From Ehretia macrophylla (lineage: Eukaryota > Streptophyta > Magnoliopsida > Boraginales > Ehretiaceae), in NCBI GenBank assembly GCA_037974665.1, contig CM075778.1:6251001-6315000 (forward strand): a DNA stretch of 64,000 nt, read 5' to 3'. The stretch's first letter is position 1, and each line of letters starts with the position of its first letter. Under the pieces are notes generated by a model. The model ran no database searches. It had not been told where the DNA came from and saw only the letters and a list, made by a program, of their open reading frames with translations. Position numbers and translations under genes: made by a program. Positions 1 through 64,000 of this stretch are shown in pieces.

Positions 1-640
1 ACAAGTCATTACCTCTACAAAACCAGTTCCCCCAAAGCCTCAACATTATGCCAATTACAAATGCTGTCAAAAATCAAACACATATCCAGGTCATATTTCC
101 AAATACGTTTGCTCAATCCATATGTAAATAAGATAATGTCCCTATCCTCCGCTGCGATTTCACAAATTTTGCAAATACAATCCCTAACCACTCCTCAATA
201 TAACAAACGATCCTTGATTGGGAGCCTATTTAACATGGCCAACCAAGTTAAGAAGCTATGCCTGGGTATTCTCGTTTTGCTCCAAATAATATGATGCCAC
301 CCAACTTCCCCATACTTAACTCTTATAAATTCCCATGCTGAAGCAACAGTGAATTGCCCATTAGCTTTCGGCTTCCAAATCCAAGCATTATATCTAACAG
401 GGTCTGGATAGAAAGATGTGTTGTCTCCAATATCCTTGAATAGTTGTGTGTTCAGCCACATCCAAACACCATCGTTTATAATCTCAACCACCTTGCCCCG
501 TCTATCAATAACAGTAAGACAGTCTTGGTCTACCACAATGCAATCCATGAGGCAACCCCAAATGTGCCAAGGGTCGTACTAGAAAAAAGAGTTATAACCA
601 TTCCCAATTTAGGATCAACTAAATTGGTAAGAGGTGTCAT
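1..640 (-). pseudogene. LINE reverse transcriptase 3' end, zf-RVT region (decayed)
   Basis: Read on the minus strand, this is the C-terminal part of a plant L1-type LINE ORF2. A stretch resembling 'GNG.. FW.DPW' is followed by a conserved block with W-rich motifs (AWIWKPKANGQFTVASAWEF at about 360-310) and the linker IPRHSFLTWLAMLNRLPIKD. After a stop at about 198 the same frame continues with CICKICEIAAED and a degenerate ILFTYG, matching the C-x2-C...HLF zinc-knuckle of the RT zinc-binding domain (zf-RVT). The tryptophan before DPW is a stop codon (TAG at about 574), and another stop splits the zinc knuckle. It runs off the left edge of the window. It is a dead fragment; only the zf-RVT region is recognisable here. 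Confidence 0.75.
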
Positions 641-769
641 GTCACAATTTTTCATGGAGTATATGTTACATGTTTCAATTCCACTTAGTAGCAAATATTT
701 TTGAAAGATATACACTTGTGAGTGATTTTGTTGAGATATCACCTATTTTGTGTTACGCTTGTAAATTTA

Positions 770-1162
770 AGGATAAATTTCATACTTAAATCCTATTGTT
801 TACATTTTTTTCAAGTTGTTCCTTATTGTTTCAAAAATTAACCCCTAATGTTTATAAAGTTATTCAAAATGTTCCCTATTATTCAAAACTAGTCAATTTA
901 GTCCCTATTATTTTCCATAAAATTAATTTAGTACACAAACAGGGTCACGTACAAGGATTGAATTTATTTATTTTTAAATAAATAATAGGGACTAAATTGA
1001 TTTTTTTGAAAAATAATAAGGACCAAATTGGCTAAATTTGAACAATAGAGACCACTTTGAATAACTTTTGTAAACATTAGAGACTATTATGAATATTTTG
1101 AAATATTAGGGTTACATTGAAAGAATATGTAAACAATAAGGACTAAGTGTGAAATTTACCCT
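770..1162. mobile_element. Foldback (MITE-like) element with long inverted arms
   Basis: The left half (AGGATAAATTTCATACTT..., then ATTGTTTACAT) is an imperfect reverse complement of the right half (...ATGTAAACAATAAGGACT, AAGTGTGAAATTTACCCT). Almost the whole element is one hairpin of motifs like 'GGGACTAAATTG' and 'TTTGAACAATAG'. It is flanked by AAATTTA on both sides (763-769 and 1163-1169), a likely target site duplication. There is no coding capacity. The same family occurs at 10737-11229 and as a fragment near 57315-57405. The superfamily is uncertain; the 9 bp flanking repeat of the second copy suggests MULE-like. Confidence 0.65.
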
Positions 1163-1510
1163 AAATTTAATGTGACCTTATTATCAGGTTATTTTATAAG
1201 TTATCTCAAAAGAAATAGAAAAGTACTATATCAATATATTTCTTTTGATAGTTATATGTCATGCATTTTACTTAATTTCCTTTTTCTTTTGGCGATGGGA
1301 ATTAAAAAAAAAAAAAGTATTGTAGCTTTAGGTACTTTTACAATTTCATATTCTCTTATATTAGGAAGAAATTTGTATATTTTTATTTTTTAAATAATTT
1401 TATATATGAGTAAGTTAAATTTTATTGTTTCATGAAGATCACTTATTTCTTTTATGACTCTCATAGTCTCAACTCGTCTAAATATGAAAATTGTTCACAT
1501 AATGTTGAAT

Positions 1511-1704
1511 GTGATAAGTAAAATTATTTACATTCTACTCGTATAAGTATGACATATATGTAAATTAACTAACATATTGTTTAGAATAAATGAATTCCAC
1601 AAAATTAACGTGATAAATAAAATTATTTACATTCTACTCGTATAAGTATGACATCTATGTAAATTAACTAACATATTGTTTAGAATAAATGAATTCCACA
1701 AAAT
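1511..1704. repeat. Two-copy tandem repeat, 99 bp period
   Basis: A unit starting GTGATAAGTAAAATTATTTA at 1511 is repeated from 1610 with only a few substitutions (AAGTAAA/AAATAAA, ATATATG/ATCTATG). Both copies include ATTCTACTCGTATAAGTATG and end in GAATTCCACAAAATT. This is a recent local duplication. Confidence 0.9.
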
Positions 1705-1720
1705 TTTGTGGAATTCATTT
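1687..1720. repeat. Perfect 34 bp palindrome
   Basis: AAATGAATTCCACAAAA is followed directly by its exact reverse complement, centred between 1703 and 1704. It sits at the junction of the 99 bp tandem repeat and the left end of a possible TIR element. It may have formed when a sequence ending in GGAATTCATTT landed next to an inverted copy of itself. Confidence 0.9.
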
Positions 1721-2899
1721 GCAAATCCAAGTTTTTTTTTTGGTTGCACATTTTTAAGAAATTACAATTACAAGATTTGCAATTATTAGATTTGCACAAC
1801 GCTTACTCAAATCCTAGACCAAGAGGTAGAATTTACAAATTTACGTTTTTTAATTCTGTTGCTAATATTTTGAGGATAAAACTACCATCAGGTTAAAGAA
1901 AAGAAAAAAAACACATTTTTTCACTCTTCTTCCCCACTTTTCTCTCCTCTTCCAAATTGACAGCAAAAAGAGAAAAAAATCAACTTATTCCATTCACTCC
2001 TCTTTCAGATATTCGTTTTATTTTTCTTGCAAATTTATTTGCAATATCTTTTATATTATGTATTATTCTTTTTTGCTATTATCATAGTACTATTATGTTG
2101 TTGTTGTTGTTCCATCTTATGTTCAATATAATAACATGCAATTAAAGGGCTCTGTATGTAATTCATAGGTTTGCCGTGTAGATCATTTTCTCACGGACAT
2201 GTGTTTTTTCTTTGGGACAATATTTTTCAGTTTTTCTATACAATCGATTTCAACTTTTTGTAGTTTGCTAGGTTTTCCACGTAGATTTATGTCATTAGTA
2301 ATTCTAACCAAATGTAAAAAAAATTGAGAAAAGTCACGCAAAACATTGTTTCATGATAATGCTCATTAGATATTTAATTATCATACCAACTAAATATTGG
2401 CCAAACTCTCACTTAGCAATAGTTTACTATTTAATTTGCCTTCTGATTGACTTCTCCAATATCTTTTTCTATGATTTGTTGATTTTCTTAATTATTTACT
2501 GGTATATATATGTTGTTTATATCGATTTTTCAACTCGTTTACAACTAAAGAACGGGTTCATAGTTTATAGGACAGTAATGTTAGCTTCTAGAACAAATGA
2601 TTTAAATAATGAAGTATGAAGAAAGTTCTTAATGTAATGCAGGCCACAGGTACTTTAATAATCTGCACAAAATAATCTCATCATTACATGATTTGAGTGG
2701 TCCAAAATTGATGTTAAATGACAGGTTGAATGTTCACAGAAAAACTAAATTAAATAAAAGAAGGGTATTTAAGTAAAATATAACTATTAATTTTAATTTC
2801 ACATTTGTTTAAAACACAATTTAGATTTACAAATAACATAATTGACTTAATATTATTTTTCAGTTCCAAACAAGATAATTTATTTGTAAATGAATTCCA
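1709..2899. mobile_element. Possible non-autonomous TIR element
   Basis: The 18 bp at 1709-1726 (TGGAATTCATTTGCAAAT) is the reverse complement of 2882-2899 with one mismatch, giving terminal inverted repeats about 1.19 kb apart. The interior has no coding potential I can recognise and I found no clear target duplication. Without that the call rests on the inverted repeats only, in AT-rich DNA. Confidence 0.3.
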
Positions 2900-3179
2900 T
2901 GAATAAAATGAATTCTACATATGAATTGATTCCAAATACTAAGTAAGGAACTATTGCACGACTTTCATCTTATAATTTACTAATTTAGAGAAGTCATAAA
3001 AGCGAAAGTGAAACCTTATTTCATTGTTCTATTATCATTTACTATGATTGAAAAGTTAGGTATCTGAAGTGCCCAAGGTATGCAGAGCTAGATTACTCTA
3101 GTTGATACAAATTTTTTAATAGCACAAAATTGGCCCACAGTCACAAAAATATTTGCGCTTTTAATAAGAAGATTATGGG

Positions 3180-3649
3180 TGACGAGGGGTTCCCAAGCTG
3201 ATCTAAGTGAGCCGACCATTCCGAGCTGAGACGGGCTAATTCGCACTCCACTAACAGCGCGTTCAGCTCAATGCCCGACCTAGATGACTGACCCGACCCC
3301 GTTAACCCCGACCTCAGTTCCAGCTGTTCCGATGGGACGTAAAGCACTGATGGGACATAAAGCTGCATCGCATTAAATGCTGTCAGACTCAAACTTAGTA
3401 TAAATAGAGCTCAACCCTCTTCATTTAAGGGATCTCGCTATTAAATACTCTCAGCTACTTTACCAGCTCGGGCATACTAATCATTCGCACGCTTGAGGGG
3501 AAAATCCGGGTCGTCACCCCGCCTTTTCCTTACTTTCCTTGTGCAGGTCAGATAGCCGACCAAGAAAGTGCAGCTCGGAGGCGGACCTGAGAAGTCCAGC
3601 TCGGCTAAAGCAACTCCCAAATTCAACTGTGAGATTTTCAACCTCGACA
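3180..3649 (+). repeat. 5' LTR of Tat element 1
   Basis: 470 bp, begins TGACGAGGGG and ends CCTCGACA. It contains a promoter TATA box (TATAAATA, 3399-3406) about 180 bp after the start of the LTR's second half-repeat region, so U3 is about 220 bp. It is followed directly by the primer binding site. The flanking ATGGG at 3175-3179 is the left target duplication. Confidence 0.95.
3399..3406 (+). promoter_or_regulatory. LTR promoter TATA box
   Basis: TATAAATA within TTAGTATAAATAGAGCTC. The same box is at 10325-10332 in the 3' LTR and is kept in the LTRs of the other Tat copies in this window, so it is likely the U3 promoter of the family. Confidence 0.7.
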
Positions 3650-3652
3650 GTT

Positions 3653-3668
3653 TGGCGCCGTTTGTGGG
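3653..3668 (+). other. Primer binding site of Tat element 1
   Basis: TGGCGCCGTTTGTGGG lies three bases after the LTR end. TGGCGCCGTT matches the complement of the 3' end of plant tRNA-Asp as I remember it; the rest is imperfect. The same position reads TTTGACGCCG in the rightward copy at 20470 and TTTGGCGCCGTCTGTGGG (minus strand) in the copy ending at 42288. Confidence 0.6.
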
Positions 3669-3675
3669 AAAGTCG

Positions 3676-3768
3676 AATGTGGTGCTGGTGACTAAACCTG
3701 ATTATTGCCGGCCACATAAAGGAAATACAGTACCCAACCTGGTTATCTAATGTGGTGCTGGTGACTAA
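3676..3768 (+). repeat. 20 bp direct duplication at the gag-PR deletion scar
   Basis: AATGTGGTGCTGGTGACTAA occurs at 3676-3695 and again at 3749-3768, 73 bp apart. This sequence belongs to the start of the RT domain (encoding NVVLVTK). The first copy is fused to the PBS region only 8 bases after TTTGTGGGAA, replacing the whole of gag and protease. The segment between the copies (CCGGCCACATAAAGGAAATA...) is the normal sequence just upstream of RT. The pattern looks like a reverse-transcription template jump. Confidence 0.85.
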
Positions 3769-4579
3769 GTCCTCGGGTGGATGGAGACTGTGTATTGATT
3801 TCACCGACCTCAACAAAGCCTGCCCTAAGGATTGCTTTCCCCTACCACGGATTGACCAGATGGTGGACGCCACCTCCGGGTTCGAGCTACTCTCCTTCAT
3901 GGATGCCTTCAAAGGTTATAATCAAATCAAAATGGCTCCCGGTGACAAAGAAAAGACCGCCTTCACCACCGATAAAGGACTCTACTACTATGAGGTCATG
4001 CCTTTTGGCCTCAAGAATGCTGGAGCCACATACACTCGAATGGTGAACAAGGTCTTCAAACACCAGATTGGCCGGAATATGGAAATCTATGTAGATGACA
4101 TGTTGGTCAAGAGCAGAAGGGCGGAAGACCATGTAGCCGACCTGGCTGAAGCCTTCGCCGTAATGGAGCACTTCGGGATAAAACTGAACCCGGAAAAGTG
4201 CGTATTCGGCGTCAAGGCAGGCAAGTTCCTGGGCTTCATGGTCACGGCCCGCGGAATAGAAGCCAACCTGAAGAAGGTCCAGGCAATACTAGACCTGGCG
4301 CCACCGACCTGCATAAAGGACGTCCAGGTGTTAGCAGGTAAAGTCGCGGCGCTGAGCAGATTCATGTCCAGGTCGGCTGACAAGTGTGCGCCTCTGTTCA
4401 AAATATTGAGGAATCCTAAGAACTTTGAATGGACTGAGGAATGCCAGAACGCCTTCCAAGAACTGAAAAGGTATCTAGCTTCGCCACCCCTGTTATCCCG
4501 ACCTGAGGTGGGGGAGGAGCTAATAGTATACTTAGCGTGCTCGGGAATGGCAGTGGCGGCGGCACTAGTCCGAGAATAA
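3752..4579 (+). pseudogene. Tat element 1 pol: reverse transcriptase domain
   Basis: Ty3/gypsy reverse transcriptase that would copy element RNA into cDNA. Visible motifs in order: SSGGWRLCIDFTDLNKACPK, LLSFMDAFKGYNQIKM, the GLKNAGATYTRMVN block, the catalytic YVDD in MEIYVDDMLVKS, and LGFMVTARGIEANLKKVQAI. The frame starts abruptly at the deletion scar with no ATG, because the upstream gag and protease are missing. It ends at a nonsense codon (TAA, 4577-4579) where the related copy at 22399 reads GAA. The reading frame continues unchanged beyond the stop into RNase H. Confidence 0.93.
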
Positions 4580-5425
4580 GGAAAGGAACAGAAGCCGGTC
4601 TACTATGTTAGTAAAACCTTGCAGGGAGCCAAGGCGAGATACTCCTCCTTGGAAAAACTCGCCCTCGCGCTCATCACGGCAGCTAGAAAGTTGAAGCCAT
4701 ACTTCGATGCTCATCCGATTAAAGTCATGACTGATGCTCCGCTCAAATCCATCATGCACAAGCCAGAGGCGTCGGGCAGGCTATTGAAGTGGGCAGTTGA
4801 GCTGAGTCAATTCGACATCACCTACCAACCCAGGACAGCCATCAAAGCCCAAGCCATTGCTGACTTTGTTGTAGAATGCACTGGCCGAACAGAGTATGAC
4901 TCGGAGGACGTGTGGAAGGTCCATGTGGATGGGGCCTCAGGGAAGTCTGGAAGCGGAGCTGGGGTGGTCATCCTCGACCCAAACCGGCATGAGCACCAGT
5001 ACTCCCTCAAGTTCACCTTCTCGGCGTCCAACAATGAAGCAGAGTACGAAGCGGTGATTGCAGGGCTAAAAATTGCAGCTCAGCTCGGGGCACAGACAGT
5101 CGACCTAAGCACCGACTCTCAGTTGGTCTCTAGTCAGATATCGGGAGAGTTCGAAGCCAAGGACAGTTCCATGCTAGCCTACCTCAACAGAGTCAAGGAT
5201 TTGACCTCGGCACTTAGAAGGTTCACGATACAGCAGATTCCTAGGGAAGAGAATATGAAGGCCGATGCCTTGTCTAGGTTGGCCCTGGGCGAAAGCCGAC
5301 CTGCTCTGGTCCATGTGGAGGAAGTATCCGAACCTAGTATTCAGTTGGGAGTACAGGCAGTAGCCGAGCTCAATCTCAGCCCAGATTGGACCAAACCAAT
5401 CGTGGACTACTTGGAGGGGGTATGA
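4580..5425 (+). pseudogene. Tat element 1 pol: RNase H plus second (archaeal-like) RNase H
   Basis: This continues the RT frame. It starts with the Ty3-type RNase H/connection region (VYYVSKTLQGAKARYSSLEK, about 4600-4860). A second complete RNase H follows at about 4915-5270, with WKVHVDGASGKSGSGAGVV, NNEAEYEAVIAGLKIA, LSTDSQLV and a terminal ADALSRLA. Two RNase H domains in tandem are characteristic of the Tat lineage. A one-base loss in a G run near 5417-5422 puts the next frame (TPEDEKAARK) out of phase and ends this one at 5425. Confidence 0.9.
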
Positions 5426-6615
5426 CCCCGGAAGATGAAAAAGCAGCTCGAAAACTCGTAAAACAGGCCTCAAGGTTTGTCATAATCGCCGGGCAACTCT
5501 ATAAAAGAGCCTACACCTGGCCTCTTTTGAAATGTGTCGGACCCGAAGAAGGAAACTATGTACTCCGGGAGATTCATGAAGGGGTATGTGGAAACCACTT
5601 GGGGGGCAAAGCTCTGGCTCGGAAGGCATTAAGGCAAGGCTATTTCTGGCCGACCTTAGAACAAGATGCCAAAGAGTATGTAAAAAAGTGCGACACCTGC
5701 CAGAGGTTCGCCAACGTGCAACGGAAGCCCGCCGTGGACCTCACAGTGATGGTAAGCCCTTGGCCATTCTATCAGTGGGGTCTAGACATCATCGGCCCAT
5801 TGCCGACCGGTGTTGGCCAAAAGAAGCACGCCTTTGTAGCCGTAGACTACTTCACTAAATGGCCCGAGGCCGAAGGTGTTGCTAGAATAACAGAAAAGGC
5901 AGCTTGGGATTTCGTATGGAAAAACATCATTTGCCGATTTGGGGTGCCAAAGGTCATCGTCACTGACCACGGCAAGCAATTCGACAGTGCATACTTTCGA
6001 GGCAAATGTGCTGAGATTGGGATCGACCTCAGATTCTCGTCCGTTGCTCACCCCCAAAGTAATGGCCAAGTTGAAAGGACTAACCAAATCATTTTGCAGG
6101 GTCTGAAAACCAAGCTGGAGGAAGCAGAGGGCCAATGGGCATCAGTTCTCCCAGAAGGGATGGGGGCTCAGCGGACCAACACCAGCTCGGCGTCGGGAGA
6201 ATCGCCCTTCGAACTGACCTTCGGCACTCAAGCAGTGCTGCCAGTGGAGATCGGGTCTCCGACCAGTAGAACCCTCCACCATGACCCATAAATAAACGGA
6301 GCACGAATCCGTGAAGAGTTCGACCTCGCCGAAGAGCTCCGAGCTAAAGCTCAAATCAGAATGCTGGCCAGCAAAGCTGCAATGAAAAGAGCCTTTTCCA
6401 AACAGATCAAGCCTAAGCCTATTAAGGTCGGCGACCTCGTACTCAGGAATGCCATCTTTTTTCCGCGCTCCACTAACAAGCTTTCCCAGACCTGGGAGGG
6501 ACCCTACGAAGTCATGAAAGAAGTCCGACCCGGGACCTTCTACCTTCGAGACAAGAACGGAAAACTGTTAAAAAATGCATGGCATTCAGAACATTTGAAG
6601 CGGTATTTTGTCTAA
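5426..6615 (+). pseudogene. Tat element 1 pol: integrase
   Basis: Integrase for inserting cDNA. The N-terminal HHCC zinc finger is visible (HEGVCGNHLGGKALARKA ... CDTCQRFA). The DDE core has D in GLDIIGPLP, D in VTDHGKQFDS and E in NGQVERTNQ. The C-terminal GPYEV...GTFYLRDKNGK...HLKRYFV module is present, with no chromodomain after it. A nonsense codon (TAA, 6289-6291) splits the C-terminal part; the frame then stays open to 6615. Pol of this copy therefore has two nonsense codons and one frameshift in total. Confidence 0.92.
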
Positions 6616-6720
6616 AAACGGCCCCGAGCCGGAATGTTCTGTCAACGGCCCCGAGCCGTAATATTTTGTAAGAGGCCCCGAGCCAAAGTATTTTGTAAAG
6701 GCCCCGGGCCGAAACATTAC
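6615..6720 (+). repeat. Short tandem repeats after integrase, 'GGCCCCGAGCC' units
   Basis: Four or so diverged units of about 28-32 bp, each containing GGCCCCGAGCC followed by an AT-rich spacer such as ATATTTTGTAA, start right at the pol stop codon. The equivalent arrays are longer in the other copies (25813-26045; 33720-33975). Tat elements are known to carry variable tandem repeats in this 3' untranslated region. Confidence 0.85.
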
Positions 6721-7357
6721 TTGTACAAATTCAATACAATGCGATTTTGTAAACTAGTGCAATTCCCGACTTGGGAATAAGTACACAAACCAGCGCAATG
6801 CCCGACCTGGGCGCAAATGCTACAACTACAAAATTACTCGAACTCGGATTAACGCGGTGGCCACGCTTAATCACGAGCAAACGATAAAGTAAACCAGCTC
6901 GGACTAAGTTCCAGCTCGGGCATAATCGATAACAATTTGATTAGTTTTGCCAGTTCGGATTAAGTTCCAACTCGGTGCATTCCGGCCTCAGGTCGGTATA
7001 TTAGCTTGGGTCTAAACTCGAGCTCAATACTTGTCAACATTAGTTTGACCAATTTTATAACGGACTGACGAGTTCGAATTGGTAACCATTATGAGTTGCC
7101 CTTATTATACCAGCTCGGATTAGGATGATAAATCATTAATCGCGTCCAGCTCGGTTTATTACGCTTAAGTTTGTATGGTCCATAAAATTGGTCCGACCCC
7201 ACTTGAGAAAAATTTGCGAAGAGAAAAGTACACGTGTACAAACTCGACCAAAACGCAAATAAAGATAAAATAGACATTTCATTAAAATTAAAAAGTGATT
7301 ACAAAAGCCCAACTCGGGCGTGATTACAATAACCCGACTCGGGAAGGATTACAAAAT
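6721..7357. other. Tat element 1 3' untranslated spacer
   Basis: No coding region. The sequence is shared with 26050-26680 and, in inverted form, 33110-33715 in the other copies, including the motif TTAACGCGGTGGCCACGCTTAA. It separates convergent pol and the antisense gene, so it probably holds the 3' ends of both transcripts. Confidence 0.7.
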
Positions 7358-9694
7358 CTATTTTTGCGCAGCAGCAGATGTGGTGGCCTCGGCTTCATCC
7401 CCAACCAGGTCCAGGCCGTTCTGGACAAACTGGGTAACCTCCTTGGCTTGGGACGTCAGGTCGGACGGAAGCTCGGGGATCTCCCAGAACGCCGGCGGTG
7501 GAACCTCCAGGATCTCGATATAGTCGTTCTTGGTTGCTGGGAAGAAGGTCTTCGCTCTCTCCCGAGCTGCGACTTGACCTCGGAAATAGAATTCCATTTC
7601 CGCATACTTCGCCATAGCCCCGCCTTCTGTGGCCAACCAATCCACCGCCGCGTCGCTGCACTTGAAGGCCTCCACTGCCTTCTCCCCCTGGGCACCGACC
7701 CGGTCCACCAGATCCTTCAACTTAGCCTCTGCCTCCCGTTTCTCTCGCTTATAGCGATCAACGTCCTTGGCCGCGGCTTCGCGTCGGTCCTTCTCCAGGT
7801 CCAGCTCTTTCTTCAGACGGTCTACCTCCGCCGCATCAGCTTTCTGCCTCTGAGCGGCTTCCTCCCTCACGGTTTCGAGCTCGGCTCGGGCATCAACATA
7901 TCGCTGCTCGAGCTCAACGCAGTGAGTCTGGGCCTTGATAAGGAAGCTCGGGACAGAAAGGATGTGGGACTCGGCCTGTTCAGCAGAAAATAAAATAGTC
8001 AGCCGAGCTAAGAATAAAACCTAACCGAAAAATGGTTAAGGACTCACCGTGACTATGGCCGTCCTCAAATCAAGTGAGAGTTGCTCCGCGGGGACCGTCA
8101 CCAGCTTGGGGTCGCGGTCCACCTTGGACGTCTCCATGAAGTTTCTGTCGGGAGGGCTCACTTCCGTGGCCTTACCCTTCCCAGTGTGCTCGGGCCGAGG
8201 CCGCTTTTTGCTCTCGGGTCGGGAGGAAGAGCGCTCCGGGATCGCTACGCCCGAGCCCGATTTCTTTGGCAATGGGGACCCCGTAGCCCCTCTTGAGGGG
8301 ACCTCAGGACCGACCTCTCATCCTTGGCCGCTGGGGTGCTGCCTCTGTCCTTGAGCAGTACCTTCCAGTCCTGACCGAGCCGACGCGTCGCCACTGACCT
8401 CACCCTGCCTCCGCACCTGGGCATATGCAAGCTTCCTCATGTCCGCCATATCTGCAAAAATAGAGCAAAGAGGTGAGAATGAGCCGAAGACCCGCCTAAA
8501 AGGGCTAACAAATAGAACGACGGGGAGGCCGGGCGCCGATCCTGCAAACTGACCCTCTTCGGAGCTAGACCCCGCGTCCCCTTCTGGGTCGGGAAGCAGG
8601 TGGGGGTGATCCCTCGAGAGGTCGGGCTCCCGACCAAATAACTTAGAATCCCAAATTCGCTCCCATTTCAGCACGCTGTCAATGTCTATCAGCATCCCGG
8701 GCGCGGGCTTGAGCACTGCAACTTCTCTAAGCTCCTCCTTTGAGAGTTTAGGGTCATCGTTGGCGGTTTTCCTCAGGCTCGGGAGCCAGTCCAGCCTACA
8801 TCCAGGATTCACAGACGACTCCACCCAGTAATAGTCATTATGCCAGCCCTTGTTAGAGGAGTGCCACTTGGTGAATATGGAGTGGCCGACCCGAGCTGCG
8901 AAGTGGAACCACCCTGGCTGCTTCGGGTTGGGTTTGCACACGAAGAAATGTCTGAATCGGCGCAAGGTTGGCTCCACTCCCTTCTCCAAGCAGAACACGT
9001 AGAAGGCCACCATTATGGCCCAACCATTCGGTGACATCTAACCCGGGCTGAGCTCGAAATGGTTCAGAATTCCAATGATGAAGCCAGGGAGGGGAAGCTG
9101 GATGACGTCGAAGGCCAGATCGTATATGGTGTAGTGGTTGGCTGGGGGGTAACACGCCGATTCTTGCCGACCTGGAACCTTCAGTTTGTGATGCCGGTCA
9201 ACTGACCAGTTCCTCAGCCTTGCGTTCACCATCTGCACTGTAGAATGGCACTCACGCTTGCAGCAGGCAAACAACTGCTCGATCCTCTTCCCTCGAATTG
9301 AAGAAGCGCTGGCTGAAGCCGAGCTCCGAGGTCGAACAGCACTGACTGGGACAGCTTCGATCGGCTCGGTGGCTGAGACCCCGGCTAAAAACTCTTGTGG
9401 TATCTCGATGCCCTCCAGTCGATTCAGCGGCTCCTCATCCTCCCCGACATCGAATTCTCCCAGGTCGGCCAAAGGATCCTCTTCTGCTTCCTCTCGCACC
9501 AATCTGACCCCAATAACTTGGCAGTCGTCGTCGCTCTCCTCGCGATCAGGTTTCCGAGCCGGCCCTGAGGACGAGCTGGTGCTCTCTCCGCCACGGATCC
9601 TATTCGAGGTAGATGCCGAGCTCGGCGGACTTTCATCTCCGCCATAAGACCTTACTTCCATAGCCTGAGAATCTTCTGATTCTGACCTTCCCAT
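7358..9694 (-). pseudogene. Antisense gene of Tat element 1 (Transposase_28-like / 'putative gypsy type transposon' protein)
   Basis: A separate gene lying antisense between integrase and the 3' LTR, starting MGRSESEDSQAMEVRSYGG. Exon 1 region (9694 to about 8560): Ser/Glu/Asp-rich N-terminus, then a globular domain with RHHKLKVPG, MSPNGWAIMVAFYVFCLE and SIFTKWHSSNKGWHNDYYWV, resembling PF04195. A likely acceptor (TTTTTGCAG) at 8452 precedes MADMRKLAYAQ. A clear GT-AG intron (8047 down to 7977, 71 nt, phase 0) separates a basic Ser/Pro-rich exon from a coiled-coil exon (7976-7358) rich in Lys/Glu/Arg. Only two lesions: TAG at 9038-9040 (a Gln in the sister copy) and TGA at 8318-8320 (a Trp), both C-to-T type. 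Function unknown. The family being present in Tat elements is established; the exon structure is my reading. Confidence 0.8.
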
Positions 9695-9903
9695 CCTGCC
9701 TACAGCAAATACAAATGTACAGGAATGACTAAAGGGAGTCGGGACGTACCTAGTGCTCTAACTGTGGAGTATGCTGGGTCCGAGTTGAATTATCCCGAGA
9801 AGATCCTTTTCGAGCTAGTTGTGTCCGACCACTCTAGTGTCCGACCTGAATTCCTTGGGAAATTGAAAGCGAAGTATGGAGCGAATCTCGGAGAATATGG
9901 CCC

Positions 9904-9911
9904 TATTTATA
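9904..9911 (-). promoter_or_regulatory. TATA box of the antisense gene (element 1)
   Basis: On the minus strand CCTATAAATAGGG lies about 210 bp upstream of the antisense gene ATG (9694). The sister copy has the matching CTATAAATAA at 30511-30520, about 250 bp upstream of its ATG. Conservation at the equivalent place suggests a real promoter that is separate from the LTR. Confidence 0.6.
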
Positions 9912-10091
9912 GGCATCACTGGAAGTCGCCTCGGGAAGCTCAAACGTCGCGTCTCGCCAGAACCGCCAAGTGACGTGGCAGCCATCCGTTGGGCATGCAC
10001 CGCTGACGTGGCCATCCCTACTCTATCGGGATCGGGCACCTACAGCTCGGGATTAACTTCTGTCTAGATCTCACCCTCTCGATCTCGACTT

Positions 10092-10105
10092 GGGGGGGGG
10101 GGAAT
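10092..10105 (+). other. Polypurine tract of Tat element 1
   Basis: A run of 11 G followed by AAT sits directly before the 3' LTR start (TGACGAGG at 10106), the usual place for plus-strand priming. Confidence 0.85.
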
Positions 10106-10575
10106 TGACGAGGGGTTCCCGAGCTGATCTAAGTGAGCCGACCATTCCGAGCTGAGACGGGCTAATCCGCGCTCCACTAACAGCGCGTTCAGCTCAATGC
10201 CCAACCTAGATGACTGACCCGACCCCGTTAACCCCGACCTCAGTTCCAGCTGTTCCGATGGGACGTAAAGCACTGATGGGACATAAAGCTGCATCGCATT
10301 AAATGCCGTCAGACTCAAACTTAGTATAAATAGAGCTCAACCCTCTTCATTTAAGGGATCTCGCTATTAAATACTCTCAGCTACTTTACCAGCTCGGGCA
10401 TACTAATCATTCGCACGCTTGAGGGGAAAATCCGGGTCGTCACCCCGCCTTTTCCTTACTTTCCTTGTGCAGGTCAGATAGCCGACCAAGAAAGGGCAGC
10501 TCGGAGGCGGACCTGAGAAGTCCAGCTCGGCTAGAGCAGCTCCCAAATTCAACTGTGAGATTTTCAACCTCGACA
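10106..10575 (+). repeat. 3' LTR of Tat element 1
   Basis: 470 bp, same ends as the 5' LTR. There are eight differences from it (seven transitions, one T/G transversion), consistent with a young insertion and cytosine deamination. It is followed by the right copy of the target duplication, ATGGG (10576-10580). Confidence 0.95.
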
Positions 10576-10736
10576 ATGGGGAAATAGAAAATTTTTATAA
10601 GAAGACCAATAAAGAAAAATTATACGATGTAAAAGGTGGAAAAAATGAAAGAATATGTAAAAACTTGCACAAAAAATTAATTTATACGATGTAAAAGGTT
10701 GTGCACAATAATACTATGTTTGCATAGTTTACTTGA

Positions 10737-11229
10737 GGAAAAATTGTGCAAATGGTATTTATTGTTTTTCAAAAATGTTAAATTCGTCTCTATTGTTCAA
10801 AATTAGCTAATTTAGTCCAAATTATTTTTGAAAAAACTTTAATTTAGTGACAATTTTTTCATTGAGGACTAATTTAATTTTTATATAAAAATAATGGGGA
10901 CTAAATTAAAATTTATTGGAAAATAATTTTTTCATTGAAGACTAATTTAAAATTTATATAAAAATAATGGGAACTAAATTAATTTTTTTCGAGAAATAAT
11001 AGAGATTAAATTAGTTAATTTTAAATAATAGGTATTAAATTGACTAATTTTAAACAATAAGAACCAGTTTATTTTATTTTTTAAATAATAGAGACTAAAT
11101 TAATTAATTTTGAACAATAAGAATGTATTTAAATTTTTAAAAAAATAATAGAGACTAAATTGACTAATTTTAAATAATAAAAATAAATTTAAAATTTTAA
11201 AAAACGGGGACCATTTGTGCAATTTTTCC
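10737..11229. mobile_element. Foldback element, second copy of family
   Basis: Terminal inverted repeats GGAAAAATTGTGCAAATGGT (10737) and ACCATTTGTGCAATTTTTCC (ending 11229) are exact complements. The interior is made of inverted and repeated 'GGGACTAAATTAATTTTT' type motifs. Flanks TTTACTTGA (10728-10736) and TGTACTTAA (11230-11238) match at 7 of 9 positions, a plausible aged 9 bp target duplication as made by Mutator-like elements. Non-coding. Confidence 0.75.
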
Positions 11230-11238
11230 TGTACTTAA

Positions 11239-12189
11239 CACACGCAAGCCATAGCCCATTAAGAGGTCAATAATGCTGAAAATATTCAGACGTTTTGGAT
11301 GACAGAAATTCCGCCCTCATTTTATTTACTCACATGTGAGCTTTTTTCTTTTCAAAAAATAGATTCATATAAAAATAGTAAAATACAATACCAGTCAAAA
11401 AATTGCGAATGGTTTTCATCCAACCTATAGGCAATAATAAAAAACAAAAAACTGTCCATTGAAATAATAATATACATCATAAAAAATTGTCTATTACCCG
11501 TCAAGAACAAAAGACCGTATCGACTAATAAAATATGAGAAAGCAACATCAATAAACATCACGACATCCACCTAACATCATCCTCAACTACTTAGACACAA
11601 ATAGAAAAAACCCACAACTTCTCACCACATTAACCATATCAAACTCGTAATCAACTAGCAAAGATAAAGCTCGTAAATTGGGACATGCAACAAAATACCC
11701 ATAAAAATTGGATAATATAGGCTGGTAATAACCTATTTTGTGGTAAATTTTTTTAATTTTAAACCATAATTTTAATAATTATTGTAAAAAAGAAAAATAA
11801 AAATTGGGACATGTCAACTCATCGGAGTAACCTGCTCGAAAAGTCAAAACTCTTGTTTGCAAAAAGTATGACGGACTGAAACAACAATCACATGAGATGA
11901 ACCCTATATATGTGGGGTCTATCCCATGTATTAAAGAGATTGACGATCAATCAGACTTTTTGAACAATTTTCATCTTATTTGTCACATTTGACACAAGAA
12001 AAAAAAAACAGTAAAAAATAATTAGAAATTACGAACCCCGTCAAAGATATAAAAGAAACCGTTAACCACCGGGGCATATCTGCAAAATGAACATTTTTCC
12101 CTTTTTACCAAACGATCCAGCTTAGTTCCACTTTTTCAAAATCTCACAAAACAACCCCCAAAAAAAGTACACACACAACACCCACTAAA
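11239..12189. other. Intergenic DNA upstream of CENP-C, no gene seen
   Basis: AT-rich, no convincing coding sequence. The last 150 bp probably contain the CENP-C promoter. No clear TATA box was recognised. Confidence 0.5.
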
Positions 12190-12230
12190 ACCCGCTAAAA
12201 ACACCCACTCCGCCTCTTTTCTCTCAACGG
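12059..12230 (+). promoter_or_regulatory. Candidate mitosis-specific (MSA-like) motifs upstream of CENP-C
   Basis: Two AACGG cores occur in the probable promoter or 5' untranslated region: CCGTT at 12059-12063 (reverse orientation, in AAACCGTTAA) and CTCAACGGTT (core 12226-12230). MSA elements bound by three-repeat MYB factors drive G2/M expression in plants, which would suit a kinetochore gene. The matches are partial, so this is a weak inference. Confidence 0.3.
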
Positions 12231-13038
12231 TTTTGAAATCGAACCGGAGATGCGAAGAAGATGGCCAGCGAACCACTGCAATCTGTGGTGAAATTTTCTA
12301 ATTTCTCTCTCTAATTTTACTAACCCTAGCTCCATTTTCTCCATAACTAAATGTGTGTGTTTGTGTGTTTGTCTTTTTCATATCCTATTGAAATGGATGA
12401 GAGGTAATTTCTAGTTGTTCATTTGTTTCGTTTCAGAATTTTCTGGAAAGTTTGACTATTATCGAGCACGGTAAATAAATAAAATAAACCTCCCTAACAC
12501 GTCCCATCACGTGCAAACAAATATTTTATTTCTTTTATTGAGCTTTGCACGTGAAAATATTATTTTTTAAACGGCTAGTGGCGAGACTCAAATCCAAGAG
12601 CTTTTCCCAAACTGGTTCTGATTGCAATATCTAAACGTTGTCACGTAAATTGACCGCCTTATCTAAAAAGGCTAAGTTTAATTTGGTAGAAAAAAGAATT
12701 TATTTTATAATTTAAACGCCTCTAACAATTACATTGTTTCTAAAGTGTTCTGTTAGCTCATTATATATTTATCTGGTGAAGTTAGTATAAGAACAAAGTT
12801 AATTTAAGTGCGGTTATGGTTGCAATTCTTCGTAGTTTAAGTATATAGTTGTGTTTATTGGTACATATTGAGTTACTCTTTTGAGTGTAAGTAGTGTGTG
12901 TGTTTGTACATCGTGAAGACTTTGGACCATAATAATTGAGGGTTTTGTTGTTGGAGTTGTAATTACTGTTTGTTTGAATTGTGTTTGTGAGAAAGGAGAG
13001 AAAAAGTTGACTGTGATTTGATTTCTATTACTTTCGTG

Positions 13039-16000
13039 ATGGATCAAAAGGGAATGAGGAGCCCTGAGAAGTTACTGGAGGAGTCGAAGGGAATTTTTAA
13101 TGGCGGGTTAGAAGTTTTGAACTCGAACTTTGCAGAATTTGCAGCGTCATTGGGTATTGGTGATGCTACTCTGCCAAAGGGCAATGAGAAGCCCCAAGAA
13201 AGAAGGCCTGGCCTTGGGCGTAAGAGGGCTCGATTTTCTTTGAAGCCTAATTCGAGGTAGTGATTATGATTTCAACGCATAATTTTTTTTGGAATTAGTG
13301 CTTTTATGAGAAATACTCGCAGCCTTTAATGATGTGATGTGGCTTAAATACAGTCAGCCTTCTGAGAGTTTGGAGCCAAGTTTGAACATTGATCAGTTGC
13401 AAGACCCAGAAGAATTTTTCTCAGCTGTCGAAAAGCTTGAAAGTAAATATTATTCATTGGCCTTAATGTGCCTGCTTGCAAGTATTTGCATGTGGCTGTC
13501 TTCTTAATTTACGCTTGGTTTTCAATCTTTTTTTTTTTTTTTCTGGAATTTTTCATCAGATGCCAAAAAGGAAATAGAAAGACAGAAGGTTGGCAGTATC
13601 CCTGTTTTGAATGATTACGATGTTTCACAGAATGCAAGGCGAAGACGACCAGGGATTTTGGGGTATATTTTTTGATTCTTTGAGATATCTTCTTAACGTT
13701 GTTTAGTCATATACTCCCCATATTTGAATTTTAAAAATCTCAAAGTTAGGGAAAGCATTAATCCCATCAAATTGCAGGAAATCTGTTACTTACAAACATC
13801 GTTACTCCTCTGTATTGTCTGAAAATGAAGAGACATTGATATCCTCTCAAGAGTTGTTGGAGCCCCATATTCTCAGTACACCTAATTCTGAACCGCATGA
13901 GAACACAGTTGATTCTGATGTTGAGCTAGGGGAGATTGATGTGGCAGGTTAGTGGATGTTAATGAAGTGAGAAGACTATTTGATGTAAAATATTCTTTAC
14001 TAGTAGCTGTCTGGATATACATTTAATTTTATCTATTAATGTGTTAACCTATCCTGTTATCTGTGGAGCAGCAATCATAAAGACCGAAAACAGAGTCCAT
14101 AAAATTTTGGATGAATTACTTTCTAGTAACAGTGAAGATTTAGATGGGGATGGGGCTGTATCTCTCTTGCAAGAGCGATTGCAAATCAAACCAATTGAAC
14201 TAAGCACATTATCTATTCCTGATTTTCATGATATTGGAAGGACTGATTACATGGCTTTGGGAAAAAGCTTAGCAAAGGCTCGGAGGACTTCATTAGATTT
14301 GCAAAATGTGTTGAAAGGTACAAGTAAGGAAACACCTGTAAATCACAAGCAGATGGAAGAAAGTGCGGGCAGTTCTGTAGCTTCACCCACTCCACCCAAA
14401 AGTCCATTTGCTTCGATATCTTTGTTGAAAAAGCGCATTTTGCCATCGAATCCATTGAGAGATCCATTTTCACCACTCAATGTTGATCTTTCGACACCCT
14501 GCAATCTTTCTTCTGTTAATCAAGTTGACAGTCAATCTGATGAGATTAATGGTATTAAACAATTCAGCCTTTCCGGCAAGTTGGAGTCACTAACTGAAGA
14601 TGAAATCATAACACCAACAGTTTCTAATAAGCCCTCTGAGAAGGTTATAACTGGAGGTTTAGATGGTCTGGCTGATCAGCCCATGAATAAGAGCTCGAGC
14701 AGACCGAACCCTTGTTTAGAGGTTAGGCCAAATGAATCTCATGGAAACTTGGGGGTTTCTCATGATAGCGATATAATGAAAGGAAAGAGTATGGCCGTGC
14801 AGAATACAGAAACTACTGAAAATGATGATCTCATGGACGGACCTGACCAGATGGAAAAAAATGTAAGCGTTTCTAGATATATCTGTTTAGTATAGTTTCA
14901 ATAGATGATGGAAATCCTGATAGTGAAATCTTATTTTGTTCTCACAAAGCAGGTTGAAGATGGTCCAAGTCAAGTAGTGTCTTCTGCGAATAAACATATT
15001 AGTGGGGATGATTCAACCAACTCTGCTTCTGTGACTGATGGTCATAAATCCAGCCAAATGGTGGAGAATGTAATTTTTCTTACCTTTTCTAAGGAACTCA
15101 TACTCTATGGAACTTGACAATTTTGTCCAGATGTCAGGGCTTTCTTGAAATTTTATGAAATGCAGGATGACAACATGACATCAGCAGCATTTTCTGCACA
15201 TGTGGATATCAATATTGAGGAGTTAACAATTCCTGGAAACTTGAACAGCAATCAAAGGTTATCTGGTATGTCTTGGCCTCCACCTGCCATCTTAACTAGC
15301 TTTCCTGCACCAGAGTGACATTTGTCCAATATAGCAAGCCGTTTGTGTGTCTGTGTCTCCCCCAACGCCTTTTTTGATGAGGTGCTGTGACTCAACCTTT
15401 ATTGTCAATGTCTCTTCACAATAATTCTGATGGAGAAAATACCAATTCAGATGGAATGGATTCGAACTGGAGTCAAAAAGAGAAATTATGTGATCTGGCA
15501 AAGGATTTTATTTAGGGGAAATAGTTTGTCCATTAATTAGAAAATTAAAAAAGAAAGATAGACCCTTGACGTCGGCTCTTTGCCTCATGGTTTACAGGAC
15601 ATGCAAGGTTGATGTAGCCCATTTGATATCTTTGTATCTGAGAATCAACAAATTCGACTTTGCATTGTTCTTCACCTCTGACTACTCAATAGCTCCTTGA
15701 GTTTTCTATTTTGAGGTCTATCCTGTAGAGGTACTCAAATTGGATCAGTGCTATTCATAGCTATTATATTGACACCAAAGATGAGTTAGACCCAATGCTT
15801 TTTATCTGTCCTAAAATGGACACAAATTGTGACCCTGATCTTGCAGATTTTTGGAATTCAGCTGGTTTGCCAGCCGATTTTGCAACCATTCAGTTATTAC
15901 ATGATGTCATAATTTGTTTGAGCTAGCAGATACTTTTCACTGAAGACAGTTTTCTTTCTCTATCCCCTAGTAATAATAAGTAGATAGGTGGATCTGGATT

Positions 16001-18269
16001 CTTGATGGAATTAATTCTTCTCTTTCTCAAAGTTCTAATTATAATTTTTCCTTTGCCTTCCATCTGACAGACGAATCACATCTTGCCACTACCAACAACT
16101 GCACTATGGATGTCCCACTCACTGTGCAGGAAAATGATTCAGAAAGAGAAACTGAGGTCATCTCCTTTCTTGGCGGTTATCTTTGTTTATTCTCTTTGAT
16201 TCGTATTGTTTGCAATCCACAATCCTAAAATCTATGTCAGCTCAATTCATTGTCTTTTAATTAGTGAGTTTAACATGGGCTGTGGAGATAAGAGTTTTTC
16301 GTCAATGCAGGGACTTTTCCTTACATAATATGGGCAGTAGAGATAAGATTTTTCTCTCTTTTCTTCTTCAGATAACAGTTGATATGTAGTTGTCTACGTA
16401 CAAGTAGTTGCATACTTCCCTGTGATGTATGTAATCACATTCAAAAGCTGCTGTCTTGCTCACTTGTTTGGATCGGGAACCTGATGATTCTAGATACTTC
16501 TCCATGTAACGGTTCTGTGAATCAGTTTTCTTGCAACAAAAGTGAGAGAATAATTGAGTAATAGGTGGTAGGCTGTTTCCAGAAATTTTCATGTTACTGT
16601 CCCCTAACTTGTTCACTGTGGAACATATTTTATTTAGGCTCAGATGACTCTGCAAGGTTGATTTGGAGATGTGAAATTCAAGAGCCTCACTATTTTGTAA
16701 CAAACCAGAATGCAGAGATCATTTGACTCTAGCTGTTCCACCCCCATTTCTTTTCCTTTTGTTGCCTTTACCATGGGCTACACCTAGGTACTCAATGACT
16801 GGACATTGAAGTAGCTTTTATACTTTTAATGTATTATCACTTTCATTGGGCAAGCCATTGTTTAACTTTGGGTTCCAGAATGCGAAAGGCAGATACGAAA
16901 TGATGATAGCATGGTGATGATGGCGTGATTCCTTTTTAGTTGTTTTGTCTTTTTAAATTCTCATATGTCACCATCTTAGTAAGTTGCAAACAATATCTGT
17001 CTTTTAATGGTCCTGACTTGATGGTGCTTTATGTTTTGTTGAAATTCAGAAGGCTCCATCCAAGAATGGACAACAGAAGAGGAAAAGACCTCCAGTTGGC
17101 ATGCATGAAAGAAGAATTCTTTCCCTTAGGCCATCTATTGCAGGTGTTATTTATGCATCGAAGTGCTAAAGAATTTTTTTATCATGTCTTCTTTTGGTTA
17201 AATTTCTTATTCAAATGTTGATGGTACAGATGCTGGCACTTTCTTTGAAAGTGGAATGAGGAGGAGTAAAAGAATCAAGATGAGACCTTTAGAATATTGG
17301 AAAGGAGAAAGGTTCTTATATGGACGTGTTAACGATAGTAAGTATTTTCCTATGTTGCATATCTTGTTTCTTGGTTACTGAGTCTTTTCCATTCTACATA
17401 TTATTGACTTTCTTGGTCCAAGTTTCATCATATTTTTTCCATGAATATCTCATCCGGCTCTTAGTGGAAGAAAAGAAAAGGGAAAGGGAAATTAGATGCG
17501 TATGTTCTCTTTATCATGATTGGAGAACCCCTCTGCATGGCAAAATGGAAAAAGAAAAAAAAAGAAAGTTAGAGTGCCCCCTATAAATACTGCATCTGAA
17601 TTCTTTCTTTATTAATATTCCCATCTTATTTAAGTTGCTGAATCTCTAGTTTTGTTTTTGTAAGGAGTTTGATTGCTTTCTCAGATTCATAACTTTCTAT
17701 ATTGGTGCATAAGCTGCACAAAGTTATCGTGTATTCTTTAGATGACCTTGAGCACTTCCCTATTTTGCATTTGAATAGTTTTTTGAAGTTTGAGTTCTCA
17801 ATATCGTTTATGATTACAATTCTTTAGAAAAAGAAGAAATTTAATTTTTCTCTATATATTGGGTTTGGTGGTTTCTTACTTTCTTTAATCAATTACCATA
17901 TACTCATAACAAGAAGGGTGGTAGGCAACATATGTTTGCTTTCTGGTGGTCACCTCCACTAATCTTTCTATAATTTCTGATTATCACCGGGGTCTTATTG
18001 CTCCATCTTTTGAAATTCTTAATGATTTCTGTCCTTGACTATCTCTTCTTGATATATCATCTTCAACTATAAGATCCTCTTTGCATTCTCCTTTGTGGTT
18101 TGGTAGCTCATGCAGCTGGTGGATTTGTTTGAATTTGTGGTCTGTTGCAGGCCTCAAGCTAATTGGATTGAGATATATATCTCCTTCCAAGGATGATGGA
18201 AAACTGAAGGTGAAGTCTTACATTTCAGATGTATGTAACGAGCTACTTGAGCTTGCAGCGAAGCATTGA
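13039..18269 (+). CDS. CENPC: Centromere protein C (CENP-C), inner kinetochore
   Basis: CENP-C binds centromeric CENH3 nucleosomes and links them to the outer kinetochore in the nucleus. Exons by eye: 13039-13256, 13354-13442, 13560-13662, 13778-13947, 14072-14862, 14953-15069, 15166-15265, 16071-16156, 17050-17143, 17230-17337, 18151-18269, all GT-AG and in frame, 664 aa. Diagnostic: the CENP-C motif in exon 10 (residues about 600-622) [20 protein letters not shown], and a short tail ending ELAAKH as in plant CENP-C. N-terminal plant blocks [16 protein letters not shown] (53-68) and [15 protein letters not shown] are also seen. A basic stretch NGQQKRKRP may be a nuclear signal. The start is the first in-frame ATG. 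Other plant CENP-C proteins have an extra N-terminal exon that I could not find (12261 ATG is a weak candidate). A small exon could be missed in the 0.9 kb gap after 16156. Confidence 0.92.
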
Positions 18270-19991
18270 CTCGGCCTATGGAAAGCACGTATCCTCCGTG
18301 GATCCAGTTGCTGGTAGTCTGTGTACCCTGGCCTTGGGAGAAATAACGTATGTGTATCTTTATACTTCGTAATGTTTGTATATGCAGTGCACCAAATTGC
18401 ATTAACTGTAGTAGTAGTTCCGATTTGACAATGCTGAATGATTTATGAAAACGTCTTTGTTTTCATGTTTTCATACTGCTGGAATTGTTTGAATTATGTC
18501 TTAAGTTTCTTTTCTCTCACCAAGTATGGGGACTCTTGATAATTGCTCGGATATAACACCTGCAGGGATGAAAACTTTTGCTGTTTTCCGGGTACCCGTC
18601 TTGACCCCAAACTACTAAAAAGAAAAGTAGACGTCTGATTTAAATGATCAGGTACAACATCACAACTAGGGTATCCGGATTAGATACCGTTATAGGAATT
18701 TTGACTTGTGATTCCCACGCGAATTGTGAAAGACAAAATATATGAAAATTTTCGAAGGACTCTGATCCTCTCATATAACAACATTATGTGAAGGAGATCA
18801 ATGGTAGTGAAATTATGAGACAATTGGTTTATCTTTATGTTGAATAGTTCATTTTATCATAACTGTATTAATTCATCACCATGTATTTTCTTACAACGTC
18901 GTGGGAATATAATATCTTTCTTTATGAATGTGTGCTTCATTGATTTCTGGATGAACTTCGTCATTCTTGTTTGGAAGTATAGCACATATACACTTGTCCA
19001 TGGTGACTTAGGGGTCGATTTTTCAGTGTTTCTAATGTATAGTAACTTCTTTCGTTTTTTCATTTTGTTTCTTGGTCATAATATGTAGTAATGAAGGTAC
19101 TTAGGTAAGATTTCGCTTGTATGGAGGAAACGAAAAGGATAATTCTGGACAAAAATAAGTGGCGTCAATAAATCAAATAACAAACGCACATAATAAAAAT
19201 GTACTTAATTTGGTTTGATTTGGTTATTTGAATAATGTATGGTAATTTCAATGTATTTATACTAATAGGAAAACTTTTTAATTAGTTTGGATTGATGTTA
19301 GTTTTTCACATTTTAGTCAGTTCTATACATGTAGATTTAATTAATCATATAAAAGACTGACCTATCAATCCATAAAAGACTGACCTATCAATCCAGACTA
19401 ATACAAAAACTTTCATATGACGCTTCAAACTAAAAGCTGACAATGCTTGATTTGATCTTAAATAAAGTCTTCTTAATCATCTTCTCAAGCAAGCAAACAT
19501 TACTTTTCCACAACTTCTTTTCCTTTTCATGAATAATAGTCAAATTGAAACTAAAACTTATTCAAAACTTCACGCTCATAGAAAAGAAATGTAGTTGAAT
19601 TTATACTTAATTAATTAATTTTTTAGGGTACAAAATTAACTAATCCTATTATACAAAGAGTGGTTGACTACTTAAAAGTTGTCACGTAGTGTGCTCTCAT
19701 CTATGCTTATAGAAAGAGTCGCTCATCTTTCTCTCTCTCCGAATCAATTAAATTTTCATTTTTTGATTGGTAAAAATTCGTGTATTAGATATCAAATATC
19801 TTATATATATAACAAAAGTAATATTACATTGAAAAAAATAAAAGTGTGAACAAGTGATATATAATAATGCTCGAAAGACATGACAACAAAAATTATATCA
19901 ATAATGATTAAATGCAAATTAACATTGTATGGATTCCAGAGAAAATAAAAAAAGGGAAGTTAGAAGAAAGAATTATAATGAAAATGAAACG
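18270..19991. other. CENP-C 3' flank and intergenic DNA
   Basis: The first 150-200 bp are probably the CENP-C 3' untranslated region. Beyond that the DNA is AT-rich with a short direct repeat (ATAAAAGACTGACCTATCAATCC twice at about 19349-19396, one unit split by a few bases). No gene was recognised. Confidence 0.5.
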
Positions 19992-20469
19992 TGACGAGGG
20001 GGACCCCGAGTTGAGGTATGACACCCACTCCGAGTTGAGGCGGGCTAATCCGAGTAAAGCCCAGCATATTCAACTAATGCCCAACCTGGATGCTAATCTG
20101 ACCTCACCCTGACCCAGGAAAACTCCGACCTCGGCAAACAACTATTCTGATGAGACATAAAGCCTTGATTGTACATAAAGATGCGCCGCATTAAATGCTG
20201 TCAGAGCAGAATTTAGTATAAATAGAGCTCCACCATTTCATTTCTAAGGTAACTACTCATTAAATGCTCTCAGCTACTTCGCCAGCTCAGACATACTAAT
20301 CATTCACACGCCTGAGGGGAAAATCTGGGTCATCACCCCGCCTTTTCTTTCCTTTTCCTTGTTCAAGTCAGGTAGCCAACCCGAAAATCTAGGTCGAGGA
20401 GTTGACCCATAAATCTAGCCCGGCAGGAGGAGCTTCCCAACCTCAACATCGAGATTCCTGATATCGACA
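19992..20469 (+). repeat. 5' LTR of Tat element 2
   Basis: 478 bp, begins TGACGAGGGGGACCCCGAGT and ends GATATCGACA, followed by a PBS-like TTTGACGCCGTTTGTGG. It is clearly related to the LTRs at 29860 and 41829 and more distantly to those of element 1. TATA box at about 20218 (AGTATAAATAGAGCTC). Confidence 0.9.
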
Positions 20470-20535
20470 GTTTGACGCCGTTTGTGGAGAAGAGTTCTTT
20501 CTATCACTCTTCTCACTACTCATTGAGAAACTATC

Positions 20536-21968
20536 ATGGTGCAAACTAGAAGCCACAACGCACCGGTAGAGGACTCACCTAACCCGGACGAGGACCTCAA
20601 AACCACACAGGTGTCTAGCTAAGATCCAACCCAAACCGACGTTGGAACGAGCTAGCGTATATACTTAGCCTCATAAACCAACCCCTCTGCAGAGGGAGGC
20701 CTCAACTCCAGCCTATCACCGGAGATGAGGATTATGCTCGGGATGTTCCAGGAACTAAAGGAGCAGGTAGCCCGGCTAGTCGCGGAACCCCTAGTTCCAC
20801 AAGCAGCTACGCCGTGGCCCACGCGTCCACAGTTCCGTAGCCCCGGGGCGAACCCGAGCGCAAGACGGAGAAGGCTCCCTGGAGCCGGAGGCGAGGCCTG
20901 TGGAGGCGAGAGGCAAAAGGGCGGCCTAGGCTGACCCCGAGCAGGCCAAGACCGTGGTTGCCATAGCCAAGGTCATTAACCAGCTCGGCGTAAGCCACTC
21001 TCACCCGAGGTACTGGCAACGCCATTGCCCACCGGTAATCGGATGCCCAACTTGGCCATCTACAATGGGGACGGGAACCCAGCCAGCCACCTGCTCAACT
21101 TCGATCACCATATGACTCTGCATGATATGACCAACCTCATGAAGACGAAGACATTCCTGACCACTCTGGTTGGCAATGCATTGGACTGGTTCCAAAAAAT
21201 TCGTCCCAGCCCTATTGCAAGTTTTCATCAACTGGATGAGGCTTTCCTCTCCCGCTTCGCTGGAAGCCGACGTGTAACACGTCACACTTCGTCATTGTTA
21301 TCGGTGAAACAGCATAGAGGAGAAAGATTGAGGGCTTACATCGCCCGATTCAATGAAGAGACTCTCAGGATCCCCAACCTAGAGGATTCCATGGCATTAA
21401 TGGCCTACCAAAGTGGGCTTAGGTCAGGCCCCCTTACATCCTCCTTGGCCATCGACCCTGTGGATACCGTAGCGAGCTGATGGTACGGGCGGAAGGGTAC
21501 ATACACTCGGAAGAAATCCATCAGATAAAGAGAGATGATGAGAAGGAGAAGGAAGCAAGTAAGAAGGGAGAGACCTCCTGAGCCCAACGTGGGAGTAAGA
21601 TCCAAAATGACCGAGGCAAGCAGCCTCAGCAGCAGAAGCAGAACCCCCGGTTCACTATATTCACTCCCCTTAACACCACGATGGAGGAGATCCTGATGGA
21701 GATCCTGATGGAGATCCAGTACCAGAACTATCTGCCTCCAGCCCCAAAGATGAAAGGCCGACCTGAGAAGCACAATAGGACCAAGTATTGCCGCTACCAT
21801 ATGGACTACGGCCATACCACCGAGGAGTGCAAAGACTTGAAATAGGAGATTGAAACACTAATAGCCCGAGCTCACCTCCGGAGGTATGTAGATCAACAAC
21901 CAATCTGGAATCACGATCAGAGAGATACGGAGAGAAGTCCACCCAGGCGACAGGCTTGGGGTGGATGT
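20536..21968 (+). pseudogene. Tat element 2 gag
   Basis: Starts MVQTRSHNAPVEDSPNPDED at the first ATG after the leader. Stops in the N-terminal part and frame changes near 20930 and 21480 break it. The Retrotrans_gag core is clear at 21025-21480 (NGDGNPASHLLNFDHHMTLH, FLSRFAGSRR, LRAYIARFNEETLRIPNLED). A knuckle-like CRYHMDYGHTTEECKDLK follows at about 21790-21843, then a stop. It would package element RNA if intact. Confidence 0.85.
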
Positions 21969-22560
21969 TTGGCTGTGATTAAGACCATTGCAAGAGGATT
22001 GGCATCGGGTGGAAAAACCTTGGCTGGCAGGAAGGGTTATGTTCGAGCTGGAAGGGAGTATGGGCCAGCTCGGGGTCCAGTCCCAGAGATGGAGGAGCTC
22101 ACTTTCTCCTCAGAAGACTTGGAGGGTGTGATATTGCCCTATGACGATCCACTGGTGATCAATGCTAAAATAGCCAACTTCACCGTGAAGAGGCTGATGG
22201 TGGATACTGGGAGCTCGGCATAAGTCTTGTTCCTTAGAGCTTTTGAGCAGATGGGGTTGGACAGGAGTCGACTCAAGCCATTGAGGGGCACTTTAGCTGG
22301 TTTCACTGGGCAAGCCCACCGAGTCGAAGGGGTAATCAACCTCCCGCTGAAATTGGAGGACGGAGACAAAACGGGTTTCGATGTAAGCCAACTTCATTGT
22401 GATGGATTGCAACTCCACTTACAATGGGATCTTAGGCCGGGTGGCACTCAACCATTTCAGGGCCGTCCCTTCAACTTACCACCAGGCCCTGAAATTCCCA
22501 ACCCTGGCCTGCACGACTACCATTCATGGAGCCCAGCTCTCAGCTCGGGAATGTTATGAA
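21969..22560 (+). pseudogene. Tat element 2 aspartic protease
   Basis: Retropepsin-type region with the active-site motif LMVDTGSSA (about 22195-22221), immediately followed by an in-frame TAA. Conserved context DDPLVINAKIANFTVKR lies upstream and LDRSRLKPLRGTLAGFTGQA downstream. A frame change near 22400 leads into the RT frame. Confidence 0.85.
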
Positions 22561-25500
22561 AACTCCTTCCGCCCCAAATATCAGGTTGGATGGGGACCAG
22601 ACTTGCCTAAGGAAAAGAGGGATGCCAAGAGAGGGAGCCCGGCTGAAGATCTTCAAGAGATGAAGCTCTCCGACGAGATGAAGAGAGCAAAAATCAGGAG
22701 TGAACTCTCTGCCGACCTCAAGAAAGGTATAAGCCAATTTCTCTTGAAAAATGAACGCATATTTGCATGGTCTGCTTCTGACATGATAGGTATCAACTTG
22801 GTTGTGATTGAACCTCACTTGAATGCCGACCCATATCACTATCAGGTAAAGCAGAAGCGCAGTCACTTCCATTATGTTAAGCAACAAATCATAGCAGAAG
22901 ATGTGGACAAATTAGTAGACGCCGGCCACATAAAGAAAATCCAATACCCAACCTGGTTATCCAACGTGGTGCTTGTGACCAAGTTCTCAGGTGGATGGAG
23001 ATTGTGTATTGATTTTACCGACCTCAATAAAGCCTGCCCTAAGGACTGCTTTCCCCTATCTCGGATTAATCAGATGGTGGATACCACCTTCGGGTTCGAG
23101 CTACTCTATTTCATGGATGCCTTCAAAGGCTATAACCAGATCAATATGGCTCCCGGAGACAAAGAGAATACTGCTTTTACCACCGATAAAGGTCTCTACT
23201 ATTATAAGGTCATGCCTTTTGGCCTCAAGAATGCTGGAGCTACCTACACTCGGATGGTGAACAAGGCTTTCAAAAATCAGATTGACCGAAATATGGAGAT
23301 CTATGTGGATGACATGTTGGTCAAGAGCAGAAGGGCGGAAAACCATGTAGCCGACCTGGCTGAAGCCTTCGCCGTAATGGAGCACCTTGGGATAAAGCTG
23401 AACTCAGAAAAGTGCGCATTCGGCATCAAGGCAGGAAAGTTTCTGGGCTTCATGGTCACAGCCCGTGGAATAGAAGCCAACCCATAGAAGGTTCAAGTAA
23501 TACTTGACCTGGCGCCGCCGACCTGTGTGAAAGACGTGCAAGTGCTCACGGGCAAGGTCGCGGTGCTAAGCAGATTCATGTCCAGGTTGGCCGACAAGTG
23601 TGCTCCTTTGTTCAAAATATTGAGGAATCCAAAGAATTTTGAGTGGACTATGGAATGCCAGGATGCCTTCCAGGAGCTGAAAATGTATCTAGCTTCACGA
23701 CCCTTATTATCCCGACCTGAGGTGGGGGAGGAGCTGGTACTATACTTGGCATGCTCAGGGACAGCAGTGGCGGCAGCCCTACTCCGAGAAGAAGAGAAGG
23801 AGCAGAAGCCGATCTATTATGTTAGTAAAACATTGCAGGGGGCCGAGACGAGGTATTCTTCCTTGAAAAAACTCGCCCTCGCGCTTATCACGGCGGCAAG
23901 AAAGCTGAAGCCATACTTTGATGCTCATCCCATTAAGGTCATGCGAATGCCCCACTCAAGTCCATTATGCACAAGCCAGAGGCGTCGGGTAGGCTGCTGA
24001 AATGGGCAGTTGAGCTGAGTCAATTTGACATTACCTACCAACCCAGAACAACCATCAAACCCCAAGCCATCGCAGACTTTGTGGTGGAATGTACTGGCCA
24101 AGCCGAACATGACTCGGAGGATGTGTGGAAGGTCCATGTGGATGGGGCATCAGGAAAGTCTGCAAGCAGAGCCGGAGTGGTCATTCTCGACCCGACCCGG
24201 CATGAGCACCAATACTCCCTCAAGTTTGCCTTTCCGACATCCAACAATGAAGCTGAGTACGAAGCAGTGATCGTGGGACTGAAAATTACAGCTCAGCTCG
24301 GGGCACAAGCAGTCGACCTGAGCACCGACTCTCAATTAGTTTCTAGTCAGATATCGGGAGAGTTCGAAGCCAAAGACAATACTATGCTAGTCTACCTCAA
24401 TAGAGTTAAGGATTTGACCTCAGGGCTCAAAAGGTTCACGATACAGCAAATTCCGAGGGAGGAGAATATGAAGGCTGACGCCCTATCTAGGTTGGCCTTG
24501 GGTGAGAGCCGACCTGCACTAGTTCATGTGGAAGAAGTGTCTGAACCAAGTATCCAGTTGGGGATGCAAGCTGTAGCCGAGCCCAATTTAAGCCCAGATT
24601 GGACCAAACCAATCGTGGACTACTTGGAGGGGGGTATGACCCCGGAGGATGAAAAAGCAGCTCAGAAACTCATGAAACAGGACTTAAGGTTTGTCATAAT
24701 TGTCAGGCAACTCTACAAGAGAGCCTATACTTGGCCTCTCTTAAAGTGTGTTGGGCCCGAGGAGGAAAACTATGTACTCCAGGAGATCCATGAAGGGGTA
24801 TGTGGAAACCACTCGGGAGGCAAGGCTCTGGCTCGGAAAGCATTGATGCAAGACTATTTTTGGCCAACCTTAGAACAAGATGCCAAAGAGTATGTAAAAA
24901 AGTGTGACACCTGCCAAAGGTTTGCCAATATACAGAGGAAGCCAGCGGTGGACCTCACGGTGATGATGAGCTTGTGGCCGCTCTGTCAGTGGGGTCTAGA
25001 TATCATCGGCCCATTGCCAACCAGTGTCGGCCAAAAGAAGCACGCCTTTGTAACTGTAGAATACTTCACCAAATGGCCTGAGACCGAAGGTGTTGCTAGA
25101 ATAACAGAAAGACAACTTGAGATTTCTTATGGAAAAACATCATTTAACAATTTGGGGTGCCAAAGGTCATCATTACTGACCACGACAAGCAATTCGACAG
25201 TGCATACTTTCGAGGCAAATGTGCCGAGATCGGGATCGACCTCAGATTTTCATCTATTGCTCACCCTCAAAGTAATGACCAAGTTGAAAAGACTAACCAA
25301 ATCATTTTGCAGGGCCTGAAAACCAAGCTGGAAGAAGCAGATGGCCAGTGGGCATCGATTCTTCCTGAGGTGCTGTGGGCTAAACGGACCACCACCAGCT
25401 CGGCAACGGGAGAATCTCTCTTCAAGCTGACCTTCGGTACTCAAGCGGTGCTGCTAGTGGAGATCGGGTCTCCAACTAGTAGAACCCTCCACTATGATTC

Positions 25501-25813
25501 AGAAATAAATGGAGCACTGATTTGTGAAGAGCTCGACCTACCCGAAGAGCTCCGAGCTAAAGCTCAAATCAGAATGCTGGCCAACAAAGCTGCCATGCAA
25601 AGAGCCTTTGCCAAGCCTATTAAGGTTGGCGACCTCGTACTCAGAAATGCCATCTTTTTGCCGCGCTCGGGTAACAAGCTCTCCCCGACCTAGGAGGGAC
25701 CGTACGAAGTCGTGAAAGAAGTCCGACTTGGAACCTTCTACCTCCGCGACAATTACGGAAAACTACTGAAGAATGCATGGCACTCAGAGCACCTGAAGTA
25801 GTATTTTGTTTAA
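22561..25813 (+). pseudogene. Tat element 2 pol (RT, two RNase H, integrase)
   Basis: RT at about 22900-23500 with LCIDFTDLNKACPKDCF and YVDDMLVKSRRAENH. A stop at 23485-23487 follows GIEANP. RNase H runs 23527-24000 with a frame break near 23942. A second RNase H starts at about 24130 (VHVDGASGKSASRAGVVI). The integrase zinc finger is at 24790-24930 and the DDE core to about 25300, broken by a frameshift near 25120. The C-terminal module ends YFV-stop at 25811-25813, with two stops in its last part. Domain order and sequence match element 1 throughout. Confidence 0.9.
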
Positions 25814-26045
25814 GGCCCCGAGCCGAAGTTTCTTGTAACAACCCCCGAGCTGAAATACAATATAACGGCCCCGAGCTGAAATTTCTTGTAACGGCCCCCG
25901 AGCTGAAATACAATGTAACGGTCCCGAGCCAAAATCTCTTGTAAAGGCCTCCGAGCCGGATATTTTGCAACAGCCCCCGAGCTGAAATCTCTTGTAGAGG
26001 TCCCAAGCTGAAATCTTTGTTAAGGCCCTGAGCCAAAGCATTGTT
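25813..26045 (+). repeat. Tandem repeats after integrase, element 2
   Basis: About eight units of roughly 28-30 bp built on GGCCCCGAGCTGAAAT followed by TTCTTGTAAC or ACAATGTAAC. Alternating spacer types suggest a higher-order 58 bp unit. The same array type is present in elements 1 and 3. Confidence 0.85.
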
Positions 26046-26683
26046 TGTAATCGGTTCCTGAGCCCAAGTACTTCATGTACAACTTCAATATAATGTATTT
26101 TGTAAACCAGTGCAAAGCCCAACCCGATCCTAAGCGCCTCAGCTACTAAGCTACTACCAACTCGGATTAACGCGGTGGCCACGCTTAATTACGAGCTAAT
26201 GATTAAGTAAACCAGCTCGGACTAAGTTCCAGGTCGGATATAATCAACAACAATTTGATTAGTTTTGCCAGTTCGGATTAAGGTCCAACTCGGTGTGATC
26301 TGGCTTCAGGTCGGTATGTTAGTTTGGGTCTAAACTCGAACTCAACATTTGTCAACGTTAGTTTGACCAATTTTAAATCGGACCGACGAGTACAGGTTGG
26401 CAACGATAATAGTTGCCAATTAACCAGCTCGGATTAGGATAAAAATTTATTAATCGCGTCCAGCTCGGTTCCTTACATTTGAATTAAGTTTGAAAGGTCC
26501 ATTATATTGGTCCGACCCCACTTACTTAAGAAAGTTTATGAAGGGAAAGGTACACATGTACGAATTCGAATGAAATGCAAATACAAAACAAAAATATCTA
26601 TTTCATTAAAAATGAAAAAATACAATTAGATAGATCTCGACCAGGGCGAATCTACTACAGCCCGACCCAGGCGAGTACAAAAT

Positions 26684-29048
26684 TTACTTAGGAACGGTGG
26701 TAGAGGTGGTAGCATCGTCTTCGTCCCCGACCTGATCCATGCCTTTCTGTACAAATGCAGTCACTTCCTTAGCTTAGGACGTCAGGTCAACTGGAAGCTC
26801 CGGAATCTCCCAGAACTCCTGCAGCAGAGCCTCCAAGATTTCGATGTAATCATTCTTGGTGGTAGGGAAGAAGGTCTTCGCTTTCTCCCGAGCTGCGACT
26901 TGGCCCCGGAAATAGTACTCCAACTCAGCATACCTGGCGATCGCCCCACATTATGTGGCCAACCAATCCACAGCCGCTTGGCTGGACTTAAATTCTTCCA
27001 CCGCCTTCTCCCCGTGGAGGCCGACCAGATCTTCAAGCTCCCGCAGCTTCGCCTCGGCTTCGCGCCTCTCTTGCTTATAGCGCTCGACATCCTTGGCTGC
27101 AGCCTCACGTCGGGCTTTCTCTGTTTCGAGCTCTTTCTCCTTGGCTGCGAGCTTCGCCTTCAGCCGACCGAACTCCTTTGCATCCTCCTTGTACCTCTTG
27201 GTGGCCTTCACTCTTTGAGCATCGAGCTCAACTCAGGCATCAGCCCATCGCTTCTCCAGCTCAACACAGTGGGCTTGGACCTTGGTGAAGAGGCTGAAGA
27301 TGGTTAAAGCGTGAGATTTGGCCTGCACGAAAGGTCAAAAGCAGTTAGTCGAGCTGAAAGCCATTGTTATGCACAAATAACTTAACTTGACTCACTGTTG
27401 CCGCGGCCGTCCTCAAGTCGAGGGAAAGCCGCTCGGCCGGGACCTTTGCCAGCTTAGGATCGCGGGTGACTTTGGCTGCCTCCAGGAAACCCTTGTCAGG
27501 AGGGCTCACCTCCGTGGCCTTGCCTTTCCCGAAGTACTCGATTCGAGGCCGTTTCTTGTTGTCAGGACGGGACGCCGACCTCTCCGGGATCGCCACACCC
27601 GAGCTCGACCTCTTGGGCAGGGGCGACTCCGAATTCTCCTTGGAAGAGACCTCGGCGCCGACCTCCCGAACATGGCCGCTAGGCCACTGTCTCTGCTCTG
27701 GAGGGACGGTGGAGCCCAAACCAGACCGAGCCGGGACTTCGCAGCTGCCCTCGGTCATTCTCTTCATCTGGGCATACGCGAGCTTTCTCGTATCCGCCAT
27801 ATCTGTAAAAGAGTAGAGGAAAGAGGTGAGAAATAACCAAATGTAAACTGAAGAGAACAACAATAGACAAGAAGATGGGGAGGTCGGGCATTGATCCTGC
27901 GAACTGACCCTCTTCTGAGCCGGAATCCGCATTCTCTTCGTGCTAGGGAAGTAGATGGGGGTGCTCCTTCCTTAGGTCGGTTTCTCTCGTGAATAACTTT
28001 GATTTCCAGATTCAGTCCCACCTAAGGACGCTGTCAATGTCAATCTGCATACTCGACTCGGGTCTCAATACCCCGACCTCGGCGAGCTTCGCTTCTGAGA
28101 GCTTGGGGTCGTCGTTCACGTTCTTATTTAGGGAAGGATTCCAATCCACCCTGCACCTCGGGTTCACAATTGACTCTACCCAATAGTAGTCGTTATGCCA
28201 GCCCTTGTTGGGGAGTGTTACTTGGTGAATATGACATTGTTGGCCCGAGTTGCGAAATGAAACTACCCTGGCTGGTTCGAGTTGGGCTTGCACACAAAGA
28301 ACTCCCTGAACCGATGCAAGATTAAATCTATTTTACTCTCAAAGCAGAATACATAAAATGCCACCAATACGGTCGAACTATTTGGTGACATCTGACCCGG
28401 GCTAAGCTCAAAGTAGTTCAAAATGCCGGCGATGAAATCGGGAAGTGGAAGCCGGATGACATCGAAAGCGAGGTCATAGATAGTGAAATGATCGAGTGGA
28501 GGTTAGCAGGCGGGCTCATTCTGACCTGGAACCTTCAGCTTGTGGTGTTGGTCCACCGACCAATCCCTTAGCTTGGCGTTAGCCATCTGGACGGAAGAAT
28601 GGCACTTGCGTTCACAATTGGCGAACAACTGGTCTATCATCTTCTCCCAAGCCGACGAACCATTAGCTATAGCAGAGCTCCGAGATCGAACCGCCCTAAC
28701 CGGGATTGCTTCAATCGGCTCCGACACGGAGGTTCCACCTAAGTACTCCTATGGTATCTCAATTCCCTCCAACTGGTTCAATGACTCCTCATCCTCTCTA
28801 TCTCCCAAGTCTCCCAGGTCGGCCAAAGGGTCTGCCTCGGCTTCTTCTTGCACTTGCCTAACCTTGATCACTTGGCAGTCATCATCACTCTCCCTGAGCC
28901 CAGATTGCCGAGCTGACCCTTGAGATGTACCTTCGCTGTCATCACCGCGGTTCCCATCTGAGGTCAATTCTGAGCTCGACGGATTCTCATCATCTCCATA
29001 GGATCTCACCTCAATCGCTTAAGAATCTTCCGACTCCGATCTCCCCAT
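26684..29048 (-). pseudogene. Antisense gene of Tat element 2
   Basis: Same gene as 7358-9694. It starts MGRSESEDS at 29048; the PF04195-like domain (YYWVESIVNPRCRVDWNPSL) is at about 28400-28120, the basic Ser/Pro-rich exon at about 27800-27396, and the coiled-coil exon 27322-26684 (LAAKEKELETEKARREAAAK). The GT-AG intron 27395-27323 is 73 nt and phase 0. Several in-frame stops (for example in the Lys/Ser-rich start and within the last exon) and a diverged middle make it non-functional. Its promoter has been cut off by the junction at 29281. Confidence 0.75.
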
Positions 29049-29271
29049 CCTGTTTACAAATTAAAATATGTACAGGAATAACTAAAGGGAGTCGAGACAT
29101 ACCTACCGCTCTAGTTGTCGAAGATGACCCGATCTAATTGCCTCTGACCTAATTGGCTTCGAGCTAATAGATTCCGAGCTGAATACCCCGAGAAGATATT
29201 TGCCGAGCTAAAAATGTCCGACTACTATGGTATCTGACCTGAAAGCTTCGAATTTCGTAAGCAAAGTATGA

Positions 29272-29292
29272 AATGAATCTCGGATTACCGGT
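29272..29292. other. Head-on junction between Tat elements 2 and 3
   Basis: Left of about 29281 the sequence is the antisense-gene 5' flank in rightward element orientation (ATGAATCTCGGA). Right of it the sequence is gag in leftward orientation (TTACCGGTGGGCAATGGC), matching the reverse complement of 21013-21039. The two parts share only two or three bases (GA/CGA) at the join, so this is a microhomology or end-joining breakpoint and not an insertion with target duplication. Confidence 0.8.
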
Positions 29293-29859
29293 GGGCAATG
29301 GCATTGCCAGTACCTTGGGTGAGAGTGGGCTTACGCCGAGCTGGTTAATGACCTTGGCTATGGCAGCCGCGGTCTTGGCCTGTTCAGGGTCGACATGGGC
29401 CGCCCTTTTGCCTCTCACCTCCACGGGTCTCGCCTCCGGCTCCAAGCAGCCTTCTTCGTCTTGCGTTCGGGTTCATCCCGGGGCTGGAATGCTGAACTGT
29501 GGACGCGCAGGCTGCGGCATAGCTGCTTGTGGAACTGGGGGTTCCATAGCTAGCCGAGCTACTTGCTCTTTTAGTTCCTAGAACATCCTGAGCATTATTC
29601 TCATCTCTTGTGACAGGCTAGAGTTGAGGCCTCCCTCTGTAGAGAGGTTGGTTTCTGAGGCTAAGTGTATACGCTGGCTCATTCTAACGTCGATTTAGGT
29701 TGGATCTTGGCTAGGCACCTGCGTGGTTTCGAGGTCCTCGTCTGGGTTGGGTGAGTCTTCTATCAGTGCGCTGTGGCTTCTAGTTTGCACCATGATGGTT
29801 TCTCAATGAGTGGTGAGAAGAGTGATAGAAAGAACTCTTTTCCACAGATGACGCCAAAC
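29282..29859 (-). pseudogene. Leader and truncated gag start of the second leftward copy
   Basis: From the LTR edge at 29860 the minus strand reads a PBS-like AGTTTGGCGTCATCTGTGGA, a leader with ATGGTGCAAACTAGAAGCCA (ATG at about 29792), and the proline-rich gag N-terminus including LVMEPPVPQ-like text, up to the point equivalent to 21013 in element 2. A stop is seen near 29577. It ends at the head-on junction. Confidence 0.75.
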
Positions 29860-30319
29860 TGTCGAGGTCAAGAATCTCGACGTTGAGGTTGGGATGCTAC
29901 TCCTGCCGAACTGGATTTTTGGGTCAGCTCATCGACCTAGATTTTCGGGTCGGCTACCTGACCTGCACTAGGAAAAGGAAGGAAAAGGCGGGGTGACGAC
30001 CCAGATTTTTCCCTCGGGCATGCGAATGATTAGTATGTCCAAGCTGGCGAAGTACGTGAAAGCATTTAATGAGCAGTTACCTCAGAAATGAAGGGTTAGA
30101 GCTCTATTTATACTAAATTCGGACTTGACAACATTTAATACGGTGCAGCTTTATGTCCCATCAGAACAGCTTTTTGCCGAGGTCGGGGTTTTCCTGGGTC
30201 TGGGTGAGGTCGAATTAGCATTCAGGTTGGACATTAGCTGAATATGCTGAGCTTGGCTCAGATTAGCCCGCTTCAGCTCAGAGTGGGTGTCATACCTCAG
30301 CTCGGGATCCCCCTCGTCA
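29860..30319 (-). repeat. Shared middle LTR of the leftward tandem
   Basis: 460 bp, TGACGAGGGG at the right edge (30319) and CTCGACA at the left edge (29860) when read on the minus strand. A polypurine tract (TTGGGGAGGGA) lies to its right and a PBS to its left, showing it is internal to a tandem. Confidence 0.9.
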
Positions 30320-30511
30320 ATCCCTCCCCAAGTCGAGATCGAGAGGGTGAGATCTAGATTTGGGAGTTATTCCTGAGCTGGAGGTGCCCGACCCCTACAG
30401 AGTTGGGATGGCCATGTCAGTGGTGCATGCCCTTCAGATGGCTAACACGTCACCTGGCAGTTATGACAAGATGCGACGTTTAGGATTCCTGAGGTGGTTA
30501 CAGGAGTTGCC

Positions 30512-30519
30512 TATAAATA
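30512..30519 (+). promoter_or_regulatory. TATA box of the antisense gene (element 3)
   Basis: TATAAATA in GCCTATAAATAAGGC lies about 250 bp upstream of the ATG at 30767. It corresponds to the minus-strand TATA box at 9904-9911 in element 1. Confidence 0.6.
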
Positions 30520-30766
30520 AGGCCTTGACATCTGAGATTCATTTCACACTTCGCTTACGAAATTCGGAGCTTTGAGGTTGGATACCAGTGTGGTCGGACA
30601 CTTTTAGCTTGGCAAAAATCTTCTCGGGGTGTTCAGCTCGGAATCCATTAGCTCGGAGCCAATTAGGTCGGAGGCAATTAGATCGGGTCATCTTCGACAA
30701 CTAGAGCAGTAGGTATGTCCCGATTCTTTTTAGTTATTCCTGCACACATTTTAATTTGTAAGCAGG

Positions 30767-33101
30767 ATGGGAAGGTCAGAGTCGGAAGATTCTCAAGCGA
30801 TAGAGATGAGGTCCTATAGAGGGGATGAGAATCCGTCGAGCTTAGAATCAACCTCAAATGGGGACCGCGGTAATGACAGCGAAGGTACATCTCAAGGGTC
30901 ATCTCGGTAATCTGGGCTCAGGGAGAGTGATGATGACTGCCAAGTGATCGAGGTCAGGCAAGTGCAAGAAAAAGCCAAGACGGACCCTTTCGCCGACCTG
31001 GGAAACTTGGGAGATAGAGTGGATGATGAGCCATTGAACCAGTTGGAGGGAGTTAAGATACCACATGAGTACTTAGTTGGAACCTCCGCGTCGGAGCCGA
31101 TTGAAGCGATCCCGATTAGGACGGTTCGACCTCGGAGCTCTGCTACAACTAGTGGTTCCTCAGCTCGGGGGAAGATGATAGAGCAGCTGTTCACCTATTG
31201 TAAACGCGAGTGCCATTCTTCCGTCCAGATGGCTAACGCCAGGCTAAGGGATTGGTAGGTGGGCCAACACTACAAGCTGAAGGTTCCAGGCCAGAATGAG
31301 CCCGCCTACTATCCTCTACCCGATCACTTCACTATCTATGACCTCGCCTTCGATGTCATCTAACTTCCACTTCCCAACTTCATCGCCGGTATTTTGAATT
31401 ACTTTGAGCTTAGCCCGGGTCAGATGTCACCAAATGGTTGGGTCGTAATGGTGGCATTTTATGTATTCTGCCTTGAGAGGAAAATAGAGCCGACCCTGCG
31501 TCAGTTCAGGCAGTTCTTTATGTGCAAGCCTAACCTGAAGCAGTCAGGGTGGTTTTATTTTGCAGCTCGGGCCGGTAATGCCATATTCACCAAGTGGCAT
31601 TCCTCTAATAAGGGCTGGTACAATGACTACTATTGGATCGAGCCGGCTATGAACCCGGTGTGCAGGGTGGATTGGAATCCCTCCCTAAAGAAGAATGTGA
31701 ACGACAACCCCAAGCTCTCAAAAGTAGAACTCGCCGAGGTTGAGGTATTGAGACCCGAGCCGGGTATGCAGATTGACATTGCAGCGTTCTCAGGTGGGAC
31801 AGAATATAGAAATCAAAGTTATTCGGGAGAGAATCCAACCTGAGGAAGGAGCACCCCTATCTACTTCCCGAGCCCAAAGAGAATGCAAATTTCAGCTCAG
31901 AAGAGGGTTAATTTGAAGGATCAATGCCCGACCTCCCCGTCTTCTTGTCTACCGTTGTTCTCTTCAGTTTACATTTGGTTATTTCTCACATCTTTCTTCT
32001 ACTCTTTTGCAGATATGGAGGATACGAGAAAGCTCACGTATGCCTAGATGAAGAGAAGGACCGAGGCCAGCGGCGAAGTCCTGGCTCGGTCTGGTTTGGG
32101 CTCCAGCATCCCTCCAGAGCAGAGGCAGCGGCCCAGCGGCCAAGGTTGGGAGGGCGGCGCCAAGGTCTCTTCTAAGGGGACTTCGGAGCCGTCCCTGCCC
32201 AAGAGGTCGAGCTCCGGTGTGGCCATCCTGGAGAGGTCGGCGTCCCTTCCTGACAACAAGAAATGGCCTCAGACCGAATACTCCGGGAAAGGCAAGGCCA
32301 CAGAGGTGAGCCCTTCTGACAAGGGTTTCCTAGAGACAGCCAAAGTCACCAGCGATCCCAAGCTGGCAAAGGTTTCGACCGAGCGACTTTTCCTCGACTT
32401 GAGGACGGCTGCGGCGATGGTGAGTCAAGCTAAATTATTTATGCATAACTATGCCTTTCAGCTCGGCTAACTGCTTTTGACCTTTCGTGCAGGCCAAATC
32501 TCACGCTCTGACCATCCCCAGCCTCCTCACCAAGGTCCAAGCCCACTGTGTTGAACTCGAGCAGCAACGGGCTGATGCCCGAGCTGAGATCAATGCTCAA
32601 AGAGTGGAGGCCACAAAGAGGTACAAGGAGGAAGCGGAAGAGTTCAGTTGTCCGAAGGTGGAGCTCGTAGCCAAGGAGAAGGAGCTTGAAACGGAGAAAG
32701 CCCGACATGAGGCTGCTGCCAAGGAAGTCGAGTGCTATAAGCAGGAGAGGCGTAAAGCCGAGGTGAAGCTGCGGGAGCTTGTAGATCGGGTCGGCCTCCA
32801 GAGGGAGAAGGCGGTGGAATGGTTAGCCACAGAAGGTAGGGCGATGGCCAGGTACGCCGAGTTAGAGTACTACTTCTGGGGACAGGTCATAGCTCGGGAG
32901 AGAGCGAAGACCTTCTTCCCTGCCACCAAGAATGATTACATCAAAATCTTAGAGGCTCCACCGCCAGAGTTCTGGGAAATTCCTGAGCTTTCGGCCGACC
33001 TGACGTCCCAAGCTAAGGAGGTGATTGAATTTGTCCAGAAGGGCATGGATCAGGTCGGGGATGAAATCGATGCTACCACCTCTACCACCGCTCCTAAGTA
33101 A
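30767..33101 (+). pseudogene. Antisense gene of Tat element 3 (Transposase_28-like)
   Basis: Lies on the plus strand, opposite to its host element. It starts MGRSESEDSQAIEMRSYRGD. The acidic N-terminus (DDDCQVIEVRQVQEKAKTDP) is followed by the PF04195-like domain (GQMSPNGWVVMVAFYVFCLE, WHSSNKGWYNDYYWIEP). A likely acceptor TCTTTTGCAG at about 32014 precedes a basic Ser/Pro-rich exon. The GT-AG intron 32420-32492 (73 nt, phase 0) leads to the coiled-coil exon 32493-33101. Stops at about 30907, 31256, 31361 and 32046 disable it. The last exon is fully open for about 200 codons. Compared with 7358-9694 it has the same architecture and the same intron position. Confidence 0.8.
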
Positions 33102-33719
33102 ATTTTGAACTCTCCCGGGTCCGGCTTTAATAGATTCACTCAGGTTGGGCTATTTGTAATTGTATTTTTTTTTCACTTTTAATGAAATGGATGTTTTTGT
33201 TTTATTTGAGTTTCATTCGAGTTCGTACATGTATACGTTTCCCTTCGCAAATTTTCTTAAGTAAGTGGGGTCGAGCCAATATAGTGGACCTTTTAAACTT
33301 AATTTAAATGTAAGGAACCGAGCTGGACGCGATTAATGAATTTTCATCTTAATCCGAGTTGGTTAACTGGACAACTGTTATCGTTGCCGACCTGGACTCG
33401 TCAGTCTGATTTGAAATTGGTCAAACTAATGTTGACAAATATTGTGCTCGAGTTTAAACCCAAACTAACATACTGACCTGAAGTCGGACTATACCGAGTT
33501 AGACCTTAATCCGAACTGGTAAATTTAATCAAATTATTATTGATTATACCCGAGCTGGAACCTAATCCAAACTGGTTTACTTAATCATTAGCTCGTAATT
33601 AAGCATGACCATTGCGTTAATCCGAGTTGGTAGTAACTTAATAGCTGAGGCGCTTGGGCCCGGGTCGGGCTTTGCACTGGTTTACAAAATACATTGTATT
33701 GAAGTTGTACGTTAAGTAC

Positions 33720-33975
33720 TTGGGCTCGGGAGTCGATTACAAGTAATGTTTTGGCTCCGGGCTTTAACAAAAGATTTTGGCTCGGGGCCCCTACAAGAGA
33801 TTTCAACTCGGGGGCTGTTACAAAATATTTAGCTCGGAGGCCTTTACAAGAGATTTTGGCTCAAAGCCGTTACATTGTATTTCAGCTCGGGGGCCTTTAC
33901 AAGAAATTTTGGCTCGGGGCCGTTACATTGTATTTCGGCTCGAGGGCCTTTACAAGAGATTTTAGCTCGGGGCCT
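33720..33975 (-). repeat. Tandem repeats after integrase, element 3
   Basis: Units of about 29 bp with GGCCCCGAGCC/AAATACAATGTAACGG-type sequence, read on the minus strand. Two spacer types alternate, as in element 2. Confidence 0.85.
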
Positions 33976-36900
33976 TAAACAAAATACCGCTTCAGGTGTT
34001 CTAAGTGTCATGCATTTTTCAATAGTTTTCCGTACTTGTCGCGGAGGTAGAAGGTTCCAGGTTGGACTTCTTTCACGACTTCATATGGTCCCTCCCAAGT
34101 CGGAGAGAGCTTGTTACCCGAGCGCGATAAAAAGATGGCCTTTCTGAGTACGAGGTCGCCAACCTTAAGAGGCTTAAGCTTGACCTGCTTGGCAAAGGCT
34201 CTTTGCATGGCAGCTTTGCTGGCCAGCATTCTGATTTGAGCTTTAGCTCGGAGCTCTTCGGTGAGGTCGAGCCCTTCACGGATCAGTGTTCCGTTTATTA
34301 CTGGATCATGGTAGAGGGTTCTAGTGGTCGAAGACCCGATCTCCACTGGCAACACCGCTTGAGTACCAAAGGTCAGCTCGAAGGGCGATTCTCCTGTTGT
34401 CGAGCTGGTGGTGGTCCGTTTAGCCCACAGCACCTCGGGAAGAATCAATGCCCACTGGCCCTCTACTTCCTCCTGCTTGGTTTTCAGGCCCTGCAAAATG
34501 ATTTGGTTAGTTCTTTCGACTTGGCCATTACTTTGAGGGTGGGCAATAGATGAGAATCTGATGTCGATCCCGATCTCAACACATTTTCCTCGAAAGTATG
34601 CACTGTTGAATTGCTTGCCGTGGTCAGTAATGATGATCTTTGGCAGCCCAAATCGACAAATGATGTTTTTCCATACGAAATCCCAAGCTGCCATTTCTGT
34701 TATTCTAGTAATACCTTCAGCCTCGGCCATTTAGTGAAGTAGTCTACTGCTGTGAAGGCGAGCTTCTTTTGGCCAACACTGGTTGGCAATGGGCCGATGA
34801 TATCTAGACCCCATTGATAGACTAGCCACAGGCTTATCATCACCGTGAGGTCTACCACTGGCTTCCTTTGTATATTGGTGAACCTTTGGTAGGTGTCACA
34901 CTTTTTTACATACTCTTTGGCATCTTGTTCTAAGATTGGCAAAAAATAACCTTGCCTCAAAGCCTTCCGAGCCAGAGCCTTGCCTCCCAAGTAGTTTTCA
35001 CACACCCCTTCATAGATCTCCCGGAGTAAATAGTTTTTCTCATCGGGCCCAACATACTTTAAGAGAGGCCAAGTGTAAGCTCTTTTGTAGAGTTGCCCGG
35101 TAATTATGACAAACCTTGGCGCCTGTTTCATGAGTTTCTAAGCTGCTTTTTCATTCTTTGGGGTCATACCCTTCTCCAAGTAGTCCACGATTGGTTTGAT
35201 CCAATTTGGGCTTAAATTGAGCTCGGCTCCGACTTGCATCCCCAACTGGATACTTGGCTCGAACACTTCTTCCACATGGACCAGTGCAGGTCGGTTCTCA
35301 TCCAAGGCCAACCTGGACAGGGCGTCAGCTTTTATATTCTCCTCCCTCGAAATTTGCTCTATCGTGAACCTTTGAGCCCTGAGGTCAAATCCTTAACTCT
35401 GTTGAGGTAGGCCAGCATAGCATTGTCTTTGGCTTCGAACTCTCCCGATATCTGACTAGAAACCAATTGAGAGTCAGTGTTTAGGTTGACTGCTTGTGCC
35501 CCGAGCTGAGCTGCAATTTTCAGCCCCGTGATCACTGCTTTGTACTTAGCTTCATTGTTGGACGCCGGAAAGGCGAACTTGAGGGAGTATTGGTGCTCAT
35601 GCCAGGTCGGGTCTAGAATAACCACTCAGGCTTCGCTTCTATACTTCCCTGACGCCCCATCCACATGGACCTTCCACATATCCTCCGGGTCATGTTCGGC
35701 TTAGTCAGTACATTCTACCACAAAGTCTACGATGGCTTGGGCTTTGATGACTGTCCTGGATTGGTAGGTGATGTCAAATTGACTCAGCTCAACTGTCCAT
35801 TTCAACAGCCTACCCGACGCCTCTGGCTTGTGCATGATAAACTTGAGTGGGGCATCCGTCATGACCTTAATTGGATGAGCATCAAAGTATGGCTTCAGCT
35901 TTCTTGCTGCCGTGATGAGTGCGAGGGCTAGTTTTTCCAAAAAAAAATACCTTACCTCGTCCTCTTGTAAGGTTTTGCTGACATAATAGACCGGTCTCTG
36001 CTCCTTCCCTTCTTCCCGGATTAGTGCCGCCGCCACTGCTGTCCCTTAGCATGCCAAGTATAGTACCAGCTTATCCCCAACCTCAGGTCAGGATAACAGG
36101 GGTGGCAAAGCTAGATATATTTTCAGCTCCTGGAAGGCATCCTGGCATTCCGTAGTCCACTCAAAATTCTTAGGATTCCTCAATATTTTGAATAGAGGAA
36201 CACACTTGTCGGCCGACCTGGACATGAATCTGCTTAGCGCTGCGACCTTACTCGCTAGCACTTGGTCGTCCTTCATGCAGGTCGGCGGCGCCAGGTCAAG
36301 TATCGCCTGAAACTTCTCTGGGTTGGCTTCTATTCCACGGGCTGTGACCATGAAGCCCAGAAACTTTCCTGCCTTGACACCGAATATGCACTTTTTTGGG
36401 TTCAGCTTTATCCCGAAGTGCTTCATTACGGCGAAGGCTTCAGCCAGGTAAGCTACATGGTCTTCTGCCCTTCTACTCTTTACCAATATGTCATCTACAT
36501 AGATCTCCATATTTCGGCCAATCTGATTTTCGAAAGCCTTGTTCACTATCCGAGTGTAGGTTGCTCCAGCATTCTTGAGGCCAAAAGGCATGACCTCATA
36601 GTAGTAAAGACCTTTATCGGTGGTAAAAGCAGCCTTCTCTTTGTCTTCGGGAGCCATCTTGATCTGGTTGTAGCCTTTGAAGGTATCCATGAAAGAGAGT
36701 AGCTCGAACCCGGAGGTGGCATCCACCATCTGATCAATCTGAGGTAGGGGAAAACAGTCCTTAGGGCAGGCTTTATTGAGGTCGGTAAAGTCAATACACA
36801 ATCTGTATCCACCTGAGGACCTGGTCACAAGCACCACATTGGATAACCAGGTTGGGTATTGGATTTCCTTTATGTGGCCGGCGTCTACCAATTTGTCTAC

Positions 36901-37150
36901 CTCTTCTGCTATGATTTGTTACTTATCATAATGGAAGTGTCTGAGTTTCTGCTTTATCGGATAGTGATTTGGGTCAACATTGAGGTGATGCTCAATCATA
37001 CTCGGTTGACACCTGTCATGTCAGAGGCAGACCATGCAAATATGTGTTAATTTTTCAAGAGAAATTGGCTTATACATTTCTTGAGGTTGGCAGAGAGTTC
37101 ACTCCCGACTTTTGATCTCTTCGTCTCGTCGGAGAGCTCTACCTCTTGAA
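33975..37150 (-). pseudogene. Tat element 3 pol (RT, two RNase H, integrase)
   Basis: Minus strand. RT open frame 36891-36088 with GGYRLCIDFTDLNKACPKD and YVDDILVKSRRAEDH. RNase H runs about 36036-35700 and the second RNase H about 35650-35360 (VILDPTWHEHQYSLKFAFPA). Integrase zinc finger and first catalytic Asp (GLDIIGPLPTSVGQKK) are at 35131-34740, then a frame break, then the core and C-terminus 34730-33975 with ITDHGKQFNSAYF and NGQVERTNQ. The C-terminal Trp in KNAWH is TGA (about 34008). Several stops and frameshifts overall. Confidence 0.9.
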
Positions 37151-37445
37151 GGTCTTTAGTCGGGCTCCCTCTCTTGGCATCTCTCTTTTCCTCGGGCAAG
37201 TATGGTCCCCATCCAACCTGATATTTGGGGTGGAGGGAGTTTTCATAACATTGCTGAGAGCTGGGCTCCGCGAATGGTGGTAGTGCCGGCCGGGGTCGGG
37301 AATTTCAGGGCCTAGTGGTAAGTTGAAGGGACGACCCTGAAATGGTTGAGTGCCCCTTGACCTAAGATCCCATTGTAAGTGGAGTTGCAAACCATCACAA
37401 TGAAGTTGACTTGCATCGAAACCCGCTTGTCTCTATCCTCCAGCT

Positions 37446-37826
37446 TCAGCGGGAGGTTGATGACCTCTCGGCTCGGTGGGCTTGCCTGTTGAAACTAGCT
37501 AAAGTGCCCCTCAATGGCCTGAGTCGACTCCTGTCCAACCCCATCTGCTCAAAAGCGTTGAGGAACAAGACTATTGCCGAGCTCCCAATGTCCACCATCA
37601 GCCTCTTCACTGTGAGGTTGGCTATTTCAGCGCTGATCACCAATGGGTCGTCATAGGACAATATCACACCCTCCAAGTTTTCTGAGGAGAAAGTGAGCTC
37701 ATCCGTCTCCAAGATCGGACCTCGCGCTGGCCCATACTCCCTTCCAGCTCGAACATAACCCTTCCTGCCAGCTGAGGTCTCTCCACCCGACGCCAATCCC
37801 CCTGCAATGGTCTTAATCACAGCCAA
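37446..37826 (-). pseudogene. Tat element 3 protease, active site DTG changed to DIG
   Basis: Protease region with DDPLVISAEIANLTVKRLMV followed by DIGSSA where the sister copy has DTGSSA. The Thr-to-Ile change is at the catalytic triad and should reduce or abolish activity. The downstream flap-like part (LDRSRLRPLRGTLASF) is kept, followed by a frame break near 37450. Confidence 0.85.
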
Positions 37827-37899
37827 ACGTCTGCCCCCAGCCTATTGCTTGGGTGGACTTCTCTCTCTATCTATTTGATCGTGATTCCGGGTCGGCTGT

Positions 37900-40800
37900 T
37901 GATCTACATACCTCCGGAGGTAACCTCAGGCTATCAGTGCTTCGATCTCCTGTTTCAAGTCTTTGCACTTCTTGGTGGTATGGCCGTAGTCCATATAGTA
38001 GCGGCAATACTTGGTCCTATTGCACTTCTCAGGTCGACCTTTCATCCTTGGGGCTGGAGGCAGGTGGTTCTGGTGTTGGATCTCCATCAGGATCTGCTCC
38101 TTCGTGGTGTTAAGGGGAGTGAACATAGTGAACCGGGGGTTCTGCTTCGGCAGCAGAGGCTGCTTGCCTCGGTCATTTTGGATCTTACCCCCAAGCTAGG
38201 CTCGAGAGGTCTCTCCCTTCTTACTGGCTTCCTTCTTCTTGTCATCATCCCTCTTCGCCTGATGGATTTCTTCCGAGTGTATGTACCCTTCTGCTTGTAC
38301 CATCAGCTTGGCTACAGTATCCATGGGGTCGATGGCCAAGGAGGATGTAAGGGGGCTCGACTTGAGCCCACTTTGGTAAGCCATTAATGTCATGGAATCC
38401 TCCAAGTTAGGGATCTTGAGAATCTCTTCATTGAATCGGGCGGTGTATGTGACGCCTGAGCTTTTTGCCTGCATTCACTTACTGTTGTATCCATTAATTG
38501 CGCATTTAGTTATGTGCTTTACTTGTTGTCTTTCTTAGTTACTATTCATTTCATTTTTCAAATGCTTAATTACATTGAATTAGCATTTTTATTAAATCAT
38601 ATTAATTGCTAAAGGAATGGGAAAAATGTGCAACTGAGCTAGGACCGATAGGAGCACTCGTTTAGAAAATGTTTTAGCAAACTAAAGAATAGTGTTACGT
38701 AACTTAACTTAGTGATTTAATTAGCTAGCCTAAATTTTACCACCTAGGCTCGTTTTTAAGCTAACTAAGCGCATTTTAGTGGACCAATTAAACACCCAAC
38801 ATAACCCCACCTTAGCTTGCTTATCATATAACATTATATAGCACAACATAGCTCATTAGTTGACAAAAAAGAAGAAGCAGTGAATAGTACCCAGGAACCC
38901 GACAACCCTTCTCTTGCATTTGGGTGATTTTTGCTTCATCAATTCATCAACTCATCAACCAAGCCAAGCCAAGCTAGGAGCAAGTAGTTTAGGGTGTTTG
39001 CTAGTCTCCCGAGAGCTTTTGTGCGCATTGGTGAGGGATTTCATGACTTTTTGCGCATATTAAAAATGTTACTCTTTTCTTGATTTGTTAGAAATGCTAT
39101 CAAATGATATTCTAATGCTTATCTATGCTATTATACCTTGTGTATGAGTGCTATAGAACACATTTAAACCATTAGTTCGCATTTTAAACGGTAGAAATCG
39201 ATGGTTGATTCATAGGGGTAAATAGTGACGGGGTTTCTAGGGTTTTGTGTAATTGTGCGTATTAGTTTGATTCAATGCTTCTAATAAATGCCTTAGGTGC
39301 TAATGAAGATAGTCCAATAGTCCCGTGAACTCGAATTGCTCTAAACTTGCATAAAATGTGAAATAGTCGACTTTATAAAAGGGGGTTCGGGGTTAATGCT
39401 AATCCAGGTGGATTCGGTCTTCACATTTGGTATTCCTAGGCTACCTAGGTGCTATAGAAGCTTTGCGAACCCTTGTTTGAAGCCCGGTTGAGGTATGTGT
39501 AGTTCAAAGCTATAAGAGGAAAATTGGGACTTTTGGGATAATTACAGGTAATTGAAGGTGTTTGAGGGTTATAGGGTACCTTAAGGGTTAGTTAGAAGAT
39601 TGGTATTACTTCCCCTTGAATTTGAAACATTAACTTGAGTTTGGAAGGAAAACGGATTGAATAACAAAGGGGTTTAAGGGTAAATTCGATTATCTCTCGC
39701 ATCTAAAACCTTGGCATGACTCCTTATGTGTTTAAATGTGGTTTAAAGTTGTTTCAGAACTTTTGACATAATTCTATGGATATCTTGAATATGCTCATTT
39801 GTAAAAGTGCTTAATTGATTGTATAAACTGCTTCTATTCTAACTGCTCCGAGGTCAACCTACTTTGTTGATCCTCCTACGTGTTAATGATCATATTGTTG
39901 ATATTGACTTGCCATTGTTAAGTGCATTGCATAGTAGTTGCGCAACCATAGTGTCGTTGTGTTGAATATCGGCTGGGCGGCAGAGGGCTTGCCAGTGGAT
40001 ATTCAAACTCCGTACCCTATTCCCTCACTCGCCTGGTCCGGAGATTGCAGGGGATGTTGGGTCGTAGGATTTTCGGGGTACATCCAGAGTACACCCACTG
40101 GAGTGTTTGGGGTTATGTCGGCTTATCGTGATTGAGATCGTGGTTCGTGAATCATGAATAAAGATCAAGTGAAGATTTAGAGTGTTGGGGTTAAGTGTAA
40201 TGTATCCTTTTAATGTGTGATTACTTAAGCTATAGTTATTTCTTGATTGGTTTAATTGTTATTATTGTTAACTGTATTACCTGTTGCATTGCACGCCCCG
40301 GGAGACTTTATCCCTCACTGGGCAACAGTGATTGCTCATATCTCGATATATGTTTCAGGAAGTGCTGAGGGTGATCCCCAGCTATTTGAGGTGATAGTGG
40401 AAAATGAAGAAGTACAGGCAGAGCCTTTGCCCTAGTTGTTGTGTGTTTGTTGCTTGAGGTGGATGTGCTTTCTTGTTACTACATGGTATACTTGTATTGC
40501 TATGTTATGATCTATTTTGTGGCCTTAGGGTTATGTATATTCTTGTAGTTGCAAGTTGAAAGATAGTTGGTTGTAGTGATAGATTTGAGAAACCATGGTT
40601 TGTAATAACTATGTTCTATTCTAGCTACTTGCATGCTTGGGTGTGTATGTTTTAAAGTGTGCTTGATTTCAACTCCTAGGAATGTTCCAATGTTATTTTT
40701 GAATGGTATGATAATCGGATTTGTGAAGAAGTTAAGTTGGTTGCATGCTTGTGTGATTTTGAACTGTTGTATGCTTCAAGGCTCGGATGGCCTTGAACCT

Positions 40801-41762
40801 TTGAACTTTAGTTATAAAAGCTTGTCTTGTTGTATTGTGGCTTTATTTGAGTGATTATAGGTTTTCAGAATGTCCACGGTACAGAGGAGACTCTGTCCGT
40901 GTGTCGGCTTCAGACTTAACCTTAGCGTGGGGTTGGGTCGGGGCGTGACAGTATAAGCCCTCAAACTTTTCTCTTTATACTGCTTCACCGACAACAATGA
41001 TGAAGTGTGACTTGTTTCACGTCGGCTTCTAGCGAAGCGGGACAGGAAAGCCTTAGCAAGCTGATGAAAACTTGCAATAGAGCAGGGATGAAATTTTTAG
41101 AACCAGTCCAATGCATTGCCAACCAGAGTGGTCGGGAATGTCTTCGTCTTCATGAGGTCGGTTATATCATGCAGAGTCATATGGTGATCGAAGTTGAGCA
41201 GGTGGCTGGTTGGGTCTTTGTCCCCATTGTAGATGGCCAGGTTGGGCATTCGATTGCCAGTAGGCAATGGTGTTGCCAGTACCTCAGGTGAGAGTAGGCT
41301 TACGTCGAGCTGTTTAATGACCTTGGCTATGGCAGCCGCGGTTTTGGCCTGCTCGGGGTCGGCATAGGTTGCCCTTTTACCTCTCACCTCCACGGGTCTC
41401 GCCTCCGACTCAAGGAAGCCTTCTCCGTCTTGTCCTCGAGTTTGCCCCGGGGCTGGAATACGAAAATGTGGACGCGCGGGCCGCGGCGTAGCTGCTTGTG
41501 GAACTGGGGGTTCCGCAACTAGCCAAGCTACCTGCTCCTTTAATTCTTGGAACATCCCAAGCATCATCCTCATCTTCGGTGACAGGTTGGAGTTGAGGCC
41601 TTCCTCTGTAGAGAGGTTGGTTTCTGAGGCTAAGTGTATACGCTGGCTCGTTCTAACGTCGGTTTAGGTTGGATTTTGGCTAGGCACCTGCGTGGTTTTG
41701 AGGTCCTTGTCTGGGTTGGGTGAGTCCTCTATCGGTGCGATGTGGCTTCTAATTTGCACCAT
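37900..41762 (-). pseudogene. Tat element 3 gag, interrupted by a solo LTR
   Basis: The N-terminal part runs 41762 to 40957 (MRMMLGMFQELKEQVAWLVA; NRMPNLAIYNGDKDPTSHLL; DLMKTKTFPTTLVGNALDWF then a stop). The C-terminal part resumes at 38447 (TARFNEEILKIPNLEDSMTL) and ends with the knuckle YCRYYMDYGHTTKKCKDLK near 38000. Between them sits a 2504 bp insertion. The junction falls in the conserved LRAYIARFNEE block of Retrotrans_gag. Confidence 0.88.
38448..40951 (+). mobile_element. Solo LTR (about 2.5 kb) of another LTR retrotransposon
   Basis: Starts TGTGACGCCT and ends GGGCGTGACA (TG...CA with short inverted ends). It is bordered by GTGTA (38443-38447) and GTATA (40952-40956), a 5 bp target duplication with one mismatch. 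It interrupts a known gag sequence, so its limits are secure. No coding sequence; a TATAAAA at 39374-39380 suggests plus orientation. Long LTRs with TGTSACGCC ends are typical of some gypsy families such as Tekay/Del, but I cannot assign the family from the LTR alone. Confidence 0.8.
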
Positions 41763-41810
41763 GATAGTTTCTTAATGAATGGTGAGAAGAGTGATAGAAA
41801 GAACTCTTTC

Positions 41811-41828
41811 CCACAGACGGCGCCAAAC
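41811..41828 (-). other. Primer binding site of Tat element 3
   Basis: Minus strand AGTTTGGCGCCGTCTGTGGG next to the LTR end at 41829; same class of PBS as element 1. Confidence 0.65.
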
Positions 41829-42288
41829 TGTCGAGGTCAGGAATCTCGACGTTGAGGTTGGGAAACTACTCCTGCCGAGCTGGATTTCTGGGTCGGCTCC
41901 TCGACCTAGATTTTCGGGTTGGCTACCTGACCTGCACAAGGAAAATGAAGGAAAAAGCGGGGTGACGACCCAGATTTTCTCATCGGGCATTCGAATGATT
42001 AGTATGTCCGGGCTGGCGAAGTAGCTGAAAGCATTTAATGAGCAGTTACCTTAGAAATGAAGAGGTGGAGCTCTATTTATACTAAATTCGGACATGACAG
42101 CGTTTAATACGGTGTAGCTTTATGTCTCATCAGAGTAGCTATTTGCCGAGGTCAGGGTTTTCCTGAGTTGAGGTGAGGTTCGATCAGCATCCAGGTTGGA
42201 CATTAGCTGAATATGCTGGGTTTGGCTCGAATTAGCCCGCCTTAGCTCGGAGTGGACATTATACCTCAGCTCGGGATCCTCCTCGTCA
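41829..42288 (-). repeat. Right-end 5' LTR of Tat element 3
   Basis: 460 bp, TGACGAGGAGGATCCCGAGC at 42288 reading leftward and ending CTCGACA at 41829. TATA box at about 42075-42082 (minus). The next 5 bp to the right are ATAAT, with no partner found. Confidence 0.9.
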
Positions 42289-45200
42289 ATAATTTTGTAG
42301 TGTTACTAAAATATATAAGGATTTTTAGCCAAAAAAAAAATTGACAATGAGAGTTGTAGTGGTTTTTGCATTGATGAAGATATTTGTGACATTTTTTACA
42401 AACTAACACTTTTTCGTTGGTATGGTTATACCATGGTTAGTGGAAGTCAATAGTAATTTTTTTGTTTTTTGGTCATCAGTCAACAGTATCTTAACTAAAT
42501 GATCAACGCTGCATTTTTTGACTTTTGCTCAATTATGAATATGATTTTTAAAAGTTCGGTGTTGAGAAAGATAGAGAGTTATTTTTTTTGGGGCTCGTAA
42601 AGAAAACTTTTATTAAGCTCAATTTGAATGTAAAAAAAAAAATCAAATTTAAAAGTAATACAATGAAATTTCAACAAAAAAAATTAGAGAACTAATATTT
42701 TTTAGTTACAAAAAATAAAGATAATTCACTAGTTAATTAATACTTTGAGAGCTACAAGCACAATTATAGACTAATTTTAAAGCGATAATTTTTTTCTCTG
42801 TGACATTAGCACATTTATGATATGTAGCTCAATGTCAATACAATGACCAATACATACAAAAAAGATTCAATCAATTCTATCCACGAAACTAAAATATATT
42901 AAAAATATTCAATTATACTATCATATAAAATTCCTTTTATAAAAATCAACAATAGGAGCTTTTAAAACAAAATTCTTATAAGCTTGTTGTTCAACCTTCC
43001 CTGTTCTAAAAATTAATCTTTGATCCAACACCTCAACAAATGTAGTAGAAAACTCATTCTCATTCATATCTTCTTCAAAATTAGACATGATTTCATCGTT
43101 ATTATCATTAAGACAGATTCCATTTTTGCCATTTTCCTGCTCAAACCCAAAACTTGACATTTTTCTACAATGCTCAACATATGAAATTATTGTTAATAAA
43201 ATTCCAAAGGTAGATGTAATATTTCCTTAGGTCTTAGTCCACTTAAGAATTTTCCATTCTATACCAATTTGAAAGAAAACGAAAATGATTTCGTTGAAGA
43301 ATTCTCTAATCCCTCCATTTCTTTTTCCCGAACCAAAAAATCCACTCAAACAATTCATTCCCTCCCTTTTCCTTTCCGTACATTTCCTTGATCCAATACT
43401 ACTAATTGTCATTAACCATTGCTCCTAGGGACATGGTCCAACGATAGTGGAGGTAAAATCGTTCATGCGAGATCGTGAGCTTGACACTCTTTACTGTTTT
43501 AGAGTTCTGCCTTTAACTAATCTGGTGCATGTGTGGGGGTGCATCACTTCACCCAAAGAAACATCAATTGATTATCGGATTTCACTGGATAATCCGGTAA
43601 TCGGACTCTACCAGTTGGGCTACCACATTATCAAAAGAAAAAAAGTCATTAACCATTACTTTCATTCCATAGCGTCCACCTATGCTAATACGGCATTGCA
43701 ATTGCCGTTAATTTTACTTATCTGCCGATAGCCACCTCATTTACTTCCCTCGGTTAGCAGAAGGATCAACCTTTGGGCACGTACACCATCTTTACATCTT
43801 TTTCTTTTTTGGCTAAGCGCACCATCTTTACATCTTACTACCAAATAATGGAAAAAGAAGAATTTAAAAAGATCAAGGTTTGCTATATATTACACGGGTA
43901 ATGTTTCGGATATTTATAGATGAATTCTTATTATATCTAAGAAGGTTGAAGCTTTACACAAGTGAGTAGCTGAGACTTTTATATATTGTTTTTGAAAGTC
44001 CTAATTTAATTCATATGAGACAATTGAATTTCTCAACAAAATTGTTAGAAAGTGCATATGCACGAGTTGGTTTGAAGTTTGGTTGCCTGAAGAATCAGCT
44101 GTAACACATTACATGTGTACCATACACGTGTGGGGCTCATATGCACACTCATAACCACAATCAAACTTAAGATTTTTTCCATATGCACAAGTAGGGACGG
44201 ACCCAGAGTTTTGTTTCAGTAAAGACTATAATATTGATATTAATTTCAATAGGGGCTAATTTGGTTTTTCATACTAAATATGCACATATTTTTTTTAAAA
44301 AAAATTATCTTAAATATAAAGCCAGTGGGTGTTGCACCAAGGTAGATTCGCGATTGTGCACAAGTTGCACATTTCTCTACGTGTCTAATTATCTGACTAT
44401 AATTTTTCAAACCACCTGCTCTGACCATCAATCTTAGATACATGAATGGATCCCACATACTATGATATTCACTTATATATAAGTAAATTGATAGTCAGCC
44501 CAGTTTATAAGAATTTTCATTATCTAACATGCGTGTCCTAAGATTATGGTTTTGGCTTTATTTGTGGGAACACCACAGACAACCTGCCGTTTCAAACAAC
44601 TTTTCTTTACTGAAATGTGGAGAAGTCACGCACAGTGTTGTATATTGACGGCACCTAGATGATTTTGTCTTGCATTCATTTTCAGACAAGGCAAAAACAA
44701 ACGGGTTCGTCTTACAAACATTTATAAATTTTATTTTTTTATTTTAGTATGTGAATTCACGTATTAAAATTGAAATAAAATCAATAATTTATGTTTTAAA
44801 CGTTTTGAAAACTTTTCAATAGTTGTAAAACTATGTTATTCTTGTCCCCATCCATCTATTGGACCCATTCTCATGATTATCCGAAAACATCAAATGCTAA
44901 GAAAAGTCTCTGAGGTGTTGTTTTAATATTTTATTGCTTAGATTACAAAACTGGGCAACTCAAAGAATCCGTTAAAGACCATGTCATAATAACAAACGGT
45001 TTCAATCTTTTTCCTTCTAGAAGACTGTCCTAATTATTATTATTATTTTTGGTAAGATAAAGAGAAAGTCAGAAATTTAAACAATCACATCGATTTGTTT
45101 TGAGGTAAGTTCCAGTTAACTATTCAATCTGTCTTAACTTTTTTCATCCAACAATATCACACTGCTGAGTGATTTTACTCAAAAACTCTTTTTAGAATGT

Positions 45201-45800
45201 TACGGAAATATTTTGAGCTCATATCAAGATTTAAATTTTGAGATACATAACACTGTATTAATTAATTAGAACTCGAAATGTAATTACTTTTCAATCCTTA
45301 CTTTTCAGGTTCCTTCTAGAACATTGCTCCAGCACTTTTCATCCAGCAATATAGATCACACTGCATGCTAGATGCATTTCATGCCTATAAAGAAAGCAGT
45401 GAAAAACAAAACTCCATCACCAAAAAGAACAAAATAACAACATCAGACCCACTATCATCACTCCATTAAAGCCCTACCTTATATCAATGCCCTTCTAGAA
45501 CACTGCTTTAACAGCTTCTTGCTTTTCCTTATCGCATGCCATACTGTCAGCGAACGCGAAATGGTTGGGTAGTCACTTGTTGTCCTAAAAGTTTTTGAGC
45601 CCGAATCATAATTTTGGTCTTTATTGTACAAAAAAAAGGTGCGCACTAGCTAGCAAATATCTGCAAAGCTCAACAATCTTGCTCTTCTCTCTATTTTATC
45701 AGCTTTGGTATTCTTGATCTCCTATATATATTCACAAAAAAATCTTGAGTCAGTCTATCAGTCTCTCACATGATTAGTAAACCTTAAACGTCCATTTCTC
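42289..45800. other. AT-rich intergenic DNA, no convincing gene
   Basis: No known domain was recognised. A 79-codon minus frame (43160-42921) ends in RLIFRTGKVEQQAYKNFVLK and is Asn/Asp/Glu-rich at the start. It has no clear partner exons and I do not call it. About 45300-45520 contains a partly repeated motif (CCTTCTAGAACA.TGCT at 45312 and 45490). Confidence 0.5.
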
Positions 45801-45810
45801 TATATATACA
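45801..45810 (+). promoter_or_regulatory. Possible TATA box of the F-box/kelch gene
   Basis: TATATATACA about 57 bp before the ATG at 45867. A second TATATATATT lies at about 45723-45732. The nearer one leaves a short leader, so the farther one may be the functional box. Confidence 0.35.
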
Positions 45811-45840
45811 ACTCAGTCTATCTTTTCTTATTGTTTGTGC

Positions 45841-45858
45841 ATGAAAAATCACAAGTGA
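45841..45858 (+). promoter_or_regulatory. Short upstream ORF in the F-box/kelch leader
   Basis: ATGAAAAATCACAAGTGA encodes five residues in another frame and ends 8 nt before the main ATG. If the transcript starts upstream of 45841 this would be translated first and could lower translation of the main frame. Confidence 0.45.
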
Positions 45859-45866
45859 AACAAGTC

Positions 45867-46934
45867 ATGGAGCTTATTCCAAGTCTTCCAAATGATATAG
45901 GAGTTGAATGTCTAGTTAGAGTTCCATACAAGTATTTCTCATCCATTGCATCTGTATGTCGAAGCTGGAAGCTTCTCATGAAGCTGCCAGAATTCTGGCG
46001 CCATCGTAAGGCAACGGGCTTGACTCAGCAAGTCATAGTCATGACTCAGGCCCGAGTTGACAATACCCAGAAACTCGAACCCGTTAAAAATTCAAAAACC
46101 ACTGTTTATAGACTTACTCTTCTGGAGCCCGAAACAGGTTCTTGGGCTGAGCTGCCTATGGTGTCTAATCACAAGGATGGCTTACCCATGTTCTGTCAGC
46201 TTGTTGGGGTTGGATTGAACCTAGTGGTGATGGGTGGGCTGGACCCTGTTACATGGAAGGTGTCCAATGTTGTGTTTGTTTATAGTTTTGTTTCTGCCAC
46301 GTGGCGACGCGGGGCCGACATTCCCGGCTGCAGGAGATCATTCTTTGCTTGTGCGTCTGATTCTGAGCGGATGGTGTTTGTTGCGGGGGGACATGATGGT
46401 GAAAAGAATGCGTTGAGATCAGCTTTTGCCTATGACATGGCGAACGATGAGTGGGCCCCGTTGCCTGACATGGCAAGGGAAAGAGATGAGTGCAAGGGAG
46501 TTTTTTATTACGGTAAGTTTCGTGTTATTGGTGGATACCATACTGATAGACAAGGTAGGTTTAAGACGAGTATTGAAACATTTAATATTACCAAATGGGG
46601 ATGGGACACAGTTGAAGATGATTTTTTACCAACTCCTATGTGTCCAAGGACTTGCATCAATGGTGGGAACAAAAAGTTTTACATCTGTGAAAATGGTTAT
46701 GTGCTTGCACTTGATGGCTTCAGGTGGCAAATTGTAGCTGAGCTTCCAGCTGATGTGAAGAACACAACATGTGTGACAACATGGCAGGGAAAATTGTTGG
46801 TGATTGGATCTTCAAGATTTGGTGGGCCCCACATATGTTTCGTCTTCGATTTGAAGAGTCATACATGGACAAGAATTGATACCATGGAGGACTTTACTGG
46901 CCACGTTCAATCTAGTTGCTGCTTGGAGGTGTAA
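45867..46934 (+). CDS. F-box/kelch-repeat protein, KFB/KMD (At1g80440-like) family
   Basis: Single-exon gene, 355 aa. Substrate adaptor of an SCF ubiquitin ligase: the F-box binds SKP1 and the kelch propeller binds the target. F-box at residues 1-45 (MELIPSLPNDIGVECLVRVP, SVCRSWKLLM). Kelch blocks follow: LVVMGGLDPVTWKV, PGCRRSFFACASDSERMVFV, AGGHDGEKNA, DMARERDECKGVF, FRVIGGYHTDRQGRF, and a C-terminus ending GHVQSSCCLEV. The MELIP start, ARVD motif and RRSFFACASD block match the Arabidopsis KFB20/KFB1/KFB50 (KISS ME DEADLY) group, known to target phenylalanine ammonia-lyase and type-B response regulators. The start is the first in-frame ATG; codons upstream are open but lack ATG. Specific target here is inference. 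Confidence 0.9.
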   Translation: MELIPSLPNDIGVECLVRVPYKYFSSIASVCRSWKLLMKLPEFWRHRKATGLTQQVIVMTQARVDNTQKLEPVKNSKTTVYRLTLLEPETGSWAELPMVSNHKDGLPMFCQLVGVGLNLVVMGGLDPVTWKVSNVVFVYSFVSATWRRGADIPGCRRSFFACASDSERMVFVAGGHDGEKNALRSAFAYDMANDEWAPLPDMARERDECKGVFYYGKFRVIGGYHTDRQGRFKTSIETFNITKWGWDTVEDDFLPTPMCPRTCINGGNKKFYICENGYVLALDGFRWQIVAELPADVKNTTCVTTWQGKLLVIGSSRFGGPHICFVFDLKSHTWTRIDTMEDFTGHVQSSCCLEV

Positions 46935-49019
46935 TTTCATGCCGCATTAGGTTGTATAAGGGGTCAAGATCCTCTCCTAGTGAAATTGTTCAAGAAAATT
47001 CTAGCTATTCACATCTAGATTGTGCTGGTTGTATATCAGGTTAAGATCCTTTTTCCATCGAGTGTTTCTCTTTAATGCTTATGAAGTGAAATCTTAACAA
47101 TTTATGTTCAGATTATGCCATCGACTACTAATAGGAAATGAGTATTCAGAGTAACTAAGTAAGGTTTGATAGGTTGCAAACCAGAAATTCTTGTTTCTTA
47201 CATGCTTGGTAAAACTCACACACACGTGTAAATCTTACAAATATTTGGAAGACTCATGTGGATTGACTGAATAATTTCTCCTCATTTGTACCAATCATCT
47301 GTGTTACTTCACAAAGAGAACAAAAAAAAAAAAAAAAGGGAGACAAACCCAAATAATGAAAAGATTTGGGAGCTAAAATAGGAACCTGAGGTTGGTATGA
47401 AATCTTGGTCTCTGAGACATAAACGAAATGAATGCCCATCAACTTTCAAGCAAAGTTGTAATGTTAACCTCAAATCATCATTGTAAACTTTAGGCAATCT
47501 TTACAAGACCAAACCTTGCTTTTGATAGGCTTTGCCCCTAATGAATTTCAACTTTTATTATTACGATAAAATCAGCTATATAGTTCTTGACGACGATCCA
47601 CAAAAATAAAAGGTAAACCAAGAAAAGGGTAAAGTCCAATGATAAAAGCAACTCTGCAATAAGCAACTCATGTTTCAGATAGGAAAATGCATACAATGGA
47701 AGTATTATTTCATCTATCATAGTTTACCATACAATCTATGGTCATCCAAGACGAACAAAATCCAAAGAGACAATGTCCGACTGACAAGAACGGAAAACTT
47801 CATTCAAGTCCGCAAACAGCTTCTAGACAAACACTTCGTATTCTTTTTGAGTTTTTCATTTATTTTTTTTGGATAACGCCAAATAACAAACCTCACAAGC
47901 CTCATGAAAAACACCAAGCCACAATAACCTGAAATTAAGAGGAAGAATAGTTACTTTTTTTGTCAGATATCGGACATCAAAACCAAGAGAGTTTCTCCAG
48001 TTTTCTGATGCTCCTACCGCGTATTTGAACAACCAAATTAACACCCATCAAGATGCGGTATTATCCTTGAAAAGAAGCAACACGAATAGGTGATTGTCAC
48101 ACATACCTGGGAAAGAAAACCATTGGAATATGAGAAAAAGGTTAACACAATGAGACTATAATTTCAAATGAAGGACAGATTTCAGAATAGACTCACATGT
48201 TATGCATTCATAAAAAGACCAAGACGGTAAAAGCACCGATACCTATCATGCTCTAAACTCTCACCGTACTACTACTAATCTACGGCGGGGTTCAGTAGTT
48301 GAAAACTATGTGACAAACTCAACTGCCTTGGATAAGAGATCGAAATCCAGATCTCATTGCAAAAATAAAATTTTGCCTGTTTGCCTACTCCGCTCAGTGA
48401 CTTCAGTCTAAAAGAACACTAGACAGTGACAGAATACATTACGATTACTTGACCTGTCGTATTGGCCTACATTTGAGCTGTTTGAAGTAAATTCTAGTCT
48501 TCCAATGCTCATCAGGTCATTCAATTTGAAATAAATGGTGCCAGTTCTTAGGAAATTTCTTACCGAAAAGTCTAGTACAGCAAAAGATTGGAGAAACCAA
48601 AAGATTTGGACATAAAATCCAGTCCTAATAACAGTCAAAAAGTCATTTCTTGCAGCCAGGATCTCGGTAATACAGAAACAATTCATGGGATGGTAAACAA
48701 GCACGCAGCATAAAAGAGACGTCAAACAGATCTTGAACCTTTTGGTAAAACAAGCAGTCCATTGACAGAATAACTAGATATAACACCATCCAAACTCCAC
48801 AATTTAACCCAAGAAAGGAGTCATTACCTAAAGCATCTCAGAATACATGGCGGCCCAAAGTGCTCCAGATCACTGGAGATCACAAAGGGCCTGGGAAGAG
48901 GCTTGCAGCAATACTTGTAGTACCCAGAAATTCGCAATACCCAACAAACGGGAAAATTTTGTTTTTGAAACTTGACCTTACTCTGCTTTATTCAAACAAC
49001 TTCAACCTATCTAATTACT
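46935..49019. other. Interval between convergent genes
   Basis: Holds the 3' untranslated regions of the F-box/kelch gene (left) and of the MLN51 gene (right, minus strand). No coding region was recognised. About 47320-47340 and 47860-47880 are A- or T-rich runs. The MLN51 3' untranslated region may have further introns, but nothing shows this. Confidence 0.5.
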
Positions 49020-49184
49020 TCACTGGTCAAACTTCATTTCTGTATATCTGCATGAGAAAAGAAGATTTAGATCATTTATCAAAAATACTCTATCCTCTCT
49101 GCACTACTGTATTTCCTTTTTCTCTCCTCCCTCTTCCCTCCCTCTCCCCTCTTTCCCTTTTTTTTGGGGGTGCGGGTTGGGGGT

Positions 49185-49216
<32 letters not shown>

Positions 49217-52200
49217 ATAGAGGCTGGAGAGGGACCCAGGGGTAAATAGGGATAGTTGAAGAGGAATATGACAGAACAAAAAACAAGCTACCGTTCTTAG
49301 CACACTTCTAACTGGAAAATTTTAACTTGCCTGCGAGGATTCTTCTGCCGCAGCCCAAAGTCATCATTTGCAACCTCTGCAGAGGGACAGGGCTTTGGAG
49401 TTAGATTCAGATTAGGTGCAAGACAACAGAACAAAATCAGATAAGAGTGGGAAATCAATGTGAGATACCAGGCCTCTGTGAGGGTTTCCACTCATTATTG
49501 GGTTTGTTCGCATTATTTTCCTTGCTGCAAGCAAAATAGTAAAGTTAAGATTCCTTCTTTAACAGACACGGGAACAAAACCAAAAAGATCATTTGGTCAA
49601 GCATTGCTAAAAAGAAAAAAAAGGAAAGGAAAAGATACAACTCAGAAAACTTGAAAGAAACAGGAGATTTTTAATGGTAGAAGACGATAAACTAGCAATA
49701 ACAATAAGCAGAGATTTTAAGAAAAGAGTCCCTACAAATATGTAAGCAAACAAAACCACATGTGCCAAATTACTATGAACTTGATGTAAGAACACTTAAG
49801 GTTATGCAAGCACAGCAGATACATTTGGCGTAACCATAGATTATGGATATCAAAAAGAATTCCATAGACCTTGAAGCAGCAGTCACAGCAGATGCCTGTC
49901 CAGAGGGGCGAGCATTATAGGCACCATCAACAGCAAAGTAAGGTGAGCAATACGTAGCTCCAAGAGCTCCAGCAGCACCAGCTAAGACTGGCAGCCTGCA
50001 TACCATGAAATGAGAATCACTAGTACTCCCAAGAACCATTAGATGTGCATACCAAATGATGAAAGTTTTCTTAAAAGAGAAATAAACAACAATGAAATGT
50101 AACCCAGAATTCCATGATGGGAACAGGCTACTTAACCTGGCTAAAAATTTCCTCCCTCCCCCCGCCCCCCCCCCAAAACCCAAAAAAACAAAAATAAAAT
50201 TCTGGCTAAAAAGAATGAGTTAAAGGGTATGAACATACCAAGTCATCTCAGAGTTCCCCACTCCAAGTTGTGGATTACCAACATATCCAGGGAAAGCCAT
50301 GCCAACAGCAGGAACTCCAATACCACCAGGATGCTGGCCTCCTAATTGCATGACTGCACAAGTAATCAAACAATTAGAATTACAATTAGGAGAAGAAGGA
50401 AGAAAAAGATGAACAACATCACTTTTTAATTCTAACAAGTAAAGCAGATGAATAGAAATAAAAAGCTCAACCCAGAAATTTCTCTAAAATGATCATTTTA
50501 AGATCCAATCCCTATCAGTATATTCGTAAAAAAAAAAAAAAAACCGTAAGTGTAATGCATGTGAAAGAGCCAATATCAAAAAGAGATAGATACAAACTCA
50601 GAAGGTGGAGAGCATTTCAAATAAATAAGTAAATTTCATTTACAGTTCTATCTAACATGCTGAATCCTTCAATTTCCTTTCAGAAAGTTAGTCTTTGACA
50701 TAAGAGCTCTACCTGGCAAAAACGCTGGGAAGTTCTGATCACCATGGCCAGTATTCATGTTTCCAGAGGGCCCCATAACCTGATTCCCACCATATAGAAA
50801 CAATCCCCTTCCACTGCCTTGGACATTGACTTTTCCTTTTCCAACCAATGCAGTCTTGGATTTACTCAACTCTGAAGGAGATTCAAGCTCTCCAGATTCA
50901 AGAGAATTTATAGCCATAGCTGCTTTAGGTGGTGAAGAAGCTTGGGATCCGCTGACAGGATGCTGTGAGAACTGCTGACTAGAAGCTTGCAAAGAAGGCT
51001 GAACTCGGCTTTGAGCAGAGTTTCTTTGAACCACATGGAGCTGATTTGGTGGAGAAACTCTGTTAACTAGGTTACTAGTGGCTGTTGGTTGATAGGTTGT
51101 TCGTGGCATGGCATTTAACCCTCTCCCTTGAGCTCTTAAGTGCTGAGATTCAGATAAATTAACTGATGAGGAACCAGAAGGTGCAAATTGCAAATTGCTT
51201 GAGGGCTTTCCACCAACTCCTGAAGTTGAATCATCAATATAAAGCTTTTCCATACCAATAGAATCCACTATATTTTTTCCTCGCATCATTGTATTGGATT
51301 GTGCCACAGGGAAACTCTCATCTGCAACAGAAGCCTGAACATTCCGATTAGATGTTCCAGCTTGGACATCCCTCTTTTGTGTCGAAGTAATATCTTTATT
51401 GGAAGAGCTAGAAGGATAAAATGGTGGAGAAGCAGAATTCAAGCTTGACGCAAATACTTGTTTCTTAGCAGGAGCAGTGCTCGACTCTACATCTGAAAGT
51501 GATACAGTTGCTCTCCCTAAACTAGCGCGTGAAGGTTTCTCGACTGACTTCCCAGATCTACAAATTCAAGACAGACATAAGATTTCACACTGAAAGCTGA
51601 TAAAGAAGAGGAAAAGAGAGAAAAAAAAAAGGCAGATCTCAAGGTGTTATACTCACTGCTTATTTTGTGAAGGAGGTGCATCGTTGTTGTTCTTGAAGGA
51701 TGGCTGATACCTTCTAGGACCTCGCCCCTTCACACTTTTGGGAGCATTGTTTTGATCGTTGTTGTTGTTCTGATTATTGTTATTACCATAGCTTTTGGGC
51801 CTATTTCCTTGTGAATATCCCCGGAGTGCTCCACGAGATCTACCACGACCTCGGAAATGACCCCTAGAAGACCTCCTACCCTGAAAATTTGTGAAAAATT
51901 ATATTACAGGATCAGAAAAAGTAGGTATGAGGTTAGAAAACTACCATAAGAAGGGTAAAAAAGGCATATCAGGTAGTAATCAGCAGAACAGTTCACCTCT
52001 TCATACTGCCTTTCCTGTGAAGTCAACTCCTCAAACTTGTCATGCCCCCATTTCCTTTCATCTTTCGACTCCCACAATTTTCTTCCACCAAGTGTACGTC
52101 TAAAGAAAGCAAAACAACATATTTATTAGCGAGTAGTTTTTATAAGCTATAGAAGTGCAGAATTGTAACACTTACTAAAATTAAAATGCAGATAAGTAAA

Positions 52201-54838
52201 AAGGACTGATCGCATAACTAATTGCAAATGCAATTCCATAGAAACTCATGGCTGGAATTGAAACATGGAGGCATGAGCAATTCCATCAATACGATTTCTT
52301 TAACTTGATTCCTCCCCAACCAAAAAAAAAGGAACAGAAAAAAAAAACAAAAGATCACATTAAGGGAAAAATAAATATTAGCTGAAAAGGTTAGTTTCTA
52401 TTTTCTCTAATATTTTTCTTTTAATTGTGAACTTGAAATCTCATATATCACACTTTTGAACTTACTTAATCATAGTGAAAACTAAAACTGTGCTCTACTA
52501 AAGTTTCTGGGTTAATAAGCTCATGATATTAGTTTGTCTACACTTCATATTTCAGAGTTCAGCTCACCTAGATGGACATAAAAAGGAATTCCAGTTTTAC
52601 TTTTAAATGGTTCGAACTCAAGAGTTTAATGTAATCTATAATATGTTAAAATCAGAAGTCAAAAAAGTTTCCTATTTTAGGCTCAAGAAACATAAGGGAC
52701 AATATGGGAACCATCCGTTGAACAAAGATACTTGTTGGAATACCATTGTACTTTAAAATATAATAAAATACTAAAAACCCCACTTCCCATATCTCATCCA
52801 CTTCTTTTTGCAAATCCCTGACACAAGACCCATTGGTCTCCAAACCGGAATCAAACTAGTTTATAACTTAAGAATACGTATGAAAGATTTTCTGTAGGAC
52901 CTGCGTCTCACTTCTACCCTTCAGAAACAAAGCACCTCAAATTCAATCTGTTCCTTCACTGTTGTCCAAATTGACATAATTATACAGAAAAGTCTTTTTC
53001 CACTTTCCAACTTCATAACTAAATCAAAGTCTACAATCATTGAAAAAAATGAACATAGAATTTAAACTACTTTATTCTCTAAAAAAGGCCTCGGGAGGAG
53101 GTGCATTTAAAGAAGAGTACTACATCAATTTTTTTTTGAAAAGATCTAGTAATAAGAAGATAATTTGGTCCTAAAGTAACTTCTAAGTTCTACCAAAAGA
53201 GAAAAGAGGGAGCATTTCATAAAAAGGTATATCTTTGAAATCACCATCCCAGAAAGGTTCTGATAACAGCTAAAAAAGAATAATTATTGACAAACCCATA
53301 ATACAGTCGCAAAAACCATAACCAATCTAGGGCAAATGCATAAAGTACATGATACAAAAGAAAAAGAACTAAAATACACGCACTATTACCAGCAGTGGAT
53401 ACACTTCATTCTAGCTGCTAACGTGGTGACCTGGGTTAGTATCTTACTTGTAATTTGGAACCACATTCATGATGGCATCAAATTAAAGCATCTACAAAGG
53501 AGGAGATTGTGACTATTCTTTTTCTTTTAAGAAGTCGGAACCTGAAATAACTGCATTCAACAGCCATTTACTGGTCTTTCACCTAAATTTAATTGCAAAC
53601 TCAATCCTGACTTCAAAACTTAATCCTTTCCACACTTACACTTGAAGATTTAGTGACCCATATAAATTTGCAGAAGAGGTACTTGTTCCAAATTAGGAGT
53701 ATGGGAAACCACAGGTAGCTATATCCCAGCTAGCCTCAGCCTTTGGCTCGTTATTTATCACAAAATAAAGTCATACCAAGCCTCTTTTTGGTTTTGTCTG
53801 TCCACAACCATGTATGCATAAAGCTGAAGCAACAATAGCAGCGACCTCAAGGACTCTCAAATAGAAAACAATAAGGGATATAAGACGAGCTCCTTCACCA
53901 TCATAGTTGATTAGTTGCAAATAAAATCAATTTTGACTAAATGACTGAAATTCATAAAGTATGCATTAATGTGTATTCAAGGCGTAATCAACTATCTCAA
54001 TAAAAGCGTGTGGCATGTACTTGCAAGAAATTTCCACCGACTGCCAAGTCTACATTTATCGATAAAAAGGTTCAATTTTTCCTTCCATTTTTAACAAGCT
54101 TACTTCACCATCAAGAGAAGTGCTAAATAAAATTCATTTACAAATTGACAAGAACTAAAAAAGAAAAAGAAACTAGTAGCAGACCAAACAAACAAATCAT
54201 CCATGCCACCAATAAAAGATCCTACAAATTCCCAAACTAATGTCAATGGTATACCTGTGCCGCCCACCAGCATTGTCCCGAAACCTGTCATCATGCATGT
54301 AAAACGCCCCCGCCGTGGGCACAGCATAGGGCTCATTCTCCTTCTTCTCCTCTTCTCTCTGTTGCTCATTACTAATACCATCATCAACGTTCTCATTCAC
54401 ACCATCATTCCCCCTTCCATCCGCCTCGGTTGACTCCTCCGCGCTCCCCAATCTCTCTGCAACCCCTTCTTTCCCTCCTTCCTCCTCAACCACCCTCTCC
54501 CCCTCTTGGCTACCGCCCGGTCCACGCCCCTCCCCTTCCCTCTCCCCTTCTCCCTGGTGCACGTGCTCTAGGCCTTCCTCCTCATACTCCCCCTCCTCAT
54601 CCTCCATCTCTTCTTCTTCCTCCAAATACTCCTCCTCCTCCTCCTCCTCTTCATCGTCGTAGTCAGCCGGGGCGGCGCCTTGCCCATCCGACTCAACATC
54701 CGAATCGATCCTCCGCGGAGGCTTTTCTCTCCCTTCACCTTCGTCCTCATCATCACTCGCCACCCTCCTCCGCATCTTCAACGACAGCTTCGCCTCCTCC
54801 GGATCGCTCTCGTACTCCACCTCCTCCGCCGCAGCCAT
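49020..54838 (-). CDS. MLN51: MLN51/CASC3 (Barentsz) homologue, exon junction complex core subunit
   Basis: Binds eIF4A3 and RNA in the exon junction complex, acting in mRNA quality control, localisation and translation. Exons (minus): 54838-54255, 52099-51997, 51880-51657, 51557-50713, 50353-50239, 49995-49870, 49524-49469, 49376-49331, 49047-49020; all join in frame to 708 aa. The N-terminus has long Glu/Asp runs. The Btz/SELOR domain spans exons 1-3 (PTAGAFYMHDDRFRDNAGGR, then RTLGGRKLWESKDERKWGHD, residues about 174-215), followed by an RG-rich stretch (GRRSSRGHFRGRGRSRG). The tail has EWKPSQRP and ends NPRRYTEMKFDQ, as in plant MLN51. The last intron (49330-49048) starts with GC (CAG/GCAAGT) and precedes a 28 nt coding end. 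Intron 1 is 2.15 kb. Confidence 0.92.
49185..49215 (+). repeat. 31 bp G homopolymer inside MLN51 intron 8
   Basis: Uninterrupted run of 31 G on the plus strand, preceded by G-rich DNA from 49165 and a CT-rich stretch. On the gene strand it is a C run followed by a G/A-rich stretch, about 120-140 nt inside the GC-AG intron. The length may be a sequencing or assembly estimate. Confidence 0.9.
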
Positions 54839-54940
54839 CGCTTTAATTTCACCAAAAAAGCCCCAAAATTTTCTCTAAATTCACACAAATAACATTAGAA
54901 AAAAAAATCCAATCTTCACGAACAATTTATCTCTAATCCC

Positions 54941-55045
54941 AAACCCTAGTTCGAAAATTAACTAAAATTGGGATAAAAATTAGGGTTTTAGGGTTGTGAT
55001 CTGAGAGATTTTTTAGGGTTTGGTTTGGGGATATGGAAAACCCTA
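54941..55045. promoter_or_regulatory. Cluster of telo-box motifs upstream of MLN51
   Basis: AAACCCTA at 54941-54948 and 55038-55045, TAGGGTTT at 54981-54988 and 55014-55021, plus a partial one at about 54989. Telo-boxes are common near the start sites of plant genes for translation and RNA-processing factors. They fall 100-210 bp upstream of the MLN51 ATG (54838). Confidence 0.65.
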
Positions 55046-55544
55046 GATTTTTGTGTGTTGGATATAAGAAAATAGAAGCAGATGGATTTGATTTGTTTTT
55101 ATTTTTATTTTTTCCTTTTTATATCTTGATATGGTCCAGTCTTCACCAATCATATGGAGGTTGTATTAATTTTATAGAGTTGGTCAAAGTCTATGTCATC
55201 TGCTTAGATTAAAGGCTAGGATAATGTATTTATCCACGGTGTCTTTCACAAAATTAGTCGTAACTAATTATATAATTTTTATAAATTAACATGTTTAACG
55301 GGTTGGAAATCTCCTATTAAGTTACTAAATAAATTATTTGCACTCTTGATTATTCACGTGTATGTTTTTTTTATTCTAAAATTGAGTAGAGTGATCGAGT
55401 AATTAATTAGAGGAACTAATTAAGTGTTAGCCCCGCATGACCCAAAAAAATTGAAAATCTATACTTTTTTAAAGAAAGAAAATTATAGCAAATTTGAAAA
55501 GAAAAAAAATTGAATCTGCCCCAGATGAAAAAAATTGTGTTATA

Positions 55545-55989
55545 GGCTCCGTTTGTTTGCCGTAAAATAACTTGTTTGTGTAAAATATTTTCCGTGGAAA
55601 GTGTTTTCCTGGAAAATAAAATATTTTACAGGGCTCTGTTTGTTTGCCGTAAAATAATTTGTTGGAGTAAAATATTTTACTGAAAAATAGAATACTGAAA
55701 AATATTTTCTGGTGTTTGGATGTGCCATAAGTTTTGTAAAATGTTTTCTTCTCCCAAAGGACATGAAAACATTTTACATAATTTTGTACTAGCTGTAATT
55801 GTTGACCGGAAAATATTTTACGATTGACCAATTTTTCGGTGTTACCAAACACCGTAAAATTAAGAAAAAGCAGCCGCAATTTTTGACCGGAAAACATTTT
55901 ACGGTTGACCAATTTTCCAGTGTTACCAAACACCGTAAAATCCGAAAAATGTTTTCCGGGAAAATATTTTACAGCAAACAAACGGAGCC
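55545..55989. mobile_element. Foldback MITE with GGCTCCGTTTGTTTGC ends
   Basis: GGCTCCGTTTGTTTGC at 55545 is the reverse complement of GCAAACAAACGGAGCC ending at 55989. TATA flanks both sides (55541-55544 and 55990-55993). A second copy of the end motif occurs inside at about 55636. Much of the element folds on itself. An internal direct repeat (ATTTTTGACCGGAAAA...TGTTACCAAACACCGTAAAA) appears at about 55797-55859 and 55879-55941. Ends of this type are common in hAT-like plant MITEs, but an 8 bp duplication is not seen. Confidence 0.75.
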
Positions 55990-56358
55990 TATAGTCTCAT
56001 GAATTGTTTTCTATAGTCACAAAAAGCAAGTAGAACAATAAAATTGGACAATGTTATGATTTTTTTTTCCATACAATAGAGATTGAAATTATAGTTTAAA
56101 TTTGAAATATTTTTATTTTTTACTAATTATAAATTTAAAATATTTAATTACAATAAATCACTACCAAATCATTTCACTCAATTCTATCGAATTAGGATTT
56201 CATCATTGCATTCTCTTATATAATTTCATTAAACTGTGGCAATTACACCATTCTAGAGATGATAAAAAAAAAACAAAAACAAAAAAAAACAAAAAAAAGA
56301 CAAGGCTAGTTTAGTCTACCAGTTGACGCAATTGTACAAACTTTAATGAATTACAAAT

Positions 56359-56837
56359 CTATAAAATAAAATTATTGGGGTCACAAGTTCCTCTCTCGCA
56401 ATTATCCACACAGCTTCCAACTTTGTCAACATCTGTCACAAACAACACATTCATATAGTCACACTAATTATGACGACAAATTATTAATTTGTATGGAAAA
56501 AAATGTAAGTATAAATTATGTCACATAAATGAATAATTTTGTTATCGAACAGAAAAAAAAAAAAAAAACACAAAACCTTTGAGGAAGAGACTTTACCATC
56601 GAAATATTGAGCACACTGTTCAACGGAACAACCAAGATTGCAGTAATAGAGATGATTTGGAGTTTTAGTAATGAGGCATTTCACTACGCATTTAATTGCG
56701 CAAGGAAGTTTAGGTTCAAAAAGACAACCAACTATACAACCCCCAAAACAACGTTTGAAAGTTGCTGTTGTATGACCTGCAAATAAGAGCAATAAGAACA
56801 TCATGGTGGAAATTACTCGAACATTCTTCGCCTCCAT
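56359..56837 (-). CDS. Thionin-like secreted cysteine-rich peptide 1
   Basis: Two exons on the minus strand, 56837-56597 and 56432-56359 (GT-AG, phase 1), 104 aa. The N-terminus is a clear signal peptide (FLLLLFAGHTTA core, cleavage likely near residue 25). The mature part has spaced cysteines: FKRCFGGCIVGCLFE, CAIKCVVKC, YYCNLGCSVEQCAQYF in exon 1, and GSCVDNCERGTC in exon 2. The pattern and the intron position fit the plant thionin-like protein family, putative extracellular defence-related peptides. A TATA box lies about 97 bp upstream. The second-exon acceptor (TTTGTGACAG) was chosen because it restores the family C-x3-C-x4-C ending. No direct activity can be inferred. Confidence 0.82.
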
Positions 56838-56933
56838 GGTTAGTTTTTTTTTTTTTTTTTCTTCTCTATTCTCTATGTCTAATCACTTCGAATGTGGACT
56901 TGAATATTGGAAGAACACATCCTAAGGTGCACC

Positions 56934-56940
56934 ATTTATA
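56934..56940 (-). promoter_or_regulatory. TATA box of thionin-like gene 1
   Basis: Minus strand CTATAAATGG, about 97 bp upstream of the ATG at 56837. Confidence 0.6.
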
Positions 56941-56944
56941 GATT

Positions 56945-57807
56945 AAAATCAGTAAATCAAATTAACTACTTGTTAAATATTTTTTTCCACATATAGGTAT
57001 GAATCTCCAATGAGATAGCATTTATTATTTAAGATAAGAGTATAACTTGTTTAGTATCTATGAGATACGAAATGAATATGAAACATCAAGGCCATTTAGC
57101 ACAAGATCCTTAAGAATTTAATCCTTAAATTTTTTTTGTCCCTTTCATGTATGACTAAGCAAAGAATTTAATGACAAGAAAAGGACTATGAGAAAATATA
57201 TATCTATTATATAACTTACGGAGTCCAATACAAACTACATATCCAATGCATAGAAACATTTTTTTTCTTACTTGATTTCGACGCATATTTAATGGAAAAT
57301 ATTTTTGTCTGAAAAATAACAGGGACTAAATTGATTAATTTTGAATAATAAAAATAAATTTAAATTTTTTAAAAAAATAATAATGACTAAATTTAAAATT
57401 TTAAAAGACATCTAAGCCACATGCCTTTTAGTATTCAAGCAAGCACCATTTGAAGCACTAATACCAAAATTGGTCTCTACTTTGCATGTCAGTCACCAAT
57501 GATGCTTTTTACAGATTAAATGATAGTTTATTAGAAAATATTAGTGCAATATTGTCACAGTTCAAGTTCAGAACTCTGAATCCGCTATCAAGATTAGTGT
57601 TATAAATTTAAAAATAACTATCTTGAGCCTCAAATCTACCAAAACAAGTTAGTTAATTCAAATTATTACTTTAAACCTATAATACTAATTTATAAACTAC
57701 ACTTTTATCATAACATCCCAAATACAGTGACAATTCTGAGCTGCTAACAATTGTAGGCTAGGTAAGATCTTCCCCCTCTCAGTTTTATTTCCAGATGTTA
57801 GTTATTT
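56945..57807. other. Intergenic DNA with foldback fragment
   Basis: No gene seen. About 57315-57405 (CAGGGACTAAATTGATTAATTT...) is a fragment of the foldback family found at 770 and 10737. About 57590-57660 (AGTGTTATAAATTTAAAAAT...) resembles 62365-62430 inside the intron of thionin-like gene 2, so a dispersed repeat is shared. Confidence 0.5.
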
Positions 57808-59304
57808 GGGCAAAAACCATTTTAGTCCCTGAGGTTTTAGCTAAAGACCAACTTGGTCCCTCAGTTCTGTCAAAAAACCAAAATGGTCCCTGCCGTTAAG
57901 TTGATTCCGTTATAATTAACCAACTTAAGGATATTAATGTCATTTTACACTTCAATAATAATAAATAAATAAAAATTGAAAGATTGATTCAATGGACAGT
58001 GGTATCCTCAACCCTTCCTTATCTCTAACGTCAAGTCACACACAAACACACAATTACACGGCGAAAGTTTGCTGTAAAACGAACATGTACCTTTAATTTT
58101 TTTTTTTAACTCTCGTATCTCTTCTCTCGCACAACACAAACACACACTATAACTAACATGAACTCTCCTTCATTTACCACCCAAAAAAAAAAATGAAAAA
58201 GATTTTGAAACGAATTTGAAAAAAAGCATCGATGTCGTTTTGACTCTAATCAAACCGGAAAAAATCTCTGATTTCTTTCACATCTCTCTGTATTGTGATT
58301 ACTTCATCAAAGTGAACCTCTGAATATCTATAACTATCCCTAAAGCTACATTTGACCTAACTAGATTCAAACAACAGTGTTGTGTTAAATTTTTTTAGCT
58401 TAGTTACCAAGTTTTTTTTCTTGAATTTCTTGTCTTTTGCTTAAAACCCAATAAAGAAAACTTAATTTTTTTGTGCCTCTATTGCTGTTTTTTACATTTT
58501 TCACCTCTTAGTATCATATTTGCTCATAATTAACTTACCATTAAGTTTGAAACTTTTTCTATAACTATTTCTCCTTACAGTTCTTTTCTTTTGTTTAAGA
58601 TTCTAGCTTTGGTTATGTATATGCTTGTAATTATATAGGTTTTCTGTTTAATTTATGGATAGTTGAGAATTTTATGTGATATTGGTTTGTGTTATATCAA
58701 AGCAACAGTCTTTTGTTGAATTTTTTTTTAACTTGTTTCAGTCACTAATTTTTGGAGGTTTTATGTTCTTGGTCCTTATAGTTTTGCAGATTGGAAGTTG
58801 TTTTATGTATTGGTTATGCAGAGTGGTATTTTAAAAAATAGTAGATTGAAGAAGAATGGCTTGTCTTGGATCAATGGAGAGCTTGGTAGGGCTGATTTTG
58901 CTATTTATCTTTTCAATTTCGGATGCATACACCAATCCTACAGATGGTAAAGTTTATTATAGTTATGTATTTGTTAATTCATTTGCTGTTTAATTGACCG
59001 AAAACTTAGTACATGAAAATGGATTGTGTAATTATGATCGTATGAAATTAATTCTATCCATGACTTGTTTATTCACTGTAAATTGACTAAAGATTCTTGC
59101 AATGGCTATCCTTTAATTTTTTTTTTCCCATTCAATACATCAGCAACAGAACTAAAGGGCAGGGGCATAAAGGTCTTTGCATTCGGTCAACCCTTTGACC
59201 GTTAACAGCACACTAACAGTAGGGACCATTTTGGTTTTTTGACAGAACTCAGGGACCAAGTTGGTCTTTAGTTAAAACCTCAGGAACTAAAATGATTTTT
59301 GCCC
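57808..59304. mobile_element. Putative Pack-MULE: TIR element carrying a gene fragment
   Basis: Long terminal inverted repeats: 57808-57895 (GGGCAAAAACCATTTTAGTC...) and 59217-59304 are reverse complements with only about five mismatches in roughly 88 bp. Flanks TTAGTTATTT (57798-57807) and TTACTTATTT (59305-59314) match at 9 of 10 positions, a target duplication of the size made by Mutator-like elements. There is no transposase. The interior contains a leader-like region and a coding exon with splice donor (58856-58946) that resembles the start of a host gene, which defines a Pack-MULE. Confidence 0.78.
58856..58946 (+). pseudogene. Captured first coding exon, SRF-type LRR receptor kinase-like
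   Basis: ATG followed by 30 codons: MACLGSMESLVGLILLFIFS then ISDAYTNPTD, i.e. a signal peptide ending at a typical Ala site plus a short mature start. It then splits in phase 1 at G/GTAAAG, a good donor. A likely acceptor (GTTATGCAG at 58813-58821) ahead of the ATG suggests a 5' untranslated intron. 'A.TNPTD(V)' directly after the signal peptide with a phase-1 intron is what I recall for STRUBBELIG-receptor-family genes. No second exon (LRR part) is found before the right TIR. The parent gene is inference. Confidence 0.55.
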
Positions 59305-59651
59305 TTACTTATTTACACGACCCTGCACTACTTTGGTTAGGTTCTTGTCACCACAATAAGCACTGAGCAATATCTCACACCATACGCACCCGATAGCCTA
59401 GCAACAAATAAGGAGAAGTAATATCTGACAAGTCTGGATTTAAAATTCCTTAGCTACTTATTAGGTTCACACTTTTTACTGACTTAGAGTATGTGTTGAG
59501 GCGCACCGCCACATTCATAAATTTATCAGTTAGTGGTTAACAAAAAAAAAAAAATTTCTCACACCATACATTGAGCACCATGTCAAATAGTGCTCCTCCA
59601 CTTGCTTCATCATTATTTTATGGAGTTCAAAGCTGAATTACAACTCAGTAG

Positions 59652-59676
59652 ATATATATATATATATATATATATA
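59652..59676. repeat. (AT)n microsatellite
   Basis: Uninterrupted alternating AT of about 25 bp. Confidence 0.9.
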
Positions 59677-60301
59677 AAAGCCAATTATACATGCTTTTTA
59701 GTATTTGGACTAACATGTTTGACCAATAAGTGCGTAAATTCTCGAGTGCAGCGGTGCTCTCTCCTCCTCCCAACATGCACCAAATTAGTAAAAGATAAAA
59801 TTATAAAATAGTGAAGAGTTTTGAATATGCGATCTCACAAAAACGATTTCACTTCCATTATTACTGGATCATGCACCCAGTAACACTTTTTTTTTTTGCT
59901 AAGTGCCCCCAGTAACACTTGATCAGAAATAAGCCATACAGATTCCATTGGCTGCCCACTCAGTAAGCAAAGGAATATGTTTTTCCAAAAAAATGGATTG
60001 GCATCTTTGACTTATTAGGCTTCATATGCTAAGTTTTTCAAAAAGACCATCTATGATGGAAGGAAAGTTATCAAGCCCCAATTGGGAATTAAGTGATCAA
60101 TTTTTTGTTTTCAACAAGCAACTCACCGGGGGTAAGACTTCATTGGTTTATGGCAAGACTATAAATTTCGTGATATATAAAGGTAAATTTATAAAAAAAA
60201 TTCGGTGTAGACTAAAATACATAATTTTTTAATTATATGAGTATATATTTTTTTTAGTAGGAGTTAATTAATTTTTTTGACTAAGTATACATAAATTTTT
60301 T

Positions 60302-60313
<12 letters not shown>

Positions 60314-60341
<28 letters not shown>
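60314..60341. repeat. (AT)n microsatellite
   Basis: Uninterrupted alternating AT of about 28 bp, after an A run. Confidence 0.9.
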
Positions 60342-60345
<4 letters not shown>

Positions 60346-61932
60346 TAACCTTTTTTTGGATTAGTAATATACATCCACCAACGACTAAACAATTTTTGTA
60401 ATAGGATGACATGAGTTTGAAATTAAAAATATGAACAATCATCACCTAACATCATGCATAGTGCAACCCGTGAATGGAATATATGAGATGAGACAAACGA
60501 TGGCATGCTAGGAAATTGCAGCCTCCAAACGCATGGTTACAAATTTCCCCTCCGTTTGTGGTTCCTCTTCTTGCAGGGCGGAAAAAAAGCTATATTTTAT
60601 TTGATCACATTATTAAATTTATCATGGAAGTCATCAATAATTTATGCAGCTTCTGAATTTTTCTTTCCTTTCTTTTGACATTTGAATTTTTCTTTCCTCA
60701 GTTTCTTGATTTCTACTTCTGATTTTATGCAGAAATTTAAAAGGCCGAAATTCAGTAACAAACAGGTAATGCATTCCCCAACTCCCCACAGGGCGCTTAT
60801 ACCAATGTTAAGGATTCAGATCGAGTTTCAAAGTACTCTTTCATTTAATTTAAAAAGACAGTTAGTTACATAAAATTCGATTACGCACTAAATTAAAAGA
60901 AAGATGATAGTCATTTTAGATAGCATTAACCTTACATTTTTATAAGTAATTATTTTCAAAATTCGAACCTGTACTATAATAATTTTATCAATGCGCCAAG
61001 CTTCCCTTCTATTTTCATTCTACTTAGGGAAGTAAAATAACATGATTGTATTATGTCATTAAGGCAAGCAACTGAAAATGCTGATAGTAAAAGTATGGTA
61101 TTTTAAAAGTTTAAGATATTAGAGAGTAATTTTTTTATATATAATTACATTCAATACATTTTTTCATGTGTAGATAAGGTTCATTTTGAGTAACGCACAT
61201 GGATAATTTTTCATTTCAATTGACATTAAGGAAGGAAAATGACTTAATACCAATTTGACCAGATTTGTCTTTAAATAAGTGACGGTGAAACTTAAATTTA
61301 AAATGGTTTGGTAACTTAAATTTAAACACTATATTTACTAGCCCCATTTAAAAATTTAAATTATTTTAAATAAATCTATTATATTTATTTATCATTCATG
61401 TTGGAGCTGCACAAACATCCATTTCCATGGGCTGCCGAGTTATCTAATTATCCAACTTAGACCACTGAACCAAAACGACAAAAAATGTTCACATGTTCTT
61501 GTGCTATTAGATCAACCGAATACCAAAGATAGAAAATTATTCTCTTCTTTTATATGCAATGTTTTAGTTGTATATTACAGCCCCACATATTTACAGAAAT
61601 AAATCTATTCATAATGTTATTAGTGTTATGAACAAGATCTAATAATTACAAATTGTTAATTACAGAACATTTGACGTAACATAGATAATAATGAATAAAT
61701 AAGAGTTAATATCATTCAATTGTCATGAGGAATCCTTCCAGTAGTATCGGCCATTTACCCCACTTCCCTCCACATTTAATCAAGTGGTTGTGTTATCCAA
61801 TAAAAAGACCTATTTATCATATAACTATTATAATGAAAGATATATTTTTAGATAATGAATATACAAAGATAGAAATGATGTAAATAGTTCACAACTGTTA
61901 GATTTCGTCACGTTATGGTAACACTTACATGT

Positions 61933-61940
61933 TATATAAA
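61933..61940 (+). promoter_or_regulatory. TATA box of thionin-like gene 2
   Basis: TATATAAA in ATGTTATATAAAACC, 78-85 bp upstream of the ATG at 62018. Confidence 0.6.
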
Positions 61941-62017
61941 ACCTTCACAAGACCAAGTGATAGGTACAGCTTAAGATCTGCCTGATAGGCCACATCATAC
62001 CTTGAGCATAGTGACAA

Positions 62018-63016
62018 ATGGAGGTCAGGAAGTTGAGAGCACTTGTAATGGTGGTAATGGCTTTTGGAGTGCTGATAGGACAATCTTCTGCTTCTTTCAA
62101 AGATTGCTATGCTAAATGCTTTGTTTTTTGTATGATTGAGCCTTCTCAGACTATTTGTACCTGCGCTACTAGTTGCTTGAAGAGTTGCATCTTCTCAGAT
62201 AGCCCACAAAGTCTTCAAGATGATGATATGAATAAGAATCACAACTTCTGCAAGCTTGGTTGTGCTTTCTCTATGTGCTCTGGTGTTAGCTCTAAACAGA
62301 AACCTAGTAAGTATATATGTTATTCTTCCTTTTATCTCTCTTCATGTCATGCTCGAGAGTAGAACTAGTGTTATAAGTTTAAAAATCATTATTTTGGACC
62401 TCAAATTCTAAGGAACTCGAGTTATTACATGAAATCAAAGTACTCACTTATTATGTCTCCTACTAATGTGTGACATTACAATCACTACCGTTGAGGACAT
62501 AAAGTCCTCTTCGGGACCATAGTCACTCAGGACTAATACTTGCTCTAAATTCCTTTCTATCATTTCCCAAGCCTGAAATCTCATACCCACAAGCAAGTCG
62601 TATTCAAAAATTCTTCTCGATAGGGGTTAAAACATATAATTTTTCAACTATGTAAGTACTTATGTTTTTAGCAGGGCTAATTAATTTATTTAACTAAAAA
62701 TACATAGATGTTTAATACATGAAAATTTTAACGCTCTTTTCGGCTAGTGGGAGAACCTAATGTACATCTACTATCGTTTGCAAACAAGACTAGTATCACT
62801 AATCCATAATCCAGAATGGTATCTAAGTTTAAACCCGCAACACTCACCACTAGAGGACTCACTTATCATATTTCTCCGATGTGAGACACTGCACACACTC
62901 ACATACCCGCACAGCCTCGCATGCTAACTTCACTTGTCTATTCAGATGCAGAGAAAGTTGATGGCTGTGTGGGATCCTGCTCCAAGATGTGCACCAAGAA
63001 CTACTTGTCACCTTAG
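62018..63016 (+). CDS. Thionin-like secreted cysteine-rich peptide 2
   Basis: Two exons, 62018-62306 and 62946-63016 (GT-AG, phase 1), 119 aa. Signal peptide at residues 1 to about 26 (VMVVMAFGVLIGQSSA). The mature region has FKDCYAKCFVFC, CTCATSCLKSC, NFCKLGCAFSMC and, from exon 2, DGCVGSCSKMC. It shares cysteine layout, start context (SFKDC versus TFKRC) and intron phase with the gene at 56359-56837, so they are diverged paralogues in opposite orientation. It differs by an insertion of about 10 residues (SPQSLQDDDMNKNHN). The 639 bp intron holds repeat-like sequence. Intron retention would add a different tail ending at 62362. Function is inferred from family only. Confidence 0.85.
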
Positions 63017-64000
63017 GCTGTCATGCAACTCTTCACCAATGCTTTTTCCTTTGTTTGTTATTTTCTGTCTCCTATTTCTTGGTTGGATTGATAAGTTTAT
63101 GTTTAATGTTAAACAGAGGGATGCTGTTAGAGTTTAGATCAGAACTAAATTATTATTAGGCTTCTCAAACACGTTGAAAATTCGTTCCAAAATCTCTCGT
63201 CTGGAATTTATTTTCTGGTTTCTGTTTTGGGTTTTTCTTCTTAACCAATTGTAATTTTGAATTCCATCCCGGAATTTTCTTCTATTGGCATATTAGTTTT
63301 GCTCCAAGATCTCAAGTTTAATAATTTGTTCATTTTGATATTTTGATCACTATAAAGAATGTTTATGCAGTGTGAATTATGATACAATTACACTAAATTT
63401 TGTTGGTCTTTCTCATTCATTATTTTGCCATGGGCCATCATTGGTTATTGGGTCTATTAGCTGCATTGCTACATAAACATAAGAAGCAAATTTGTAACAG
63501 TATCGTTTTGTTACCGTGATAACGTAATGGTAAAATTGTCGTGAACTTCGAGAAATTCATATCTCACACATAACGAGAGCTTTGTAATTGAATTGCCCTT
63601 TATAATTTTGTCTTTCTTGTAGCATCGTTTGAGCACGTGTATAACATACCAAAATGCATATTAACATCCGGAGGTCATATGGGAAAGAGAGTAACGCTCT
63701 TCTTTAAAGTTGCAAATAAAATAGAAAACAGACAAGACAAAAAGTTAGAAGCGGTCAAACTTCTTGAATGAAAGAACAAAGAGTTTTAATAGTGATTGGG
63801 GAAGATTCTGAATCAATAAATTGAGCTAAAACTGTTTACCATTAGCACAAGAGCAAACAACATAATCATAGTAAGTATATAAAAAGAATTGATTTCCACT
63901 GGTAATAGTAGCACTTGCAAAAAATAAAATCAATAAAAATTTCTCAGATAATGCCGGATGATGTGGCTCACTCTGAGACCCACTCCCCACCGAGTCTAAG
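63017..64000. other. 3' flank of thionin-like gene 2, no further gene seen
   Basis: The first 150-400 bp are probably 3' untranslated. The rest is AT-rich without a recognisable coding region or RNA gene. Confidence 0.45.

Follow-up and report, generated by a model that had tools for sequence, protein, structure and literature searches.

A Pack-MULE-type element of Ehretia macrophylla with the putatively captured 5' end of an SRF receptor-kinase gene

The window analysed here is a 64-kb stretch of the Ehretia macrophylla genome (C15:6251001-6315000; the genome comprises 1,579,978,469 bases in 20 contigs). It contains an ORF for an F-box/Kelch protein (45831-46934, + strand), an ORF with a CASC3/Barentsz eIF4AIII-binding region (54197-54838, - strand; PF09405, E 7.8e-13), and two small Cys-rich secreted ORFs at 56484-56837 (-) and 62018-62362 (+), which by eye we take to be thionin-like and for which no Pfam family was found at E up to 0.01. 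Between these last two ORFs, just where the initial annotation had placed it, lies an insertion whose parts are collected in Table 1. Its inverted arms are 91 nt each and 93% complementary, so the inverted ends described in that annotation are present, but at this length instead of 88 nt. The target duplication was rightly called near-perfect: its two sides agree at nine of ten positions, and agreement at this level or better (at least 9/10) occurred in 0.0245% of 200,000 random 10-mer pairs drawn from 56001-62000. Also as described, the interior holds a signal-peptide exon of 30 codons with a donor; this ATG exon is 91 nt long, encodes MACLGSMESLVGLILLFIFSISDAYTNPTD plus a split codon, and ends at GATG|GTAAAG (58946/58947).

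Table 1. Parts of the element and its target-site duplications, in window coordinates.
Feature	Position	Strand	Remarks
Left target-site duplication	57798..57807	.	ttagttattt
Left terminal inverted repeat	57808..57898	+	Found terminally in other copies too
Left subterminal backbone, pyrimidine-rich leader	57899..58073	+	Common to elements with other interiors
Segment A	58074..58371	+	Donor-like CAA(A/G)|GTGAAC at 58312/58313
Captured SRF leader-intron end	58372..58789	+	Acceptor-like ttttgcag ends at 58789; alignment to C5 parent
Captured SRF 5' UTR	58790..58855	+	Alignment to C5 parent; splice site inferred
Captured SRF first coding exon	58856..58946	+	30 codons + 1 nt; signal peptide by eye
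Captured SRF intron 1 start	58947..59101	+	Donor gtaaag; 3' junction with CAAC
Right subterminal backbone	59102..59213	+	T-tract and acceptor-like catcag ending at 59143
Right terminal inverted repeat	59214..59304	-	
Right target-site duplication	59305..59314	.	ttacttattt

Stop-to-stop stretches that overlap the element reach 72 codons at most, and no Pfam family was found at E up to 0.1 in the ten of its 29 stop-to-stop stretches that were searched, which agrees with the earlier statement that the element has no transposase; an Rfam scan and a tRNA scan were both empty. The terminal inverted repeats of Pack-MULEs typically measure 100-500 bp. The 91-nt arms fall below that range and above the limit of at least 50 bp that the available portion of PMC3310237 gives for elements with multiple TIRs. 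The same portion describes a target duplication of 9-11 bp with at most two mismatches, and such a duplication flanks five of the six scored copies presented below, C19b being the one that fails. The stretch 57808-59304 belongs to the Pack-MULE kind of non-autonomous Mutator-like elements, and as an element it goes beyond chance because the same interior recurs at six further genomic places.

The gene that contributed the exon can be traced by alignment. Over window 58372-59102, the sequence at C5:52682067-52682776 shows an 86% match, gaps included; broken down by region, the differences number 34/381 for the leader intron, 6/68 for the UTR, 5/91 for the coding exon and 12/155 for intron 1. 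Past the breakpoint, the C5 gene continues through intron 1 to exon 2 (AAINNLYVALGSPTLPGWVATGGDPC...) and further on has Pro-rich and hydrophobic stretches (by eye) and kinase exons; Pfam finds LRRNT_2 and kinase domains in it. This layout agrees with the Arabidopsis SRF domains as given in the available part of PMC1855328, where signal peptide, SUB domain, LRRs, proline-rich region, membrane helix and kinase are listed. The C5 gene has a paralogue at C9:33.127 Mb, whose exon 2, compared with solved structures, matched SRF6 (28wb_A) at E 6.3e-6, the other four structure matches having E values of 0.078-0.097. On these alignments the parent of the captured exon is identified as a kinase gene of the STRUBBELIG-receptor family (SRF) located at C5:52.682 Mb, and the capture as window ~58372-59101, comprising the end of the leader intron, the ATG exon with its donor, and the start of intron 1. 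The initial annotation had proposed a Pack-MULE with the 5' end of an SRF-like receptor kinase, and had suggested searching the genome for a parental gene free of TIRs. The proposal held up: the parent aligns as described, and with seven elements as queries none of the family's end regions were detected in 37 kb around it. A further SRF fragment, at C16:72.8355 Mb (L031 8009-8255), spans the whole of intron 1 and reaches into exon 2, after which comes a degraded right end; its left side has been replaced by other, LTR-like sequence (by eye). This fragment may be an independent second capture or an older, longer form, and the intron 1 divergences, which are 12/155 each way among the window, the C5 parent and C16, fit either.

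The SRF piece does not account for the whole interior. The stretches 57808-58073 and 59102-59304 form a backbone that is common to elements with other interiors (L029, L021, L030, L016 and C15e), and segment A, about 300 bp long, belongs neither to this backbone nor to SRF. The earlier view of the interior as captured gene stands for 58372-59101, and does not extend to 58074-58371, which is of other origin. A genome search with 57985-58400, a stretch that spans segment A, gave 15 matches (13 of 13 candidates scored); seven copies of the element are among them, and the others are pieces, 72-86% alike, at six further places, three of which (L035-L037) hold related copies of a single repeat, at most ~2.2 kb long. 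We rejected segment A as a part of the SRF parent, having obtained only short, mostly low-complexity matches in 37 kb around the parent and at the C9 locus. Its derivation from a second host gene found no support: the genome search returned the element copies and the pieces just listed, and no source gene was found among them.

With the interior (57900-59213) as query, at least 47 places in the same genome gave matches (40 of 61 candidates scored), most of them end regions or short pieces only, and the search with 57985-58400 included seven full or near-full matches, the window among them (13 of 13 candidates scored). End-to-end alignment puts the other copies at 98.4% (C19:40.095 Mb, here C19a), 96.9% (C1:63.097 Mb), 91.7% (C19:36.29 Mb, here C19b), 91.6% (C10:34.685 Mb) and 89.8% (C13:33.177 Mb) identity to the window copy; the copy at C6:65.945 Mb stands at 84.4%, a figure depressed by insertions that are forced against the right end. 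The window copy and those at C19:40.095 Mb and C1:63.097 Mb are the group most alike. Both ends align in five of the six other copies, the left end of C6 being degraded. Target duplications are 10/10 in C19a, C1 and C10, each with different flanks, 10/11 in C13 and 6/10 in C19b (C6 was excluded from scoring). Seven copies with differing flanks and target duplications therefore make this a mobile family. The initial annotation had named an ordinary non-coding MULE family in many identical copies as one outcome that would speak against it; the family is indeed multi-copy, with seven members, but its source is a gene. Two of the copies have peculiarities of their own. In the C6 copy (L034), the left leader is interrupted by ~315 nt of inserted sequence with fold-back halves, and the right backbone has a second insertion, of ~470 nt, within its T-tract. 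The left backbone of C13 has ~86 nt that are absent from the other six of the seven SRF copies and that align to L029 and L021 with local scores of 60 and 57, the largest score among 200 shuffles of L021 being 25.

Comparison of the older copies with the window copy gave, for exon, intron 1 and leader intron respectively, 7/91, 6/154 and 29/396 differences in C10; 7/91, 15/155 and 25/415 in C19b; 6/91, 14/143 and 31/415 in C13; and 6/91, 12/155 and 31/413 in C6. The exon drifts about as fast as its own introns, which over 91 positions is compatible with weak constraint. In C19b the exon is frameshifted, and C13 has neither the donor (it reads AT) nor the acceptor-like AG. Segment A differs from that of the window at 36/378 positions in C10, 40/376 in C19b, 47/367 in C13 and 45/378 in C6, and the right TIR of C19b differs at 10/91. 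The SRF part, introns included, thus has fewer differences between older copies than segment A and mostly fewer than the right TIR, a pattern that plain drift at a single rate leaves unexplained. Transitions make up 30 of the 40 segment A changes between the window and C19b, and we tentatively attribute the excess in segment A to transitions in more methylated parts. The window copy is most likely a transposon copy without host function, because its exon drifts like its introns.

A host function could nevertheless be imagined if the family had been exapted as a mini-gene, in which the left end would serve as promoter and the ATG exon would be spliced from 58946/58947 to 59143/59144, giving a secreted peptide of 50 aa. 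The spliced frame is open to its stop at 50 aa in six of the seven copies, but frame and both splice sites are intact together in only five of the seven, with C13 and C19b dropping out through the defects just described. An AG behind a T-tract stands at the acceptor position in 8/8 elements counted (each known lineage is represented once, and four more come without interior comparison; 14 rows were aligned), and the same 20-codon frame follows it in the window, C10, C13, L029, L021, C15e and C3e; yet the conservation covers the whole right end, beyond the AG, and L030, L016, L039R and L044R read another frame behind it. Among the 14 aligned right ends, C13 has lost the AG, and the AG of C16 is SRF's own acceptor. 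Together with an exon whose substitutions equal those in the introns, this leaves a mini-gene quite improbable. Somewhat more doubtful still is the suggestion of the initial annotation that the window copy supplies a promoter and a signal peptide to neighbouring exons, for which we found no support. The donor is good, the exon lies on the + strand with a same-strand ORF 2.7 kb downstream, and fusion transcripts are known for Pack-TYPE elements (PMC8903248, in its available part), but that downstream ORF, at 62018, has its own ATG and a signal-peptide-like start, and the exon is without detectable constraint when set against the introns. A segmental duplication or Helitron-type capture in place of a TIR transposon would explain the gene fragment itself and nothing further, and is scarcely credible in view of the matching inverted ends and the fresh 10-bp duplications at separate sites. 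We consider it very likely that the family is a MULE of the Pack-MULE kind, whose ancestor copied ~730 bp of the SRF 5' part beside ~300 bp of other DNA and was then mobilised to seven sites.

The SRF element's ends are shared by other lineages. One of these, which we call the NAF1 lineage, includes L029, L021, C15e (C15:25.557-25.560 Mb) and C3:45.098 Mb, and the interior of its elements includes an acidic exon end (MEEGEIMESEADEMIAWSDEDDEDGAGGNSMKGPI..., varying slightly between them). The loci of this lineage are L029, L021, L040/L020 and L041/L024, with the donor at C5:52707328-52707807 (L048). A genome search with L040:3495-3850 gave 16 matches (16 of 16 candidates scored), and element ends were examined for L029, L021, C15e and C3:45.098 Mb among them; the same query matches C5:52707328-52707611 at 93% and C9:33090080-33090357 at 76%. 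The C5 gene has a Gar1/Naf1 domain (PF04410, E 4.4e-15), as does its C9 paralogue (E 6.1e-16), and we take the C5 donor to be NAF1 rather than GAR1 in view of its long acidic and tail regions. No element ends were detected at the C5 NAF1-like gene when seven elements were run against the 37-kb SRF-parent region. Close to this donor, C15e has a further match of 202 nt (C5:52703379-52703575, 74%), which we do not regard as a capture, since the lineage members L029 and L021 are without that stretch.

On C5, 24,552 bp separate the SRF and NAF1-like donor pieces, which share a strand and are both sense with respect to the element; two glycosyltransferase-like ORFs (named by eye) stand between them. 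Their C9 paralogues are ~36 kb apart and keep the order and strand seen on C5; the neighbourhood therefore predates the captures. The chance of a random pair falling within 24.6 kb is ~3e-5 (2 x 24,552 / 1.58e9, by hand), a figure that is too low to be fair, given that captures favour genes and that three donors make three pairs. The third donor belongs to L030, a third lineage with the same ends, most of whose interior occurs at no fewer than seven places (40 of 138 candidates scored), on C8, C13, C11, C12 and C10 and twice on C1; its first ~330 nt recur at a minimum of about thirty further places at 78-89%. By alignment, the likely donor is the candidate C17:40746623-40747506 (L053), which is 93% alike to L030 element 487-1352 and without L030's ends, and because this candidate is on C17 the L030 lineage falls outside the C5 donor cluster. 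That two of the three donors with a known place share a neighbourhood suggests, within the limits of so small a sample, capture near a resident element. A fourth interior between the same ends is found in L016 (C3:10.91 Mb), with a target duplication of 10/10 by eye.

At the SRF 3' junction, CAAC is common to the parent (TTCTTGCAAC|TGCAAG) and the backbone. The copies read GCAAC|GTCTATC in C10 and GCAAC|AGCTATC in C13, and other backbones read CCCAACGGCCATC and CCCAACAGCTATC there, with L029 and L021 differing. At the NAF1 5' junction, CGAAAGTT is common to the parent (AGCGAAAGTTCATC) and the SRF-lineage backbone (ACACGGCGAAAGTTTGCT), with one letter changed in L021 and C10. Such short shared words would fit template switching; alternatively, the SRF lineage may have kept CGAAAGTT from a previous NAF1 capture, in which case the captures would have been serial. 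Within the Pack-MULE reading, an ancestor with the same ends would have copied C5:52682067-52682776, a stretch delimited by alignment, between its ends. The copying probably proceeded through template switching at short shared words during repair of a broken or excised element, for which CAAC at the SRF 3' junction and CGAAAGTT at the sister lineage's NAF1 5' junction are candidate switch words, and a MULE transposase acting in trans would presumably then have mobilised the product into seven copies. We speculate, quite tentatively, that one backbone took SRF and NAF1-like pieces in separate lineages because an element was once resident in or near their neighbourhood and used the adjacent DNA, at short words in common, to fill gaps during repair; this we hold to be possible rather than probable.

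Multi-copy Pack-MULE gene fragments are already well known, as the available parts of PMC3310237, PMC8903248 and PMC13317346 attest. Like the Pack-MULEs of rice, tomato and Arabidopsis, among them tomato PM-ZIBP (PMC3310237, available portion), the present element is non-autonomous, has inverted ends and a 9-11 bp duplication, and carries a gene fragment whose parent lies elsewhere and which occurs in several copies with different duplications. It differs from elements of the PM-ZIBP type, as far as that portion describes them, in holding an SRF signal-peptide exon with its donor, in its shorter TIRs (91 nt), and in that its backbone recurs in lineages that captured different sequences, two of which derive from genes close to each other. 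With Pack-TYPE transposons (PMC8903248, available part) it has in common a TIR architecture that shuffles exons and could in principle provide splice sites. A parallel for the proposed mechanism comes from animal Pack-TIRs (gap-filling, FoSTeST; PMC8277862), in which, according to the accessible sections, capture occurs by template switching, sometimes from nearby DNA, and breakpoint microhomology has been examined. In those same sections, the bias towards nearby parents, and with it gap filling from nearby DNA, is inferred for single-copy animal elements, multi-copy ones having distal parents, whereas we see multi-copy plant lineages and detected no element at the donor locus; plant captures are described there as often coming from other chromosomes, and the origin of Pack-MULEs as perplexing.

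Taken alone, the element adds one Pack-MULE to those known, one whose parent and copy history are unusually easy to read. That the donor of a sister lineage lies near the SRF donor hints at how such elements pick up genes. Should an element once have sat there, Pack-MULE donors would be expected to cluster around earlier insertions and would bear directly on gene acquisition, and such clustering is testable genome-wide with the families found here. Among the open-access papers listed in our searches, none was seen to describe a Pack-MULE carrying a captured signal-peptide exon, and none clustered Pack-MULE donors, most subscription journals lying outside the scope of those searches.

A candidate for the transposase partner was encountered on C12, where pieces of the MULE transposase domain (PF10551), with E values of 0.0025 and 1.4e-4 that fall short of Pfam's cut-off, sit ~2.1 kb inside a related right end that is 73% alike. 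The transposase there is broken and a search of ~10 kb revealed no left end, so that no intact autonomous partner was found. Lastly, a dispersed repeat with translations like 'NKLFYGKQTEPCKIFYF' is seemingly present, by eye, at window 55469-55981 (-), at C5:52701097-52701633 and at L033 8689-8931.
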